In this document: positions 1 to 64,000 of the stretch, piece by piece
Position numbering within the stretch: the first letter of the stretch is position 1
How the letters are laid out: every line of letters starts with the position of its first letter
Assembly (NCBI GenBank): GCA_018971485.1
Contig: JAGXAQ010000006.1
Location: 1-64,000 of the forward strand
From: Pseudomonadota bacterium
Lineage (GTDB): Bacteria > Pseudomonadota > Gammaproteobacteria > Burkholderiales > REEB80
DNA length: 64,000 nt
Reading direction: 5' to 3'
Translations under genes and position numbers: made by a program
Notes under the pieces: generated by a model
Told to the model about the DNA's origin: nothing
Databases searched by the model: none
What the model saw: the letters and a program-made list of their open reading frames with translations, nothing else

Positions 1-1
1 G

Positions 2-91
2 AGCGCCCGCCTTGAGGCCGAACGCTTCCAGAAAGTAGGCGACCAGCTCAAAGGCAACCTCTATAGCCTGGGCGTCCAATACGGCTTCTAA
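2..91 (+). CDS. C-terminal end of an outer-membrane beta-barrel protein (partial)
   Basis: An open frame enters from the left edge and stops at a TAA, giving 29 residues that end in NLYSLGVQYGF. A terminal aromatic residue (Phe) preceded by alternating hydrophobic and polar residues is the usual last strand of an outer-membrane barrel, recognised by the Bam complex. The codons are C-ending and G+C-rich compared with the following genes. This fits a highly expressed porin or autotransporter but could also mark a different origin. The family cannot be named from so short a piece. A strong hairpin follows the stop at once. Confidence 0.5.
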   Translation, partial: SARLEAERFQKVGDQLKGNLYSLGVQYGF

Positions 92-100
92 CCACCCCCA

Positions 101-122
101 CCCCCATCCTTCAGGATGGGGG
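101..122 (+). terminator. Perfect 9-bp hairpin after the outer-membrane gene
   Basis: CCCCCATCC and GGATGGGGG pair perfectly around a TTCA tetraloop, starting ten bases after the stop codon. There is no T-run behind it, so it is either a factor-assisted terminator or an RNA 3'-end stabiliser. Similar G+C-rich hairpins also occur at the right ends of IS200/IS605 elements, but no transposase gene is visible here. Confidence 0.45.
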
Positions 123-256
123 AACATTCCCCGCAATACCTGCCAAGCAGTTATTTCAAGCATTCAGGATTCTTTTGAAAAAAATTAAATAATGTTATCT
201 TTAACATCTGCCTATTACGTCTGCCTATTACGATAAAACGCCTGGAGGAACCATAT

Positions 257-871
257 ATGTCTAAGCTTCTTGTCTTGTATTATTCCATGTATGGCCATGT
301 TGAAGTTATGGCCCAAGCAGTAGTCGAAGGAGCCAGAAAAATTCCTGGCGTGGAAGTAACCCTTAAAAGGGTTCCAGAAACCATGCCAGATGCCAAAGCA
401 CAGGCTGTTGGTGTCAAGATGGATCAAAAAGCACCCATTGCTTCACCAGAAGAACTTGAAAACTATGACGGGATTATTTTTGGAGTTCCAACGCGTTTTG
501 GCAATATGGCCGGGCAAATGCGGCTCTTCCTGGATCAAACAGGCCAATTATGGGCTAAAGGCGCGCTTGTAGGAAAAGTGGCAAGTGTCTTCACTTCCAC
601 AGCAACCCAGCATGGCGGGCAAGAAACAACGATTACCTCTTTTCATTCAACACTGTTGCATCATGGCATGATTATAACTGGAGTACCATATTCCTGCCCT
701 GCGTTAACCAATATGGATGAGATTACAGGCGGCTCGCCTTATGGAGCATCTACGCTTACCAAAGGAGATGGAAGCAGAATGCCCAGCGAAAATGAACTTG
801 TAATTGCCCGCTTTCAAGGAGAATATGTCGCAAAACTTCTAGATGATTTGCAAAAAGGCAGAAAACACTAA
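257..871 (+). CDS. wrbA: NAD(P)H:quinone oxidoreductase, WrbA type
   Basis: A 204-residue flavodoxin-fold protein, the usual WrbA length (about 198). The FMN phosphate loop is SMYGH at residues 10-14. The family signature PTRFGNM is at 78-84, and TSTATQHGG (113-121) forms the second FMN-binding loop. WrbA enzymes are cytoplasmic tetramers that reduce quinones by two electrons with NAD(P)H, which avoids semiquinone radicals. The ATG is supported by GGAGGA seven bases upstream. The gene stands before the pirin gene on the same strand, about 165 bases away, so both could belong to one redox-stress unit, though that is inferred only from position. Nothing looks broken. Confidence 0.93.
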
Positions 872-1035
872 CCTGTTAGTATAGTTAGTAACGGGTACTT
901 TAAAAGTCGTTCGTTCAGCCTAAATTAACAACTTATTTGGAACAGCCACAACAACTCAAGGCGAGTTATACCGGTTGTTCCTGGCAAACCCCTGACCAAA
1001 TCATTAAAAGTGCCCCAGAATGGATTTATAATCAA

Positions 1036-1896
1036 ATGAACCAACCCAGTAGCAATTCCCCTGCTTTTCGCGAGGTTGAAACCATCATCTCTGGCAAACA
1101 AACCACTGATGGAGTAGGCGTACGATTAACACGAATTTTATCCCATACTTTGCAAAAACGTCTGGATCCTTTTTTAATGCTCGACATGTTCCATAGCGAC
1201 AACTCAGAAGACTGGGCCGGAGGATTTCCCGATCATCCCCATCGCGGGTTTGAAACAATCACCTATATGATTAACGGACGTATGAGGCATCATGACAATG
1301 CCGGGCACGAAGGTGTTCTGGAAAGCGGCGGTATTCAATGGATGATTGCCGGTAAAGGAATTATCCATTCAGAAATGCCAGAACAACAGGATGGTCTTAT
1401 GCAAGGTTTTCAGCTTTGGCTTAATCTGCCCGCCAAAGATAAAATGTGCATGCCCTGGTATCAGAATATTCAAAGCCATGAGATTCCTGAAGCCAGCACA
1501 CCTGAAAACGTCCGGATCAAAATAATAGCCGGCATATGCCAAGGAATAGCGGGAGCTATAAAACGAGAGGCCACCCAACCACTTATTCTTGATCTGCATC
1601 TTCCTGCAGGTACGCATTTCAATCAACCCATTGCTGCAGGGCATAATGCGTTCACTGTCGTCTATGAAGGAAGATTATCTGCAGGCACCAGAAGAACCGT
1701 TATTGAATCCGGGAAAATGGCAATCTGGAATACCCCATCCTATCAAGCGAATGTTACTATTCAAGCGCCGATACAATCCAAGGCCCTTCTCATTTCTGGC
1801 GCGCCCCTTAATGAGCCTATCGTTCAATATGGCCCGTTTGTCATGAATTCAGAGCAGGAGATTATGCAGGCACTAGAAGATTTCAATCGTCACTAA
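1036..1896 (+). CDS. Pirin family protein (cupin fold)
   Basis: Bicupin of the pirin family. The characteristic run VRLTRIL, then DPFLMLDMF, then GFPDHPHRGFET carries the metal-binding His residues of the N-terminal cupin. GRMRHHDNAGHEG and GGIQWMIAGKGIIHSE supply the remaining metal ligands (His/Glu). Some pirins are iron-dependent quercetin 2,3-dioxygenases, others are regulators, and the role here is not decidable. The open frame extends upstream to a TTG at 937, but the ATG at 1036 gives 286 residues, the normal family length, and places the start just before the conserved region. Neither start has a good ribosome-binding site. The 176 bases before zwf show nothing notable. Confidence 0.88.
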   Translation: MNQPSSNSPAFREVETIISGKQTTDGVGVRLTRILSHTLQKRLDPFLMLDMFHSDNSEDWAGGFPDHPHRGFETITYMINGRMRHHDNAGHEGVLESGGIQWMIAGKGIIHSEMPEQQDGLMQGFQLWLNLPAKDKMCMPWYQNIQSHEIPEASTPENVRIKIIAGICQGIAGAIKREATQPLILDLHLPAGTHFNQPIAAGHNAFTVVYEGRLSAGTRRTVIESGKMAIWNTPSYQANVTIQAPIQSKALLISGAPLNEPIVQYGPFVMNSEQEIMQALEDFNRH

Positions 1897-2072
1897 TATT
1901 GCTTGTGACTAAATTCAACGTTAATTACTATATTTTAGACATACCAATTTTATGTACTCCTGCCTTAGGGGGTGGCCTGTCCAAGATCATTTCTACCTGA
2001 ATTCACATAAATCCAGTATCCCGGATGTTGTTCACAATCAACAATTAACCGGCCATAATCAAGGATATCAAT

Positions 2073-3500
2073 ATGCATAATAACCATCATGCCCACCCTG
2101 GTGACACACTTGTTATTTTTGGGGCGACAGGCAACCTGGCTTATAAGATGATCTTCCCTGCGCTTTACAACATATTTAAACATGGCCACCTTAATATGAA
2201 TATTATTGGAGTGGCCTCATCAAAATACAACCGGGAAAAACTGCATCAACGAGCCACTGAGAGCATTAACCAAACCATCAACATTCAGCAGAATAAAGAT
2301 AAAACACTCATTCATATGCTGTCCTGTCTGGATTATGTTGGTGGAGATTATCGCGATAAAGAAACATTCAATAAGTTGGAAAAAGCCCTTCAAAATGCGA
2401 AACGGCCAGTATATTACCTAGCCATTCCACCAGAATTATTTACTACAGTCATTAAAAACCTAAAAAATCAAAATTTAAATAAAAATGCTCGGATTATCGT
2501 TGAAAAACCATTTGGGCGTGATTTAAAATCTGCTCAAGAACTTAATCAAGTTGCCCTATCAGCATTCCCTGAAGATTCAATCTTCCGGATTGATCACTAT
2601 CTGGGAAAAGAGGCAATTATGAATCTCCTTTATTTCCGTTTTGCCAACTCTTTTCTTGAACCTATCTGGAACCGAAATTACATAGACCATATCCAAATCA
2701 CCTTATCTGAAAACTTTGGCGTCAAAGACCGAGGAGCGTTTTATGAAAGTGCCGGATGTCTTCGAGATGTCGTTCAAAATCATCTATTCCAGATAGTTGC
2801 ACTACTTGCAATGGAACCGCCTGCCTACCAAGGCTTTAATGCCATTCAAAATGAGAAGCTAAAAATATTTCAATCTATGCGTCCACTGCATGCAGACGAT
2901 CTTGTGCGGGGACAATACAAAGGATATCAAACAGAGCCAGGCGTTTCACCTGATTCAGATGTAGAAACATTTTGTGCGTTAAAATTATATATCGATTCAT
3001 GGAGATGGGCAGGAGTGCCTTGGTTTTTACGCTCGGGGAAACATCTTCCAGTTTCTGCTGCCGAGATCTTAATCCAGCTAAAAAAACCACCCCAACATCT
3101 ATTTGATGATCTAGCAACACAAGGCGAACAATCAAATTATTTTCGATTTAAGCTCTCACCTAGTGCTGCTATTGCTCTTGCAGCAAGAATCAAGCGCACT
3201 GGTAAAGAATTCATTGGCACTCAGCAAGAGTTATTTTTGCAAGATCTCCAGCCTGAAGAGGAAGCCCCCTACGAAAGGCTCCTAACAGATGCCATGCTTG
3301 GAGACAGGGCACTTTTTACCCGTGAAGATGCAGTCGAAGCAGCCTGGGCTATCATCGATCCAGTTCTGAAACAGCACAATAAGTCTTGTTTCTATAAAAA
3401 AGGAAGCTGGGGCCCACAAGCAGCACAGAAGCTAATTGGAAATAATGGCCATTGGGATAATCCCAAGCCAGAAGAACACAAAAATAACTTTAAATCTTAA
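2073..3500 (+). CDS. zwf: Glucose-6-phosphate 1-dehydrogenase
   Basis: First enzyme of the oxidative pentose phosphate (or Entner-Doudoroff) route. It oxidises glucose-6-phosphate to 6-phosphogluconolactone and yields NADPH. The dinucleotide-binding motif is GATGNLAYK at residues 17-25, a variant of the common GASGDLAKR. EKPFGRDL is at 144-151 and the substrate-binding, catalytic RIDHYLGKE at 172-180. The length of 475 residues is slightly short of the usual 490 or so, but both domains are complete. The ATG follows AAGGAT. Neither pgl nor edd is next to it, so it is not in the classical zwf-pgl-edd cluster. It ends about 30 bases from the convergent gene on the other strand. Confidence 0.95.
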   Translation: MHNNHHAHPGDTLVIFGATGNLAYKMIFPALYNIFKHGHLNMNIIGVASSKYNREKLHQRATESINQTINIQQNKDKTLIHMLSCLDYVGGDYRDKETFNKLEKALQNAKRPVYYLAIPPELFTTVIKNLKNQNLNKNARIIVEKPFGRDLKSAQELNQVALSAFPEDSIFRIDHYLGKEAIMNLLYFRFANSFLEPIWNRNYIDHIQITLSENFGVKDRGAFYESAGCLRDVVQNHLFQIVALLAMEPPAYQGFNAIQNEKLKIFQSMRPLHADDLVRGQYKGYQTEPGVSPDSDVETFCALKLYIDSWRWAGVPWFLRSGKHLPVSAAEILIQLKKPPQHLFDDLATQGEQSNYFRFKLSPSAAIALAARIKRTGKEFIGTQQELFLQDLQPEEEAPYERLLTDAMLGDRALFTREDAVEAAWAIIDPVLKQHNKSCFYKKGSWGPQAAQKLIGNNGHWDNPKPEEHKNNFKS

Positions 3501-3531
3501 CAATACCCATTAATAATAATACCTATTTCTT

Positions 3532-3900
3532 TCATTCATTAAGGTTTTTCTTATAATGAGTCAACTGGGCCACTAGCTCAAACAGCTCAATATCATCTGG
3601 ATAACGCATCGCTATCATTTGAGCCTGATTGAGAATGCGCTTAAATAAAACATCAGAATCATGATGTGAAAAGGCTCGCATTCCAGCTATCAACTTTTCA
3701 CCAGGTTTTGGATATAGCTCAATAAAAGTAATAATAACTACAGATGAAACCTTTTCATGCTGGGCAATCTGTTTAGCTAAATCAGAAAACCCTGACAAGC
3801 ATGTACGGGGATCCGTTTCATCCCTGGCTATCATCGTACGTTCACATAGCCTTCCATTCTCCCTAAAACGATAAACAACATAATAAGAAATCTTATTCAA
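3532..3900 (-). CDS. Hypothetical 122-residue protein
   Basis: Not recognised. The translated protein is soluble, without signal peptide or membrane span, with mixed alpha/beta character and several aromatic residues near the N-terminus (SYYVVYRF). It starts at a TTG preceded by a good GGGAG seven bases upstream, and no ATG lies nearby. That supports a real gene with a rare start. It is convergent with zwf and divergent from the ABC exporter gene, with about 80 bases between the two starts. No function can be inferred. Confidence 0.55.
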   Translation of the reverse strand: MNKISYYVVYRFRENGRLCERTMIARDETDPRTCLSGFSDLAKQIAQHEKVSSVVIITFIELYPKPGEKLIAGMRAFSHHDSDVLFKRILNQAQMIAMRYPDDIELFELVAQLTHYKKNLNE

Positions 3901-3982
3901 TGCAGCTCCCTTTTATTCTACCCTTGGACAAGAAAAAACCTACCCACCTACAAAAACCAAGAGAAAATATTATCAAGGTAGT

Positions 3983-5842
3983 ATGATCAAAAAACAATTC
4001 ATTCTACGGCAACTAAGCATGTCGAAAAATCCATCAAAGTCAAGACAAGGAACAATCCATACACTTCAAATTTTTCTGCCCTATCTGACTCAATTTAAAG
4101 GTCGGGTTTTCCTGGCAGTTTTATTCCTGATCGCTGCTAAAGTTGCTAACGTTTGGGTCCCTTTAGTCCTCAAACACATTGTTGACTCTCTAACCCCCAC
4201 CTACTCCCTGTTAAGCGTGCCGACTATGCTGATAATTGCATATGGACTGTTGCGGCTTTCATCGACATTATTTGGCGAATTAAGAGATGTGGTTTTTGCA
4301 AAAGTTGCGCAGCGTTCCATCCGACAAGTCGCATTAAAAGTCTTCAGGCATCTGCATACCCTATCCTTACGGTTCCATCTAGAAAGACAAACTGGTGGTG
4401 TATCACGTGATATTGAACGGGGTACTCGGGGAATTGATACTATCTTACGTTTTATGCTATTCAATATCTTGCCCACCCTGGTTGAGCTAGGGCTTGTTTC
4501 TGGTATTTTATTTCTACGGTACAACATTAAATTCTTAACCATTATCCTTGCAACTATTCTGCTCTATATTTGCTTTACCCTATCATTTACTGAATGGCGC
4601 CTTCGTTACAGACGCATTATGAATGAAGCTGAAACCAGAGCAAATCAAAAAAGCATTGATAGCCTTCTTAACTATGAAACTGTTAAATATTTCAATAACG
4701 AACTGTATGAATCTCAAAGATACGATGAAAATTTGCAACAACTGGAAAAAACCTCAATCAAAAGCTCAATAACCCTGTCTGCACTTAATGCGGGCCAAGC
4801 CATCATAATCGGCACTGGTGTTACTTGGCTAATGTATTTTGCTGCAAAAGGGGTCGCACACCACACAATGACAGTAGGTGATCTAGTAATGGTGAATGCC
4901 TTCATGATTCAACTCGCACAACCTTTAAATTTTTTGGGCTATGTATATCGGGAACTGCGCCATTCCATCCAGGATATGGAAAGAATGTTCAACTTGCTTA
5001 ATATTGAGCCGGATATCCAAGATAAACCTCATGCACCCGATATCCGGATCACTGCGGGTAATGTCAGGTTTGAAAAAGTCAATTTTTATTACGACTCAAA
5101 CAGGCAAATCCTCTTTGATGTCAATTTTGATATTCCGGCAGGCTCAAAAGTCGCAGCAGTTGGCCATAGCGGAGCAGGAAAATCAACTCTATCGCGCCTA
5201 CTATTTCGTTTTTATGATGTCTCTACCGGCCGCATCACTATTGACAATCAGGATATCAGAGATGTATCGCAAAAAAGCCTAAGACGGCACATCGGGGTCG
5301 TGCCTCAAGATACAGTGCTATTCAATGATTCTATTTATTACAACATTCTTTACGGCTCACCTATGGCCACGCATGATCAGGTCATTTCTGCTGCAAAAAC
5401 TGCGCATATTCACGAATTCATAGAATCCTTACCCAATGGGTACAATACACAGGTGGGAGAACGCGGTCTTAAATTATCCGGGGGCGAAAAACAACGGGTA
5501 GCTATTGCGAGAACAGTTTTAAAAAACCCGGCCATACTTATTTTCGATGAGGCTACATCTGCGTTGGATTCCGCCTCTGAAAAAGCCATTCAATCTGAAC
5601 TGAGCCGGATTTCAACCGGGCGGACCACCCTTATTATTGCTCACCGGCTTTCTACCATTATTGATGCTGATTTAATTCTAGTGTTTGATAAAGGGCGCAT
5701 TATCGAACAAGGGACACACCTTCAATTACTTAATAAAGAAGGGGAATACGCCAAGATGTGGGCATTACAGCAAACACATGAAAAAGAATGGATTTCTCAA
5801 GGCGCATCATACCTAGCCCAATCCGAAAAGCAACCTGCCTAA
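3983..5842 (+). CDS. ABC exporter half-transporter, Atm1/ABCB type
   Basis: A 619-residue half-transporter with an N-terminal six-helix membrane domain (about residues 35-330) and a C-terminal ATPase domain. Walker A is GHSGAGKST at 394-402, the ABC signature LSGGEKQR is at 498-505, Walker B is LIFDEAT, and the H-loop is IAHRLST. The membrane domain segments NYETVKYFNNE and LNFLGYVYRELRHSIQDMERMF are characteristic of the Atm1/HMT1 group, which exports glutathione-linked or sulfur compounds and heavy-metal conjugates. It would act as a homodimer in the inner membrane. The ATG at 3983 has AAGGTAG upstream, and a second ATG at 4019 has no such site. Confidence 0.92.
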   Translation: MIKKQFILRQLSMSKNPSKSRQGTIHTLQIFLPYLTQFKGRVFLAVLFLIAAKVANVWVPLVLKHIVDSLTPTYSLLSVPTMLIIAYGLLRLSSTLFGELRDVVFAKVAQRSIRQVALKVFRHLHTLSLRFHLERQTGGVSRDIERGTRGIDTILRFMLFNILPTLVELGLVSGILFLRYNIKFLTIILATILLYICFTLSFTEWRLRYRRIMNEAETRANQKSIDSLLNYETVKYFNNELYESQRYDENLQQLEKTSIKSSITLSALNAGQAIIIGTGVTWLMYFAAKGVAHHTMTVGDLVMVNAFMIQLAQPLNFLGYVYRELRHSIQDMERMFNLLNIEPDIQDKPHAPDIRITAGNVRFEKVNFYYDSNRQILFDVNFDIPAGSKVAAVGHSGAGKSTLSRLLFRFYDVSTGRITIDNQDIRDVSQKSLRRHIGVVPQDTVLFNDSIYYNILYGSPMATHDQVISAAKTAHIHEFIESLPNGYNTQVGERGLKLSGGEKQRVAIARTVLKNPAILIFDEATSALDSASEKAIQSELSRISTGRTTLIIAHRLSTIIDADLILVFDKGRIIEQGTHLQLLNKEGEYAKMWALQQTHEKEWISQGASYLAQSEKQPA

Positions 5843-6021
5843 TATAGAAAAAACCAATACTCTTCATGTAACGAAAAGCCCGGCCTATCAAAACAATATC
5901 AAAAAAAGAATACTACTGCCCTGCTGTAAGCAGCTTCACCCGGACTTATGGCTGCCCTGTTCAAACTTCACATCTGCACCAGGTTTGACTCAAGGCAAGG
6001 CAACCCCATAAAAAACATGAA

Positions 6022-6795
6022 TCAAAACTTTTCCTTTAATCCCATATAAAAGCCATTGGGTAACAAACTTAAAATAAAAGGCTCTTTCAGCTGATGAGAA
6101 AAATAACCACTTAAAACGCCTAACGCTGCACCAGAAACCACATCTGACTGCCAATGCCCCTGGGCCTTAACGCGGGCAGTCATATCAAATACCGGCAATA
6201 AGGCCAATGAATCGACCCAAGGATTTGAATTGTGGTATTCCAGAATAAGGGGAGTTACCAGAGCTGTAATTGACGACACATCACCACTCGGAAAACTTTG
6301 AGCATGGCTTCCTTGAAACCACAAATCCGGATTGTTAGTTTGAGAGGGACGATCGCGCTGAAAAGTGTATTTTAGAGCCTGGGTGGAAATCCCGGCTATC
6401 GCAGCCGCATCTAGGCTTTGCCACAGAGTCCTGCCAATTCGGTTGTTTCCCCCTTCCCATATAGCTCCCGCCAGGGTTGCTCCAACCAGTTCCGTTGGAA
6501 ACCGGCCTGCTTTTGCTATGGACCAGATTCCTTGAGTTTGCCGATGAACGGGATGATCAAACGAATGCGCCCCCGCCCAATCTATTATTCCTAAAGTAGC
6601 ACCAACCAGATAAGTTTCAGCCAACCCTCTTGAAAAGCTGGCTTGATCAAACCAAGAATGCCCTGTTTGATTATTATGTAGTTGAACTTCTGAAGGCGTT
6701 GAATCAAAAGACAATATAACAGGAGAGGCCAAGGCTGGGCTAGAATCAGTGCCAAGCAAGAATATCAGTATTATCAAAAAACGAATATTCTTCAC
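6022..6795 (-). CDS. PAP2-family phosphatase-like protein with signal peptide
   Basis: A 257-residue protein with a cleavable signal peptide (about residues 1-23, ending PALA). The acid-phosphatase motifs are K-x6-RP at 142-150 (KYTFQRDRP), then FPSGD at 168-172, then ARVKAQGHWQSD at 207-218, matching R-x5-H-x3-D. The second motif normally reads PSGH. Here the His, which donates a proton in classical enzymes, is Asp. The nucleophile His and the Arg/Lys phosphate ligands are kept, so activity is possible but altered. Likely periplasmic or membrane-bound, acting on lipid or isoprenoid phosphates by family analogy. It starts at GTG with GGAG six bases upstream. Confidence 0.82.
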   Translation of the reverse strand: MKNIRFLIILIFLLGTDSSPALASPVILSFDSTPSEVQLHNNQTGHSWFDQASFSRGLAETYLVGATLGIIDWAGAHSFDHPVHRQTQGIWSIAKAGRFPTELVGATLAGAIWEGGNNRIGRTLWQSLDAAAIAGISTQALKYTFQRDRPSQTNNPDLWFQGSHAQSFPSGDVSSITALVTPLILEYHNSNPWVDSLALLPVFDMTARVKAQGHWQSDVVSGAALGVLSGYFSHQLKEPFILSLLPNGFYMGLKEKF

Positions 6796-7001
6796 CTAAA
6801 ACTCCAAAATCACGTCAATAAAAATTGTTTAAAATTAAAATAACATGATTCTACAAGTTAAATATGCTGGCAAGCTCTTCATAAAAAATGGTTGATTCAA
6901 TAAACCATGTTTTCCTGTATCTATTCTATAATCATCCGGTTAAAAAATTCTGGCATGATTGCCATATAAATTTTCAGGTTACAGAAAAATTAAAGCTAAT
7001 T

Positions 7002-8162
7002 CTAAATGTCCAACTCTTCAACCCAGGCTAAAGCCTGAATATGGGCATGATTAATGATTTCATCAGATAAACCCAGAAGTAAAGCATTATGATGAATATA
7101 AGCCGGGTCTGTACGTTCGCAAGCAATAGCCAGCTCAATAAATGGAGTAAATACTCCAGCCTGATTCAGTAAAGCCTCATTAATGGACTCAGGTAATAAA
7201 AGACAATCCAGTGCTTCTTCCATCGGCCGTTCTAGAATCACATCAAGCAAACTGAAAACACCGGCAATAAAAAGAGTATCCAACTCACGCTTATCCAAAA
7301 GATGAGCGCCCAGTAATTCAACAAAACGACCACGAATGACAGCTGTTTTCATCAATGCAGGACAGGAAGTTGATCCTGCTGTAGCCAGCAAAAGTATCAA
7401 CCAGCGATAAAGTGGTTTTCTGCCCAACACCTGAATCGCATGTCGAATTGATTCAATTTCGCACATCAGCCCAAACCCAGCTGAATTGATATAGCGTAAA
7501 ATCTTGAATGAAAGGGCTACATCCCGCTTAAATATCTCCTCAAGTGCAAAATCATCAGCATCCTTACGCAAAAGATCCAATAGCTCAATCACCTGGGCAT
7601 GGGCAGTTGTAAGAGGTTTATTAGGCTGATATACCGGCTCAAGAAAATGTGAGCTAACAAAACGGCTAAAACCAGCATGCCTTGCGAAAGAAAACTGTTC
7701 CCGTGAGCAGATACCAGATGCATATAACTCCCGGTTAGATCGGGCACATTCTTTACCTATTTGTTTTAATTCATCAGCAGAATGCTCGTCAATATTTATC
7801 AAAAAACAGTCCACAGGCAACATTACTGCAGAATCAAAATCCTGAACCGAAGCACCTGCCATCGCAATTTCAAAACCTTGTTCTCGATATAAATCCAAAT
7901 TGCCTATGGTCTGATTCTCCCCGCAATTCAAAACAATTGCACAAGTTTCAGGAGGTACTTTACAAGTAACAGGTCCATCCAGTTCTGAAGTATTCAGTAA
8001 AAATATTAAATGACGGAATGGCCATGCTTCTTCACTTGGAAACAAGGAACACAATTTGGTTAATTGCCCGCCACCCTCTCCAAAAGACAAAAAATAGCCT
8101 CGAACATTCAAGTTGCTATCAATGATAGCCTTACGAATCAGATAGGCCGGGTTTATTGACAT
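7002..8162 (-). CDS. EAL-like/HDOD signalling protein
   Basis: A 386-residue cytoplasmic protein of YuxH type. The N-terminal 170 residues follow the layout of a degenerate EAL domain (RKAIIDSNLNVRGYFLSF at the start) but lack the catalytic EAL signature. A HDOD domain (about 180-370) follows, with FKRDVALSFKILRYINSAGFG and the IRHAIQVLGRKPLYRWL helix typical of this modified HD fold. Such proteins are not expected to hydrolyse c-di-GMP and act as signalling scaffolds, often linked to motility or surface behaviour. The ATG has GAGG four bases ahead. The gene lies 46 bases downstream of xerD on the same strand and may be cotranscribed. Confidence 0.85.
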   Translation of the reverse strand: MSINPAYLIRKAIIDSNLNVRGYFLSFGEGGGQLTKLCSLFPSEEAWPFRHLIFLLNTSELDGPVTCKVPPETCAIVLNCGENQTIGNLDLYREQGFEIAMAGASVQDFDSAVMLPVDCFLINIDEHSADELKQIGKECARSNRELYASGICSREQFSFARHAGFSRFVSSHFLEPVYQPNKPLTTAHAQVIELLDLLRKDADDFALEEIFKRDVALSFKILRYINSAGFGLMCEIESIRHAIQVLGRKPLYRWLILLLATAGSTSCPALMKTAVIRGRFVELLGAHLLDKRELDTLFIAGVFSLLDVILERPMEEALDCLLLPESINEALLNQAGVFTPFIELAIACERTDPAYIHHNALLLGLSDEIINHAHIQALAWVEELDI

Positions 8163-8208
8163 GAAAACCTCATGTTTTAAATGTTTTGTTATCTACTGTT
8201 ACCAACCT

Positions 8209-9108
8209 TCAACCTCGGGGATGATGAGTGGCATGCAATTGTTTTAATCGTTCTCGAGCGACATAAGTATAAATCTGTGTAGTAGATATATCTGTGTGAC
8301 CAAGCAACATCTGAACAACACGCAAATCTGCTCCATGATTCAAAAGATGTGTAGCAAAAGCATGGCGTAAGGTGTGCGGTGAAATATCAGCATTAAGGGC
8401 CGACAGATTAGCATACTTCTTAATCAAGTACCAAAAGGCCTGACGCGTCATTTTTCGGGCACGCCGTGTCAAAAAAAATGTATTAGAAACTTCCCCATTC
8501 AATAATAATGGGCGCACACAAGTAAAATATCTTTCCGCCCATTCAAGAGCAATTTCACCCAATGGTACAAGGCGTTCCTTACTACCTTTCCCCATCACCT
8601 TAACTATACCCATATCCATATGCACCATCGTAACAGTCAATCCGACCAATTCAGAAACCCTTAACCCGGTTGCATAAAGTATTTCAAGCATCGCCTTATC
8701 GCGAAGCCCTATTATAGTAGACGAGTCTGGGGCATCCAGTAATCGCTCAACATCACTTTCAGACAAAGTGACTGGAATCTGACGATGCAACTTCGGCGAA
8801 ACAACATCACCTGTTGGATCTATTCTGACCAACCCGTGACGCATGCAATACTGATAAAAACGACGCAAACTAGCCAAACGTCTACCAGTTGTCGCGGCGC
8901 TTAATTTTAATCCATGCATTTGAGAGAAAAAATCGTGCAAATGAAAACTGGTGGCGGTCAACAATGTAGCTGCTTGTTTGTTACACAACCAATCCGAAAA
9001 ACAGGACAAATCGCTACGATAAGCATCAATGCTTGCTTGAGACAACCCGTCTTCAAGCCACAAAGAATCAGTAAACTGATCCAGGACTGGCTCTATATTT
9101 CTACTCAT
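8209..9108 (-). CDS. xerD: Site-specific tyrosine recombinase XerD
   Basis: A 299-residue tyrosine recombinase that acts with XerC at dif to resolve chromosome dimers. All six catalytic residues are present at the expected places: R150 (ATGLRVSEL), K174 (GKGSKER), H245 and R248 (HTLRHAFATHLL), H271 (LLGHTDIST) and the nucleophile Y280 (TQIYTYV). The numbering is one or two residues from E. coli XerD. The N-terminal SAM-like DNA-binding domain is intact. Its length and the absence of neighbouring phage or integron genes favour the housekeeping XerD over a mobile integrase. XerC is not in the window. Confidence 0.92.
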   Translation of the reverse strand: MSRNIEPVLDQFTDSLWLEDGLSQASIDAYRSDLSCFSDWLCNKQAATLLTATSFHLHDFFSQMHGLKLSAATTGRRLASLRRFYQYCMRHGLVRIDPTGDVVSPKLHRQIPVTLSESDVERLLDAPDSSTIIGLRDKAMLEILYATGLRVSELVGLTVTMVHMDMGIVKVMGKGSKERLVPLGEIALEWAERYFTCVRPLLLNGEVSNTFFLTRRARKMTRQAFWYLIKKYANLSALNADISPHTLRHAFATHLLNHGADLRVVQMLLGHTDISTTQIYTYVARERLKQLHATHHPRG

Positions 9109-9276
9109 GACGTTATCATATCCTGCTATTTACAATTCGCACAATAAAGCTATGGGCAAGCCAGCAAACCTTTTTTCTCATCCCATCTGGCTCTCAAATT
9201 AGATTGACAAATTCATTCCCAGCATAAAAAATTAACTTAAACGACTACACCATAAACCTAATATTCCAAACATAAG

Positions 9277-9786
9277 ATGCACATCATCCCCAGGCAAGAA
9301 ATGTTAATCAATGCCGCAAAGAAACAGCTACTCGATTTATGTCATATCTTTAAAATTTTACCACCTGAACTACGCTTTGATTTAAATGGAAAATGTGCAG
9401 GACTCGCTTATTGGCCACAAAATTACATTCGTATCAATCTCACCTTATTTATGGAACATCCCGAGGCTTTCCTTAAAGAAGTCATTCCACATGAGCTCTG
9501 TCATATATGGAAAAATCAGCTAAACTTGCCTGGCAGGCCTCATGGCAGATCCTGGAAAGAGCTCATGTGCAAAATGGGTGTAACTGCTACCCGGACACAT
9601 AACTTTCCAATCGATCATTTAATAACCAAACAATTTAAACAATTCCCTTACATCTGTTCCTGTCGCGAATATCTCTTGAGCAGCATCCGGCATAACCGGG
9701 TGTTAGCAGGCAGAAAATACCTTTGCAGGAATTGCAAAACTCATCTTAAACTAAAAAAAGAAGCAAATAATTTGTTAAAATTTTAG
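9277..9786 (+). CDS. SprT-like zinc metalloprotein
   Basis: A 169-residue SprT-family protein. The zinc-protease motif HELCH is at 72-76 with a third His (H89, in GRPHGRSW) downstream. A C-terminal zinc ribbon follows, with the Cys pairs CSC and CRNC. The eukaryotic relative Spartan digests DNA-protein crosslinks; the bacterial function is less clear. The start is ambiguous: ATG 9277 has no ribosome-binding site, whereas ATG 9301 follows AGGCAAGAA and would remove eight residues without touching the domain. It converges on rnhB and the two stop regions overlap by four bases. Confidence 0.82.
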   Translation: MHIIPRQEMLINAAKKQLLDLCHIFKILPPELRFDLNGKCAGLAYWPQNYIRINLTLFMEHPEAFLKEVIPHELCHIWKNQLNLPGRPHGRSWKELMCKMGVTATRTHNFPIDHLITKQFKQFPYICSCREYLLSSIRHNRVLAGRKYLCRNCKTHLKLKKEANNLLKF

Positions 9787-10424
9787 AGTAAACAAGCCTT
9801 TGCAACAGGAGAAAACGAGCGCCTATGAATAGATAAAGGACCAAACTTAGTCAAGAGTTCAAGATGGGTTCTGGTTGCGTAAGACTTGTGTAAATCAAAT
9901 CGATACATGGGCCATGTTTGATGGTAATTTAGAATAATCCGGTCCCGCTCAATTTTTGCTAATATGGACGCTGCACTAATAGCTGGCTCTGACACATCAC
10001 CTTTGACAATCGCTTTTGCAGGCACGGGCAAGGGTGGGATTCGGTTTCCATCAATTAATGCCAAATCTGGTACTTTATCTAAACCACTAATAGCGCGCTG
10101 CATTGCCATAAAAGTAGCATTCAAAATATTAAAGGTATCAATTTCTTCAACGCTCGCTTGAGCAATACAAAAAGCGAGTGAATGCTGTCGAATAAGCTCA
10201 CCAAGTTCTTCACGTCTCCTGGGAGCTAATTTTTTTGAATCTTTAAGTCCAGAAATAAAAAAACAAGGATCCAAGATTACGGCTGCCGCAACTACAGGCC
10301 CAGCCAAACAACCCCGGCCACTTTCATCCACACCGCAAACAAGTGCCGCACTCATGTTGTTATCCATCACATAAAGGTCATCTAAACCAATTAAATCTTG
10401 ATTAATCAACTTGAAATTATTCAT
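9783..10424 (-). CDS. rnhB: Ribonuclease HII
   Basis: Removes ribonucleotides from DNA and RNA of RNA-DNA hybrids. The type 2 RNase H core is complete: GVDESGRGCLAGPV (first catalytic Asp and Glu, D33/E34 in the longest reading), DSKKL, IDGN with its catalytic Asp, and KGDVSEPAISAASILAK with the fourth acidic residue. The longest frame gives 213 residues, but the ATG at 10355 (MSAALVCGVDESG) or at 10367 gives the normal family length of about 190. No start has a clear ribosome-binding site. The gene diverges from the CpxP-like gene with a short gap. Confidence 0.92.
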   Translation of the reverse strand: MNNFKLINQDLIGLDDLYVMDNNMSAALVCGVDESGRGCLAGPVVAAAVILDPCFFISGLKDSKKLAPRRREELGELIRQHSLAFCIAQASVEEIDTFNILNATFMAMQRAISGLDKVPDLALIDGNRIPPLPVPAKAIVKGDVSEPAISAASILAKIERDRIILNYHQTWPMYRFDLHKSYATRTHLELLTKFGPLSIHRRSFSPVAKACLL

Positions 10425-10471
10425 TCATATTTATGGTTGAGCATATTATGCAAATACGTTAGGAGAGCACC

Positions 10472-10903
10472 ATGAAACAACTCATATTAGTTATTCTGCT
10501 TTCATTAGGAATCATAACTAGTGCCCAAGCCTGCCACATGAAGCCATTTTCGCAACTAGTAGCCTTGCACTCTAAACTCGCTCTGAACCCAGATCAAGAA
10601 AGCCAGTGGAAATTGCTTCAAACAAGCATGCGTCAGTTTCACATAAAAATGAGAAAAGATCATAAAATCATCTATCATGCCCTTCGGGAAGAATTAAAAA
10701 AGAACCAGCCTGATTTTAACCGAATTATGGCACTTAAAGATTCTACCCGCGCACAACTTCAACCAGCCCGTGACCAGGTTGAAAAAAATGCCCTTGCTTT
10801 TTATGACAACCTCAACCCCCATCAAAAAATACTAATCCGTGACGCCATCCGGAATCGTATGGCAGAATGGAGACATCATCACTGCAAAATGCAGATGCAT
10901 TAA
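10472..10903 (+). CDS. CpxP/Spy-like periplasmic protein
   Basis: A 143-residue secreted helical protein. The signal peptide ends near residue 20 (AQA), and the mature protein begins CHMK. It has two degenerate LTxxQ motifs, LNPDQ at 38-42 and LNPHQ at 114-118, the hallmark of CpxP, Spy and ZraP. The C-terminus is rich in His, Cys and Met (HHHCKMQMH), which suggests a metal ion such as copper or zinc as ligand. A strong AGGAGAG precedes the ATG. It lies eight bases before ompR, so it is probably an auxiliary sensor or chaperone for the two-component system in the same transcript. Confidence 0.8.
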   Translation: MKQLILVILLSLGIITSAQACHMKPFSQLVALHSKLALNPDQESQWKLLQTSMRQFHIKMRKDHKIIYHALREELKKNQPDFNRIMALKDSTRAQLQPARDQVEKNALAFYDNLNPHQKILIRDAIRNRMAEWRHHHCKMQMH

Positions 10904-10911
10904 ATTAGGAT

Positions 10912-11595
10912 ATGCAGCACTCAATATTAATTGTAGATGACGATCCGCGTCTGACCGATCTTGTGTCCCGTTATTTTAGCGAACAGGGTTTTATTGTTCG
11001 ATCAGTTCAAAATAGCCACGAGATGGATGAGGCTATTAGCCAAAAAAAACCGGACTGTATTATTCTGGATCTTATGCTTCCTGGTGAAGACGGGCTAACT
11101 ATTGTCAGACGAATGAGACATGCTGGAAATTGGCTGCCCATCATCATGCTCACAGCCAGGGGAGACGATAATGATCGGGTATTAGGACTTGATAATGGCG
11201 CTGACGATTACTTAGCTAAACCTTTTAACCCGAGAGAACTTCTGGCTCGTGTTAACGCACTCATACGCCGCCGTGTACCTGAAAACATATCAGAAGAGAC
11301 AATCTCATTTGGAGAATTTGTTCTAGACTTGAATCGACGTATGCTTTTCAAGGAAGAAATCCCTGTTGAATTAACAAATGGGGAATATTTACTTCTTCTG
11401 GCCATGGCTAATCACCCCAACCGTCCCATGGGACGTGAACAGTTAATGGCTCTGAGCAGTTCAGAGAATCAGGAAGCTTTCGATCGGAGTATTGACGTCC
11501 GAATTTCGCGGCTTCGAAAACTGATAGAAATATCACCAGGCAAGCCCCGGTATATTCAAACTGTCTGGGGTTATGGATATGTATTCGTTCCTTGA
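10912..11595 (+). CDS. ompR: Response regulator OmpR
   Basis: A 227-residue regulator with an N-terminal receiver and C-terminal winged helix. The acidic pocket is DDD at 9-11, the phosphoacceptor is D53 (ILDLMLPGEDG), with T81 and K103 completing the site. PRYIQTVWGYGYVFVP at the end is the OmpR/PhoB wing and matches OmpR closely. Regulation of porins and envelope genes is the expected role. It overlaps the kinase gene by 23 bases and follows the CpxP-like gene by eight, so the three form one operon. Confidence 0.9.
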   Translation: MQHSILIVDDDPRLTDLVSRYFSEQGFIVRSVQNSHEMDEAISQKKPDCIILDLMLPGEDGLTIVRRMRHAGNWLPIIMLTARGDDNDRVLGLDNGADDYLAKPFNPRELLARVNALIRRRVPENISEETISFGEFVLDLNRRMLFKEEIPVELTNGEYLLLLAMANHPNRPMGREQLMALSSSENQEAFDRSIDVRISRLRKLIEISPGKPRYIQTVWGYGYVFVP

Positions 11596-12919
11596 AAAGC
11601 TAATCCCAAAGACCTTGTTTCGCCGCATGGCACTGCTGCTAGCCCTCATTCTAATCTGTGCCCAAACTATTACTGCAGCACTTTTTCACGCCATCCAAGA
11701 AGAACCTCACACCAAAATAGTTGCCTCTTTGATTGACAGTTATGCTGTTGCCCTTACGCTTTCTCTCAGAAATAGCCCCAATCATAATACCCTAGACAGT
11801 CTTACTCAGTTCAGCAATCAAACCGGATTGCGTATATTCAAACAAACCTCATCAAAATTACCTGGTGAGCCAGCATCTGGTCCATTCGCAAAACAACTCC
11901 AAAAATATCTAGTATCTCATTACAGATTAACAGTCAGTTTTCGCAAAAGAATGGGGAATAACCCGGTATTCTGGGTGCTTTTACAAACCGAGTATGGACC
12001 GTATTGGCTTGAAATACCCACAAACCGGATTTTCCCAGCTCCAATCGCCTACAAATGGATTTTCAGAATTGGCTTTGTTGGCTTTGTATCTTTGCTTGCC
12101 GCATTGTTCATGATGTGGCTCATTAACCGTCCTCTTAAAAGATTAGCCGATGCTGCGGAGGCAATTCGTCCGTCAGATCCGAATGCGCGCATCCAGATTA
12201 AAGGCCCAAATGAAATCAAGCGTGTTGCAGAAACACTTAACGCAATGCTCAACAATATTCGTCAACATGCCCAGGAACGAACTTTAATGCTGGCGGGTAT
12301 CTCCCATGATCTTAGAACTCCTCTTGCCCGTATCCGCCTTGAAGCCGAACTTATGAATGAACACACTATCAATAGTGCTCGGCACGGTATTATTCTGGAT
12401 ACAGAGGAAATGAATGCCATCATTGGTCAATTTTTAGATTATACTCGTGCAGAGCAAGCCGAAAAAAAAATATTTCTAGACCTTAATACGATTATCCAGG
12501 ATCTTCTCGCTCGATATACTGAAACCAATTACTCTATCCTGCCAAACCTTAACCCCCTTCCCTATACATGCCTGCAACCGCTCTCCATCAGGAGGCTTCT
12601 TACCAACCTGATTGACAATGCTATTCAGCATGGCGGAATAAAAATCTGCATCGAAACTGATACTATCGGAGATAAAATCATTTTAAGCATTAAAGATAAT
12701 GGCCCAGGGATTAACCCATCAGCCATGGAGACAATTTTCGAGCCCTTTGTCAGAGGCAACTTGGCCAGAAGTGGAAAAGGTGGCGCAGGTTTGGGACTTG
12801 CCATAGCCACAAGAATTGTTAAGCTTCATCAAGGTACAATAACCTTAAAAAACCTTGAACCAAATGGGTTAGAAGTAAAGGTCCTTTTCCCGATCCAGGA
12901 CAATTGCAGCCATAATTAA
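11573..12919 (+). CDS. envZ: Sensor histidine kinase EnvZ
   Basis: A 448-residue inner-membrane kinase and phosphatase. The two membrane helices at about 19-40 and 163-184 flank a periplasmic domain of roughly 120 residues. A HAMP segment follows (INRPLKRLADAAEAI). The H-box is AGISHDLRTPLARIRLEAE with H245, very close to EnvZ. The ATPase domain has LIDNAIQHG (N-box), DNGPGI and GGAGLGLAIA (G boxes). The partner is the OmpR regulator encoded in the overlapping gene. A CpxP-like periplasmic protein in the same unit suggests that the periplasmic domain is tuned by that protein. Confidence 0.9.
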   Translation: MDMYSFLEKLIPKTLFRRMALLLALILICAQTITAALFHAIQEEPHTKIVASLIDSYAVALTLSLRNSPNHNTLDSLTQFSNQTGLRIFKQTSSKLPGEPASGPFAKQLQKYLVSHYRLTVSFRKRMGNNPVFWVLLQTEYGPYWLEIPTNRIFPAPIAYKWIFRIGFVGFVSLLAALFMMWLINRPLKRLADAAEAIRPSDPNARIQIKGPNEIKRVAETLNAMLNNIRQHAQERTLMLAGISHDLRTPLARIRLEAELMNEHTINSARHGIILDTEEMNAIIGQFLDYTRAEQAEKKIFLDLNTIIQDLLARYTETNYSILPNLNPLPYTCLQPLSIRRLLTNLIDNAIQHGGIKICIETDTIGDKIILSIKDNGPGINPSAMETIFEPFVRGNLARSGKGGAGLGLAIATRIVKLHQGTITLKNLEPNGLEVKVLFPIQDNCSHN

Positions 12920-13028
12920 TCAGGAAAAAAAGAGAATTTTTCAAGATCTCATGATTTTTTTCAAAAGATGGGCAATAATAGGTGCATTTGGAAAACGCGC
13001 ACGGCGGCATGCGCGATGACAGCAGCCA

Positions 13029-15038
13029 ATGGCGTTTTTTAACCTCCATCACTTATTACAAACTGCCTCTCACCAGCACTGGATTCTTCCGCTGGTTTTT
13101 TTGCTGTCCCTACTTGAATCTCTGGCAGTCATTGGGACATTCATCCCAGGTGCTACGGCGCTATTCATTGCAGGAGCACTAGTAGGGGCTGGGGCGCTCA
13201 ACTTCTGGCAAACATTAATCTATTCCATATCCGGGGCAATAATTGGCGATGGTTTAAGCTATTGGCTAGGTCATCACTATCAGGAAACAATTATCTGTTA
13301 TTGGCCTTTTAAGCGTTACCCCGGTCTTTTACAAAAAAGCGAGGCATTTTTTGCCAAGCATGGAGGTAAAAGCGTTGTAATCGGTCGTTTCTTTGGCCCA
13401 GTCCGCGCCATGGTACCTGTCGTGGCGGGCATGGTCAGAATGTCTCCCTACAAATTTTACACCCTCAATATCTTATCCGCCCTTGTTTGGGCCCCTGCAC
13501 ACATCCTCCCTGGCGCATTACTTGGCGCCTCCATAGTGCTTGCTGAAGCAATTACAATGAGACTTGTGGTTGTAATACTGATCATTGCCCTGCTTATTCT
13601 TATTTCAATGTGGTCAACACAGTTTCTCTTAAAGGTAGGCATAATACGTTTAAAAACACTTCGAAAACGACTATTAAACTGGAGCCATTTACATGACAAT
13701 ATCTGGTCACAAGCCCTCCAGAATTTGCTTGAACCTGCTCACCCATCATTTGGCACTTTGCTGTTTTCAGTAATTCTCCTCATATTAGGCATTTTGGGCT
13801 TCTTCATGGCATTGCAAGCCATTATCATGCAAACCGCCCTACTTAATGCTAATAGTGCCACCTACCACTTTTTACAAAACATTCATCTACCCTGGATGAA
13901 TAAATTAATGCTTACAGTTTCAAATCTCGGTAGTGCAAAAATTATTTTGCCCATACTAGTCGGAATGATCGGGTGGCTATTATGGAAAAAAAATTTTTCA
14001 GCCACCCTTTATTGGCTTGCTGCACTAGGATTTTCATTTATCGTTGTGCCTGCATTAAAACTTGCCCTGGGTTACACACATCTTCTAGCCCCTAACCCCT
14101 ATAGCTATTATTCATTTCCCAGCCTGCAAACTACAACTGAAGCAACAGTTTATGGATTCACAGCCTATCTTTTTGCCCGCGAACTCAAAACCACCTGGCG
14201 TATGCCGATTCTATTAACTGCTGCTTGCCTTATTCTGTTAATCGGTTTTTCAACACTCTATCTTGGAAAGAACTGGCTTTCCGATGTACTGGGTGGCCTT
14301 TGTCTAGGCCTTGCCTGGGTAGCTTTCTTAGCCATAGTGCATACATGGCACGATCCCCATCCAGTAGAGGTCAGGCCTCTTGCACTTCTGCTTTTAGGCG
14401 TCATTACTGCCAGTCAAGTTTTATTGCAGCTCAGTGGACCAAAATTAACTTCAACTCCCTCAACCCACCCTGAAGAAACTCAATTTTTTTCTATGGTTCA
14501 ATGGGAAAACGGAAAATGGAATAATTTGCCAAAAAAACGCTCTGATTTTGGAGGTGAACAAGAAGAATCATTTGTTATACAATGGGCTAGCCCAGAAAAT
14601 AAAATAAAAAACCGCTTGGCTCAACTCGGTTGGAAGCCTGCGCCAAAGTCAAACATCAAAAACTTGGCGATCTGGCTGATACCCAATGAGCCAATCCAGC
14701 ATCTTCCAGTATTACCTTCGTTTAATGATGGTATTGCCGCCAATCTAACTTTTGTAAAACAAAAGAACCATACCCAGTCCCGTATGGTACTACGTTTATG
14801 GAAAACTCATACCTATATAGGTATCGGTATCAACGCAACACCCGTATGGCTCGGTAGCTTGGAATGCGAAAAAATACATCACCTGCTTTCCTACCTTGCT
14901 TTTGCCAAGGCAAGCTCTTCATGCCCACTCAATCTTTCTACTTTTTACGACAATTTCAAAAATAGCGCTAATCCTTCTGAAACCATTCTACAAATAAATC
15001 CAAGCCTAGTATTAATCGCCGAGTCACCTAATAACTAG
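13029..15038 (+). CDS. DedA-PAP2-LssY_C fusion membrane protein
   Basis: A 669-residue polytopic protein with the domain order of Legionella LssY. The DedA/SNARE-associated part (about 1-200) has the typical stretches GTFIPGATALFIAGAL and FGPVRAMVPVVAGM. The PAP2 part (about 240-450) is degenerate: FPSLQTT at 363-369 replaces FPSGHAT, and the last motif reads STLYLGKNWLSDV with N415 in place of the catalytic His. Phosphatase activity is therefore unlikely. The C-terminal LssY-type domain (about 480-660) is soluble. DedA proteins are linked to polyprenyl-phosphate and phospholipid flipping. The ATG has only a weak ribosome-binding site. Confidence 0.85.
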   Translation: MAFFNLHHLLQTASHQHWILPLVFLLSLLESLAVIGTFIPGATALFIAGALVGAGALNFWQTLIYSISGAIIGDGLSYWLGHHYQETIICYWPFKRYPGLLQKSEAFFAKHGGKSVVIGRFFGPVRAMVPVVAGMVRMSPYKFYTLNILSALVWAPAHILPGALLGASIVLAEAITMRLVVVILIIALLILISMWSTQFLLKVGIIRLKTLRKRLLNWSHLHDNIWSQALQNLLEPAHPSFGTLLFSVILLILGILGFFMALQAIIMQTALLNANSATYHFLQNIHLPWMNKLMLTVSNLGSAKIILPILVGMIGWLLWKKNFSATLYWLAALGFSFIVVPALKLALGYTHLLAPNPYSYYSFPSLQTTTEATVYGFTAYLFARELKTTWRMPILLTAACLILLIGFSTLYLGKNWLSDVLGGLCLGLAWVAFLAIVHTWHDPHPVEVRPLALLLLGVITASQVLLQLSGPKLTSTPSTHPEETQFFSMVQWENGKWNNLPKKRSDFGGEQEESFVIQWASPENKIKNRLAQLGWKPAPKSNIKNLAIWLIPNEPIQHLPVLPSFNDGIAANLTFVKQKNHTQSRMVLRLWKTHTYIGIGINATPVWLGSLECEKIHHLLSYLAFAKASSSCPLNLSTFYDNFKNSANPSETILQINPSLVLIAESPNN

Positions 15039-15315
15039 ACTACTTCTTTACCAGTATCAGGATAACCTTCAAGGCAGCCTAAACCCTGGCGCATAAAACT
15101 ATGGAGCGCACATTCATTCAAAAACAGCATTAAAAGAGGGGGGGCTCAAAAATGCCGATAATTGAAAAAAAGGTAATCAAGCTGCACTTTGATAGAAGAA
15201 TTACAATTCATGATAAAATTGTACAATCTAAAAACAAGTAGTTTGCCTGACATATCTTGTGTTACCCGCTTTCCAAAAAACTACTAATAACGTCCAGTTT
15301 ATTTAATAAAAATCC

Positions 15316-16176
15316 ATGAAAAAAACAATAGATAATATAGATTCAGGTAATTGGCATAAAAATTACCTACAAACAAAAGATCAGACTATTTTTTACCGAT
15401 ACCGACAAGCAAGCAATGCAATCGGTAATTTGCTGTTGCTTCATGGTAGTGGAGTAAATGGTGAGCTTACATATAAAATGATGTATTCTCATTTACACCA
15501 GTTCAATCTTCTTGTTCCGGATTTACGTGGTGCAGGTTACACTAGCTTCCCCGATGGAAATGAATATCCATTTTTAGTATCTGATGTTGCCTCAGATATA
15601 ATGCAATTAGTAAACACCATATGGCCTCATCGCTCTTTCAGTATCTGTGGTTACTCTTATGGAGCCATAGTAGGTCTGCATTTAAAGCCAAAATTACCTA
15701 TCCTGGAACATTTAATATTGATTGATCCACCCCTCATCGATGCTCCCAATTTAAAATCGCGCATAACCGAACGTCTTCCACTTACTCATATCGTTCAGGT
15801 TTTACTTGAAAAAGAGGACCCGAATGAAGGCCTCATTGCGTTCGCAGATGTAGTTTTGCCGCATAGAAAACGCCATCCAAAAATAGAAAACTCTCTTCTA
15901 CAACGTTTATCCTTCAGGCCAAAAGGTCTTGCCTACTGCCTAAACTGTATTAATCAGGCAGCTCTGGATTTGCCCTGTCCATCAAAATTGTCACAGCTAG
16001 AAAATGTTCATGTCCTCTTGGCAGAAAGTCGTGGCATGAAATCTATTAATTCCATAAAAGAGCAAATACCCGACTGGCATGTTTCTTACCTCAACGGGAC
16101 AACCCATGCCCTTCCCTTTCAAAAACCGGAAAAAACGGCCCAATTTATTACCAGGGTATTAACAAACCTAAATTAA
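15316..16176 (+). CDS. Alpha/beta hydrolase
   Basis: A 286-residue cytoplasmic protein of the alpha/beta hydrolase fold. The oxyanion-hole segment LLHGSGVNG is near 42-49, DLRGAGYT near 69-76, and the nucleophile elbow GYSYG has S114. A C-terminal GTTHALP provides the likely catalytic His, with a candidate acid in LIDPPLID. The substrate is unknown; the family includes esterases, C-C hydrolases and haloalkane dehalogenases. It stands alone, 277 bases after the previous gene and 233 before minC, with no obvious operon partner. Confidence 0.8.
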   Translation: MKKTIDNIDSGNWHKNYLQTKDQTIFYRYRQASNAIGNLLLLHGSGVNGELTYKMMYSHLHQFNLLVPDLRGAGYTSFPDGNEYPFLVSDVASDIMQLVNTIWPHRSFSICGYSYGAIVGLHLKPKLPILEHLILIDPPLIDAPNLKSRITERLPLTHIVQVLLEKEDPNEGLIAFADVVLPHRKRHPKIENSLLQRLSFRPKGLAYCLNCINQAALDLPCPSKLSQLENVHVLLAESRGMKSINSIKEQIPDWHVSYLNGTTHALPFQKPEKTAQFITRVLTNLN

Positions 16177-16409
16177 TATTCTTTACTTCCAACACAAAAT
16201 ATCAAATACAATTCAAAAAGTTGCTAAAACTGCATGCAAATTGTTCATAATCCGTTTCACAAAAATACAATTTGACGACAAAAAATTAAACTAAATCGGA
16301 CTCAGCTTTGCCAGATACAATACAATGACCTCAAAAACTTATAAATGAGCTACACTATCCATCAAACTGAATAATACGTTTCCTTAATCAAAAATGACAT
16401 GTTACCTGA

Positions 16410-17231
16410 ATGAGCATAACTAAAACGACAGCCGCTTCGCCTGCCGCCTTTGAAATAAAAGGCTCATCCTTCACTCTCCTGGTTCTGTGTCTAAAGTCAT
16501 CGCAATTACCTGAACTAGAAAAACAGTTACAAGCCCATCTGGCTAAGACACCCGACTATTTCAACTTTGATCCTATTGTTATTGATTTATGCAATATCAA
16601 TCAAAATGATGTAAAACTGGATTTTAAATTACTCATTAACCTGCTCAAACAGCACAAACTTGCCCCTATCGGAATCTGTAATGGCAACCAAAATCAGGTA
16701 CTTGCCGCGCAACAACATGGACTGGGGATATTTGCGGATATAGCAGGGTTAACCAAACCAAAAGAACAAAATAAACGTTCTATTCATTCGCCAAGTAAAA
16801 AGGAATCTCAAGATACATCGGAACCTGCCACCCCAGGAAGCAAAGAAAATTTCAGACCCCAGACGAAAGTCATTACACAACCCATTCGAACAGGACAGCA
16901 AATCTACGCCCAAGACTGTGATCTGATTGTCCTGGCCCCGGTAAATGCTGGAGCAGAAATCATCAGTGATGGTAATATTCACGTATACGCTCCATTGCGG
17001 GGTAGAGCCCTTGCTGGAGTAAAAGGTAATACATCAGCCCGAATTTTCTGCCTCAAAATGGAAGCCGAACTGGTGTCTATCGCAGGTTGTTATCGTGTCA
17101 TAGAAGAAAAGTTACCCGAAAACATACAAGGCGAAGGCGTACAAATTTCACTTGATGGTGAACGACTTGTTTTTGAACCACTCCTATCCAACAGCACAGA
17201 TAATAAAAGGACAGTAAATTGGCAAAAGTAA
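16410..17231 (+). CDS. minC: Septum site-determining protein MinC
   Basis: A 273-residue FtsZ inhibitor that blocks division away from mid-cell. The N-terminal FtsZ-binding domain (about 10-115) leads into a polar linker rich in Lys, Ser and Glu. The C-terminal beta-helix domain includes GAEIISDGNIHVYAPLRGRALAG, the MinC dimer and MinD-binding repeat. The gene starts the minCDE operon and overlaps minD by 13 bases. The region before the ATG has no strong ribosome-binding site. Confidence 0.93.
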   Translation: MSITKTTAASPAAFEIKGSSFTLLVLCLKSSQLPELEKQLQAHLAKTPDYFNFDPIVIDLCNINQNDVKLDFKLLINLLKQHKLAPIGICNGNQNQVLAAQQHGLGIFADIAGLTKPKEQNKRSIHSPSKKESQDTSEPATPGSKENFRPQTKVITQPIRTGQQIYAQDCDLIVLAPVNAGAEIISDGNIHVYAPLRGRALAGVKGNTSARIFCLKMEAELVSIAGCYRVIEEKLPENIQGEGVQISLDGERLVFEPLLSNSTDNKRTVNWQK

Positions 17232-18031
17232 TTGTGGTTACTTCTGGCAAAGGCGGGGTCGGCAAAACGACCACCAGCGCAAATTTTGCAACAGGGCTCG
17301 CACTAAATGGGCACCGAACTGCCGTACTAGATTTTGATGTGGGCCTACGCAATCTTGATCTAATCATGGGGTGTGAACGCCGTGTAGTTTATGATTTTGT
17401 CAATGTCATCAACCATGAGGCAACACTCAAACAAGCCCTCATCAAAGATAAACAATGCCCTAACCTTTTCGTATTACCCGCTTCCCAGACCCGAGACAAA
17501 GATGCCCTTCATGTAGAAGGAGTTGAGCGGGTCATTGAAGAACTTAAAAAGGATTTTGATTATATTGTCTGTGATTCACCAGCAGGAATTGAAAAAGGGG
17601 CTATGATGGCCATGTACTTTGCTGATGAAGCCCTAATTGTAACCAACCCTGAAATTTCAAGCGTTCGGGATTCAGATCGTATTCTAGGCATTCTTGCCGC
17701 AAAATCCAAACGAGCAGAAATGGGAATTGAGCCTGTGAAGGAGCATTTGCTTATTACACGTTATTCTCCAAAACGGGCTGAAACAGGCGAAATGCTTTCT
17801 GTATCAGATATCAGGGAAATCCTGAATATCCCCCTTATTGGTGTGGTTCCCGAATCAGAAGCAATTCTTCAGGCAAGCAATTCAGGTATACCTGCCATAC
17901 ATCATCAAGACAGTGATGTAGCACAGGCCTATTCAGATATCGTTAAGCGCTTCCTTGGGGAAGAGGTCCCATTACGTTTTGTCAATCGACAAAAAGGCGG
18001 CTTCCTTAAGCGACTATTTGGAGGTGCCTGA
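17219..18031 (+). CDS. minD: Septum site-determining ATPase MinD
   Basis: A 270-residue membrane-cycling ATPase. The deviant Walker A is KGGVGKT at 11-17, followed by DFDVGLRNLD, and CDSPAGIEKGA is the switch II region. The C-terminal amphipathic membrane-targeting helix is KGGFLKRLFGG. The TTG start is well placed: AAAGGAC lies six bases upstream and the conserved MAKVIVVTSGKGG sequence begins there. The wording of the middle region (NLFVLPASQTRDKDAL) is closest to betaproteobacterial MinD as far as can be judged by eye. It overlaps minC at the start and minE at the end. Confidence 0.95.
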   Translation: MAKVIVVTSGKGGVGKTTTSANFATGLALNGHRTAVLDFDVGLRNLDLIMGCERRVVYDFVNVINHEATLKQALIKDKQCPNLFVLPASQTRDKDALHVEGVERVIEELKKDFDYIVCDSPAGIEKGAMMAMYFADEALIVTNPEISSVRDSDRILGILAAKSKRAEMGIEPVKEHLLITRYSPKRAETGEMLSVSDIREILNIPLIGVVPESEAILQASNSGIPAIHHQDSDVAQAYSDIVKRFLGEEVPLRFVNRQKGGFLKRLFGGA

Positions 18032-18291
18032 TGTCCATACTTGATTATCTTTTTAGTGGCAATAGAAAAAGCGCCAAAATCGCTCGAGAAAGGCTACAGA
18101 TTATTCTTGCACATGAACATTCCGGTCGTTCAGGCGCGCCCGATTATTTACCAGCCATGAAACAGGAAATTATGGCTGTCATTGCAAAATATGTTGATAT
18201 TGATCAAGATCAAATCCGTGTCAACCTTGATCGACAGGATCATTACGAAGTCCTAGAACTCAATATCATTTTACCAGAAGCAAAAATATAA
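18031..18291 (+). CDS. minE: Cell division topological factor MinE
   Basis: An 86-residue protein that stimulates MinD ATPase and drives pole-to-pole oscillation. The N-terminal amphipathic membrane-binding segment (MSILDYLF) and the anti-MinCD helix (KIARERLQIILAHE) are present, followed by the dimerisation domain PDYLPAMKQEIMAVIAKYV. The ATG overlaps the minD stop (TGATG), so translation is coupled. IILAHE and PDYLP are typical of betaproteobacterial MinE. Confidence 0.95.
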   Translation: MSILDYLFSGNRKSAKIARERLQIILAHEHSGRSGAPDYLPAMKQEIMAVIAKYVDIDQDQIRVNLDRQDHYEVLELNIILPEAKI

Positions 18292-18993
18292 CTACGGTTC
18301 AGTTTTAAACTAACTAGCAACAAGCAATAATGGCTGCAAAAACTATTACCCTTTAAGTGCAAATATTACAGATAGGTGATGCGAAAACGAGTCACATGAA
18401 TCAGTACACTAAAATCGTCTTGAATGCAGTTTGGTTGTGATATTTCAAACAAGCCTCCTGTATTTATTTCGTTTGTCATTACCTGGCTGGATACGAAGTA
18501 TCCAGCCAGTCCTGATAGAACCTTTCCTTCTGACCGTCTTAAACAGGTCGCACAAAGTTCATAACAAACGGAAGGTCACCCAACCTGCAATTATTCCCCC
18601 TACCAACTTCTAAGTTGTCCTCTCAGGGATGACTTCATCAACCATTACCGTTAATCAAAAAAATACACTCATTACAGTACCGGTTTACATAATCACACTT
18701 ATCTCCATTACACTACAAATCCATCCAACCCTTTATTAGTAATTGCATAGCATACTTGTTCCATCTAAAGTGCGCGACTTTACCCTTGATTTCCCTCCAA
18801 TACAACATCGCAAAAAAAGATAAAAAAATCAGTCGCTAAAACCATCCTAAAAAATAATTAGTTAATTCATGCTTCAAAGCTTGGGGGGCCAAAACTCTTC
18901 AGGTAAACTATTATTAAAAGCTCTCTAATAAACAAAATGAAAAAATAATTAAGGAAATAATGGCGCTAGATTATCAATCAGGGGGACTGAATC
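18292..18993. other. 700-base AT-rich gap with no convincing gene
   Basis: Between minE and the next small gene there is no frame with a credible start, ribosome-binding site and composition. A 60-codon frame at 18431-18613 begins at TTG and crosses a strong hairpin, so it was not accepted. The only clear structure is the 12-bp inverted repeat listed separately. A small RNA is possible but nothing proves one. Confidence 0.5.
18483..18509. repeat. Perfect 12-bp inverted repeat (hairpin)
   Basis: CTGGCTGGATAC and GTATCCAGCCAG are exact reverse complements with only GAA between them. It is strong as RNA or DNA cruciform. It lies 190 bases after minE and has no T-run on either side, so a simple rho-independent terminator is unlikely. 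It could be a transcript 3' end, a protein-binding palindrome or the core of a small RNA. Confidence 0.7.
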
Positions 18994-19206
18994 ATGCTAG
19001 GAATAGATGCAATGAATGCGATTCGAGAATGTGAGTTCCAAGTTAACAAGTTTTACCCCTGTGTCATGCAAGTTGAATTGGTCGGCAAAATTGGACGTGA
19101 CTTTATAGTGAAAGCAAAAGTGAATGGTAAATTACGAACCTACAAAATCTGTCCCAATTCAGTCGGGAAATACGCCGCCAAAAAACTTCAACAACAACCA
19201 GCATAG
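18994..19206 (+). CDS. Small basic hypothetical protein (70 residues)
   Basis: The ATG has an excellent GGGGGA seven bases upstream, supporting a real gene. The protein is small and basic with a predicted beta-rich centre (VMQVELVGKIGRDFIVKAKVNGKLRTYKICPN), resembling in layout a small OB-like or nucleic-acid-binding fold. That is only a visual impression and no family is recognised. A Gln-rich tail ends it. It is followed by the secreted His-rich protein after 73 bases on the same strand. Confidence 0.6.
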   Translation: MLGIDAMNAIRECEFQVNKFYPCVMQVELVGKIGRDFIVKAKVNGKLRTYKICPNSVGKYAAKKLQQQPA

Positions 19207-19279
19207 TGTGCCAAAATTAAAATCTGGCCTATTGAGATCCAATTAAATTAATATACGACGTAATAAATTAGGAAACGGC

Positions 19280-19942
19280 ATGAATGTGAAAATGAATCCT
19301 CTTAAATACACCTTCCTTATGATAGGCATAGGTATTATTGCTGGTTTACCCATAACAGGCTTAGCTAAAGCCATGCCTCTATCAGACTCAGCTTTTTTTA
19401 TACCCGTTAATGCCAGTGGGGGACATTTAATTAGCCAAGGGCACATAATCGGAAAACCATATTTCCCAAAAGGGGACAATATATCAGGTGGGCATGGTCA
19501 AACAATAGATGAAATTAAGGCAAACTCAGTTGAACAAATGACTTATCATATTCATGTACATCTCAGTCTTATTGACCGGGGTCATCAAATTGCTGTACCA
19601 GCTGGAATAGGCATTCTACCTCCCTGGCAAACTCAGCATGGATTTATTTCCGGGGGGTCGAAGATTTATTGGCTACACACACATGATGCAACCGGGATCA
19701 TACATATTGAATCTCCAGTACATAAAATTTTTACACTTGGACAATTTTTTGATATCTGGGGGATGCCCCTTAAACCAGATGATGTCGCAGGGCTTAAGGG
19801 CCAGATCACTGCTTATGTAAACGGAAAACCCTACCATCAATCTCTTCGAAACATTCCTCTAACAGCCCATAAACAAATCACTCTAGAAATTGGTAAGCCA
19901 GTTATCAAGCCTCCACAATATGTCTTTCCTCAGGGTCTCTAA
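19280..19942 (+). CDS. Secreted or membrane-anchored His-containing protein of unknown function
   Basis: A 220-residue protein with an N-terminal hydrophobic signal (about 9-31). The exported part holds several conserved-looking His motifs: YHIHVHLSLIDRGHQIAVPAGIG, then YWLHTHDATGIIHIESP, then FTLGQFFDIWG, and a tail TAHKQITLEIG followed by PQYVFPQGL. Proteins with the same HTHD...GIIHIESP pattern occur in many bacteria, including actinobacteria. I know no assigned function. The paired His residues suggest metal binding in the periplasm. AGGAAAC lies just before the ATG. Confidence 0.7.
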   Translation: MNVKMNPLKYTFLMIGIGIIAGLPITGLAKAMPLSDSAFFIPVNASGGHLISQGHIIGKPYFPKGDNISGGHGQTIDEIKANSVEQMTYHIHVHLSLIDRGHQIAVPAGIGILPPWQTQHGFISGGSKIYWLHTHDATGIIHIESPVHKIFTLGQFFDIWGMPLKPDDVAGLKGQITAYVNGKPYHQSLRNIPLTAHKQITLEIGKPVIKPPQYVFPQGL

Positions 19943-20055
19943 TCGCTTTTTAGCCAATACAAATACCAATATAGAACCCGTCATAAGAATATAAGGTAAA
20001 ATATTTTATATCAACGCTAGTGCATATTGTAATTATAGTTATATATTATTAATTT

Positions 20056-20096
20056 CTGGGGGCAACTTTATGATTATATAAAAATCCAGCCCCCAG
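20056..20096. repeat. 8-bp G+C-rich inverted repeat in a 427-base gap
   Basis: CTGGGGGC and GCCCCCAG are exact complements 25 bases apart in an otherwise very AT-rich gap between the secreted protein and the next small gene. It could close a hairpin at the 3' end of the upstream transcript. The rest of the gap (19943-20369) shows no gene. Confidence 0.4.
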
Positions 20097-20369
20097 ATCC
20101 TTACCCTGCTTGTGCATAGCAAATTCGATTTCTCCAAGACGAAATAATTGCTAGCCCCAACACCTGTATAACAATAATTAATCCATATAAACCTCAAGTT
20201 GACTTTAAATCAGCCGATATATTATTTATATGAATAAATAACTGTGTTAATTCAATTCATCCTTACTTAGATTAATGCTATCAAGGGTAGAACTACTAAG
20301 AAATATACCTGGGTTTTTATTAATCTTATTTTATACATAACGATAAATACACCTACTCAAAGGATCGGA

Positions 20370-20558
20370 ATGGAACTTGATTTAACCCGGCAGGAGTTAA
20401 TCGATCTGATTGAAGCATACGATGAATATATTCAAGAATCAGTCAAATTCGATCGGTACGCCTCAGGATGGCGCCCGGCAAGCATTGCCGAATTTTATGA
20501 TGATGTCTTTTTATTAGAAGGTCCTGATGAGTTAGATGATTTCGATGAAGAAAATTAA
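20370..20558 (+). CDS. Small acidic hypothetical protein (62 residues)
   Basis: The ATG follows AAAGGATCGGA, a good ribosome-binding site. The translated protein is very acidic, particularly at the end (DELDDFDEEN), with a helical N-terminal part. No family is recognised. It ends 13 bases from the end of the convergent cbpA gene. Its position next to a DnaJ-type chaperone gene does not by itself show a connection. Confidence 0.6.
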   Translation: MELDLTRQELIDLIEAYDEYIQESVKFDRYASGWRPASIAEFYDDVFLLEGPDELDDFDEEN

Positions 20559-20571
20559 ACTACTGCTCCAT

Positions 20572-21495
20572 TCAAAATGCAGCTCGCGGATTAAACTTAG
20601 AAATTCGAGCCAGCTCTTCATATAGGCTTCTCTCTTTCTGTGTCAAATTCACAGGAGTAACAATTTTAATAAAAACATACAAATCACCGTGTCCACCACC
20701 TGGCTTTGGCATTCCTTTTCCAGACAATCGTAGTTTTTGTCCACTAACAGCCTGTTCTTTTATATGCAAATTAACCCGGCCCGATAAAGTAGGAACTTCT
20801 ACCTTAGCCCCTAGCACAGCCTCAGAAGGAGTAATCGGCAATTCCAAAAACAAATCATGGCCTTCAAGGCGAAAAAGTCGATGTGGCGCAATATGCACAA
20901 CCAAGTATAAATCACCTGAAAGTCCACTCTGTGATCCCTTACCCCCTCGACCTGGAACCTTTAATCTCTGCCCATCAACCACACCTTTCGGGATGCGGAC
21001 AACACTAGAATAAGTCTGTGTACCCTGCCTCGTGTCAACTGGGAAAGAAATGGTTCGCTCCACTCCCTGTGCCGCATCTTCCATGGAAATAGTCAAAGAG
21101 ACCTCAAAATCCTGCCCTCTGAATCCTTCATGCATTCCTGCTTGCCTTCCCATCCCTTGGCCAAACAAGTTTGAAAAAAAATCTGAAAATCCAGCGGCTC
21201 CTGCTTGCCCATCAAATGGCGAACCTGAACCATTAAAATCAAAATGCCAGCCTGGGGGCGGATTAAATTCCTGGCCAGCGCGATGGGTCCCTAAAGCATC
21301 ATAAGCAGCTCGTTTTTCGGGGTCTCTTAAAACATCATAGGCTTCACCTAGTTCTTTAAACTTTTCTTCTGCATTGTTTTCTTTTGAAACATCAGGATGA
21401 TATTTACGGGCAAGTTTTTTATAAGCTTTGCGAATCTCTTCATCGGAAGCCGATCTAGAAACACCTAAGATTTTATAGTAATCATAGTATTGCAT
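20572..21495 (-). CDS. cbpA: DnaJ-class co-chaperone, CbpA type
   Basis: A 307-residue co-chaperone of DnaK. The J domain occupies about the first 70 residues with the HPD motif (KYHPDVSK). A Gly/Phe-rich linker ([13 protein letters not shown], then [11 protein letters not shown]) and two C-terminal client-binding domains follow (PFPVDT-like region, [22 protein letters not shown], and [10 protein letters not shown]). There is no Cys-rich zinc domain, which separates CbpA from DnaJ. The open frame runs to a GTG at 21507, but the ATG at 21495 has AAGGTGAG seven bases upstream and starts right at the J domain, so it is preferred. Confidence 0.92.
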
Positions 21496-21554
21496 ATATA
21501 ATCTCACCTTGTTTCATAAGAAGTGATATGGTGGCATATTTACTTGGTTCAAGC

Positions 21555-22673
21555 CTAAACCCACCGCAAAAAGACATCAAGTAGCAAACCGACTACTAAT
21601 GCTATTCCTACGTTCCAAAAAGAAATAATGGCTGTCAGTAACAATAGTGCTAACGAACCTTTCGTTTTATTTTTTAAAGCCAATAAGATCGGAAAAATTA
21701 ATTCTCCTCCTGCAACAAATAAAATGACACCTAAAACTGGTTTAGGGAAATCCAGGATAAGTTGCCCCATTACTCGAGAAAAGAAAAAACCCAGAATTAA
21801 AAAAATTACTCCAAGAATAACAGGAGCTCCTCCACTACGAGCTCCAAAACGAACCTGGCCTGCCAGGCCTCCAACCCCATGGCATACCGGAATGCCACCC
21901 CAAAAAGGCGACAACAGATTCATGCCAGCCAAAGACCATGCAATTTTTTGAACGCTTATCGTCCTACCCGGAAAAATCCGGTTATGTTCATTAGCAAGCG
22001 CTAAACATGAATTACCTATAGTTAAGGGGAATTGGGGTAAGGCCAGGAAAAAAAATCCCTGCCAAAGAATAGGCCATGACAGGAATGCTAGCGTCAAACG
22101 AGGAAAATGAAAGGCGGGATGTAAAATCCCTGACAACTCATAATATCCTGGTGTAGCCCACCCCATCCAGATAAACCCGATCAGTAGAAGCCCAAACATA
22201 ACAGGGAACCTTGATTTTACAAGGCACAAATATGTCAAAACAAGCAAACTCAAGCCTATGACCAAACTAGTACCAATCCAAGCTAACCCCTTATCAAGAA
22301 AGGTCAGGCCCACTCCCAGAACAATACCACTAACCACATCAACATTAATTCTGGCAGCAAGCCATTTTATTAAACCAGACAGGGCAAGAACTATCCAAAG
22401 CAAACCACTGATGAAACCTGCCGCCAAAACCACATGCTGGGAGATTGAGTCAGTTTGTGAGGCGGCGAGAATTCCAATAGCTTTCATGGGTTGCACCGGG
22501 ATTGGCGCACGGAAAAAAACTCCTGTCCATATAAGCATAAACCCAAGCACAATAAACAGGCCAACCGGATTAAAATGAACTAACACAATATAGGCTGTAA
22601 TAAATGGTATAAGCGTACCTAAATCACCAAATGCGCCAGCCCATTCCATATAGTTAAATTTAAATGCTTTCAC
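21555..22673 (-). CDS. MOT1-type molybdate transporter
   Basis: A 372-residue polytopic membrane protein of the sulfate-permease-like MOT1 family. The first conserved motif is GAFGDLGTLIPF near the N-terminus, and PIPVQPMKAI follows. The second half has LPQFPLTIGNS, then GGIPVCHGVGGLAGQVRFGARSGGAPVILG. In plants and bacteria with this domain the substrate is molybdate. The window also encodes a ModA-like binding protein, ModB/ModC-like ABC subunits and the molybdoenzyme MsrP, which makes molybdate a sensible substrate here. It lies 60 bases upstream of cbpA on the same strand. Confidence 0.85.
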   Translation of the reverse strand: MKAFKFNYMEWAGAFGDLGTLIPFITAYIVLVHFNPVGLFIVLGFMLIWTGVFFRAPIPVQPMKAIGILAASQTDSISQHVVLAAGFISGLLWIVLALSGLIKWLAARINVDVVSGIVLGVGLTFLDKGLAWIGTSLVIGLSLLVLTYLCLVKSRFPVMFGLLLIGFIWMGWATPGYYELSGILHPAFHFPRLTLAFLSWPILWQGFFFLALPQFPLTIGNSCLALANEHNRIFPGRTISVQKIAWSLAGMNLLSPFWGGIPVCHGVGGLAGQVRFGARSGGAPVILGVIFLILGFFFSRVMGQLILDFPKPVLGVILFVAGGELIFPILLALKNKTKGSLALLLLTAIISFWNVGIALVVGLLLDVFLRWV

Positions 22674-23136
22674 GCTCTTTCAGCCTTCACCCGATTTATT
22701 GAAGCTAACCCATAAACAATGTTTAATCCACATAACCAGTTAGATTTTAACAAATTAATGTGTGGCTTTTTTTCCACATTATCCTTACCAGCAACTTACA
22801 TCATTCTTACTAAAGCACGTAAACAAACAGTAAAATGAACACCTATTTCTCATGAATTAATTGAAAAAAATTAATTATATACAGATTTACGCCAAAATTT
22901 ATGTAAGGAAGATATAAATGTATCGAACTTACTGTATTTAAATACATAAAATATTTTAATTTAATATTTTTAATTAGATCCATTAATGTTATATTTGCGG
23001 CACTAAGATTAAGCCAGCAAGTTTACATCAAAACAACTGGCTAAGCTTATTTAAAGCCTCTTTGATTATAGCCAAGCCCTAAGCCTGACTTATTCAAAGC
23101 AGTTTCAATATGCCTTATAAGGAAGGATTGTTAAAA
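22674..23136. other. AT-rich gap without a gene
   Basis: About 460 bases separate the divergent MOT1 gene and the Lys/His-rich gene. The stretch is extremely AT-rich, especially near 22850-22990, as expected of a double promoter region. No reading frame, repeat or binding site could be supported. Confidence 0.5.
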
Positions 23137-23496
23137 ATGAAACCCGTAATGAAATCTCTCCACGCCATCGTTTTAGGAACATTTTTATTTAGCACGATAC
23201 CAGCGTTTGCTGCTGATACCCAAGCATCTGCTCCAGCCATGAACATGGGCGCCACAACCCCTGCTAAATCTAAAACTGAGGCGCATAAAGCCATCCACAA
23301 AAAAATAGTAAAAAAGACACGTAAGCCGATTCACAAAATGGCTCACAAGAAATTTGTGAAAAAAGCACACAAGAAAATCAACAAAACCACACATAAGAAA
23401 TTTGTGAAAAAAGCACATAAGCCGATTCACAAAATGGCTCACAAGAAAATAGTCAAAAAAGTGGAAAAGAAAGCAACCAAAAAAACGGCCCCTTGA
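23137..23496 (+). CDS. Exported Lys/His-rich repeat protein
   Basis: A 119-residue protein with a signal peptide (ending AFA) and then almost pure Lys, His, Ala and Val. It consists of imperfect short repeats such as HKKFVKKAHK, IHKMAHKK and KTTHKK. The DNA repeats as well: a stretch starting at 23322 recurs at 23418, a 96-base (32-residue) period. The mature protein is strongly basic and histidine-rich, like histone H1-type tails, so binding to DNA, polyphosphate, acidic surface polymers or metal ions is conceivable. Real function unknown. ATG 23137 is chosen over 23110 because AAGGAAGGA lies eight bases upstream. Confidence 0.75.
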   Translation: MKPVMKSLHAIVLGTFLFSTIPAFAADTQASAPAMNMGATTPAKSKTEAHKAIHKKIVKKTRKPIHKMAHKKFVKKAHKKINKTTHKKFVKKAHKPIHKMAHKKIVKKVEKKATKKTAP

Positions 23497-23517
23497 TAAT
23501 TAATAATCTGGGGTATG

Positions 23518-23545
23518 GGTTTGGGCCAAAGAAACGGCCCAAACC
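23518..23545 (+). terminator. Rho-independent terminator of the Lys/His-rich gene
   Basis: GGTTTGGGCC pairs perfectly with GGCCCAAACC around an eight-base loop, followed by GTTTT. It starts 21 bases after the stop codon, which fits a strong terminator. Confidence 0.85.
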
Positions 23546-23875
23546 GTTTTAAATAGAAATATAAGCCATTAATAAACACGAAACATACTCAAGAACCTAA
23601 TAACTCATTATTTTTAATAATTTTTTTAGGTATCTTCTTCTATAGTAGAATAGACGCAATCTAAAAAGTCAGTAACTAAAAACAATCTGACTCAATTTCG
23701 AAAGATATTTTCTAGAAAATAAGCTTTATAATAAAGACGAAGGCTCTAAAAGAGCAGGGGCTGACTACTAAGCACACAATAAGTTACCCTTTGCCTGCGA
23801 TAACCCTATAAACTAAGGAGAGTCACTAAGTACTATTTAAAACAATCTTTTTAGCTTCTTGTATTATTATCTATC
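23546..23875. other. 330-base gap upstream of modA-like gene
   Basis: AT-rich sequence with a T-run near 23620. No reading frame with a ribosome-binding site is visible. It may hold the promoter of the following gene, but no operator was recognised, and no clear match to a ModE palindrome was found by eye. Confidence 0.45.
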
Positions 23876-24658
23876 ATGAAAAAACGCAACCTGATCCTAA
23901 AGCTAGCATCACTTGTCCTACTGGCTATATCAACCCTATCTTCCATTTGCAAAGCGACAGAGATCCCCATTGTTGCAGCCAGCTCAGATTTGCATAACGT
24001 GCTACCAAAGCTAGCATCTCGATTTAATATGGAAACAGGCCTCATGATACACTTTAGGTTCGCTTCCAGTGACGCACTTGTCTGGCAGATTTATCACGGC
24101 ATACCTTATCAATTATTTATGGCTGACGATAAACATTCCATTATCAGAATCATGCACTTTGGCAAGGCAAAAAATAACCCGAAAATATACGCCATTGGCC
24201 ATCTTGTTTTATTCGCCCCCCTCAATTCCATTCTTTCAAATCCCATCTCTTTTTCTGAATTAACTTATCTTATCCAAAAAAACAAACTAACTCGCTTTGC
24301 AATACCCAATACTGAGCATTGTTCATACGGGCGTGCAGCTCGGGAAGTTTTAATGAAAATGAAAGTTTGGGTTAAAATGCAACCTGAAGTTGTACCAGCA
24401 TTAAATACATACAGAGCCGCACAAACCAGCTTGAATGCAGACGGAGGGATAATCCCATACTCACTTGCCATTTCTCCAGAATTTAAAAATCATGGGCAAT
24501 TTATAATTATCCCCCAAGACCTTTATCATCCAATCCAACAAGAAATGATTTTACTAAAAAATGCGAATAAAACGGCAATCAGATTTTATAACTGGCTACA
24601 AAGCCCTGAGGCCCGCTTCATATTTAGACAAAATGGCTACGATGTCCCACAGAATTGA
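23876..24658 (+). CDS. modA: ModA-like periplasmic molybdate-binding protein
   Basis: A 260-residue substrate-binding protein with signal peptide (about 1-27). The family start IPIVAASSDLHNVLPKLASRF corresponds to the AASL...L..IA.AF pattern of ModA, and GLMIHFRFASSDALVWQI contains the second oxyanion-binding Ser region. NADGGIIPYSLAIS corresponds to the GE(A)GIVY segment near the C-terminus. The Tyr and Ser/Ala ligands of molybdate cannot be verified by eye. No permease or ATPase gene is adjacent; ModB/ModC-like genes lie about 32 kb away. No clear ribosome-binding site precedes the ATG. A general anion-binding function remains possible. Confidence 0.72.
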   Translation: MKKRNLILKLASLVLLAISTLSSICKATEIPIVAASSDLHNVLPKLASRFNMETGLMIHFRFASSDALVWQIYHGIPYQLFMADDKHSIIRIMHFGKAKNNPKIYAIGHLVLFAPLNSILSNPISFSELTYLIQKNKLTRFAIPNTEHCSYGRAAREVLMKMKVWVKMQPEVVPALNTYRAAQTSLNADGGIIPYSLAISPEFKNHGQFIIIPQDLYHPIQQEMILLKNANKTAIRFYNWLQSPEARFIFRQNGYDVPQN

Positions 24659-24714
24659 AAAAAAAAGAGATGAGATAACCTCACGCTAGACTCAGATGAA
24701 AAAGTTGCCAAAAA

Positions 24715-25083
24715 CTAATATCCGAGCCATAAGCCATTGCCGTAATACCCTTCCCTCATACCAAAGCCAGAAAAACAACAACCATAACCCTCAAAACGCC
24801 CCTGCAAACGTTCCTGTCTTAAATAAGTCTGCTGCATATAATTAATAACTGCATTATCAACCCCTTCAGCATGCAAACCTGCTAACTGAGATGCAGAAAG
24901 TCTATACACATTACCTGAATCCTCCATTCGCCTAATAATTTCAGTTGGAGGAATACCTGCCTGACTCCAGGCAACTATTTCCGGAACAGTTACGGATGGA
25001 GTTGAATAACCTGTTGAAGCACAACCGGTTAAGGCAAACAGGCACAAAAAAGCAAAATATAAACATATTTTAGTAAACAACAC
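24715..25083 (-). CDS. Predicted lipoprotein of unknown function
   Basis: A small protein with a typical lipoprotein signal ending in LTGC (lipobox). The mature part has a helical segment with VPEIVAWSQAGIPPTEIIRRMEDSG, then LSASQLAGLHAEGVDNAVINYMQQ, a repeated helix pattern also seen in other proteobacterial lipoproteins. The tail is rich in Gly, Tyr and Trp. The frame opens at 25113, but a GTG at 25083 has GGAG five bases upstream and gives a normal signal peptide, so it is preferred. It lies 44 bases after the start of msrQ's downstream side on the same strand and may be the last gene of that unit. Confidence 0.68.
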   Translation of the reverse strand: MLFTKICLYFAFLCLFALTGCASTGYSTPSVTVPEIVAWSQAGIPPTEIIRRMEDSGNVYRLSASQLAGLHAEGVDNAVINYMQQTYLRQERLQGRFEGYGCCFSGFGMREGYYGNGLWLGY

Positions 25084-25126
25084 CAAGTCTCCGTTGAACG
25101 CTTTTACACCCACTTACCCCCAATAG

Positions 25127-25741
25127 CTATCTAGATTTGGGCCACAACGACATCAGGAAGGAAGCCTTTTTAACATAAAACATATAAGCAAGCCTATAAA
25201 TTAATAATACACCCAGAAGAGCAGCATAAACCAGTGGCTCGCGAATATCTCGCTTAACCTCGAGCCAAAAATGAACAACAGACAAAATTGCTGATGGATA
25301 AATCAGCCAATGAATATACCTCCAGCGTGCTATACCCAAGCGTTTCATCCATTTGTTGGTCGAAGTGCATGACAAAGGAAGCAACAACGCCAAGCCAGTA
25401 AAACCAGTCATGATAAAAGGTCGATCAAGAATATCCCGCCAAATAGCTGTCAAGGAAAAATACTGATCAAAATAGGCGTACAACAAAAAGTGAATCACAC
25501 CATAAAAAAAGGCGTACTGGCCAAACATTCTTCGTAGCAATAAAAGCTGGGGATACCTAAATATCCGCCTGGCCGGAGTAACACTGAGGGTTATCAACAA
25601 AAAAACCAACGACCAAATACCCGTTGAATGGATCAAAAAAGCAACCGGATCAGGGCCTAAACTACCCAAATATCCATAAAGCGGCAGACGTAAAAAAGGT
25701 AATAAACAAACCAGGAATACAAGAGGTTTTATCCGACTCAA
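25127..25741 (-). CDS. msrQ: Heme-binding membrane subunit MsrQ
   Basis: A 204-residue six-helix protein that passes electrons from the quinone pool to MsrP. The family pattern WSLVFLLITLSVTPARRIF is followed by RRMFGQYAFFYGVIHFLLY with the heme-ligand His, and the conserved TSTNKWMKRLGIARWRYIHWLIYPSAILSVVHFW segment holds further His ligands. It starts at TTG with AAGGAAGG seven bases upstream. It directly follows msrP (13 bases). The pair repairs oxidised methionines in periplasmic proteins. Confidence 0.92.
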   Translation of the reverse strand: MSRIKPLVFLVCLLPFLRLPLYGYLGSLGPDPVAFLIHSTGIWSLVFLLITLSVTPARRIFRYPQLLLLRRMFGQYAFFYGVIHFLLYAYFDQYFSLTAIWRDILDRPFIMTGFTGLALLLPLSCTSTNKWMKRLGIARWRYIHWLIYPSAILSVVHFWLEVKRDIREPLVYAALLGVLLIYRLAYMFYVKKASFLMSLWPKSR

Positions 25742-25754
25742 ACTTACGCCTTCC

Positions 25755-26702
25755 TTAAAAATTCTTACGTAGATTCATCCCGGAATAAAGGCTGCCCACC
25801 TGATTTGCGTACCCATTGAATAAAAGCGTGCGGCGCAAGCCCCACTCTCCTATTCGCCGCTCCGTTGCCTGGCTCCAGCGAGGATGGTTTACTTTAGGAT
25901 TCACATTTGAATAAAAACCATATTCATCTGGCGCAGCCATCTGCCATGAAGTTTGAGGCATATGTTCAACGAGGCGTATCCTAACAATGGACTTGATGCT
26001 CTTAAAACCATATTTCCATGGCACAACAAGCCGAATTGGAGCACCATCTTGATTGGGTAATGGTTTACCATAAAGGCCTGTAGCTAATATTGTTAATGGG
26101 TGCATAGCCTCATCCAGTCGTAAACCCTCTCGATAGGGCCAATCCAATACAGGAACACGCTGCCCAGGCATTTGCTTTGGATCATACAGCGTCCAAAATT
26201 CAACAAAATGGGCATGACCAAGCGGGTCGGCCTGTTTTAATAGTGATCCCAGGGGAAATCCGCTCCAGGGGATAACCATTGACCATGCCTCAACACATCG
26301 AAGACGGTAAACCCTGTCCTGCTGCGGGTATTTATGAATCAGATCGTTTACCGAATAAACTCCAGGCCTACGTACAAGCCCATCAATCTTGACTTGCCAT
26401 GGGTTGGTTGACAATGCACCAGAATATTTAGAAGGATCACTTTTATTTGTACCAAACTCATAAAAATTATTGTAATGGGTAATATCATGAAATGAGGTTA
26501 ATGGATCATGCGGCATTGCAGCTGGTTTTAAGGGAGGAAAAAGACCAAAAATTCCAGATGCCTGGACTAGTTTAGCTGCCATTCCAGGCACGATCAGTCC
26601 TAAAGAAGCTGCTTTTTTAAAAAAAGCACGCCTATCCAAATAAACCTTTTCTTCCGTAATCTCGGAAGAGGGAATATCTTCCTTATTCCTGATAATCATC
26701 AT
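25755..26702 (-). CDS. msrP: Periplasmic methionine sulfoxide reductase catalytic subunit MsrP
   Basis: A 315-residue molybdopterin enzyme exported by the Tat pathway. The twin-arginine signal is DRRAFFKKAASLG with RR at 24-25. The molybdenum ligand Cys lies in YRLRCVEAWSMVIPW, and VPWKYGFKSIKSIV is the sulfite-oxidase-type cofactor region. It reduces methionine sulfoxide in envelope proteins with electrons from MsrQ. The frame extends upstream to 26774, but the ATG at 26702 places the twin-arginine region at the usual depth. Its need for molybdenum fits the molybdate genes elsewhere in the window. The 329-base divergent region before the OGT-like gene shows no identified operator. Confidence 0.93.
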   Translation of the reverse strand: MMIIRNKEDIPSSEITEEKVYLDRRAFFKKAASLGLIVPGMAAKLVQASGIFGLFPPLKPAAMPHDPLTSFHDITHYNNFYEFGTNKSDPSKYSGALSTNPWQVKIDGLVRRPGVYSVNDLIHKYPQQDRVYRLRCVEAWSMVIPWSGFPLGSLLKQADPLGHAHFVEFWTLYDPKQMPGQRVPVLDWPYREGLRLDEAMHPLTILATGLYGKPLPNQDGAPIRLVVPWKYGFKSIKSIVRIRLVEHMPQTSWQMAAPDEYGFYSNVNPKVNHPRWSQATERRIGEWGLRRTLLFNGYANQVGSLYSGMNLRKNF

Positions 26703-27031
26703 AGCTATCCATGGTAGCGATATCCATAACCATAAAAAGTTAATGTTCACGCTAAAAACCCGCATGCTGAGCATGTTTAACTATAATATGTTTAATATCA
26801 TAGAGCCATCTAATTTGACTTGATTGGGTATACAGGTACACATTGACAGTTAATAAATTACCATATTAGTACGCTATCGTCTTTTGAGAATGTAATTCTT
26901 CTAAATTAACCCCGAAAACCCTTATTTCCCTATTTTTCTTAAATCGAAAACCAACTAAAAAGGATATGATATGTTCTCATAAGCTATAAGATTTAATTAC
27001 ACAGGATCCTTACTTCAAACAATCTTCTACC

Positions 27032-29341
27032 ATGACGAAAAAAAAATCCAAAACAAAACATACGGCTTTATCTACCACCCTACCTGACATTTTAACACGC
27101 GGCATTCAAGCACATAATGCAGGAGAACTTAATGAGGCTATCAAGGATTATGAACAAATTCTCAAAATCAATCCGAAACACATCGATGCCCTACACCTGT
27201 ACGGCCTTGCCTGCTACCAGCAGGGTGAATTTAAAAAAGCACTTGAGCTAGTAAAACGCTCCATTACAATTAATGACGCAATAGCTAATATCTACAACAC
27301 CTATGCGAGCATTCTTTTGGCCTTAAATAACCAGGATGAGGCTATAGTTGCTTTAAAACGGGCAGTACATCTGGATCCTTATCATTATTTAGCATGGAAC
27401 AATCTTGGCAATACCCAAAGGGACAAAGGAGAATACGCTGCAGCAAAGATAGCCTATGACGCCGCGTTAAAACTTAATCCATATGATCCTGAAACACTAA
27501 CCTTATCCTGCTTTATCCGGCAACATCTATGTGATTGGGAGGAACTAGACAGCCTGAGGCATCGTTTTATGACGCTTGTCCCTCAACCTGAGCACCAGCG
27601 TATTGCGCCCTTTACTGTGCTAAGTCTTGTAGCTGACCCCATCATACAAAAAAAATGGGCCAGTCATTTTGCTGCAGAAACAGCCTCTGGCCTATCCCGG
27701 CAAAAGACAACAAATGATCATCATCAACAATCAGTTAGGCAAAAAATTCATATAGGATATGTTTCGTCAGATTTCTTTAACCATGCAACCAGCTTTTTAC
27801 TGGCTGAAGTTATTGAACTACATGATCGTGAACAATTTAAGATTGTTGGTTATTCAATTGGGCCATCCATTCAAGATGAAATGCACCAAAGAATCAAATC
27901 TGCATTTGATGAATTCAGCGATTTATCTGGAAGTTCAGTCCAGAATATAGCAACAAAAATCAAAAATGATCATATTGACATCCTAATTGACCTTAAAGGC
28001 TACACTACAGGTGCGCGTCCGGGGATTTTCTGCTTGAAACCTGCACCCATTCAAATATCATGGCTTGGTTATCCTGGCACACTCGGCATGACCAGCATGG
28101 ATTACATCATCAGCGATTCTATCATTACGCCACCAGAATATGAGATTCACTTCACTGAAAAAATTATCCGATTACCTGATACCTATCAGTGTAATGACAG
28201 AAAACGAATTATCGCTAAAATACCCCAACGAAGCGAAGCAAACCTACCCGAAGGGGCATTCGTCTTCTGTGCATTTAACAACGCCTACAAAATTACCCCG
28301 GATATATTTTCAATCTGGATGCGGTTACTTCATAAAACACCTAATTCAGTACTATGGCTTCTAGATACTCATCAAGAAACAAAAAACAATCTACAAAAAA
28401 CAGCCGAAACTTCTGGAATCAACCCAAGCAGGCTAGTTTTTGCACAAAAACTCCCACAACCTGAGCATCTGGCACGAATAAAACTAGCCAATCTGTTTTT
28501 AGATACCTATCCGGTTAATGCCCATACCACTGCAAGCGATGCGCTATGGGCTGGGCTACCTCTTGTAACACTGTGCGGGACTTCCTTTGTCTCACGGGTA
28601 GCGACAAGCCTGCTCCATGCTGCCGGGTTGCCACAATTATCTACCAGGACACTGGAAGAATATGAACGCCTATGCGAAAACCTTGTCCATAATCCTGAGA
28701 CACTTCATAATATTCGAACATATCTTCACAAACAACGTTTACAACTTAACTTATTCAATACCCCGAAATTTACCCAGAACCTCGAATATGCCTACACTGA
28801 AGCCTGGAAAAGATATCTAAATGGAATAAAACCAGAATCTTTTAATATCAAAACAAAGAAGGTTTTACATATTTACTCTGAAGGAAATGCCAAACCTTAT
28901 GCCTACGCTATACCATTCAATGGATTCAATCACCAGATTCCCAGATTAAGCGCCCTCTATCCCCATTCATTTTTTGACCATGTTCTTATAACCCATATAT
29001 TAGAAAAAATTGATAATATCACCCAGTTTATTGCTGCATGCTGGGAAGTCCTGGCCCCATCCGGTAACTTAGACCTGGTCGTTGCACATGATCTTTCACA
29101 CTACGCATGGAGTCATCCGCTTAATCAACGGACATTCAATCATACCTCCCTGCAATACATTATCAAAACCTTACCAGATTATCTTCAAAACCAAATTGCA
29201 GCCACTTCGTTCCAACTCCATCTGAGTTTAGATGGGGAAAAATTAAAAAATACTGGATGCCCTCTAGATACCATCCTGCAAACTGCTCGAGCAATCGACA
29301 AAATCACATTTTCAATTACAAAAAATAATATAATTAATTAA
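27032..29341 (+). CDS. TPR protein with O-GlcNAc-transferase-type glycosyltransferase domain and extra C-terminal tail
   Basis: A 769-residue protein. The TPR repeats (about 25-180) include the unit ALHLYGLACYQQGEFKKAL and one with YLAWNNLGNTQRDKGEYAAAK. The GT41 catalytic region (about 230-590) has GYVSSDFFNHATSFLL, IDLKGYTTGARPGIFCLKPAPIQISWLGYPGT and, near 493-537, the UDP-binding run ending SRVATSLLHAAGLPQL. The last 165 residues have no counterpart in simple GT41 proteins and look like the C-terminal half of a class I methyltransferase (FDHVLITHILEKID, LAPSGNLDLVVAHD). Bacterial relatives glycosylate flagellins or adhesins. It lies next to the amyloid cluster and could modify its subunits, but this is only inferred from position. 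Confidence 0.85.
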   Translation: MTKKKSKTKHTALSTTLPDILTRGIQAHNAGELNEAIKDYEQILKINPKHIDALHLYGLACYQQGEFKKALELVKRSITINDAIANIYNTYASILLALNNQDEAIVALKRAVHLDPYHYLAWNNLGNTQRDKGEYAAAKIAYDAALKLNPYDPETLTLSCFIRQHLCDWEELDSLRHRFMTLVPQPEHQRIAPFTVLSLVADPIIQKKWASHFAAETASGLSRQKTTNDHHQQSVRQKIHIGYVSSDFFNHATSFLLAEVIELHDREQFKIVGYSIGPSIQDEMHQRIKSAFDEFSDLSGSSVQNIATKIKNDHIDILIDLKGYTTGARPGIFCLKPAPIQISWLGYPGTLGMTSMDYIISDSIITPPEYEIHFTEKIIRLPDTYQCNDRKRIIAKIPQRSEANLPEGAFVFCAFNNAYKITPDIFSIWMRLLHKTPNSVLWLLDTHQETKNNLQKTAETSGINPSRLVFAQKLPQPEHLARIKLANLFLDTYPVNAHTTASDALWAGLPLVTLCGTSFVSRVATSLLHAAGLPQLSTRTLEEYERLCENLVHNPETLHNIRTYLHKQRLQLNLFNTPKFTQNLEYAYTEAWKRYLNGIKPESFNIKTKKVLHIYSEGNAKPYAYAIPFNGFNHQIPRLSALYPHSFFDHVLITHILEKIDNITQFIAACWEVLAPSGNLDLVVAHDLSHYAWSHPLNQRTFNHTSLQYIIKTLPDYLQNQIAATSFQLHLSLDGEKLKNTGCPLDTILQTARAIDKITFSITKNNIIN

Positions 29342-29415
29342 TATATTAATAACTAATTTTAAATAAAAAGATTAATTTAGTAAAATAATTCAACGATACC
29401 ATGCATTTCTTCATC

Positions 29416-29444
29416 AAAAGATTAATTTTTAAAATTAATCTTTT
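29416..29444 (+). terminator. Long AT-rich hairpin terminator after the OGT-like gene
   Basis: AAAAGATTAATTTT and AAAATTAATCTTTT are exact complements (14 bp) with one T between them, about 75 bases after the stop. The 3' arm ends in TTTT and then GTTTT follows. As RNA it is weak because it is all A/U-rich, but its exact symmetry also allows a bidirectional terminator or protein site. Confidence 0.55.
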
Positions 29445-29594
29445 GTTTTACCTATTGATTTTTTATTTAAAAAGCCAGATTATAAAAAAGCCCATATAAA
29501 CTTTAGAACATGAATTGAATTTATTTAACTTCGAACCTGCTTCTTGAAAAACATAACAATTAATTTATCTTAACCATAGTACTTATCAAGTTTC

Positions 29595-29610
29595 GGTTTC
29601 ATGCTGAACC
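29595..29610. promoter_or_regulatory. Imperfect palindrome upstream of the sigma-54 activator gene
   Basis: GGTTTCATGCTGAACC is a near-palindrome about 80 bases before the activator start. It shares GTTTCAT-n-CT-GAA with the palindrome at 31195-31210 in front of the amyloid operon. The two may be binding sites of the same activator, but with only two copies this is speculative. Confidence 0.25.
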
Positions 29611-29691
29611 AGGTTAATAACACAACAACAAATAACATAAATCTTGTGTTATTACACACCAAATAAATCGGCCAAGAAAGAGGTGATTAAG

Positions 29692-31047
29692 ATGAGCCCC
29701 AGAAATCTACTACTCATTCCACTACTTGACACGCCATTAGGCTTTCTCGAAACCCCACCCTTTTATCCTGACTGGAAAGCCTCAATATGTAAAGAACCGG
29801 ATGAGGCTATCATTCATGTTTCAAACGGGCATTTTCTTGTCGGAATTCTAAGTCTTGACCAGGCTCCTGAAAAAATCGAAATAGCTCATCGGCTTATTGA
29901 CCATGCTCCATTAATGGAATGGATAGCACTTATCCCAGCCATGCCTGAGTACTCTGATAAATTCAATTACCTTCTGGTAAATCATTTTAATGATTTCCAT
30001 ACCCTCCCGGCAAACCCTCCGTTATTGGTTCAAACATTAGGCCACGCGTGGGGAAAAGCACAACTCAAAAATGCACACCCCATTCAATCTACCGAGACAA
30101 TGGCAAACCAGGAAATGGTTGGAACCAGTCCAGCAATGCTAACGGTTTTTAAAAATATTAGAAAAATTGCAGGTGTTGATGCGCCTTTATTAATTGATGG
30201 AGAATCCGGAACGGGAAAAGAATTGGCTGCCCTTGCTATTCATGAACGTTCAACCAGAAAAAAAGGGCCTTTTATTGCAGTTAATTGCGGCTCTATCCCA
30301 ACCAATCTTATCCACTCAGAACTATTTGGACATGAAAAAGGGGCTTTTACCGGAGCACATCAGCGAAAAATCGGATATATTGAATCTGCGAGTGATGGCA
30401 CTATTTTTCTCGATGAAATCGGAGATTTACCCCTCGATCAGCAAACCAGCTTGCTCCGTTTTCTTCAGGAAAAAACCATTACTCCAGTTGGATCAAGCAA
30501 ATCCATCACTATTGATGCACGAGTGATTGCCGCAAGCCACGTTAATCTTGAAGATGCCGTAAAAAAAGGAACCTTCAGGGAAGATCTCTATTACAGATTA
30601 AATGTGCTCTATTTAAAAATGCCAGCTCTACGAGAACGTACCGGCGACATTGAGTTATTGAGCAAATATTTTTTTAAACATTTTCAAAACGAAAAACGAG
30701 AGCAAATCACAGGATTCTCCCAACGAGCTATGGCCGTCATGAATGCGTATCCCTGGCCTGGAAATGTTAGGGAACTCATCAACCGGATCCGCCGTTCTCT
30801 AGTCATGTGTGATGCGCGTCTCATTGAAGCAAAAGATCTGGGTTTGGATAGAAGAGGAGGGTTGCGTCACACCCAAAGTTTGGATGATGTGCGAAACAAG
30901 GCAGAAAAGCTGGCAATTACTTCAGCATTAGCCAGAAGTCGTTACAATCTTTCATTGGCAGCCCAGGATCTGCAAATCTCGCGTATTACACTGTACCGGT
31001 TGATTGAGAAACATCAGATAGATAATAACCCAACCCCACAAAATTAA
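29692..31047 (+). CDS. Sigma-54-dependent transcriptional activator, VpsR-like
   Basis: A 451-residue activator. The N-terminal part (about 1-130) contains VGILSLDQAPEKIE, LMEWIALIP and FHTLPANPPLLVQTLGHAWG, the pattern of VpsR-type domains, without a proper phosphoacceptor pocket. The AAA+ domain has Walker A GESGTGKE at 170-177, the sigma-54 contact loop GAFTGA at 217-222, FLDEIGDL (Walker B) and RLNVLYLKMPALRER. A Fis-type helix-turn-helix closes the protein (LSLAAQDLQISRITLYRLIEKH). VpsR in Vibrio responds to c-di-GMP and controls biofilm matrix. The intact GAFTGA and the adjacent sigma-54 promoter make this the likely activator of the amyloid operon. ATG 29692 has AGAGGTG upstream; the TTG at 29644 does not. 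Confidence 0.9.
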   Translation: MSPRNLLLIPLLDTPLGFLETPPFYPDWKASICKEPDEAIIHVSNGHFLVGILSLDQAPEKIEIAHRLIDHAPLMEWIALIPAMPEYSDKFNYLLVNHFNDFHTLPANPPLLVQTLGHAWGKAQLKNAHPIQSTETMANQEMVGTSPAMLTVFKNIRKIAGVDAPLLIDGESGTGKELAALAIHERSTRKKGPFIAVNCGSIPTNLIHSELFGHEKGAFTGAHQRKIGYIESASDGTIFLDEIGDLPLDQQTSLLRFLQEKTITPVGSSKSITIDARVIAASHVNLEDAVKKGTFREDLYYRLNVLYLKMPALRERTGDIELLSKYFFKHFQNEKREQITGFSQRAMAVMNAYPWPGNVRELINRIRRSLVMCDARLIEAKDLGLDRRGGLRHTQSLDDVRNKAEKLAITSALARSRYNLSLAAQDLQISRITLYRLIEKHQIDNNPTPQN

Positions 31048-31194
31048 GTTGGCCCGTTATTCAAACCAGTCTCATCAATTACATTCCATAAATTTTCAGC
31101 CTGTTACAAATAGCAAAAAAACTAAATTAGTTTATTTTAATCAAAATATTAATCCATAGATATTCTTCCAAAACCACTACTTTAGTATTTTTAT

Positions 31195-31210
31195 GTTTCA
31201 TTCTTGAAAC
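31195..31210. promoter_or_regulatory. Palindrome about 160 bases upstream of the sigma-54 promoter
   Basis: GTTTCA and TGAAAC are exact complements around TTCT. The distance of about 160 bases to the -24 element suits an upstream activator site. A related sequence lies before the activator gene. It is a candidate only. The surrounding gap (31048-31408) is very AT-rich, which would help DNA bending. Confidence 0.3.
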
Positions 31211-31367
31211 AACTACCTGCAAACCTTTATGGAGCTTTAGTTCCCAGCCATTTTCATTGGCATGTCTCATCAATTCAACTCTTTTCTACTCACTCCAGAT
31301 TAAATTAATCCCCTATTTTTTTATAAAAAATTACATTTAATTATTATTAATCAATAAGTTATATAAA

Positions 31368-31384
31368 TTGGCACGGCTATTGCT
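31368..31384 (+). promoter_or_regulatory. Sigma-54 (-24/-12) promoter of the amyloid operon
   Basis: TGGCACG at 31369-31375, four spacer bases and TTGCT at 31380-31384 match the sigma-54 consensus TGGCACG-N4-TTGCW exactly. The GG and GC are 12 bases apart as required. Transcription should start near 31394-31395, only about 15 bases before the ATG at 31409, leaving GGAG (31398-31401) as the ribosome-binding site at the very start of the message. Confidence 0.88.
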
Positions 31385-31408
31385 TTTAGTTAGGCCCGGA
31401 GATTAAGG

Positions 31409-31753
31409 ATGCTTAGAATGGCACCTCATAATATAAGAGCGCGACTGCACATGAAACTGAGCCAAGTGACAACACTTCTAGTTCTGACTTGTGCAGTCGC
31501 CATTCCGGCCCAGGCTGCTATTAACAGCCATACAGGCTTAAGTTCAGAACCTATCAGCGATAAGAATCTACAAAAAGTAACTGGTAGAGGTATCAGCATA
31601 GACTTTTCAACTGAACCAGCCCATCCAGTCGTATTACTTTGGGATGAATTAGGCCATACCAATTCAACACATCATTCTATCGAACTTAAGACTGGTAATG
31701 ACAACAGCCAAACTCAGGAACTCATTTTATCGCAACCAGGAGGCTCAAAATGA
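31409..31753 (+). CDS. Small exported protein, first gene of the Fap-type operon (FapA-like)
   Basis: A 114-residue protein whose signal peptide (about 15-36, ending AQA) is preceded by a short basic stretch. The mature part carries SDKNLQKVTGRG near 49-60, which resembles the Gly-Gly-type leaders cut by C39 peptidases; a C39 peptidase gene (fapD) is in this operon. In Pseudomonas FapA is a small periplasmic protein that balances FapB and FapC. Sequence identity to FapA cannot be shown by eye, so the assignment rests on size, export and position. GGAG lies seven bases before the ATG. It overlaps the next gene (ATGA). Confidence 0.55.
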   Translation: MLRMAPHNIRARLHMKLSQVTTLLVLTCAVAIPAQAAINSHTGLSSEPISDKNLQKVTGRGISIDFSTEPAHPVVLLWDELGHTNSTHHSIELKTGNDNSQTQELILSQPGGSK

Positions 31754-32559
31754 GCTGGACAATAAGATATTTATACAGATCTTTTTTCCTGCTGCGCCAA
31801 CTGGGCAACGAGGATACAACCCTAATAACTGCACCGGGCAGAAAAATAAGAACAGATAACATAACGGATTTTAAGCGCACACAGATAAAGTTTAACCTTG
31901 GTTTGTACACACTGTTTCAGAATCCATCGCGCTTCAAACTGGCTATTCATGTTTTACCCAGCCTGGTTTTTATCCCCCTTCTAGCTGGTGCTGTCAGTTA
32001 TCCTGTGCAAGCGGATGAAGTATTTCCATATTTACCCTTCAGCACCAACAGTGTGCTCATCAACAATGATCTGAACAATGTTCATGGTGCCATTACAATT
32101 AACGAAGCTGCAGGGTATGGCAACCAGCAGGCTAATTTAGGTGCAATTAGTCTCGGCAACACTGCACTATCCCAAACGAGTTGGCAGCCTTCAAATAATC
32201 TGGCGTCCAGTATTGAACAGCAAGAATCGAATATATGGATTGGTCAATCCTTTCAGAACAGCAGTGGCTGGATTGCCATTAACCAGGCAGCTGGAGCATC
32301 AAATCAGCAGGGAAATGCCATTAACCTGAGTAGTGGAGCAACGGCAATTGCTATAAGCGACACTTTACTCGCCATGAATTCACCACATGAAACAGAATCG
32401 GTTGTGAATGATGGCTCAAATGCATCGAAAATTACCATAGGCATGGATCATGCCGCTTTCGAAAACACGCATGGAGTCGTTCAAATCAACCAGGCAGGAG
32501 GAACGGGCAACAGCTCGTTTAACCATTTCAGTCTTACCATTTCGGATGAGGCGAAATGA
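31750..32559 (+). CDS. fapB: Amyloid repeat protein, FapB-like
   Basis: A 269-residue protein with three imperfect repeats at about 107-134, 167-194 and 237-263. They have the form HGAITINEAAGYGNQQAN, SGWIAINQAAGASNQQGN and HGVVQINQAGGTGN, the strand-turn-strand pattern of Fap amyloid subunits. FapB is the minor subunit that nucleates FapC fibres. The protein has an unusual N-terminus: about 60 residues precede the hydrophobic export signal (63-88, ending QADE). No closer start with a ribosome-binding site exists, and ATG 31750 overlaps the previous stop (ATGA), suggesting coupled translation. No C-terminal CxxC is present. Confidence 0.8.
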   Translation: MSWTIRYLYRSFFLLRQLGNEDTTLITAPGRKIRTDNITDFKRTQIKFNLGLYTLFQNPSRFKLAIHVLPSLVFIPLLAGAVSYPVQADEVFPYLPFSTNSVLINNDLNNVHGAITINEAAGYGNQQANLGAISLGNTALSQTSWQPSNNLASSIEQQESNIWIGQSFQNSSGWIAINQAAGASNQQGNAINLSSGATAIAISDTLLAMNSPHETESVVNDGSNASKITIGMDHAAFENTHGVVQINQAGGTGNSSFNHFSLTISDEAK

Positions 32560-32587
32560 CATGATTAACCACCAATCGGAGGAACTG

Positions 32588-33412
32588 ATGAAAACGATCT
32601 ATAAATTATCCCCGCTGGCGATTGCCATTGTCGCCCTGGGAATTTCATTGCCAGCTTTAGCTCATGGAGAAGACGATGGGGGTGGCGCACACATTACAAA
32701 CCATACCCACACATCTTACGATATGGACGTAGATGGCCACATTAAGGTGAAAGGCTTTGTAGAAGTAAAAAGTGCAGCCAATGCCACCGTGAATAATGAG
32801 CAGGAAAATGGGGGCAACACTGTATCCAATGACGACTTCAGCAAAAACAAGGCAACTGCTGGTTCTGGAAACCTTGAAGATACAAATGGCAACATTGGCG
32901 TCAATATCAGCAATGGTGCAGGCAACCAGCAAAATAATTCTACCGCCATTTCTGCTGCTTCTGTAAATGTCACGTCTGGTGATGCAGATTCTGGTGGATC
33001 AGCCGATAGCCAGGTATTTTCAAGTCAGGAGAATGGTGAAAATGTGGTTTATAACCACCCTGGAACCAGAAACACTGCCACACTAGGTTCGGACAATCTT
33101 GAAGATGCCAGTGGCAATATTGGAGTCAATATCGCAAATGGCGCTGGTAACCAACAGGCAAATACCCTTGCTGTTTCGAGTGTGCAGAACTCAGTTCTTG
33201 CAAATGCTTCTGTCAGCTCAAACCAACATAACGGCGGAAATTTTGTTGATAACGATAGCTTCTGGTGTACCAAAGTTGTTAACAAGGCGACCCTGGGTAG
33301 CAACAACCTTGAAGGTGCCAGTGGCAATATTGGCGTAAATATAGCCAATGGCGTTGGAAACCAACAAATGAATGGTCTTTCAATTGCTTCAGTAACAACA
33401 ACATCGCCTTAA
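32588..33412 (+). CDS. fapC: Major amyloid subunit, FapC-like
   Basis: A 274-residue exported protein. The signal peptide ends at LPALA (about residue 25). Three strongly conserved repeats follow at about 88-124, 163-199 and 233-269, each built as NKATLGSxNLExASGNIGV then NIANGAGNQQxN. They are separated by Gly/Asn/Gln-rich linkers of 38 and 33 residues that contain ENGGN-type motifs. This matches the FapC repeat. It lacks the C-terminal CxxC known in Pseudomonas and has a lone Cys227 in the second linker. GGAGGAA directly before ATG 32588 decides the start; the frame extends further upstream without support. High expression is likely. Confidence 0.88.
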   Translation: MKTIYKLSPLAIAIVALGISLPALAHGEDDGGGAHITNHTHTSYDMDVDGHIKVKGFVEVKSAANATVNNEQENGGNTVSNDDFSKNKATAGSGNLEDTNGNIGVNISNGAGNQQNNSTAISAASVNVTSGDADSGGSADSQVFSSQENGENVVYNHPGTRNTATLGSDNLEDASGNIGVNIANGAGNQQANTLAVSSVQNSVLANASVSSNQHNGGNFVDNDSFWCTKVVNKATLGSNNLEGASGNIGVNIANGVGNQQMNGLSIASVTTTSP

Positions 33413-33427
33413 TTAAGGCAGTACCAG

Positions 33428-33459
33428 ATGCTGCTCGGTGTCCATAAACCGAGCAGCAT
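33428..33459 (+). terminator. Strong hairpin between fapC and fapD
   Basis: ATGCTGCTCGGT and ACCGAGCAGCAT pair over 12 bp around an eight-base loop, then TTATTAAATTT follows. It sits 16 bases after fapC and before fapD. Partial termination or mRNA protection here would give much more subunit than export machinery. Confidence 0.82.
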
Positions 33460-33483
33460 TTATTAAATTTCAGGAGTTACGCT

Positions 33484-34176
33484 ATGCGCCTGACAATAAT
33501 GGCTATGGTATTGACAGCGTTACTGCTGCAGAGCAAGACACAGGCCAACACAATGGAATTTGGCAATATTTTGCATAATGGTGGTCTTATTAACAAATCA
33601 GTAACCAGCATGCAAGGCATGCACTTTACCAATATGGTCAGACAGCATACCGACTTCAGTTGTGGTGCAGCTGCCATGGCAACCATACTTAAATATGGCT
33701 ATGGATTAAATGTAACCGAGGAAGAAATCATTCGCGGTATGCTTCTCGTAAGTAACGTAAAGATAGTTTCCCAACGCGGTTTTTCTATGCTGGACATGAA
33801 ACACTACGCTGAAACAATTGATTTAAAAGGAAAGGGGTACGAAATCAACTACCCCATGCTACTCAGGTTGAAAATACCTGTCATTGTATTGCTCGACATG
33901 CGGGGCTATAAACATTTCGTCGTATTATCAAAAGCAACACCCAATTCAGTCTATCTTGCTGATCCTGCCCTCGGGCATCGCATTATCTCCAAAGACGAAT
34001 TCAACAAAGAATGGAATCATATTATTTTTGCGGTTGTTGGGCCAGGTTTTGAACACAGTTCCACATTGCTTCATCCTCCCCAACCCCTATCCGCTCGAAA
34101 AAGCTATGCCCAGATACGTTCACTAACAGACACACAACTTTTGGAGTTTGGTTTTGCCTACAAGGATTACTTTTAA
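33484..34176 (+). CDS. fapD: C39-family cysteine peptidase, FapD-like
   Basis: A 230-residue exported peptidase. After a signal peptide (about 1-21) the C39 core has the catalytic Cys60 (DFSCGAAAMATI), His144 (GYKHFVVL) and Asp160 (YLADPALG). C39 peptidases usually cleave bacteriocin leaders after Gly-Gly. In the Fap system FapD is needed for amyloid export and may process other Fap proteins. Leader-like sequences occur in the FapA- and FapE-like proteins of this operon. The ATG has CAGGAG at a good distance. Confidence 0.9.
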   Translation: MRLTIMAMVLTALLLQSKTQANTMEFGNILHNGGLINKSVTSMQGMHFTNMVRQHTDFSCGAAAMATILKYGYGLNVTEEEIIRGMLLVSNVKIVSQRGFSMLDMKHYAETIDLKGKGYEINYPMLLRLKIPVIVLLDMRGYKHFVVLSKATPNSVYLADPALGHRIISKDEFNKEWNHIIFAVVGPGFEHSSTLLHPPQPLSARKSYAQIRSLTDTQLLEFGFAYKDYF

Positions 34177-34200
34177 ATCCCCTGGCACTAGGAGATGATC

Positions 34201-34941
34201 ATGAAAGCCCTACGCACCAAACAATGCCTGCTGTATTCGATTACCATTCTCAGCATGGCCCTGATACCAGGCTATGCTCATGCAGAACTGACGCCAATCA
34301 GTGGACTTAAAATCGCTGAATTACCAGATTCAGTGCTAAGTAATATTCGAGGTAAGTATGTCGCTGATAACTCAATCATGTATTTTGGAGTATCAATGCT
34401 AACAAACTGGCAAAACGGCAATCTTAATATTAGCGCTGGAATCAAATTGTCTGTAAACGCACAACTGCAGCCAACACTCACAATCATTACTGCCGACAAC
34501 AAAGGGCTAGCCCAAACAGTCGGGAGCAACCAAGTATCAATCACAGGTACCGGCCTAGGGCAAATTGCTGGGGCAGGCCAGTTAATCCAAATCGGGGGCA
34601 ATGGCAACAGTGTCACCAATAACATCAATATGGATCTCAACAATAACGTTACTAATAATACAGCATTAAATTCAATACAGCCTGGCACCCACATAATTCA
34701 GTTAACAGGGGCCACTGCTACTGTATCAGTACTTAATGATAACCTGATGCTCGGAGTAAACGTACCTAATCAAGGAACCGTAATTCAACAAATATCTCCT
34801 GGAAGTGTTACCCAGTCAGCTCAGATTGGGGGGGATTTCAATCAAATCGGAAACAGCATAAACATTGAAGCATCCATGCAACCTCAAACCATAACTACAA
34901 TAGGGCAGCAGGTTTTAGGCAGCTTACGAGCGCTGAACTAA
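34201..34941 (+). CDS. fapE: FapE-like secreted protein
   Basis: A 246-residue exported protein. After the signal peptide (ending AHA) comes LPDSVLSNIRGKYVADNSIMYFGVSMLTNWQ, the beginning characteristic of FapE-type proteins (L.D..L...RG.YV...I..FGV.M...WQ). The rest is rich in Asn, Gln, Gly and Thr with repeats such as GNQ/GNGNS and IQQISPG, consistent with a beta-rich minor fibre component. The LSNIRGK element resembles a C39 cleavage leader. ATG 34201 is preferred over 34195 because GGAG ends directly before the latter and is six bases from the former. Confidence 0.75.
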   Translation: MKALRTKQCLLYSITILSMALIPGYAHAELTPISGLKIAELPDSVLSNIRGKYVADNSIMYFGVSMLTNWQNGNLNISAGIKLSVNAQLQPTLTIITADNKGLAQTVGSNQVSITGTGLGQIAGAGQLIQIGGNGNSVTNNINMDLNNNVTNNTALNSIQPGTHIIQLTGATATVSVLNDNLMLGVNVPNQGTVIQQISPGSVTQSAQIGGDFNQIGNSINIEASMQPQTITTIGQQVLGSLRALN

Positions 34942-34961
34942 ACATATTTCAGGATATACCC

Positions 34962-35888
34962 ATGACCATTAAAAATCAGAAGAATATTTTTAATACTTGT
35001 TGTCAAAGTATCGTCATCATTAATGAGCAAGGTTATATTGAGCAAGCAAACCACGCATTTTTTACCACAACAGGACTAACCGCACGACAAATTGCCGGGA
35101 AATCCTTCTATAACTTATTCTCTAGTTCACGAAATTTAAATTATTATTACTATATTTGGCGGGAATTAAGAAGAAACCAATTCTGGCAAGGCGAAATCTG
35201 GCTCAAAAAAGCGGATAACAACCGGTTCCCATCTTTAGTTAATATCAGTCTTTATGAACAAGGAAACCTATCGACTTGCTATATTGCCTTCATTTCAGAC
35301 TTAACCGAACAAAAACAAAAACAAAAAAGACTCGAAACATTGGCGTATTACGACCTTTTAACAGGCTTGCCAAACCGTATCTTGTTTAACGATCGGCTCT
35401 CAGTTGCTATTGAACTTGCAAAGCGCAATCAACACCAGCTAGCCATTCTATTCATTGATTTAGATAATTTTAAACCTATTAATGATCAGCTAGGACATTT
35501 AGCCGGAGACAAACTCTTAAAATGTTTAGCACACAGGATGCAAAAGAATATAAGGGAATCAGATACCATAGCCAGGTTTGGGGGCGATGAATTCATCATC
35601 ATCCTTAACAACACACAAGGCGAAATTTATGTAAAAGAAGTAGCCGAAAAACTTAAATCCATCATCTGTGAACCCATACATTTGGGTCAAAACATCATTA
35701 ACATTAATGTCAGTATTGGCATATCACTATATCCGGAACATGATATTAGTGGTAAAGGCCTCCAGCATAAGGCTGATTTAGCTATGTACCGTGCAAAAAG
35801 GGCCCATACCGTTGGAATCGATTTTTTTGATCCAAGGCAATTTAACCCAGCCACAGTTAACCATGCTTCATTGGCAAAAGCCCTTTGA
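34962..35888 (+). CDS. PAS-GGDEF diguanylate cyclase inside the Fap operon
   Basis: A 308-residue cytoplasmic protein. An N-terminal PAS domain (about 10-120, with VIINEQGYIEQANHAFFTTTGLT) leads to a GGDEF domain. The active-site loop is GGDEF at 207-211, and the product-inhibition site RxxD (R198-D201) lies exactly five residues before it, so the enzyme should be active and feedback-regulated. It makes c-di-GMP from two GTP. It begins 20 bases after fapE and precedes fapF, so it is embedded in the amyloid operon. The PAS ligand is not identifiable. Confidence 0.93.
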   Translation: MTIKNQKNIFNTCCQSIVIINEQGYIEQANHAFFTTTGLTARQIAGKSFYNLFSSSRNLNYYYYIWRELRRNQFWQGEIWLKKADNNRFPSLVNISLYEQGNLSTCYIAFISDLTEQKQKQKRLETLAYYDLLTGLPNRILFNDRLSVAIELAKRNQHQLAILFIDLDNFKPINDQLGHLAGDKLLKCLAHRMQKNIRESDTIARFGGDEFIIILNNTQGEIYVKEVAEKLKSIICEPIHLGQNIININVSIGISLYPEHDISGKGLQHKADLAMYRAKRAHTVGIDFFDPRQFNPATVNHASLAKAL

Positions 35889-35898
35889 CTCAAAGGGC
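35880..35898 (+). terminator. Hairpin overlapping the diguanylate cyclase stop codon
   Basis: GCCCTTTG and CAAAGGGC are perfect complements around ACT, followed by CCTATTTATT. The stop codon lies in the loop region. It may lower expression of fapF relative to upstream genes or act as a processing site. Confidence 0.6.
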
Positions 35899-35925
35899 CC
35901 TATTTATTATGGAAAAAATAATAAT

Positions 35926-36066
35926 ATGAATAAGTTAAAATTAAATTGCAAATGCGGTAATATTAGAATTCATACAATCACCGCTATGCAGCTGGTCACC
36001 CGTACTTTTGAAGATGCTTCGAAAAATAACCATAAATTCATTTCGACAAGGGGGATCAAACCATGA
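35926..36066 (+). CDS. Small ORF (46 residues) coupled to fapF
   Basis: A short frame begins at ATG 35926 and ends with a TGA that overlaps the fapF start (ATGA at 36063-36066). Such exact overlap suggests coupled translation and supports a real frame. The predicted peptide has CKCG near the N-terminus and ends in basic residues. No signal peptide and no family recognised. The ribosome-binding site is weak, and chance cannot be excluded. Confidence 0.4.
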   Translation: MNKLKLNCKCGNIRIHTITAMQLVTRTFEDASKNNHKFISTRGIKP

Positions 36067-37337
36067 AACTCAAAATAATCACACAATGTATTCTGGCATT
36101 ACCTTTTACGCTCTTCTCTTTGCCCACAATTGCTGATGAATCAATCACAGCCTCATCGCTCAATAAAGAAATTCAAAATCTGCAAGAACAATACAATAAA
36201 GAGCGACGTAATATGCAACTTCTTGAGATCCAGATCCAACAGGTTCAACAAAAAGCCCAAACCCTATATCCTGTTGCTTCACCCAAAAAAAATAAAACCC
36301 AAGCAAACAAAACACCTAATTCAGAACAAACCCAGACAGAACAGCAAACCAAAAATGAAAATGTTGTCAAAGAAGCACCAAAGTCACGCTCAGCAGAAAC
36401 AATCTATCAAGAGCAACACTCTGATTTTAATAAAAAATTCTCTTTTGAGGCAGGATTAACCTATTCTCGTTTCGACAGAAGGCAAATTGACTTGTCAGGC
36501 TTTCTTGCCCTTGATGCTATTTTCTTAGGACACATCGCCGTTGATAGCATCAAATCTGATATTCTGACCTTGGACCTGACCGGGCGCTACACATTTACGC
36601 CCCGTTCTCAAATTAGTGTTGATGCCCCATTTTTATGGCGCTCTACTGAATATTTATCCGGTGGGTCAGGAAATAGCGGTACTACCCTACAAAGTTATCG
36701 GAATACCTCTCCCTGGAAAATGGGAGATCTTAGCATTGGTTATTACTACCAGCTAAAACCTGAAACAGTGAAATGGCCTGATATAGTCTGGAATGCACAG
36801 GTCAAGTTTCCAACAGGTACTGATCCATATGGAATCAAAATTATCAATGTGCCAGGAACAGGTGGCAACCTTCAGGTACCAGCTAGCCTTCCGACAGGAA
36901 ATGGATTATATGCAATATCAACAGGATTCTCATTTATCAAGACTGTAGATCCCGCCATCTTATTTGCTGATATCAATTATTACCATAACTTTTCTAGACA
37001 TTTTCAGGATATCAGTACTGCACCAGGGGTAGTGGCTCCTGGCGATATCGAACTTGGCGATTCCATAGAAGCCGATATAGGAACAGCTTTTGCCTTAAAT
37101 GACAAAATGAGTTTAAGTCTTTCTTACCAAGAACAAGTTACTAAATCTGCAAAAACAAGACTAGACGGTCAATCCTGGCAAGGAATAACTGGCTCAAGTG
37201 CTAATGCCGCTGTAATGAACATTGGTGCTACATACGCCACAACCCCGAATAACGCCTTTGTATTCAATCTTGGTGCTGGCTTAACTCCCGACGCGCCAAA
37301 TGTATTAGTGGGTCTAAAAGTCGTACATCAATATTGA
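36063..37337 (+). CDS. fapF: Amyloid outer-membrane exporter, FapF-like
   Basis: A 424-residue outer-membrane protein. The signal peptide (ending TIA) is followed by a coiled-coil helix (about 30-70, LNKEIQNLQEQYNKERRNMQLLEIQIQQVQQKA in heptad style) and a polar Lys/Gln/Thr-rich linker. From about residue 130 to the end, alternating strands of a beta-barrel run, ending in VGLKVVHQY with a terminal aromatic residue. This is the FapF layout: trimeric coiled coil and 12-stranded pore through which amyloid subunits are secreted. It is the last gene of the operon. Confidence 0.88.
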   Translation: MKLKIITQCILALPFTLFSLPTIADESITASSLNKEIQNLQEQYNKERRNMQLLEIQIQQVQQKAQTLYPVASPKKNKTQANKTPNSEQTQTEQQTKNENVVKEAPKSRSAETIYQEQHSDFNKKFSFEAGLTYSRFDRRQIDLSGFLALDAIFLGHIAVDSIKSDILTLDLTGRYTFTPRSQISVDAPFLWRSTEYLSGGSGNSGTTLQSYRNTSPWKMGDLSIGYYYQLKPETVKWPDIVWNAQVKFPTGTDPYGIKIINVPGTGGNLQVPASLPTGNGLYAISTGFSFIKTVDPAILFADINYYHNFSRHFQDISTAPGVVAPGDIELGDSIEADIGTAFALNDKMSLSLSYQEQVTKSAKTRLDGQSWQGITGSSANAAVMNIGATYATTPNNAFVFNLGAGLTPDAPNVLVGLKVVHQY

Positions 37338-37342
37338 TATCT

Positions 37343-37810
37343 CTAAAATGCGCCTTGGGCACCACCCACGGCGCATAAAACTGTTGTCAACAGCGTTAAC
37401 CAAATTAGAATATGTGCAGTTCGTAATCGGTGCCAGGCCAATACAGGGTTATCTTCTATCATCTTGACTATCCGCTGATGTATTAAAGGTTCTCCAACAA
37501 AGGTCAGAATAGTAAAAACCAACCAGATCAATATCATCACATGAACCCACCAAAAGCGCATATGAACATACCAGCTCCACCCCCCAAGTAGAGATATCAT
37601 CCAAACACCTGAGCCACCTGAAAGCAATAAAACAATTCGGGTTTGCCAAACAAGGCGTCTTTCAATTAACGAAAACGCTTTCATGCGCTGTTCTATTGAT
37701 TTAAAAGACTTTTCAGGTAAAAGTAAAATACTACTGACAAAAGATACCCCTACAATCCATAACAAAACTAAAACAACATGGATAATTTTTATCCAATCAA
37801 ATAGATTCAT
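37343..37810 (-). CDS. Four-helix membrane protein, HemJ/CopD-like
   Basis: A 155-residue inner-membrane protein with four predicted helices. WIKIIHVVLVLLWIVGVSF at the start carries a His, and WVHVMILIW plus LRTAHILIWLTLL carry further His residues inside helices. This layout is shared by HemJ (protoporphyrinogen oxidase, heme-binding) and CopD-like families. The exact family is not certain. The frame extends to 37927, but ATG 37810 with GGGAGAAAGG just upstream is clearly the start. It lies 22 bases after the small upstream gene in one unit. Confidence 0.65.
   Translation of the reverse strand: MNLFDWIKIIHVVLVLLWIVGVSFVSSILLLPEKSFKSIEQRMKAFSLIERRLVWQTRIVLLLSGGSGVWMISLLGGWSWYVHMRFWWVHVMILIWLVFTILTFVGEPLIHQRIVKMIEDNPVLAWHRLRTAHILIWLTLLTTVLCAVGGAQGAF
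37348..37376. terminator. Bidirectional hairpin at the convergent end of fapF and the membrane gene
   Basis: ATGCGCC and GGCGCAT pair with an inner GGG/CCC pair. On the minus strand it is followed by TTTTAGAG. It overlaps the last codons of the minus-strand gene and could end both transcripts. Confidence 0.5.
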
Positions 37811-37832
37811 CCTTTCTCCCATAACACCTGTT

Positions 37833-38030
37833 TTATTTTTCTTTCTGTTTCTGTGGTATTTGAGACCGTAATAAATAAATACCCTGTTCTGGTTGGTATC
37901 CTCGGGCAGGCATTCCTGACAGATCATAACCGCCTGTCAAGGCAATATCTCTTTGAGGGTTACGATTCTTCAAATACTCCCGCTTCTGAGACTCAGTCAG
38001 GCCTTCAACCATTTCACCCTCTATAGACAT
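37833..38030 (-). CDS. Small hydrophilic hypothetical protein (65 residues)
   Basis: The ATG is preceded by a perfect AGGAGG seven bases away, so it should be well translated. The protein has no signal or membrane span; LTESQKREYLKNRNPQRD suggests a helix. No family is recognised. It is the first gene of a two-gene unit with the membrane protein. Role unknown. Confidence 0.65.
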   Translation of the reverse strand: MSIEGEMVEGLTESQKREYLKNRNPQRDIALTGGYDLSGMPARGYQPEQGIYLLRSQIPQKQKEK

Positions 38031-38055
38031 CCATTTTCCTCCTGTTCCCTAGTGG

Positions 38056-38106
38056 AAGTAATCCCGCCTAATTCCAAAGTTATGGTAAAAATGCTAGGGA
38101 TTACTT
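38056..38106. repeat. 10-bp inverted repeat upstream of the small gene
   Basis: AAGTAATCCC and GGGATTACTT are exact complements 31 bases apart between recD and the small gene, followed on the plus strand by TT. It may be the recD-side terminator or a binding site in the promoter of the small gene. The rest of this 200-base gap is empty. Confidence 0.45.
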
Positions 38107-38233
38107 TTAAAGCTGAATGCCATTTCAAAACCAGTACACACAATTTTATCAAACTCATTCAACTTCTTAAACCAGGCTAAAACAAGAAGCCACAAAAGAA
38201 CCAACCGGAATCAGTCCAAAAATATATAGCCTG

Positions 38234-39991
38234 TCACATTGAAAGCAAAGTTGAGCGAATACCACTCTGACGTAATGGTGCATTAGCCAGGATCTCTTCA
38301 AGACAATCCATGCCACATATCAACACCTGTTTACGAGCGCGGCTGATTCCCGTATAGAGCAAAGATCGGGTCATAACCGGAAGCATATTCCTAGGTAACA
38401 AAAGTAGAACCGAGTCAAATTCAGATCCCTGGCATTTATGAATTGTCATGGCCCATGCAGTTTCATGAGGAGGCAATCTCCCTGGAGAGTACTGACGATA
38501 ACTTCCATCAGCCCCTTCAAAACATACACACAACTTGCCATTGGAATCTGCCACCGTAATGCCAATATCGCCATTTGACAAACCTGTAAAAGGATCATTT
38601 TTTAAAATAAGCACAGGTCGACCGATATAAAATCCTTGTCGTGGAACAATCAACCCGTGGCGCATCAAAATATTTTCAATGGCTATATTGGCACCAATAA
38701 CACCCTGATTACCATCCCGAATAGCACAAATCAGCCTAAACTCAGAAAATATCTTAAAAATATTTTCACTCAGGTTGCTCGGGCCATGCATTACTGTTTC
38801 GACATAATTTTTATAGCCATTAAAAATAAAGCTCTCCAAGCCTGACCATCCTGTCCACTCTAACGAACTAATATCTGAATAAACAGGATCATCAAGAAGG
38901 GCTTTAACCTTGCCGAACTCGCCTTCATTTACAGACAGGCATAATTTACCAATTCCACTTTTCTCATTAAACCGGTAGCTTTGGGTCAAGGCAATATGAC
39001 ACTGGGACAAGAAATTAGGTTTAGTTCCAGGATTAACTCGTTCACCAGTCATGGCTTCAATATCAGATACACGCTCAAAATCAAATCCACCTTCATCTAC
39101 GAGTTGAGTCAAGACAGATCCAGCCTCAACCGAGGCAAGTTGATAAGGATCTCCAACAATAATAAGTTTGGATGATAACGGCAACGCCTCCATAATTCGA
39201 TACATAAGGGCAACATCAATCATTGAAGCTTCATCAATAATCAATACATCACATTCCAAGGGTCGGTTTGCATCATGATAAAAGCTCACACCATCAGAAC
39301 GAGCTCCCAATAGGCTATGGATCGTTGAAGCTTTTTCAGGAAATCCAAAAGGCAGTCTTTCAGGATCATGCAAGGATATGATTTGTGCGCGGATAGACTC
39401 CTGCATTCTCTGGGCAGCTTTACCGGTTGGGGCTGCAAGCTTAATATTTAAAGGTATATCTGAAAAGCGCAATAAAAGTAAGATAATTCGGGTCAATGTC
39501 GAAGTTTTGCCTGTACCTGGCCCCCCAGTTACAATACAAAACTGATTTGTAACTGCAAGAGCTGCTGCCACCTTTTGTAAATTCGGCCACGGCTGCCCGG
39601 AAACAAACAGTTCATCCAATAACTGCCTGATGCGAGTCTTGTCTACCTGTGGCTTCTGCAGGATACGTTTAACAAGCAGCTCAGATAAACGTTGTTCATA
39701 GAAATAATAACGGTAAAAATAAAAACGATTTTTCTCATCAAGGATAAACGGTGCAATCTTGCCTGGAGCCGAAACCACGCCACTATAAAATAAGGCACTC
39801 CTCAACTCCTCAAGTGAACATGGCTGCTGATTATCATCTATCTCTTCTAAATCAATGCATGTATGGCCATCCGCCAATTTAACACAAAGTTTTTGAATAG
39901 CTGAAGAAAGAGTCGACGATGGGTTGTTCGATAACACAATAAAATATTTTGCTAGCGCCTGACCTAAAAAATGACCAGCCAACTGGCTCAT
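38234..39991 (-). CDS. recD: Exodeoxyribonuclease V subunit RecD
   Basis: A 585-residue 5'-3' helicase subunit of RecBCD. Walker A is GGPGTGKT at 156-163, Walker B is DVLIIDEASMID, and the C-terminal part has WAMTIHKCQGSEFD and YTGISRARKQV, the UvrD-type motifs of RecD. It overlaps recB (ATGA), so translation is coupled. The length agrees with the family. The three genes stand in the order recC, recB, recD. Confidence 0.94.
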   Translation of the reverse strand: MSQLAGHFLGQALAKYFIVLSNNPSSTLSSAIQKLCVKLADGHTCIDLEEIDDNQQPCSLEELRSALFYSGVVSAPGKIAPFILDEKNRFYFYRYYFYEQRLSELLVKRILQKPQVDKTRIRQLLDELFVSGQPWPNLQKVAAALAVTNQFCIVTGGPGTGKTSTLTRIILLLLRFSDIPLNIKLAAPTGKAAQRMQESIRAQIISLHDPERLPFGFPEKASTIHSLLGARSDGVSFYHDANRPLECDVLIIDEASMIDVALMYRIMEALPLSSKLIIVGDPYQLASVEAGSVLTQLVDEGGFDFERVSDIEAMTGERVNPGTKPNFLSQCHIALTQSYRFNEKSGIGKLCLSVNEGEFGKVKALLDDPVYSDISSLEWTGWSGLESFIFNGYKNYVETVMHGPSNLSENIFKIFSEFRLICAIRDGNQGVIGANIAIENILMRHGLIVPRQGFYIGRPVLILKNDPFTGLSNGDIGITVADSNGKLCVCFEGADGSYRQYSPGRLPPHETAWAMTIHKCQGSEFDSVLLLLPRNMLPVMTRSLLYTGISRARKQVLICGMDCLEEILANAPLRQSGIRSTLLSM

Positions 39992-42900
39992 TTAGAGTCT
40001 CCATTTCGGAAATAGCAATCCAGCTGTTCTATCATACCCCGTTCAGGGCGTACTCGATAAATACCTGTATCCAGGCCTGGCATCAAGCCACGCAAGAAAA
40101 GATATTGAACCCCACCAAAATGTTGATCAAAGTCATAGTTACAAAGCCGTTGAGACAAATATCGATTTAACGCCACACAATAAATCATAAACTGCACACC
40201 ATAAGCATGCCGGGTCATTGCAACTTCAAGCTGATCATAAGAATAATCACTCACCTGATTACCAAGCCAATTGGATTTATAATCAACAAGGTAATAACGT
40301 CCCCCCGATTCATAAACCAAATCCATAAAACCTTTCATAAAACCTTGCAAGGCCAAAAAACTTAAACCTGTCGCTTGTTTTAAAAGTTCAGGTGTAACCC
40401 CGTGCATCTTTTTCAATGTCTGAATCAGACCAAAAACACTGATTCGTGCCATTGGAAAACAAAAAGGCAGTTCAGGACATTTATGTGATAATCCAATTTT
40501 ATTTAACTGGACACCCGGGATAACTTCAACTTCCAGTACATTTCTTAATGTTGCTGAAATCACCTTATTCCACTGGCGATCAAAACCATAACGCTTCAAT
40601 ATAAACTCAACCAGTCCATCAATTTGATTATCTTGAGTAAAATCTAATTTCTCAAGCAACTCATGTAAACAATTTCCTGCAATTACCCCCCTTGGAAAAC
40701 TGAAAATATTGCACTCTGTTACCGGCTGAGATAAAAATGAATCTACAAAAGGAGAGGTTTCCTCATGTTCAAGCCTCTCAAACCTGTCCTGATACCCATA
40801 GGTAAGCGAAGTATAGCTTGCTACCTTTCTCGCCTCGACAATCCTGCCCTTGAAAATTCTCGGGGCAAGTGATTGCAAGTCAATATTAGATTTAGGGGCT
40901 AAAAAAAAGCCTGGATCTTCAAGTAAGCAAATCAAATCAGGGTATTCACCTTGCAAGCTGACAAGAGGGGCAGCAATATCCTGGGCATCAAAAGAACGAA
41001 TGCTGCTAAGATGCTTCTTTAACGTAGACTGATCCGAATATAAAATCCAGCTAAGCGGAGACTCTTCCACCTGGTTTATCCACCCCCAGGAAAAATATGT
41101 GCGATAGCTTGCCCTTGTTAAGGCTACATAAAGATACCGGATAGATTCTGAATATCTTTCTTCTTCTGCTCTCTGCCTGGCCAGTTCCAGTTTTTCAGTA
41201 CCAAAATCCATCACAATCGCATCATTTTCGTTATGATAGACAGGATAACTACTAGAACGTCCATTCCCTGCCCATAAGAATGGACAGAAGACTATTGGGT
41301 ATTCCAATCCTTTGGAGGCGTGCACCGTAGCAATTTGAATTAGATTTGCATCGCTTTCAAGCTGCAGCAGAGCCTCCTTCTCCCCCTCCCCCTTTTGCTG
41401 ACGGATGAACCAGGACAAAAGTTCAGCCCCGGTCTGGCCAGTTTTATCCGATCTGAGTTGAAGCAGTTGCGCCAAATGTCGCAAATTAGTAAGGGATCGC
41501 TCTCCTCCACTTTGGGCAAGCATGCGATAATCCACATCAAAGCGCTGCATAATTCTTTCGAATGCAGGCATAAAACCCCGCTCTCGCCAAACTTGATGAT
41601 CAAGGTAAAACCCCTCTAAAATTTCCTCAAATACCTGTTCATCCTGTGCAAGATTTGCAATGGCCTTTGCACTATATCCCAAAACAGGAGTGGATAATGC
41701 TGCCCTTACCACTCTAACATCCGTTGGGTGAACCACTGCCTTTAAAATGGTTTGCAAATAAACAGCCTCATTTGTTTCATAAACGTTTTCGCGTCCCTGC
41801 TGGGCACTGGGAATACCACCCTGCAACAAGGCTTGACGTATTTTGGCCGCTTGAAAATGTGTTCCTACCAGAATAACAATATCCCCTGCGGCAAGAATTT
41901 TGTCTCCTATTTTCGCCTTACCCTGTTCAGCTAGTGCCAGCAGCCTGGTAATTTCCCTAACAGTCATGCTTAAGGTCAAGCTGGTTGCTTCTTCTACAGT
42001 TAGATGACTTAAATCATCTTTTTTAAGCATAAACACACGTAACGCACCGGGAAGATCCCCGTCAATAACAAGCGGAGCATGATTATCAGTCGCCTGTACA
42101 AACTGATAATCAATGCCGGAGAAATAAAAAGGATTGGGGATATGCTGAAACAATATGTTAACTGCTTCCACATATTCAGGAACTGAACGATAATTAATAT
42201 TAAGGCTATGAATTAACTCTATTTCTTCCCTGGCCTGAAGGTAGGTGAATATGTCAGCACCACGAAAGCTATAGATAGCCTGTTTCGGATCACCTACAAA
42301 ATAAAGTGGTAATTTCTCCTTCTTGAATAGCCTTTGGAAAATCCGGTATTGAACAGGATCTGTATCCTGAAATTCATCAATCAATGCGGCATGATATCGG
42401 TTACGAACCAAACAAGCCAAATCGTCACCAAATGGTCCTTGTAAAACATCATCAAAATCCTGCAAGCAGTCAGAGAAAGATTTAATTCCTTTCTCCCGCT
42501 TGACCCGCCGCATCTCCTGCCGAACCTCATCAACCATTCGAGCCAGCATTTTTGCGCGCCAGACTGGAAAAACCGATTCATAACAGTCACACCAGTTTTC
42601 AACTGCTGAGAAAAAAAGGTGCGACGGAGGATTATGCTTCACTCGTGTCTTGGACGCTAAATATACAGGGGTCAGCTTTCTCCATTCGTCACTATGTGGA
42701 AAACCAATATCCTCCGAAAACATCTGATCACATATTAGAATGAGCCTATCTCTAATTTCTTGCGAGTAACTATTATTATTTAGAGCTGCACTTTTAAGGA
42801 TATTTACAATATATCCTCGATCCCGGTTCCACAAAGCTTGCACAGAAGTAAAGAGTTCTGCGTATTCATCAAGACATGACTCCAGATCTACTGGTAAGCT

Positions 42901-43506
42901 TGGGCTATCCAAATTAATATAGGGTTGATCCAGGCAAGGTCCGATTATTTTTCCCCATTGTTCAGGCCCCTCATTTTTTTCAGCAAGCCACCTCAATATA
43001 ATAGACGGGGCAGTACTAACGCATTTTCGCCAGAAATCATCAATCGCCGCCACTCTAAGAAGAGTATCATTCTCCACTAATACAGTTTCAAACGGCATCC
43101 CACTACGAAATGAAAAATCTCCAAGACATTTTTGGCAAAAACCATGAATGGTATCAATAGCTGCCCCATCAAAGTTTCGAAGTGCGTCTGATAGGCGTGA
43201 AACAACCTGATGGCGTTGCGCTAAATCCATATTCATAAGCAAAGAATTAAACAGGGGATCTTCAATGAAATCATTCAGAGCTATGTTTTTAATATTTTCA
43301 ATACGCTGCCGAATCCTTGTCCGCAATTCAGCCGTAGCCGCACGGGTAAATGTGACCACCAAGATCTTATCGACCGATAGCTTTTTTTCAATCAATAAGC
43401 GTAAATATAAAGCTGTAATAGTCCAGGTCTTTCCAGTTCCTGCACTCGCCTCAATAAGATGACTACCTTCAATAGATGATTGAACCGGATCAAAAGTTGG
43501 CATCAT
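39988..43506 (-). CDS. recB: Exodeoxyribonuclease V subunit RecB
   Basis: A 1172-residue helicase-nuclease. Walker A is ASAGTGKT at about 20-27, followed by VVTFTRAATAELRTRIR. Motif II is ALIDEFQDTDPVQY and later ATVHASKGLEYPIVFCP. The C-terminal nuclease domain contains YLVDYKSNWLG with the catalytic Asp and Lys. It loads RecA after Chi recognition. The ATG at 43506 has AAGGG seven bases upstream and leaves four bases after the recC stop; the first ATG at 43530 would overlap recC and has no site. Confidence 0.94.
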   Translation of the reverse strand: MMPTFDPVQSSIEGSHLIEASAGTGKTWTITALYLRLLIEKKLSVDKILVVTFTRAATAELRTRIRQRIENIKNIALNDFIEDPLFNSLLMNMDLAQRHQVVSRLSDALRNFDGAAIDTIHGFCQKCLGDFSFRSGMPFETVLVENDTLLRVAAIDDFWRKCVSTAPSIILRWLAEKNEGPEQWGKIIGPCLDQPYINLDSPSLPVDLESCLDEYAELFTSVQALWNRDRGYIVNILKSAALNNNSYSQEIRDRLILICDQMFSEDIGFPHSDEWRKLTPVYLASKTRVKHNPPSHLFFSAVENWCDCYESVFPVWRAKMLARMVDEVRQEMRRVKREKGIKSFSDCLQDFDDVLQGPFGDDLACLVRNRYHAALIDEFQDTDPVQYRIFQRLFKKEKLPLYFVGDPKQAIYSFRGADIFTYLQAREEIELIHSLNINYRSVPEYVEAVNILFQHIPNPFYFSGIDYQFVQATDNHAPLVIDGDLPGALRVFMLKKDDLSHLTVEEATSLTLSMTVREITRLLALAEQGKAKIGDKILAAGDIVILVGTHFQAAKIRQALLQGGIPSAQQGRENVYETNEAVYLQTILKAVVHPTDVRVVRAALSTPVLGYSAKAIANLAQDEQVFEEILEGFYLDHQVWRERGFMPAFERIMQRFDVDYRMLAQSGGERSLTNLRHLAQLLQLRSDKTGQTGAELLSWFIRQQKGEGEKEALLQLESDANLIQIATVHASKGLEYPIVFCPFLWAGNGRSSSYPVYHNENDAIVMDFGTEKLELARQRAEEERYSESIRYLYVALTRASYRTYFSWGWINQVEESPLSWILYSDQSTLKKHLSSIRSFDAQDIAAPLVSLQGEYPDLICLLEDPGFFLAPKSNIDLQSLAPRIFKGRIVEARKVASYTSLTYGYQDRFERLEHEETSPFVDSFLSQPVTECNIFSFPRGVIAGNCLHELLEKLDFTQDNQIDGLVEFILKRYGFDRQWNKVISATLRNVLEVEVIPGVQLNKIGLSHKCPELPFCFPMARISVFGLIQTLKKMHGVTPELLKQATGLSFLALQGFMKGFMDLVYESGGRYYLVDYKSNWLGNQVSDYSYDQLEVAMTRHAYGVQFMIYCVALNRYLSQRLCNYDFDQHFGGVQYLFLRGLMPGLDTGIYRVRPERGMIEQLDCYFRNGDSK

Positions 43507-43510
43507 CAAT

Positions 43511-46500
43511 TTACCCTTGTTTAACCACATATTTAATTAACGGTGAAATCAGGCGCTCCGCCCAGAACTCAAAATCGGCTCCAAGCGGATTACAACCACG
43601 CCACGCCAACTCAACAAAAGGGTCATTTGCACCTGTTGCAGCAGGCAAAGCCCAACTCGAATAAAACTTGCCCCACGCCTTCTTGCCTGCACTTATTTTT
43701 TCTCTACCTTGTGACAATGCTAAAGCAAACGCATAAGATGATTCTGGAAAAAAGGGTAACGGATAGCTATTACCTAAATGCCATGCTTGAGCCAAATCTT
43801 CAAGGCAAGAACGTGCGTCTGTTTCTGGCACTGGATTAAAATACCAGGCACCGTCTTCGGTCACATAATGGGTAATCTTCTTGATATCGTTTAACCGCGT
43901 GACGCTAAAAATCAAATGACAAATCCATGCATGAATTAAATATGATGCTTTCCATTTAGAAGGGCGAATAATCATGGCTCCTGACTGGGTTAAGAAATTT
44001 AGTTCACCCTGAATGGAAAAACGCGATGCCACATAATTGACAGACAAGGCTGGTAGGCGGCCACCAGAAAACCCCGATGACAAAACCAGTTTTTCAACTT
44101 CCATTAACTTGCTCTTATATTGAAAAACACCTAAATCCCCTTGTGGTAAAAGGCCCAACTCTCTTGCCATGATCAAGGAGTGATCATTTTGCTCATCCAG
44201 AACGCCCTCAAGCTTTGATTTTAGTTGCAGTTTTTTTAAGTTATACGCATCCAAGCCAGCACTAACAAAAGGCTCTCGCGAATTAATATCGTTATCCTGT
44301 TCTCCAAAATCCAATCCCAACTGCATCTTTAAGAACCAGCGGGAAGGATTTTTAAAAAACCGTAACAAGTTTTTCAGATCAATCGATCCAATATGATCAA
44401 TTTCCTCTGTTTCCTCTTCATAAGCCACATGCTTAAACTCAAAAAATGGAGTTGGAGCAGTAAGCTGTCTTTTACCTTTCGATGCCCGGCACATGGCTTC
44501 CGAATAACTAAACAGATTTTTCTGGCCAATAAAATATTCAGGTGAATATGGCTTCAAGGGGTGGTGAACCACCACCGGATTAACATCATTTTCACACTTG
44601 ATGTATCCTTTATTTAAAATAATCATAAGGTTACTTACAAGAGGAGAGGGAGAAAGCACACTATTATCCCGGATATCCCTCCCAACATAACTGATATAAA
44701 AATGATCCCTGGCTGAAATAATAGATTCGAGAAACTGATAACAATCATCATTTCGTCGAGACCAATCACCTGCTTTCCTGGATTGAGCCACCAGATCAAA
44801 ATCAACGTTTTTGTCTCGGTGGGGATAACCTGCATCATTTAATCCCAGAAGATAAACCACCCTGAACGGCACCGATCTCATTGATATCATGGAACAAAAA
44901 GTAACCCCCCCATGCAAAAATCCATATGCTGCTACATCACTTAACCTTCCCGATAAAGCTCCACATAAAAAAACATGAGAAACGTCACCAGAATAACCAG
45001 ATAATCGCGCTGATTCGAAAAAATTTTCAATTCGCATACGCATATGCTCAAAAATTACTATTTGTTCATCAGGGCAATCAAAAAAATCTTCCAACAACTT
45101 GTAAAGCGTAGGCTCCCACTTGTTCACGGAATAGGCTTGACTCAAAATATGTCGCCAATTGCTGAGCTTTTCTAAAAAAGCACAAAGCTTTCCCAGAATG
45201 ACTGCACTTTGGCCCTCTATCTCAACATAAGGCAACCGAGAAGCATAAAGCCCATTAACAGGCATTGCGAATCCAAGCAGCATCCGTTCTATACCCCAGC
45301 GCCAGGTATGCTCACTATAACCAGGCAACCCCAAATCCAGGCGATGCTGTGCATCAAGCCCCCAACAAATCCGCAATGATGCCACCCATTTCTCAATCTG
45401 ATCTCGATCTAGAGGCTCTAAATCAAACTTTCTTGCTATTGCTGGGTTTTCAAGCAAAGACAGAATTTCTTCAATTTCAAAACGGTGTCGTGGTAAAGAC
45501 ATCAGCCAGAGAAAGCTGTCAATGATCCTGCGGTCTCCAATAGGAAGCCTGTCTACAATTTGGTACGGAAGTTTCCGGTTCTGGGGCGCATTACCAAAAA
45601 CCGCTTCAATATACGGCGCATAACTCTCAATATCAGGTGCCATAACAATAATGTCTGCCGGATAAATATCATGGCGTTCAATCAAATCAAGCAGGCAGTC
45701 ATATAAAACCTCAATTTCTCGCATCTGACTGTGACAGATATGCACCCTGATTGAATCATCCAATAATAAGAGCCTGTCGCCCTCTTCACGATCAAAATCA
45801 TCAAGAATATCCTGTTGAAGTGCATTAAGTAATGTCAACGAACCAGGCTTAACGAACACGTCAATATCAGCTGCATTCTCTTCTAAAAGATAGTCCAGAA
45901 ATTCTCGGCCCTGCTGTCCCAGTGAAACTAAAAATGGATTGGAATTTTTTATAACAGACTGATTTAATAAATATTCAGATCCAATTAAACCATTAGTATC
46001 ACTCCCCCAATATTCAAGGCATGGATCCAAAACAAACCAGTATATTTCAATACATTGGCCTAACATCTTAAAAAGTCTGATAAAAATAGGAGGTAGAGAA
46101 GAAACTCCGAAAATATAAATAATGGGGGGCAATTTCCCCTGGATCTTGCCCCCTTTGTCTAAAAGCTGAATAAGTTCATACGTCAATCTGGCACGATGCC
46201 GCCCCGGGACACGCGCTGACAAATGACGCCACATGATTGCCTGCCAGTGCTCTCCCACCCCTTTTTCCCACTCCAAAATCATGTCAGGTCGATAGATGAG
46301 GTATTTATCAAAAACCTGGGCAATACGGGATGCAAGCATCAAATATCCTGCGTCATCGGCCTCATGAAGCCAATTCCAAAGCGGGGCATGCATATCGTCG
46401 TGAGGCAAATGCTGCAAATAATCCAAAACAGGCCACAGCAGTGCATCAGGGGCAAAATGTGACACAGACGGCACATCTTCCAGGCACAGCCCAAAGGCCT

Positions 46501-46708
46501 CCCACAACCATGACTCTGCAAAAGGCATCCTAACATTTGCACAGACCCCATTCTTACCTGCAAGCTGCAACTCCAGCCAACCCCCTAAACCTTTGCTCCC
46601 AATAATAATTGTTTGCTTCTCAAAAGGGTTGTCATCTGGTGTTATGATCAATGACGCCAGCACATCAGCAAGAACTTCCAGCCGATTACCACGAACAATA
46701 TTCAACAT
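43511..46708 (-). CDS. recC: Exodeoxyribonuclease V subunit RecC
   Basis: A 1065-residue subunit that recognises Chi and holds a dead helicase fold. The start MLNIVRGNRLEVLADVLASLI matches the RecC N-terminus, so ATG 46708 is preferred over TTG 46726. WLQLELAGK-like (GLGGWLELQLAGKNGV), FCSMISMRSVPFRVVYLLGLNDAGYPHRD and FFKNPSRWFLKMQLGL are characteristic segments. First gene of recCBD. No second defence or repair gene is fused to it. Confidence 0.93.
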   Translation of the reverse strand: MLNIVRGNRLEVLADVLASLIITPDDNPFEKQTIIIGSKGLGGWLELQLAGKNGVCANVRMPFAESWLWEAFGLCLEDVPSVSHFAPDALLWPVLDYLQHLPHDDMHAPLWNWLHEADDAGYLMLASRIAQVFDKYLIYRPDMILEWEKGVGEHWQAIMWRHLSARVPGRHRARLTYELIQLLDKGGKIQGKLPPIIYIFGVSSLPPIFIRLFKMLGQCIEIYWFVLDPCLEYWGSDTNGLIGSEYLLNQSVIKNSNPFLVSLGQQGREFLDYLLEENAADIDVFVKPGSLTLLNALQQDILDDFDREEGDRLLLLDDSIRVHICHSQMREIEVLYDCLLDLIERHDIYPADIIVMAPDIESYAPYIEAVFGNAPQNRKLPYQIVDRLPIGDRRIIDSFLWLMSLPRHRFEIEEILSLLENPAIARKFDLEPLDRDQIEKWVASLRICWGLDAQHRLDLGLPGYSEHTWRWGIERMLLGFAMPVNGLYASRLPYVEIEGQSAVILGKLCAFLEKLSNWRHILSQAYSVNKWEPTLYKLLEDFFDCPDEQIVIFEHMRMRIENFFESARLSGYSGDVSHVFLCGALSGRLSDVAAYGFLHGGVTFCSMISMRSVPFRVVYLLGLNDAGYPHRDKNVDFDLVAQSRKAGDWSRRNDDCYQFLESIISARDHFYISYVGRDIRDNSVLSPSPLVSNLMIILNKGYIKCENDVNPVVVHHPLKPYSPEYFIGQKNLFSYSEAMCRASKGKRQLTAPTPFFEFKHVAYEEETEEIDHIGSIDLKNLLRFFKNPSRWFLKMQLGLDFGEQDNDINSREPFVSAGLDAYNLKKLQLKSKLEGVLDEQNDHSLIMARELGLLPQGDLGVFQYKSKLMEVEKLVLSSGFSGGRLPALSVNYVASRFSIQGELNFLTQSGAMIIRPSKWKASYLIHAWICHLIFSVTRLNDIKKITHYVTEDGAWYFNPVPETDARSCLEDLAQAWHLGNSYPLPFFPESSYAFALALSQGREKISAGKKAWGKFYSSWALPAATGANDPFVELAWRGCNPLGADFEFWAERLISPLIKYVVKQG

Positions 46709-46873
46709 GAAGAAGACATACCCCAAAAAAACCCTTCATCAACACAATACTTGATCACAAAAAAACAGAACAGATCCTTGCCTGTTGCAAGCAATCAGCA
46801 AGATTAAATCTCCAGATCAAAGAAAGCACAGATTTAATACCAGCTGAAATAAGATCTTCTTGGCCATCAACAG

Positions 46874-47332
46874 TCAGTGACAGTATGAAAGGCCACGCTT
46901 TTCGAGATACTGCTGGTGATAATCCTCAGCCATCCAGAATACTTTCATTAATGTGATTTCTGTTATAATTTTCTGAGGGATCACCGATTGTCTGGCCACC
47001 ATAGAAGCTTGCGCCAATTTAAGCTGTTCCGGTGTTGCACAAAAAATTACTGATCGATATTGAGTGCCAATATCAGGGCCTTGACGGTTAGGTGTAGTCG
47101 GATCATGAGTATTCCAAAAAACAGCTAATAACTGATCCAGCCCCACCTTCAACGGGTCATAGCTGATTTCAACCACTTCAACATGTCCCGTATCACCCCG
47201 GCAAACATCACGATAAGTAGGGTGCTCCAAATCCCCCCCCATATAGCCAACACGTGTCATCACTCCCCCAACCTGGCGAAAAGCTGCCTCAACACCCCAA
47301 AAGCAGCCAGCACCAAAGACAATCTTTTCCAT
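46874..47332 (-). CDS. msrA: Peptide methionine-S-sulfoxide reductase MsrA
   Basis: A 152-residue cytoplasmic repair enzyme. The active-site motif GCFWG has Cys10. GYMGGDLEHPTYRDVCRGDTGHVE and NTHDPTTPNRQGPDIGTQYRS are family signatures, and a possible resolving Cys lies at the very end (SYCH). It reduces methionine-S-sulfoxide with thioredoxin. The ATG at 47332 has GGGAG seven bases upstream. A separate periplasmic system (MsrPQ) is encoded 20 kb away. Confidence 0.95.
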   Translation of the reverse strand: MEKIVFGAGCFWGVEAAFRQVGGVMTRVGYMGGDLEHPTYRDVCRGDTGHVEVVEISYDPLKVGLDQLLAVFWNTHDPTTPNRQGPDIGTQYRSVIFCATPEQLKLAQASMVARQSVIPQKIITEITLMKVFWMAEDYHQQYLEKRGLSYCH

Positions 47333-47888
47333 CAAGGTTCTCCCAGCCTAGGTCCTTAAACCAAACACGATCAAAACAACAATCCCCAATTTACCAGTAG
47401 ATTAATCATGTTAAAAAACAAAATAATGCTTTTTCAAGAAACACTCAAAAAAACCATGATGCAAATCTGTTAATTTCGCGACTTTTAGTCATAAACTGAA
47501 CATTAAGACTAGCACAGCCTTAACCAGAGGCAAGAAATTACCTAATCCATGCTGTGACAAAACTACCATATCTGCCACGTTCCCAAAATATTACCCATCC
47601 TAAATGTTACCTTGTTAACATCATCAGGCCCATATCTAATGCGACACAATAGCCATAATACATCTAGCCCAGCCTGCATAAGGGGGTTATTGAATACAAA
47701 ATAAAATTTATCTTAATAAAACAAAGTAATAGAATTTATTTTATCCAGAAAAAACATCTGGCTAAATTTCATGTGTTGCACAAAAACGACGGCCCACTAA
47801 AAACGTTACCTATCAATTAAAGAATGTCATTGACAAAACTCTCAAAGAAATTGAACCTTGCACATAAGCCGAAAGAGGGGGATAAAAA

Positions 47889-47968
47889 CTACGGCGAAAG
47901 GCGCATGCCAGGGAGGCGCCACTTTCAGAGCCGGATGTAGTCTAACTGCATCCGGCATTTTCATTTTT
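47889..47968 (+). promoter_or_regulatory. Riboswitch-like attenuator in the leader of the MFS transporter gene
   Basis: Two mutually exclusive folds share one segment. Fold 1 pairs CTACGGC (47889-47895) with GCC...GTAG (47930-47940) and GAAAG (47896-47900) with CTTTC (47922-47926), enclosing a short hairpin. Fold 2 pairs GCCGGATGTAG (47930-47940) with CTGCATCCGGC (47946-47956), followed by ATTTTCATTTTT, a rho-independent terminator. This is the layout of a ligand- or factor-controlled attenuator. It matches none of the known riboswitch consensus sequences I can recall. Confidence 0.6.
47930..47968 (+). terminator. Rho-independent terminator in the MFS leader
   Basis: An 11-bp stem with one G-T pair, a TCTAA loop and a T-rich tail lies about 45 bases before the transporter start. 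It would end transcription before the gene unless the alternative fold forms. Confidence 0.85.
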
Positions 47969-48012
47969 AACCCCTGTATTTTTAGCAGAAAGCTAAAATC
48001 CATTATCTACTC

Positions 48013-49191
48013 TTGGTTCCTAAAAACGTGAAAACCTCTACTGTATGGATTATGGCTGCTTCATGTGGCCTTATTGTTGCCAATAATTACTATAACCAGC
48101 CACTCCTGGCCGAGATTGCAAAGAACTTCTCAGTAAGTGATACAGCAGCAGGTGAAGTATCCGTTCTAACCCAAGCCGGCTATACCTTCGGCATGTTACT
48201 CTTCCTGCCCTTGGGAGACATGCTTGAAAGGCGCCGACTTATTTCTCTACTTTTGATTGTGGCATCATCAGCACTTGCAGGAATGGCTCTAGCCCCCAAT
48301 CTATTCATATTACAGTTCTTCGCTTTCATTGTCGGATTTACAAGTGTCGGTCCGCAACTGCTTGTCCCCTTTTCTGCTCAACTCTCATCTCCCAACCAAC
48401 GGGGCCATATTGTCGGTCGACTCATGAGCGGGCTATTTATCGGTATTCTGGTCTCTCGAACCATTAGCGGCTTTATCGGTGCTCATTTTGGCTGGAGAAG
48501 CATGTTCTGGATAGGCGCTGGAATCATGGTGGCTACTAATTCCATGCTTTTCTTTTCCCTTCCACGGTCCAAGCCCGTCTACAAGGGAAAATGGGCAGGG
48601 CTCATGGCCTCTTTATGGGCGCTTGTCAAAAGACATCCCGAACTGCGCCGTGTCTCCTATATTGGTGCTCTGCATTTTGGTGCATTCAGTGCATTCTGGA
48701 CGACCTTATCTTTCTTCCTTTCCACCCCCCCCTACCACTATGGCCCTGCTGTAGCAGGTTTATTTGGCCTTGTTGGTGTCGCAGGCGCCCTTGCTGCTCC
48801 CCAGGCTGGAAAACTCGCTGACAGGCTTCACCCCACCCGGATCATTCAACTTGGTACTTTCATTATCATAATTGCATATGGACTCCTTTTCTTAGGTAAC
48901 ATCTATATTTTTAGTGTTGTTTTAGGGGTTATCCTACTCGACTTAGGGATGCAAAGTGCTCACGTCTCTAATATGACCTATATTTATAGCCTGCCCTCAG
49001 ATGCATACAGCCGGCTGAATACGGTATATATGGTTTCAAGGTTCGCTGGCGGGGCAATAGGATCCAGCCTTGGAGCTTATGCGTGGTCATTTGCGCATTG
49101 GACTGGCGTTTGCACGGTTGGAATCTTATTAGCTTTTCTTTCTCTCACCGTGCAGCGATCAACTTTCAATATACCTCGCGATAATCAATAA
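48013..49191 (+). CDS. MFS transporter
   Basis: A 392-residue, 12-helix major facilitator. The first helix reads IMAASCGLIVANNYYNQPLLAEIA, a signature of a drug/metabolite exporter subgroup. GDMLERRRLI is the loop 2-3 signature, and FGWRSMFWIGA follows helix 5. The substrate cannot be told. The start is unsure: TTG 48013 or GTG 48028, neither with a good ribosome-binding site. The leader attenuator suggests that expression depends on a signal. Its 3' end overlaps the convergent MshQ-like gene by 26 bases. Confidence 0.85.
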   Translation: MVPKNVKTSTVWIMAASCGLIVANNYYNQPLLAEIAKNFSVSDTAAGEVSVLTQAGYTFGMLLFLPLGDMLERRRLISLLLIVASSALAGMALAPNLFILQFFAFIVGFTSVGPQLLVPFSAQLSSPNQRGHIVGRLMSGLFIGILVSRTISGFIGAHFGWRSMFWIGAGIMVATNSMLFFSLPRSKPVYKGKWAGLMASLWALVKRHPELRRVSYIGALHFGAFSAFWTTLSFFLSTPPYHYGPAVAGLFGLVGVAGALAAPQAGKLADRLHPTRIIQLGTFIIIIAYGLLFLGNIYIFSVVLGVILLDLGMQSAHVSNMTYIYSLPSDAYSRLNTVYMVSRFAGGAIGSSLGAYAWSFAHWTGVCTVGILLAFLSLTVQRSTFNIPRDNQ

Positions 49192-51664
49192 ACTTGGAGT
49201 TACCCTTATAGCTTCCAAACAACACCCGGGCACGCGGATTTTCAGCATAAAAATCGCCTACCCCGGAACGATCCACTCCATCCCAGTCTCCTTGAAGCCA
49301 AACAGGCGTATCAGTCACAATATCCAGATAACCATAATGTCCAACTCCAGGAGCAGATAACAACAAATCAGATATACCTGAAATAAAGACGGGGTTAGCT
49401 GTTACTGAAGTATTAGCACTACCAAGCTGATTCGCCGAAGTTTGGGGATAAAAAGTCAACCCGGCAGACAAGGGATTAGTTTGGGCAACGGCCACAGGAG
49501 TAGGCACAGTACTGCAGTTGTCATCAGTGTTAGTTTGATAGCCTGTCCCGTTCCAATATTGTGCAGTCATACCAACCGGCAAAGGTAACAATTCGGATCC
49601 CACCTCACTTTCCAAAACCAGTCGCCCGAAACGCAAATTGGCTGACGCAGGAGAAAAAACCATGTCAGACAGACTGTATATATCTGTCCCCGCTGAATTG
49701 ACATAAGACACACCATCACTATCACTGACTGGAAATGATAGGTTCAGGGCGGGCACAAAGGGAGCAGGAAGAGCTACCGGCGATACTGGCTGTGGATTAC
49801 GACTTAATAATCTAAACGTATTTACAAAAGGGCCAGTAAAGGTGATGTTGACATTCCCCCCTGCTCCTGAAACGGCAGAGGGTGAATGTGAAGCTCCTGC
49901 TGCATCCAATCCTGTACTGGATGGATTACCTGATAAGGCATACGACTCGGAAATATCACTTAAATGCCATATATCACCAGTATAATCATTAGTTTGCTGG
50001 TTAAAAGCATTTTGCGCACTGATATCTAGGATAGGGGATGTAGAAAAATTAAAAGGCTGATCAAGGTAAGTAAATGTTCCACATGCAGGTTGCAGGGCAG
50101 GCTGCTGGATTACTGTAACACTAAAGTGATCCGGAACAAATCGCCCCACTGTTATCGGAGTGGATGGAATTTCACGCTGGGATAAAGGAGTATCGCTAGC
50201 ATCAATAGCAGCATAATTATCATCCACAAGCTCAACAGATATCGCGCCAGCCTCAGAATATAAGGCCTCATTAGTGCTGACTGTACCATTTGCTCCAGTG
50301 TAAAGGGGGGAAGTCCATGAACCAGCACTACAACTGCTGCAACCAGAAGGCAGAACAATTGATTTAATGACAGCCGTTGGAGAACCTTGATAATTAGTTG
50401 TCACTTGAGGTGTTGGTGCCCCATTATAGGCTGTAGCCGTTACCGTGAAAGGCCGGCCTGCTTTATGAATAGGCCCGCCTGTTGAAGATGCCGTATTTAA
50501 GACATGCACTGTTCCTGGAGTCATCCAGGTATTATCAGTCACCGAAAAAACCAGTTGCGCCGGACGAACAGCAAATGCATCACTAGAACAGGCCTGATTT
50601 CCCGTAGGCCTGCCTTTATTATTCAGTTCAGTCATTCTTAACCTTAAATCCTGCCAGCTATTAGGAATGGTCATGGATACCGGGATCCGCTCCTGATTTT
50701 TGGTAAACTTGATATTTCCAAGCTGCTGGATAGCAGTCATGTTTGCACAAACACTACTTGTCATGGCATTTACCACCTCAACCTTGGCCGTGCCCGTATA
50801 AGTTGTATTAATAGTGCCATTGCTGTTTGTTGCCAGTATATCCAGGCTAAATGCCTCACCTGCAATCTTGGTATGAATCGGGGTTTGCGGACTGGCGCCT
50901 GTTTCAACCGCATCATATAACCCCGGAGTAATTGGAGCCTCATCATTGATAACAATACTTTGGGAGGCAACATTCAAATTACAGCTGGTTGAAAAAACCG
51001 CTGTATACAGTCCAGGAAGCGTATAAGTGTGGGACACAACATCCCCATTAAATACAGCTGTGCCATCTCCAAAATCCCATTGATCAACCGAAGTTAGGTT
51101 CACACTCCCAGGTGAATTTCCGCTTGGATCATAAAAGTTTACTTCAATGGAGTTAGATGTCCCCCCAATCGGAAAAACAAAAAAAAGCTGCATTTGAGCG
51201 CTCCCACCGGCTGGAATCACATAAGGATTCACCACCGGCTGGTTACTCGTAGGATTACCACTCTGGTTAAAATAATAATCATAATTCGTGTTTGAATTAG
51301 TCACGGTTGCATCTGCCGTACGACCACCTAAAGTCATCGTCCCCCAGGAAACATTAAACTGGGACAAGATGACATTAGCCCTCCAAATCGTTAAAGGTGT
51401 TGACAGGTTATTCTGGATGGTCATGCTTATCGTATTAAAGAATCCTCCAAAATAAGGAATACCCGATACAGTCACGGTCGAAGTGTTACTAACGCTGCAA
51501 CCTGAAGAGGAGCCAGAAAAACTTACTGTTAACGGGTTAAGGCCACTGGTCGGAGTAGCCGTTGCCGATACGCTCAGATTATCTGCTTTCACAACAGGCG
51601 TATAAAAACCCAGGATCAACGTCCCGCAAAGAAGCCAGACAGAAACCAACCGGTATAAGATCAA
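49166..51664 (-). CDS. Large exported surface protein with PKD region and MshQ-like C-terminus
   Basis: An 832-residue protein with signal peptide (ending VVKA), then a beta-rich N-terminal part, a PKD-type stretch (VDQWDFGDGTAVFNGDVVSHTYTLPGLYTAVF), and the C-terminal domain of MSHA-biogenesis MshQ-type proteins (DUF6701). The latter has FAVRPAQL, NLRFGRLVLESEVGSELLPLP, YWNGTGYQTNTDDNCS and the ending ARVLFGSYKGNSKFIDYREVY. Such proteins sit at the end of type IV pilus or MSHA loci as large adhesin-like parts; no pilin genes occur here. It starts at TTG without a clear ribosome-binding site, directly after an in-frame stop. Confidence 0.78.
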   Translation of the reverse strand: MILYRLVSVWLLCGTLILGFYTPVVKADNLSVSATATPTSGLNPLTVSFSGSSSGCSVSNTSTVTVSGIPYFGGFFNTISMTIQNNLSTPLTIWRANVILSQFNVSWGTMTLGGRTADATVTNSNTNYDYYFNQSGNPTSNQPVVNPYVIPAGGSAQMQLFFVFPIGGTSNSIEVNFYDPSGNSPGSVNLTSVDQWDFGDGTAVFNGDVVSHTYTLPGLYTAVFSTSCNLNVASQSIVINDEAPITPGLYDAVETGASPQTPIHTKIAGEAFSLDILATNSNGTINTTYTGTAKVEVVNAMTSSVCANMTAIQQLGNIKFTKNQERIPVSMTIPNSWQDLRLRMTELNNKGRPTGNQACSSDAFAVRPAQLVFSVTDNTWMTPGTVHVLNTASSTGGPIHKAGRPFTVTATAYNGAPTPQVTTNYQGSPTAVIKSIVLPSGCSSCSAGSWTSPLYTGANGTVSTNEALYSEAGAISVELVDDNYAAIDASDTPLSQREIPSTPITVGRFVPDHFSVTVIQQPALQPACGTFTYLDQPFNFSTSPILDISAQNAFNQQTNDYTGDIWHLSDISESYALSGNPSSTGLDAAGASHSPSAVSGAGGNVNITFTGPFVNTFRLLSRNPQPVSPVALPAPFVPALNLSFPVSDSDGVSYVNSAGTDIYSLSDMVFSPASANLRFGRLVLESEVGSELLPLPVGMTAQYWNGTGYQTNTDDNCSTVPTPVAVAQTNPLSAGLTFYPQTSANQLGSANTSVTANPVFISGISDLLLSAPGVGHYGYLDIVTDTPVWLQGDWDGVDRSGVGDFYAENPRARVLFGSYKGNSKFIDYREVY

Positions 51665-51923
51665 GGGCCATTACCCATTTAGTTAAAGAATACAAAAATC
51701 ATTCTGTGTTATGATCCTGTCTATAGTACAGGTTTCAAACAAATCTTAACATGAATAAAATTAAGCCAATCCGGAAGAAAATCGTCAAGAATTACCACAG
51801 TTCAATACAGATTCTTTTCTTTTATGGTATGATTTTCGCCCAATTAGACAAATGCCAGATTAAAAACATTTCCCAAACCCTGAATAATCAGTTACTCCTG
51901 AAAAACGGGGTCATAAGGACATC

Positions 51924-53819
51924 ATGCAACACCCAAGCAATAAAACCATCAGCACAAAAGAATTAAGTGCTCTTACCCTTGGTGCCCTAGGGGTCGTATT
52001 TGGAGATGTTGGAACCAGCCCACTGTATACCTTACGTGAATGTCTAACCAGCATTGATGGAATGCCCCTTTCAGAACCCAATATATTCGGGATTCTCTCT
52101 TTGATATTCTGGTCTCTTGTTATTGTCATTTCCCTTAAATATGCCCTATTCATCATGCGTTTGGACAATCGGGGTGAAGGTGGTATTCTCGCCTTGCTGG
52201 CACTAACCATCAATGCCCCCAAAAGTACTGCACAAAGACGCGCCCTATTTATTATCCTGGGTATTTTTGGAGCCGCACTATTTTTTGGTGACGGTATGAT
52301 TACGCCTGCAATATCCGTTCTATCGGCAGTTGAAGGATTAAAAATCGCTGAGCCTTCCTTACAACCTTGGGTTATCCCATTAACGATTATCATCCTAATT
52401 GCATTATTCATCTTTCAGCAAATGGGTACAACCAAGGTAGGGGTTCTCTTCGGGCCCCTAATTGGCCTTTGGTTCCTGACAATAGGGATACTCGGCCTGG
52501 TTAGCATTCTGCATACACCGCTTATTCTCAAGGCATTAAACCCTCTTTACGGGTTAGATTTTTTCAAAACGCATGGGTTAGAGTCTTTTATCACTCTAGG
52601 CGCTGTCGTCCTTGCGGTTACTGGAGCAGAAGCCTTATATGCCGATATGGGTCATTTTGGGCGTCGCCCCATTCATCTCGCCTGGTTCTGGTTTGTCCTG
52701 CCTGCCCTTGTTCTTAATTATTTTGGACAAGGCGCACTTATTCTGCGTGATCCATCAGCTATTGCCAACCCTTTCTACCGGCTTGCTCCGCATGATGGCT
52801 TGTATCTACTAATCCTCATTGCCGCAATTGCCACTATAATCGCTTCGCAAGCTGTAATATCCGGGGCATTCTCACTCGGCCGTCAAGCCATTCAACTCGG
52901 ATTTCTTCCCCGGATGGATATTCGCCATACTTCTGCAAAATCAATTGGACAGATCTATATTCCTTTCATCAATTGGTCCTTACTCATAGCTATCATTGCC
53001 TTGGTGATTGGTTTCCAATCTTCAGACAATCTCGCTTCGGCCTATGGTATAGCTGTAACAGGTACCATGGTTTGTACAACCTTGCTCGCACTAGCTGTAG
53101 CCCGGGATCGATGGAGATGGGGCTGGGGCCCAACAATTCTTGCAGGCCTATTCTTCTTGACCGTTGATATTGCTTTTTTTGGAGCAAACACCTTAAAAAT
53201 TGTCGAGGGAGGGTGGTTCCCCTTAGCAATAGGCCTTATCGTATTTATCCTTATGACAACCTGGAGACGAGGTCGGGCCATCCTTCTTGAAAAACTAAAC
53301 CGGGATGCCATGCCACTTGAAATTTTTATGTCAAGCCTAGCCATAAGCGACAGCTTGACCCGTGTGCCCGGTACAGCCGTATTCCTAACAGGTAACCAAG
53401 AAGTGGTACCCCAAGCACTACTTCACAACCTGAAACACAATAAAATCCTCCATGAACGTAATGTATTCATTACTACGATGTCACGGGATATTCCCCATGT
53501 AGATCCGGAAGAACAAATTGAGATACTGGATTTAGGACATGAGTTCTACAGAATACATGCCTGGTACGGGTTTCAGGAAAGCCCGGATATTCCTGAACTT
53601 CTGGACGCCTGCAGAAATCTCGGGTTAACCTTTAACATGATGGAAACATCATTCTTTTTATCCAGAGAAATCCTTATTCCAACCAAGCGTGAAAAAAGCA
53701 TGGCTCTATGGCGCGAACGTATTTTTATCAGCATGATGCGAAATGCAGTCACAGCAGCCAAATTTTTTAATCTACCGATGAATCGCGTCATAGAACTAGG
53801 TGCCCAGATTGAAATCTAA
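51924..53819 (+). CDS. kup: Potassium uptake protein Kup
   Basis: A 631-residue K+/H+ symporter with about 12 helices. The N-terminus has LGALGVVFGDVGTSPLYTLRECL, the K+-site motif of KUP proteins, followed by GEGGILALLAL and GDGMITPAISVLSAVEGL. GAEALYADMGHFGR and the soluble C-terminal domain (about 470-631) are complete. The family is important at low potassium or low pH. The ATG has AAGGAC upstream. No kdp or trk genes are nearby. Confidence 0.95.
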   Translation: MQHPSNKTISTKELSALTLGALGVVFGDVGTSPLYTLRECLTSIDGMPLSEPNIFGILSLIFWSLVIVISLKYALFIMRLDNRGEGGILALLALTINAPKSTAQRRALFIILGIFGAALFFGDGMITPAISVLSAVEGLKIAEPSLQPWVIPLTIIILIALFIFQQMGTTKVGVLFGPLIGLWFLTIGILGLVSILHTPLILKALNPLYGLDFFKTHGLESFITLGAVVLAVTGAEALYADMGHFGRRPIHLAWFWFVLPALVLNYFGQGALILRDPSAIANPFYRLAPHDGLYLLILIAAIATIIASQAVISGAFSLGRQAIQLGFLPRMDIRHTSAKSIGQIYIPFINWSLLIAIIALVIGFQSSDNLASAYGIAVTGTMVCTTLLALAVARDRWRWGWGPTILAGLFFLTVDIAFFGANTLKIVEGGWFPLAIGLIVFILMTTWRRGRAILLEKLNRDAMPLEIFMSSLAISDSLTRVPGTAVFLTGNQEVVPQALLHNLKHNKILHERNVFITTMSRDIPHVDPEEQIEILDLGHEFYRIHAWYGFQESPDIPELLDACRNLGLTFNMMETSFFLSREILIPTKREKSMALWRERIFISMMRNAVTAAKFFNLPMNRVIELGAQIEI

Positions 53820-54012
53820 AAGGATCATATTGCAAGTCTAGGTCACCAACTCTGTTAAAGCGGTTCTCCAAATAAAAATCCATTTTAGGAAACTCCTCTT
53901 TCAAAACAGCACGCAGTTCTTATAGCATTCGTTAAAAAACAAAATACTTTAACTGTATTCCTAAAAAAATCTCCTGCATTGCATCTTCCCTGCTAATCTG
54001 CCTTTCACAAAA

Positions 54013-54405
54013 TTAACTCACATCAATAGGCATGTTACGGCCTGATAATTTTGGCAAGGTCAAATTCAGCACATCCCTGTCATAATGTACACGTACATGA
54101 GCCAAATCAACATGAACCGGCAAGCTAAACCTACGTGAAATACAATAGCTATCGCTCTCTTGGGAGAGATTAGCCGGATCAGCAGAAACCATATCGGAAT
54201 GCAGGCAGATTTTAACAATATGGCCTTTGGCCTCGATCCTGATATCTTCTTTTTTAATACCAGGAATGCTGACACAAACATGAAAGGCATCACGACTCTC
54301 ATTAATCTCAAGCCGTTCCCGAACATAATCTGGATCAAGAAGCTTCGAGGTACTATTGGAAACTAAAACACGCTGACTCGTCTTGGTCGATTCCTTAGCT
54401 TTCAT
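54013..54405 (-). CDS. Small heat-shock protein Hsp20
   Basis: A 130-residue alpha-crystallin-domain chaperone. DAFHVCVSIPGIKKEDIRIEAKGHIVKI and SYCISRRFSLPVHVDLAHVRVHYDRDVLNLTLPK are the typical beta-sandwich strands. GGAGAG precedes the ATG. The promoter region carries an FNR box about 63-76 bases upstream of the ATG, centred near -40.5 relative to the start predicted from the -10 element TAGACT (54446-54441, minus strand). This suggests induction under low oxygen. Confidence 0.9.
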   Translation of the reverse strand: MKAKESTKTSQRVLVSNSTSKLLDPDYVRERLEINESRDAFHVCVSIPGIKKEDIRIEAKGHIVKICLHSDMVSADPANLSQESDSYCISRRFSLPVHVDLAHVRVHYDRDVLNLTLPKLSGRNMPIDVS

Positions 54406-54467
54406 AATTTCTCTCCAAGTACGCTATTATCTGATTTTTTAGTCTAGGCTTAAATAAAATCAGTAGG

Positions 54468-54481
54468 TTGATTTACATCAA
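54468..54481. promoter_or_regulatory. Perfect FNR box facing hsp20
   Basis: TTGATTTACATCAA equals the FNR consensus TTGAT-N4-ATCAA. A -10-like TAGACT on the minus strand puts it at about -40.5 for hsp20, the class II activator position. The fnr gene lies 560 bases away. Confidence 0.88.
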
Positions 54482-54504
54482 TGTATCTGAAAATTTGCAG
54501 GATA

Positions 54505-54518
54505 TTGATACAAATCAA
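54505..54518. promoter_or_regulatory. Perfect FNR box facing uspA
   Basis: TTGATACAAATCAA equals the FNR consensus. With the -10-like TAACAT at 54540-54545 the predicted start is about 54552, so the box centre is at about -40.5 for uspA. The two boxes are 37 bp apart centre to centre. Confidence 0.88.
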
Positions 54519-54572
54519 ATTCCCTTTTTCCAAATCAGGTAACATGCATTCACTTTCGATTAAGGAATATAG

Positions 54573-55022
54573 ATGTTTCAACGCATCCTACTACCTACTG
54601 ATGGCAGCAAATCTGCTAATCAAGCACTCAAAACAGCTATCAAGTTTTCTCTGGAGCAAAAAGCAGTCCTTCGTGTTATTCATGTACTTGAAGATTTACC
54701 TTGGCAATTCAGCACAAGCCAAACAGCTATCGATATCATGCCCCTTCTAGCCAGTTGGAAAAAAAGTGGTGAAGCCATCCTGAAACAGGCTTCCAGCAAA
54801 GCACAAAAAGCTGGCTTGTCAATTGAAACCTTACAAATTGAAGCGATTGGGGAAAGTCCTGCCAAGTTGATCCATGAAGAAGCAAAAGCCTGGAAAGCCG
54901 ATCTAATAATCACTGGAACACATGGACGCCATGGTATTGAACGTGTGTTTCTTGGCAGCATAGCGGAAGGAATAGCTCGAACAAGCAATATTCCAGTCCT
55001 GCTCATACGCAAGAATGACTGA
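54573..55022 (+). CDS. Universal stress protein UspA family
   Basis: A 149-residue single-domain Usp. ILLPTDGSKSANQAL is the start, and the ATP-binding motif GTHGRHGIERVFLGSIAEGIAR (G-x2-G-x9-GS) is complete, so it belongs to the ATP-binding subgroup. AAGGAAT lies upstream of the ATG. In Pseudomonas, Anr (an Fnr homologue) induces Usp genes for anaerobic survival; the perfect FNR box here predicts the same. The gene ends 18 bases from the convergent fnr gene. Confidence 0.92.
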   Translation: MFQRILLPTDGSKSANQALKTAIKFSLEQKAVLRVIHVLEDLPWQFSTSQTAIDIMPLLASWKKSGEAILKQASSKAQKAGLSIETLQIEAIGESPAKLIHEEAKAWKADLIITGTHGRHGIERVFLGSIAEGIARTSNIPVLLIRKND

Positions 55023-55040
55023 TATTCCTATAAGACAGCT

Positions 55041-55778
55041 TTATTCCTGATGTAGCAGCTCTTGCAGTTTTTCCAAACTTTTGATGATGACATGTTTCTG
55101 GTGAACTTCTAGATATCCTTCGGCTTGAAAGGACGAAAATATTCTTGAAATGGTCTCAATCTTAAGACCTAAATAACTAGCAATATCAGAACGGGACATC
55201 CGTAAATAAAATTCGTGCCTTGAAAATCCTCGTGCAGAATAGCGTAGTGACAGATTAAGCAAAAAAACTGCCAAACGCTCATCTGCCCGCATGGAGCCCA
55301 ACAGCATCATGACATTTTGGTCACGCATGATTTCCCTGCTCATTAGCTTATGGAAATGATGTTGGATAGAATTGCAGGACTGCAGGATGTTTTCAAGATG
55401 ATGATATTGAATAAGGCAAACTTCAGAATCTTCCAGGGCAACCGTATCACACATATAAGTATCGGAGGCAATTCCATCCATGCCCATAATTTCACCACTC
55501 ATGTGAAATGCGATAACTTGTTCCCTGCCCTCCTGGCTACCTAGCAAACTCTTGAAAAAACCACTTCTTACTGCATAAATGGCATGAAAAGGCTCGCCAG
55601 CATGATATAAAGTCTCACCAGCGTGAACACGGCGTTTTGTCTGAATAATCTCGTCAAGCTGTTCAAGATCATGCTGTGACATGCCCATGGGAAGGCATAG
55701 TGCATGAAGATTGCATGACGCGCAGGAATTTTTAAGCTGATTGATATTGAACGAGACAGAAGACAATGAATAGGCCAT
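55041..55778 (-). CDS. fnr: Oxygen-sensing regulator Fnr/Anr
   Basis: A 245-residue CRP/FNR regulator. The [4Fe-4S] ligands are Cys19, Cys22 and Cys28 (CASCNLHALC) and Cys110 (YMCDTVAL). The cyclic-nucleotide-type beta roll follows, and the helix-turn-helix RSDIASYLGLKIETISRIFSSFQ has the E-SR recognition residues for TTGAT half-sites. It activates genes under low oxygen. The ATG at 55778 is nine bases after GGAG; the upstream TTG is too close to it. It presumably controls hsp20 and uspA through the boxes at 54468 and 54505. Confidence 0.94.
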   Translation of the reverse strand: MAYSLSSVSFNINQLKNSCASCNLHALCLPMGMSQHDLEQLDEIIQTKRRVHAGETLYHAGEPFHAIYAVRSGFFKSLLGSQEGREQVIAFHMSGEIMGMDGIASDTYMCDTVALEDSEVCLIQYHHLENILQSCNSIQHHFHKLMSREIMRDQNVMMLLGSMRADERLAVFLLNLSLRYSARGFSRHEFYLRMSRSDIASYLGLKIETISRIFSSFQAEGYLEVHQKHVIIKSLEKLQELLHQE

Positions 55779-56003
55779 GATACACAACTCCTACCAGATT
55801 AAACCATCTCCAAGTCCCGAACATCAAGTTCCAGCCAGGATTTAATTAATCTACCTATTATAAAGCAATCTTGTATTTATTCTACTACTTATAATCCAGC
55901 AACATGTGTCTAAAACCAAGACAGAAGCTATCTTAAAAATACTAAATAAAATACAAAGAATCATCGTTACCAAGTTTTTAAGAAGGCTTTATCTTTATCC
56001 TGC

Positions 56004-57083
56004 TTATTTGTCTCTTATAACATGCAAGCATTCAAACGGGAAATGCAAACTAACTAAACTGCCCAATACAAACCCTTTATAAACACATTCCTGCTTCGTG
56101 ACATAAGCACAAACGGGCCAACCTGCCTCAAAACGTATCTTGAACATAGGGCCAAAAGGCATAATAGAAATAATCTTGGCCTGAATGATATTTTTTTGTC
56201 CAGATTTTGATCGGGTACAATCAACAACAATATCTTCCGGGCGAATAGCTATATTCACCTTCTCACCCAAAGCCAAAGATATCGCAGTATAGACCTCTAG
56301 ACAATGTTTGCCTGTCTTAACTAAAGCACCACCTGATAACACCTCAGTGATTACACCCTCATAAATATTTTCCATGCCGACAAAAGAAGCTGTAAACACG
56401 TTCGCCGGGCGGGAAAACACCTCTGACACACAGCCGGTCTGAATAAGTCTGCCTTCATGAAGAATAGCCAGTTTATCTGCAAGATATTGAGCTTCAGCTT
56501 GATCATGCGTCACAAAAATTGCGGGCACGCCCGTTTCTTTCAACATGGCCCGAATTTCTTCACCTAAATTCATGCGGATTGGAGCATCCATAGCTGCAAA
56601 TGGCTCATCAAACAAAAACAGGGCAGGATCTGTTGCCAACGCGCGGGCAAGTGCTACCCTTTGCTTTTCCCCCCCTGATAAATCTTTGGGCCGGCGCTTC
56701 GAAAGATGAAGTAGTGAAAAACGCTCTAACAATTCTCCAACTTTACGCAAGCCATTGGATGAGCCCCTTAAAGAACAAGGCAAAGCAAAATGAATATTTT
56801 CGCTGACACTCAAATGAGGGAATAATGCATAGCTTTGAAATACAAATCCAATATGCCGGTTTTCTGCAGCCTCATAGGTCAAATCCTGCCCGCCAAGATA
56901 AATCCTCCCTTTACCCAAACGATGAAACCCTGCAATAGCTTCCAGCAGCACAGATTTACCCGCCCCATTAGGCCCCAGGATTACCATTACCTCGCCAGGA
57001 TGAACTGTCATATCAACATCCTGTAAGTTGAATGAACCCAGCCTTAATTGAAGACTATCAAGAAGCAAACGTCCGATAATCAC
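56004..57083 (-). CDS. modC: ABC ATPase for molybdate/tungstate-type import (ModC/WtpC-like)
   Basis: A 359-residue ATPase. Walker A is GPNGAGKS near residues 37-44, the Q-loop FVFQSYALFP, the signature LSGGEKQRVALARAL and Walker B LFLFDEPFAAMDA. A C-terminal TOBE/OB region (about 235-355, with IYEGVITEVLSGGALVK and NIAIRPEDIVV) is the regulatory oxyanion-binding part. It starts at GTG overlapping the permease stop (GTGA). Sulfate or thiosulfate cannot be excluded, since CysA has a related layout. Confidence 0.82.
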   Translation of the reverse strand: MIIGRLLLDSLQLRLGSFNLQDVDMTVHPGEVMVILGPNGAGKSVLLEAIAGFHRLGKGRIYLGGQDLTYEAAENRHIGFVFQSYALFPHLSVSENIHFALPCSLRGSSNGLRKVGELLERFSLLHLSKRRPKDLSGGEKQRVALARALATDPALFLFDEPFAAMDAPIRMNLGEEIRAMLKETGVPAIFVTHDQAEAQYLADKLAILHEGRLIQTGCVSEVFSRPANVFTASFVGMENIYEGVITEVLSGGALVKTGKHCLEVYTAISLALGEKVNIAIRPEDIVVDCTRSKSGQKNIIQAKIISIMPFGPMFKIRFEAGWPVCAYVTKQECVYKGFVLGSLVSLHFPFECLHVIRDK

Positions 57084-57889
57084 CGATCAAATCCCATAGG
57101 TTCTTTCTTACCAAAGAGGAAATAACGAAATAAAATAAAAATCAGAAGTGTTAACACAAGAATAACCAATGACATTGCTGATGAATCAGAAAGGCCAAAT
57201 TGCAAAAAAAGATCATAAATCTTGACTGGAGCAGTTTCAGGGTAATAGGCCAATATGACAATCGAACCAAATTCACTCATAGAGCGAGCAAGAGTTAAAT
57301 TAAATCCAGTGGCCAGTGAACGCCAAACTAAAGGTAAAGTCACTTTCATGAAAATTCGCCAGGGTCCAGCACCCAAGGTGCGGGCAACCTTTTCAATTCT
57401 AGGGTCAACATTGTCAAAACCGATTCTTGCCGCATTAACCGTATAAGGTAAGCTAACAAAAAGCATACATAAAACAATCCCGGCAAACGAACCCCAAAAA
57501 GAAATATGAGCCCAATGAAACAAAGGACCACCTATCATGCCATTTCGTCCAAAACTAATAAGCAGGGCTATACCAACAACTGTATGAGGCACAGTCAGCG
57601 GAATATCCACAATGGCTTCAACAATCCTTAAGGCTGGCAATCTGGAACGAGAAAGAAGATAGGCCAGGGGCACGCCCATCAATTGGGCAATCAATGAAGT
57701 AATAACAGCTGCCTCTATGGTCAGAATTATTGCCTGACGCACATCTTCCATTGCCAGAACCCGATGGATACTAGCTGGCGTCTGATCCATCGCAAGACCA
57801 AAAAGAGGAACGACAATAAAAGCCAAAAGTAAACCACCCGCCAGCCAGAACAATAAAGACAGGCTTGATGAGTGATACCTCTGTTTCAT
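57080..57889 (-). CDS. modB: ABC permease for molybdate/tungstate-type import (ModB/WtpB-like)
   Basis: A 269-residue membrane protein with about six helices. The cytoplasmic coupling loop is EKVARTLGAGPWRIFMKVTLPL, the EAA motif, and PLTVPHTVVGIALL is characteristic of molybdate and tungstate permeases. ATG 57889 is taken; a TTG at 57898 is possible, and neither has a clear ribosome-binding site. No binding-protein gene is in this pair. The ModA-like protein at 23.9 kb is the obvious candidate partner. Confidence 0.82.
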   Translation of the reverse strand: MKQRYHSSSLSLLFWLAGGLLLAFIVVPLFGLAMDQTPASIHRVLAMEDVRQAIILTIEAAVITSLIAQLMGVPLAYLLSRSRLPALRIVEAIVDIPLTVPHTVVGIALLISFGRNGMIGGPLFHWAHISFWGSFAGIVLCMLFVSLPYTVNAARIGFDNVDPRIEKVARTLGAGPWRIFMKVTLPLVWRSLATGFNLTLARSMSEFGSIVILAYYPETAPVKIYDLFLQFGLSDSSAMSLVILVLTLLIFILFRYFLFGKKEPMGFDR

Positions 57890-58200
57890 AAACAGCAAAT
57901 CTTACGATAATTCATTTTATCAACTTAATATTTATCTAATTCACCACAGACTTAATATATTGTTACATGAGACTGAAATATTGTATCGCCTGTCCCACTC
58001 TTAATTTACCCTGGACTATTATTCTTCATTACAAAAAAAGGAGCTATCCGAATTCTCAAAATGTCCAAATTTTAGCATTTCAATATGATGTACAAAATAT
58101 GCAATTTAATTCAGAATATAAAAATAATAAATTTATATAATAAAAACATTATGATAATAATATTATTAAAACAGTAAATTGCTATATTGCATAAGTCTAA
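57890..58200. other. Very AT-rich gap upstream of modB
   Basis: About 310 bases of A/T-rich sequence with ATTAT/ATAAT repeats around 58120-58160. No gene is visible. The change to G+C-rich sequence at about 58210 is abrupt and marks the edge of the islet. Confidence 0.5.
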
Positions 58201-58204
58201 TTAA

Positions 58205-58612
58205 AGGCAAGTTTTAGGCGCCACTCTCAAGCACAGAAATCCACCGTCCTGCAGGGGGAAAAGACTCCAAACATTAAAGATTAAACCGGCATAGGGGGCA
58301 ACAGGTTTAGCTACGCCCCTGCCACACCAGCCGGCATTCAGATCCGCACCGGGCGACCCAAGAAGTTGAGGTAGAGAGGCGGGGAACCCGGAGGCGATCG
58401 AAGTAAGTATGGTCAACACGGAATTCAGCAGGTCGCCGCTGTTGCACCATCAACAGCGGGAATTACCCGCCCCGTTGCGTCACTCCGGGCGATGCGCCGA
58501 GCCACACCACTCCCGGAAAAACAAAGCAGCACAGCTAGGCCGTATACCCAGCAAATCGGCTGCAGAACGTGCCGTTACTTCCAGCACAAAACTCCACCAG
58601 TCTTAATTGTGC
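58205..58612 (-). pseudogene. G+C-rich islet with a decayed IS1595-like transposase fragment
   Basis: About 400 bases are much richer in G+C than both flanks. On the minus strand, codons 58587-58507 read VLEVTARSAADLLGIRPSC and continue AALFFREW, the N-terminal pattern of IS1595/IS1016-type transposases (TARSAADL.GI...AALF.R). The frame then stops (GSAHRPE and stop), and no catalytic part follows. The rest of the islet is not recognised, and no terminal inverted repeats were found. It is a dead remnant, possibly recombined with other sequence. Confidence 0.5.
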
Positions 58613-58763
58613 TGCATTCTTAATACACTACAATGGGTTCTCTTCATAAAAAAGCTTATTATTCAAGCTTATCTACTTCAGCCCCTTATTTTTAGATAAA
58701 ATTTAAAACCAGGCTCTTGTTGAAGATTGCTTATACCACATAAAATCCGGCATTATTAAAATG

Positions 58764-61700
58764 CTAGGTAATATCCATATCAGGTTCACTTTCTTCGTGC
58801 ACGTCCTGTACTTTGCGTTCAGCAATAAAAGTATAAATCACCGGCACTACAAACAAGGAAAACAACGCTCCAATCGAAAGACCTGATGCAATCACAAGGC
58901 CCATATCAAAACGACTGACAGCACCTGGCCCATGAGCCAGTAAAAGTGGAACCACCCCGAAAACCATGGCTGCGGTCGTCATCAAGATAGGACGAAGCCG
59001 TATGCTTGAGGATTTTTGAACCGCCTCCTGGATACTTAATCCTTCGTGTTCCTGGATCTGGTTGGCAAACTGTACAATTAAAATACCCTGTTTAGTAATC
59101 AAGCCAATCAAGGTCACAAGCCCTACTTCAGTATAAATATTAAGCGAGGCAAATCCAAAATATAGAAAAATCAGGGCTCCGCATACTGACATGGGAACCG
59201 TAATCAGGACAATCAATGGATCACGGAAACTTTCAAACTGTGCTGCTAACAGCAAATAAACAAGAATGATCGATAAAAGGAATGTAAAAACTACTGAGCT
59301 ACCTTGTTGAACAAACTGTCTAGACTGGCTCGCGTAGTCATAACTGTAATCAGACGGTAAAACTTTCCCTACTTCTGCTCTAAGATAGCTTAATGCTTGC
59401 CCTAAAGACACGCCTGGCGCCATTACGCCTTGCACTGTCACTGCATTAAGCTGATTAAACTGTGGCAGATAAGGAGGTACCACATCTGTTTGAAGCTTGA
59501 CAACAGTCGATAGGGGAACAAGTTCACCCGAACTCGTTCTGACATAATAACTATTTAATTTTTGCGGATCCGAACGCAAGGCATCTGGAACCTGTGGGAT
59601 AATTTCATAGCTATGCCCTTGCATATTAAAACGCTCAATATAATTTTCACTTAAAAGCGGAGAAAGGGCATTTGATATATCCTGCATGGATATACCCAGA
59701 TTCGCGGCCAAATGACGATCAATAACCAAGCTTGTTTGAGGATCATCGTAGCGCAAATCTTTCATCAAAAAGGCAAATTTCCCACTTTTCATTGCTGCTG
59801 CAATAAAGTTTTTAGCGGCCTCATCCATATTTTTAAATGGTTCAGGTGATGTCAAAACAAACTGAACAGGTAAGCCGCCTGCAGAACCAGGTAATGGGGG
59901 CCGTTCAAACGCTACTGCCTGCAATCCGGCCACTCCTTGCAGCTTGGCTTGAACGAGCGGAAAAATCTGCATTTGAGTTCGATGCCGCAAGTTCCAATCC
60001 TTCAGAACTGTACCGGCAATAATCGCATAATTACCTGCACCACCTGGAGGAGCAAGACCACTTATTTGAAAGACATGGCCTGTTTCCGGAAATTCATCAA
60101 ATATCTTGCGTATCTGCCTGTCATAAACATTCAAATAGTGAAGAGTTGCCGTTGATGGTCCTGTGGCAGACACAAAAATAATCCCCTGATCTTCGGTTGG
60201 GGCTAATTCGCTTTTTGTTCCAATAAAGAGGAAGGGAATCAAAACAAATACGATTAAGGCCACCACCAATGTCACCAGCCGAAAACGCAACACATGGTGC
60301 AACAGGCGATCATAGACTGCACGTATCTTCTCAAAAGAAGCATCCAGAAAATGAACAAACCCTTTAGGTGGGGTATGCACCAAAACACGCGAACTCAACA
60401 TAGGGGTCAGAGTCAATGCAACAATCATAGACACTGTGACTGAAAAAACCAGGGTGAAGGCAAATTGCGTAAACAAGCTACCAGTCAATCCACCCATAAA
60501 ACCTATCGGGGCAAAAACCGCAACCAGGGTGGTAGTCATAACAATAAGCGGGCTAGCCAGCTCTCTTGCCCCCGTCATCGCTGCAACACGTGGAGACATA
60601 CCTTCTTCAATATGCCGATGCACATTTTCTACAACAATAATAGCATCATCTACAACCAGGCCAATTGCCAGAACAACAGCGAGCAATGTCAAAAGATTGA
60701 TAGAGAATCCTGATGCCAGCATGAAAAGCCCAGCACCAATCACGGAAAGGGGGATGGCAACAACAGGCATCAGCAATGATCGGAGGGATCCCAAAAAGAG
60801 GAAAATAACAACCACTACAACCCCTAATGTGATCAAGGTAGTCAAAACCACTTCATGAATTGATCTGATAATATAAGTACTTGAATCATATGCAATCATT
60901 GCTGATATACCAGGCGGCAAGTTATGCTGGATCTCGGCAAATGCTTTATGAACACCTTTGGCCACACTCAAATCATTTGCATCTGGAGTTGGCTGCACTC
61001 CAATAAAAACAGCTGGGCGGCCGTTGCTAAATACCGCCTGATTATAGTTCTCGGCACCTAGGCCGACTTTACCAATATCCTTAAGCCTGATTTCAGTTCC
61101 ATTCACATCCTTGACCACTAAATCTCCAAAAGCTTTCGGATCATTAAGGGATGTATTAGCCGTGATATTGATCTGCTGGCTCTTGTTCCTTGTCATACCA
61201 ATCGCTGAAATGGAATTGTTTGCTTTCAAGGCTGCAGAAACCTCATCAGGGGTAATTCCCAATGCTGCCATTCGCGTTGGATCAAGCCAAATACGCAAAG
61301 CAAAGGCATTTCCGCTTGGATCTGTTCCGGCAGGCAAAAGCTGGGCCTGGCTCACACCGCTAACGCTTTGAATCTTTGGTTGAACCACGCGAAGCAAATA
61401 GTCATCAACTTGTTGCTGACTGATTCCATGGCCACCGGAAAAGGCCAGATACATCAATGCGGTGGTATCACCAACAGTTTCATTAATAAGTGGAGCTTGA
61501 GATTGTGGGGGCAAGACACTACGAACCTGATCCACCTTGGACATGATCTGGGAAATAGCTGCGTTCGGATCATAGTTCAACTTCATGTTGACTGTAATCG
61601 TTGACACACCTTCAGCACTTGTTGCTGTCATATAATCAATGCCAGGTGCGGCAGCAATGGTCTGTTCCAGAGGACCAGTAATAAACGCTTTAACTGTTTC

Positions 61701-61868
61701 TGGATCAGCACCCGGGTAAGAAGTAGTCACCGTTACAGTTGTACTGGTTACTGTTGGATATTCCCGCACAGTCATCCCGAACCAGGAACGCAACCCAAGC
61801 AACAGAATAATAAGACTAATCGACGCAGCAAGAACTGGGCGACGAATAAAAAGGTCAGTAAACTTCAT
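58764..61868 (-). CDS. RND efflux pump inner-membrane subunit (HAE-1 family)
   Basis: A 1034-residue, 12-helix pump with two large periplasmic loops. The N-terminus MKFTDLFIRRPVLAASISLIIL and the proton-relay Asp pair (about D407/D408 in LVVDDAIIVVENVH) are typical of AcrB/MexF-type drug exporters. The conserved final block GLVIASGLSIGALFSLFVVPVIY is intact. Substrates are probably drugs or other small organics rather than metals, since the CusA Met residues were not seen. It follows the adaptor gene by 13 bases. Confidence 0.94.
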   Translation of the reverse strand: MKFTDLFIRRPVLAASISLIILLLGLRSWFGMTVREYPTVTSTTVTVTTSYPGADPETVKAFITGPLEQTIAAAPGIDYMTATSAEGVSTITVNMKLNYDPNAAISQIMSKVDQVRSVLPPQSQAPLINETVGDTTALMYLAFSGGHGISQQQVDDYLLRVVQPKIQSVSGVSQAQLLPAGTDPSGNAFALRIWLDPTRMAALGITPDEVSAALKANNSISAIGMTRNKSQQINITANTSLNDPKAFGDLVVKDVNGTEIRLKDIGKVGLGAENYNQAVFSNGRPAVFIGVQPTPDANDLSVAKGVHKAFAEIQHNLPPGISAMIAYDSSTYIIRSIHEVVLTTLITLGVVVVVIFLFLGSLRSLLMPVVAIPLSVIGAGLFMLASGFSINLLTLLAVVLAIGLVVDDAIIVVENVHRHIEEGMSPRVAAMTGARELASPLIVMTTTLVAVFAPIGFMGGLTGSLFTQFAFTLVFSVTVSMIVALTLTPMLSSRVLVHTPPKGFVHFLDASFEKIRAVYDRLLHHVLRFRLVTLVVALIVFVLIPFLFIGTKSELAPTEDQGIIFVSATGPSTATLHYLNVYDRQIRKIFDEFPETGHVFQISGLAPPGGAGNYAIIAGTVLKDWNLRHRTQMQIFPLVQAKLQGVAGLQAVAFERPPLPGSAGGLPVQFVLTSPEPFKNMDEAAKNFIAAAMKSGKFAFLMKDLRYDDPQTSLVIDRHLAANLGISMQDISNALSPLLSENYIERFNMQGHSYEIIPQVPDALRSDPQKLNSYYVRTSSGELVPLSTVVKLQTDVVPPYLPQFNQLNAVTVQGVMAPGVSLGQALSYLRAEVGKVLPSDYSYDYASQSRQFVQQGSSVVFTFLLSIILVYLLLAAQFESFRDPLIVLITVPMSVCGALIFLYFGFASLNIYTEVGLVTLIGLITKQGILIVQFANQIQEHEGLSIQEAVQKSSSIRLRPILMTTAAMVFGVVPLLLAHGPGAVSRFDMGLVIASGLSIGALFSLFVVPVIYTFIAERKVQDVHEESEPDMDIT

Positions 61869-61881
61869 CTATTCGTCCTAA

Positions 61882-62958
61882 TCAAGGCTGAATTGAGTTA
61901 TTAACGACAATAGTTGATCCATTGTGCAACTTGATTTCTCCTGCAGAAACAACTATCTGCCCAGGTTTTAAACCAGACAAGATCACCACCTGTCCACTAC
62001 GTTCCTCTCCAACTTTTACTGATTGCTGATGGGCAATAAGCTGACCTGATTTTTTATCTTTTTCAACAAGATACACATAATCTCCATATGTGTTATAACT
62101 AATAGCTGTATTAGGTACCATTAATACCGATCCACCATGCTTAAGATAAAGCGTTACATTCCCAAACATCCCCGGACGAAGGGCATAATCAGAATTAGAC
62201 AGTATCGCTTCAACCATTAAATTTCTTGTAGTGGCTTCAATCTGGGAATCTAGCGCGGTGATTTTTCCCTGAAATACTTTATTCGGGAAAGATTCAACCT
62301 TAAAATCCACCTTCTGACCGTCATGAACTTTACTCATGTCACTTTGTGGCACCGTAAATTCAAGATGCAAAGGGTTCCATTCCTGCAGGCTGACAATCGC
62401 GGTTCCAGGAGTTACGTATTGCCCGAGGCTAACCTGCCTAATCCCTGCCTTACCTGTAAAAGGTGCACGAACTGCAAGTTTATTTAAAACAGAATAATCA
62501 CTTTCAACAGCAGCCTTAGCACTTCTTAAATTTGCTTTAGCAATATCCAGATCAGAACGAGCAACAGCATGCCGAACATAAAGCGCTTTTGAACGTCTAT
62601 ACTGTACCCTTGTTAAATCAAGCTTCGCTTCATCAGAATGTAGCTGTGCAAGTTCTGTACTGTCATCCACTTGAACCAGCAATTTTCCTTCTGAAACTTT
62701 CTGGCCTGATCTAAAACCAATGCGCGTTATATTCCCACTCATCTGGGATGCCACAGTTACCCCTTTGATCGCCTGAAGACTGCCAACCACATGAATTTCA
62801 GGAGAAAACTGATCCAATTTCGCTACAGCAGTAGAGACTGTAACAGGTGGCATCGCATGAACTGCTTTCTTGCCCATTAAATTTTTACTGTGAAAATGCC
62901 AAACCAGCCCAGCCACCAGAATTATCAGCAAGGCAATCGCTACTAAGCGCTTGTTCAT
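61882..62958 (-). CDS. RND periplasmic adaptor (membrane-fusion protein)
   Basis: A 358-residue adaptor anchored by an N-terminal helix (about 5-23). The lipoyl halves GNITRIGFRSGQKVSEGKLLVQVDD and LAVRAPFTGKAGIRQVSLGQYVTPGT flank an alpha-hairpin of about 70 residues (ELAQLHSDEAKL to LRSAKAAVES). The beta-barrel part and membrane-proximal domain follow. It links the pump to the outer-membrane channel. Second gene of the three-gene operon. Confidence 0.94.
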   Translation of the reverse strand: MNKRLVAIALLIILVAGLVWHFHSKNLMGKKAVHAMPPVTVSTAVAKLDQFSPEIHVVGSLQAIKGVTVASQMSGNITRIGFRSGQKVSEGKLLVQVDDSTELAQLHSDEAKLDLTRVQYRRSKALYVRHAVARSDLDIAKANLRSAKAAVESDYSVLNKLAVRAPFTGKAGIRQVSLGQYVTPGTAIVSLQEWNPLHLEFTVPQSDMSKVHDGQKVDFKVESFPNKVFQGKITALDSQIEATTRNLMVEAILSNSDYALRPGMFGNVTLYLKHGGSVLMVPNTAISYNTYGDYVYLVEKDKKSGQLIAHQQSVKVGEERSGQVVILSGLKPGQIVVSAGEIKLHNGSTIVVNNSIQP

Positions 62959-63006
62959 TCCTACCCTTTCTTCAATCTGACCGTACAGGTACGATCGTAT
63001 CTTCCT

Positions 63007-64000
63007 TTAATTATTCCGGTGAATATCCATACCGCCGCCCATAGCAACATAAAAAGCCACACTGTCATTCAGGCGAGCTTGCTTTGCTGCCAAAAAGGTT
63101 AGCCTGGTGTTTTCATATTGCGTCTCAGCATTTAACAACGTCAATTCATCAATTGAACCCTGCTCATACTGGGATTTGGATAGAATATAAACATTTTTTG
63201 CTGCCACCATGGCAGATTCATCAGCCGCTAGAGTCTGGGCATCATGATTCAATGCGCGAAGAACATCAGCAACCTGTCTAAAAGCATCAAGAGAAACAGA
63301 ACGGTACTGATCAAATATCTCCCGGTAGGTTGCCTCTGCTGCCCGTTTCTGAGCTAAAAGCGTACCCCCTTCAAATATCGGCGCGGCCAAATCTGAAGCA
63401 AGCGACCAGATTCTTCCAGCCGGATCAAACATTGAAGGAAAATTTTCACTTTTACCACCATAGCTCGCGCTTAGGGTAAAATTTGGGTACATTGAAGCAA
63501 TCGCAATACCAACCTGGGCATTAGCCACTCGTAATGAAGCTTCTGCAGCACGAATATCAGGCCGGGCCTGAACCAATCTTGACGGAACTCTTAAAGGTAG
63601 GCTAGATGGTACATCCAGCATATCCATATCCTGGATCACAAAAGATCCAACTTGCGAAGGAAATTTACCGGTGTAAATTGCCAGCAAATGCTCATCTGCA
63701 TCACGGTTTTGCAAAAGTTTTGGCAGCTGTGACTTGGTCTGATCCAGTACCGCTTTTTGTGACAGAACATCTAAATCTGATACAGCACCGTAATGAAATC
63801 TTGTTTCCACAAGCTTGAGCAAGGAAGCTTCCTCGGCAATTGTCTTACGAGTCAGCTCAATCTGTTTCTGGACGAAAACCAAATTAAAATAGGTTTGAGC
63901 AATATTGCCTTCCAAGGTCAACCTGGCCGCATCCATTTGATCTTCAGCAAGATTGACCTGAGCCTGGCCTTCACGGGCAACAAGATGATTCAATCCGAAA
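63007..64000 (-). CDS. Outer-membrane efflux channel, TolC/OprM type (N-terminus beyond window)
   Basis: The frame runs through the right edge, so only the C-terminal 330 or so residues are seen. The repeat of helical segments NIAQTYFNLVFVQKQIELTRKTI and YREIFDQYRSVSLDAFRQVADVLRAL, plus VPSRLVQARPDIRAAEASLRVANAQVGIAIASMYPNFTLSA, is the NodT/OprM signature. It is the first gene of the efflux operon and precedes the adaptor by 48 bases. An internal TTG at 63993 is not the real start. Confidence 0.92.
   Translation of the reverse strand, partial: FGLNHLVAREGQAQVNLAEDQMDAARLTLEGNIAQTYFNLVFVQKQIELTRKTIAEEASLLKLVETRFHYGAVSDLDVLSQKAVLDQTKSQLPKLLQNRDADEHLLAIYTGKFPSQVGSFVIQDMDMLDVPSSLPLRVPSRLVQARPDIRAAEASLRVANAQVGIAIASMYPNFTLSASYGGKSENFPSMFDPAGRIWSLASDLAAPIFEGGTLLAQKRAAEATYREIFDQYRSVSLDAFRQVADVLRALNHDAQTLAADESAMVAAKNVYILSKSQYEQGSIDELTLLNAETQYENTRLTFLAAKQARLNDSVAFYVAMGGGMDIHRNN

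Follow-up and report, generated by a model that had tools for sequence, protein, structure and literature searches.

A Fap-type amyloid operon with an embedded PAS-GGDEF diguanylate cyclase in a Burkholderiales bacterium

What switches on the Fap functional amyloid is largely obscure beyond a few Pseudomonas strains. An operon in a Burkholderiales genome (Pseudomonadota bacterium, REEB80; GCA_018971485.1) has a gene for c-di-GMP synthesis lying among its amyloid genes. The amyloid genes are here physically tied to a second-messenger enzyme, so that a natural link between the two becomes testable in one locus. The DNA analysed, referred to as the window, comprises 64,000 nt of contig JAGXAQ010000006.1. 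The explanation favoured, with a probability of roughly two in three, is a Fap operon driven by sigma-54 and an activator, into which one genus recruited a cytosolic, PAS-sensing cyclase feeding the sessile programme.

Composition of the operon

Homologues of FapB, FapC, FapD, FapE and FapF are encoded on one strand (+, as are all features below) at 31750-37337 in the Pseudomonas order. Profile searches found an NCBIfam match for each of them, confirming at the level of sequence a genuine Fap functional-amyloid operon, with surface amyloid fibres as its predicted product. Matches of the exporter and of both repeat proteins, on which the sequence-only reading had staked its assignment, reached 402 bits for FapF, 136 for FapC and 92 for FapB. 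The FapB-like minor subunit (31750..32559; NF058557, over residues 98-264) and the FapC-like major subunit (32588..33412; NF058558) have three repeats each, those of FapC following the pattern GNIGVN..NG.GNQQ.N. The C39 peptidase FapD (33484..34176; NF058616, 270 bits) retains the Cys, His and Asp catalytic motifs (DFSCG, KHFVVL and LADP) and is followed by FapE (34201..34941; NF058559, 101 bits). The outer-membrane exporter FapF (36063..37337; NF058560) matches the solved FapF structures 5o65, 5o67 and 5o68 with E about 1e-80 (9.8e-81 for 5o65). All five scores lie under the curated NCBIfam equivalog cut-offs, as is expected of divergent members; the FapF cut-off of 700 bits is reached by only 7 sampled FapF matches, all of one family.

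The sequence-only reading had described a complete fapABCDEF set. Genes B to F are present in order, but FapA is not recognisable in the window's operon. The small exported protein at the operon start (31409..31753, or possibly from 31418) was rejected as FapA, since a profile made from six of the sampled FapA proteins does not really match it, and the layout should therefore be read as small protein-B-C-D-E-cyclase-F. Loss of FapA is a frequent variant, and FapA is not required for membership of the Fap systems (PMC3792158). The small protein belongs to a family of its own, with an invariant LWDE motif and about ten members, each an early gene in a sampled fap operon (L124 at 4782-5150, L127, L128, L129, L137, L139, L142 and L154, besides the window). 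No Pfam or NCBIfam entry matches this family above cut-off. In L124 and L129 the LWDE protein adjoins a true FapA. In addition, the LWDE protein (PISDKNLQKVTGRG) and FapE (LPDSVLSNIRGKY) contain stretches that by eye resemble the double-glycine leaders at which C39 peptidases cleave, and both are possible candidate substrates of FapD.

A MAG of the same genus (REEB109, G001; loci L003/L126) has the identical gene order, including the cyclase. Fap proteins of the two species are 64-79% identical, FapF reaching 79%. The start of the window's FapB is uncertain, since homology to the relative's FapB begins near residue 86, leaving about 85 extra residues at the N-terminus. A separate 152-residue frame occupies the corresponding place in the relative, suggesting that two frames may have fused in the window's FapB.

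Between fapC and fapD, folding predicts a stem-loop of 14 pairs (33426..33461), with a counterpart in the relative (L126, 3078-3102). This feature is near-universal after the major amyloid gene: among the fap operons surveyed, a strong stem-loop comes directly after fapC in 51 of 56, after fapB in 7 of 54 and after fapD in 11 of 58, and shuffled sequence gives one in about 8% or less. The post-fapC stems differ in sequence, indicating that the structure is what is kept. Its likely role is that of a partial terminator or a protector of the message end, which would favour the major subunit and probably set subunit stoichiometry. No mention of it was found in the few Fap papers checked for terminators or hairpins.

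Probable sigma-54 control and the neighbouring activator

A sigma-54 -24/-12 promoter, TGGCACGGCTATTGCT (31369..31384), lies 24 bp ahead of the first gene (31409). It has zero mismatches to TGGCACGNNNNTTGCW and is the sole such site in the 64 kb; an equivalent site with one mismatch occurs in the relative (L003, at 781), and rpoN is present in the window's genome. The adjacent gene (29692..31047) encodes a sigma-54 enhancer-binding activator composed of a VpsR-type N-terminal domain (PF20161, 28.6 bits against a cut-off of 23.7), an AAA+ domain with the GAFTGA motif (PF00158, 230 bits) and a Fis-type HTH (PF02954). Its earlier description as VpsR-like stands for the N-terminal domain (E 0.003 to the solved VpsR domain), to which the likeness is confined beyond features common to all such activators, but not for the rest. 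VpsR acts without RpoN (PMC5552954), whereas the GAFTGA motif and the perfect sigma-54 site group the window's protein with the RpoN activators found beside most fap operons and suggest that it acts through RpoN.

The wider pattern was derived from a FapF search across about 1,350 genomes, the draws of which overlap, a Fap operon being counted where a FapF locus had FapC, FapD and FapE recognised (n=58). Of these 58 operons, 52 have a sigma-54-type activator no more than 8 kb away, and a -24/-12 site lies upstream of fapB in 25 of 42, against 0.08 expected per 1300 nt. Sigma-54 activators and their predicted sites thus go with fap operons phylum-wide, a distribution that generalises the RpoN/BrfA control of P. 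fluorescens PF07.

The activator of the window has an orthologue in the relative (79% identical), located at one contig end (C250; L173), the fap operon being found at another (C159; L126). Both ends were read by us as parts of an IS3-type transposase, and the linkage of activator and operon in the relative has therefore probably been broken by an insertion element. Just upstream of the activator, a TPR protein with a GT41 (OGT-like) glycosyltransferase domain is encoded (27032-29341); the relative has it in the equivalent position (L173, 60% identity), and it was not seen near the other fap operons sampled.

The embedded cyclase and its possible role

The enzyme between fapE and fapF (34962..35888) is a cytosolic PAS-GGDEF protein of 308 residues (PF00990, 162 bits; PF13426, 54 bits). 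Both motifs that the sequence-only reading had reported were found intact, RESD at 35553-35564 and GGDEF at 35580-35594, separated by five residues. This arrangement is the pattern of active, product-inhibited cyclases. The relative's cyclase is 65% identical and likewise retains RESD and GGDEF, with the GGDEF part at 77% and the PAS part at 48% identity, indicating that the enzyme part is kept and the sensor is drifting. Synonymous sites of the pair are saturated, and the dN/dS ratio is accordingly not usable.

The cyclase gene begins 20 bp after fapE, and co-transcription with fapB-E is inferred from this spacing. A gap of 174 bp precedes fapF, and a stem-loop, a possible partial terminator by folding, spans the cyclase stop codon (35880..35898); it was not seen at the corresponding place in the relative when the gaps of both species were folded. 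This stem-loop and the 174-bp gap count against the favoured explanation as far as transcription into fapF is concerned. In P. fluorescens PF07, fapA-E depend on RpoN and BrfA, and fapF is not upregulated along with them (PMC9207406), a pattern matching a unit of fapB-E plus cyclase with fapF set apart.

In the recruitment model, sigma-54 RNA polymerase and the neighbouring activator would jointly induce fapB-E and the cyclase gene, so that each burst of amyloid would also make c-di-GMP. The output would depend on the PAS signal and be limited by product inhibition, and the c-di-GMP would feed forward into the general sessile programme, not necessarily back to the fap activator. The Fap proteins, the active and product-inhibition sites of the cyclase, the sigma-54 site, the activator and the gene order in a second species are read directly from the DNA; from them we infer co-transcription, cyclase activity and the c-di-GMP target.

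How unusual is this arrangement? A GGDEF gene lies inside the operon in 2 of the 58 Fap operons, both of one genus (the window and its relative), and three others of the 58 loci have one outside the operon. Within 1.5 kb of a FapF-like gene, it was found at 2 of 104 loci, again these two. The possibility that the arrangement is common was rejected on these counts (none of the 56 other operons, and at that distance none of the other 102 FapF-like loci). The genus is sampled by two genomes. A conserved-peptide scan of genome contigs returned one relative only, and two order-level searches, covering few genomes, contributed nothing further. According to a review, the Pseudomonas fap operon encodes no regulatory proteins (PMC6173800). 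A literature search, with most subscription journals outside its coverage, found no Fap operon with an internal GGDEF gene, in agreement with the sequence-only reading, which knew of none.

The first alternative, put forward in the sequence-only reading, is a closed positive loop, in which the activator binds c-di-GMP from the operon's own cyclase and drives further transcription of the operon. The activator has the N-terminal domain type of VpsR, a c-di-GMP-responsive regulator, and BerB of Burkholderia cenocepacia, a GAFTGA activator that needs RpoN, binds c-di-GMP (PMC5552954), for which reason the loop keeps an outside chance. Nevertheless, the FleQ ligands R144, R185, E330 and R334 (PMC10723142) align with Q140, L181, Y326 and H330 of the window's activator. 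The VpsR motif YxxxxxxRExxxQ is partly kept, with Y and RE retained and Q replaced by R. No c-di-GMP riboswitch or other Rfam element occurs in 28500-38500 at E up to 1. The substitution of all four FleQ contacts checked and the lack of a riboswitch weaken the proposal, which finds no positive support in the sequence, and the intact I-site of the cyclase would cap a runaway loop. A self-reinforcing, product-capped amyloid switch, with an operon-borne source of c-di-GMP sensed by the sigma-54 activator through contacts other than those of FleQ, is doubtful. Fap activators differ at the position of FleQ R185, about a third having Arg and others His, Gln or Leu; some of them might thus bind c-di-GMP, though the window's lacks that contact.

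Alternatively, the tie may be one of co-regulation only, the cyclase being an ordinary environmental sensor that landed here by chance and serves, e.g., motility, with no special bond to amyloid. The genome contains 21 GGDEF matches within 1.93 Mb, which makes a chance landing plausible, and the embedded gene is restricted to one genus. Against this, the cyclase has been kept in both species at the identities given above, with the operon order intact, and a chance passenger is considered improbable. The embedded enzyme is nevertheless one of many: with 21 GGDEF and 2 PilZ matches in the genome, the view of it as the sole cyclase of the cell was rejected, and the 20 others could dominate c-di-GMP levels. 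A recent duplication of some other cyclase in either genome was likewise rejected as its origin, the closest paralogues among the loci compared being about 36-43% identical. Finally, it is very improbable that the GGDEF protein serves chiefly to bind c-di-GMP as a receptor, by way of its intact RESD I-site, given that the whole domain, GGDEF signature included, is intact and matches cyclase structures such as TpbB.

Comparison with known systems

Compared with Pseudomonas fapABCDEF, the window's operon shares the order B, C, D, E, F, the three repeats in FapB and FapC, the C39 peptidase and the FapF exporter; it differs in starting with an LWDE protein, in having no recognisable FapA and in the PAS-GGDEF gene that separates fapE from fapF. 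The related C39 peptidase and exporter families of the Fil system (NCBIfam FilB, FilC) match at 104 and 50 bits, far weaker than the 270 and 402 bits of FapD and FapF.

In P. fluorescens PF07, too, the operon is preceded by a sigma-54 promoter and has an RpoN-dependent activator of the Fis family as its neighbour, but BrfA is encoded downstream in reverse orientation, and the PF07 operon has no cyclase (PMC9207406). Activators placed like BrfA, reversed downstream of the top-scoring sampled fapF genes, share about 45-48% identity with that of the window. BerB shares the GAFTGA motif and works with RpoN in control of the biofilm matrix; it differs in having no N-terminal sensory domain and in its demonstrated binding of c-di-GMP (PMC5552954). 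With VpsR of Vibrio cholerae, the window's activator has the N-terminal domain in common, whereas VpsR is RpoN-independent and the GAFTGA motif and sigma-54 site of the window point to RpoN.
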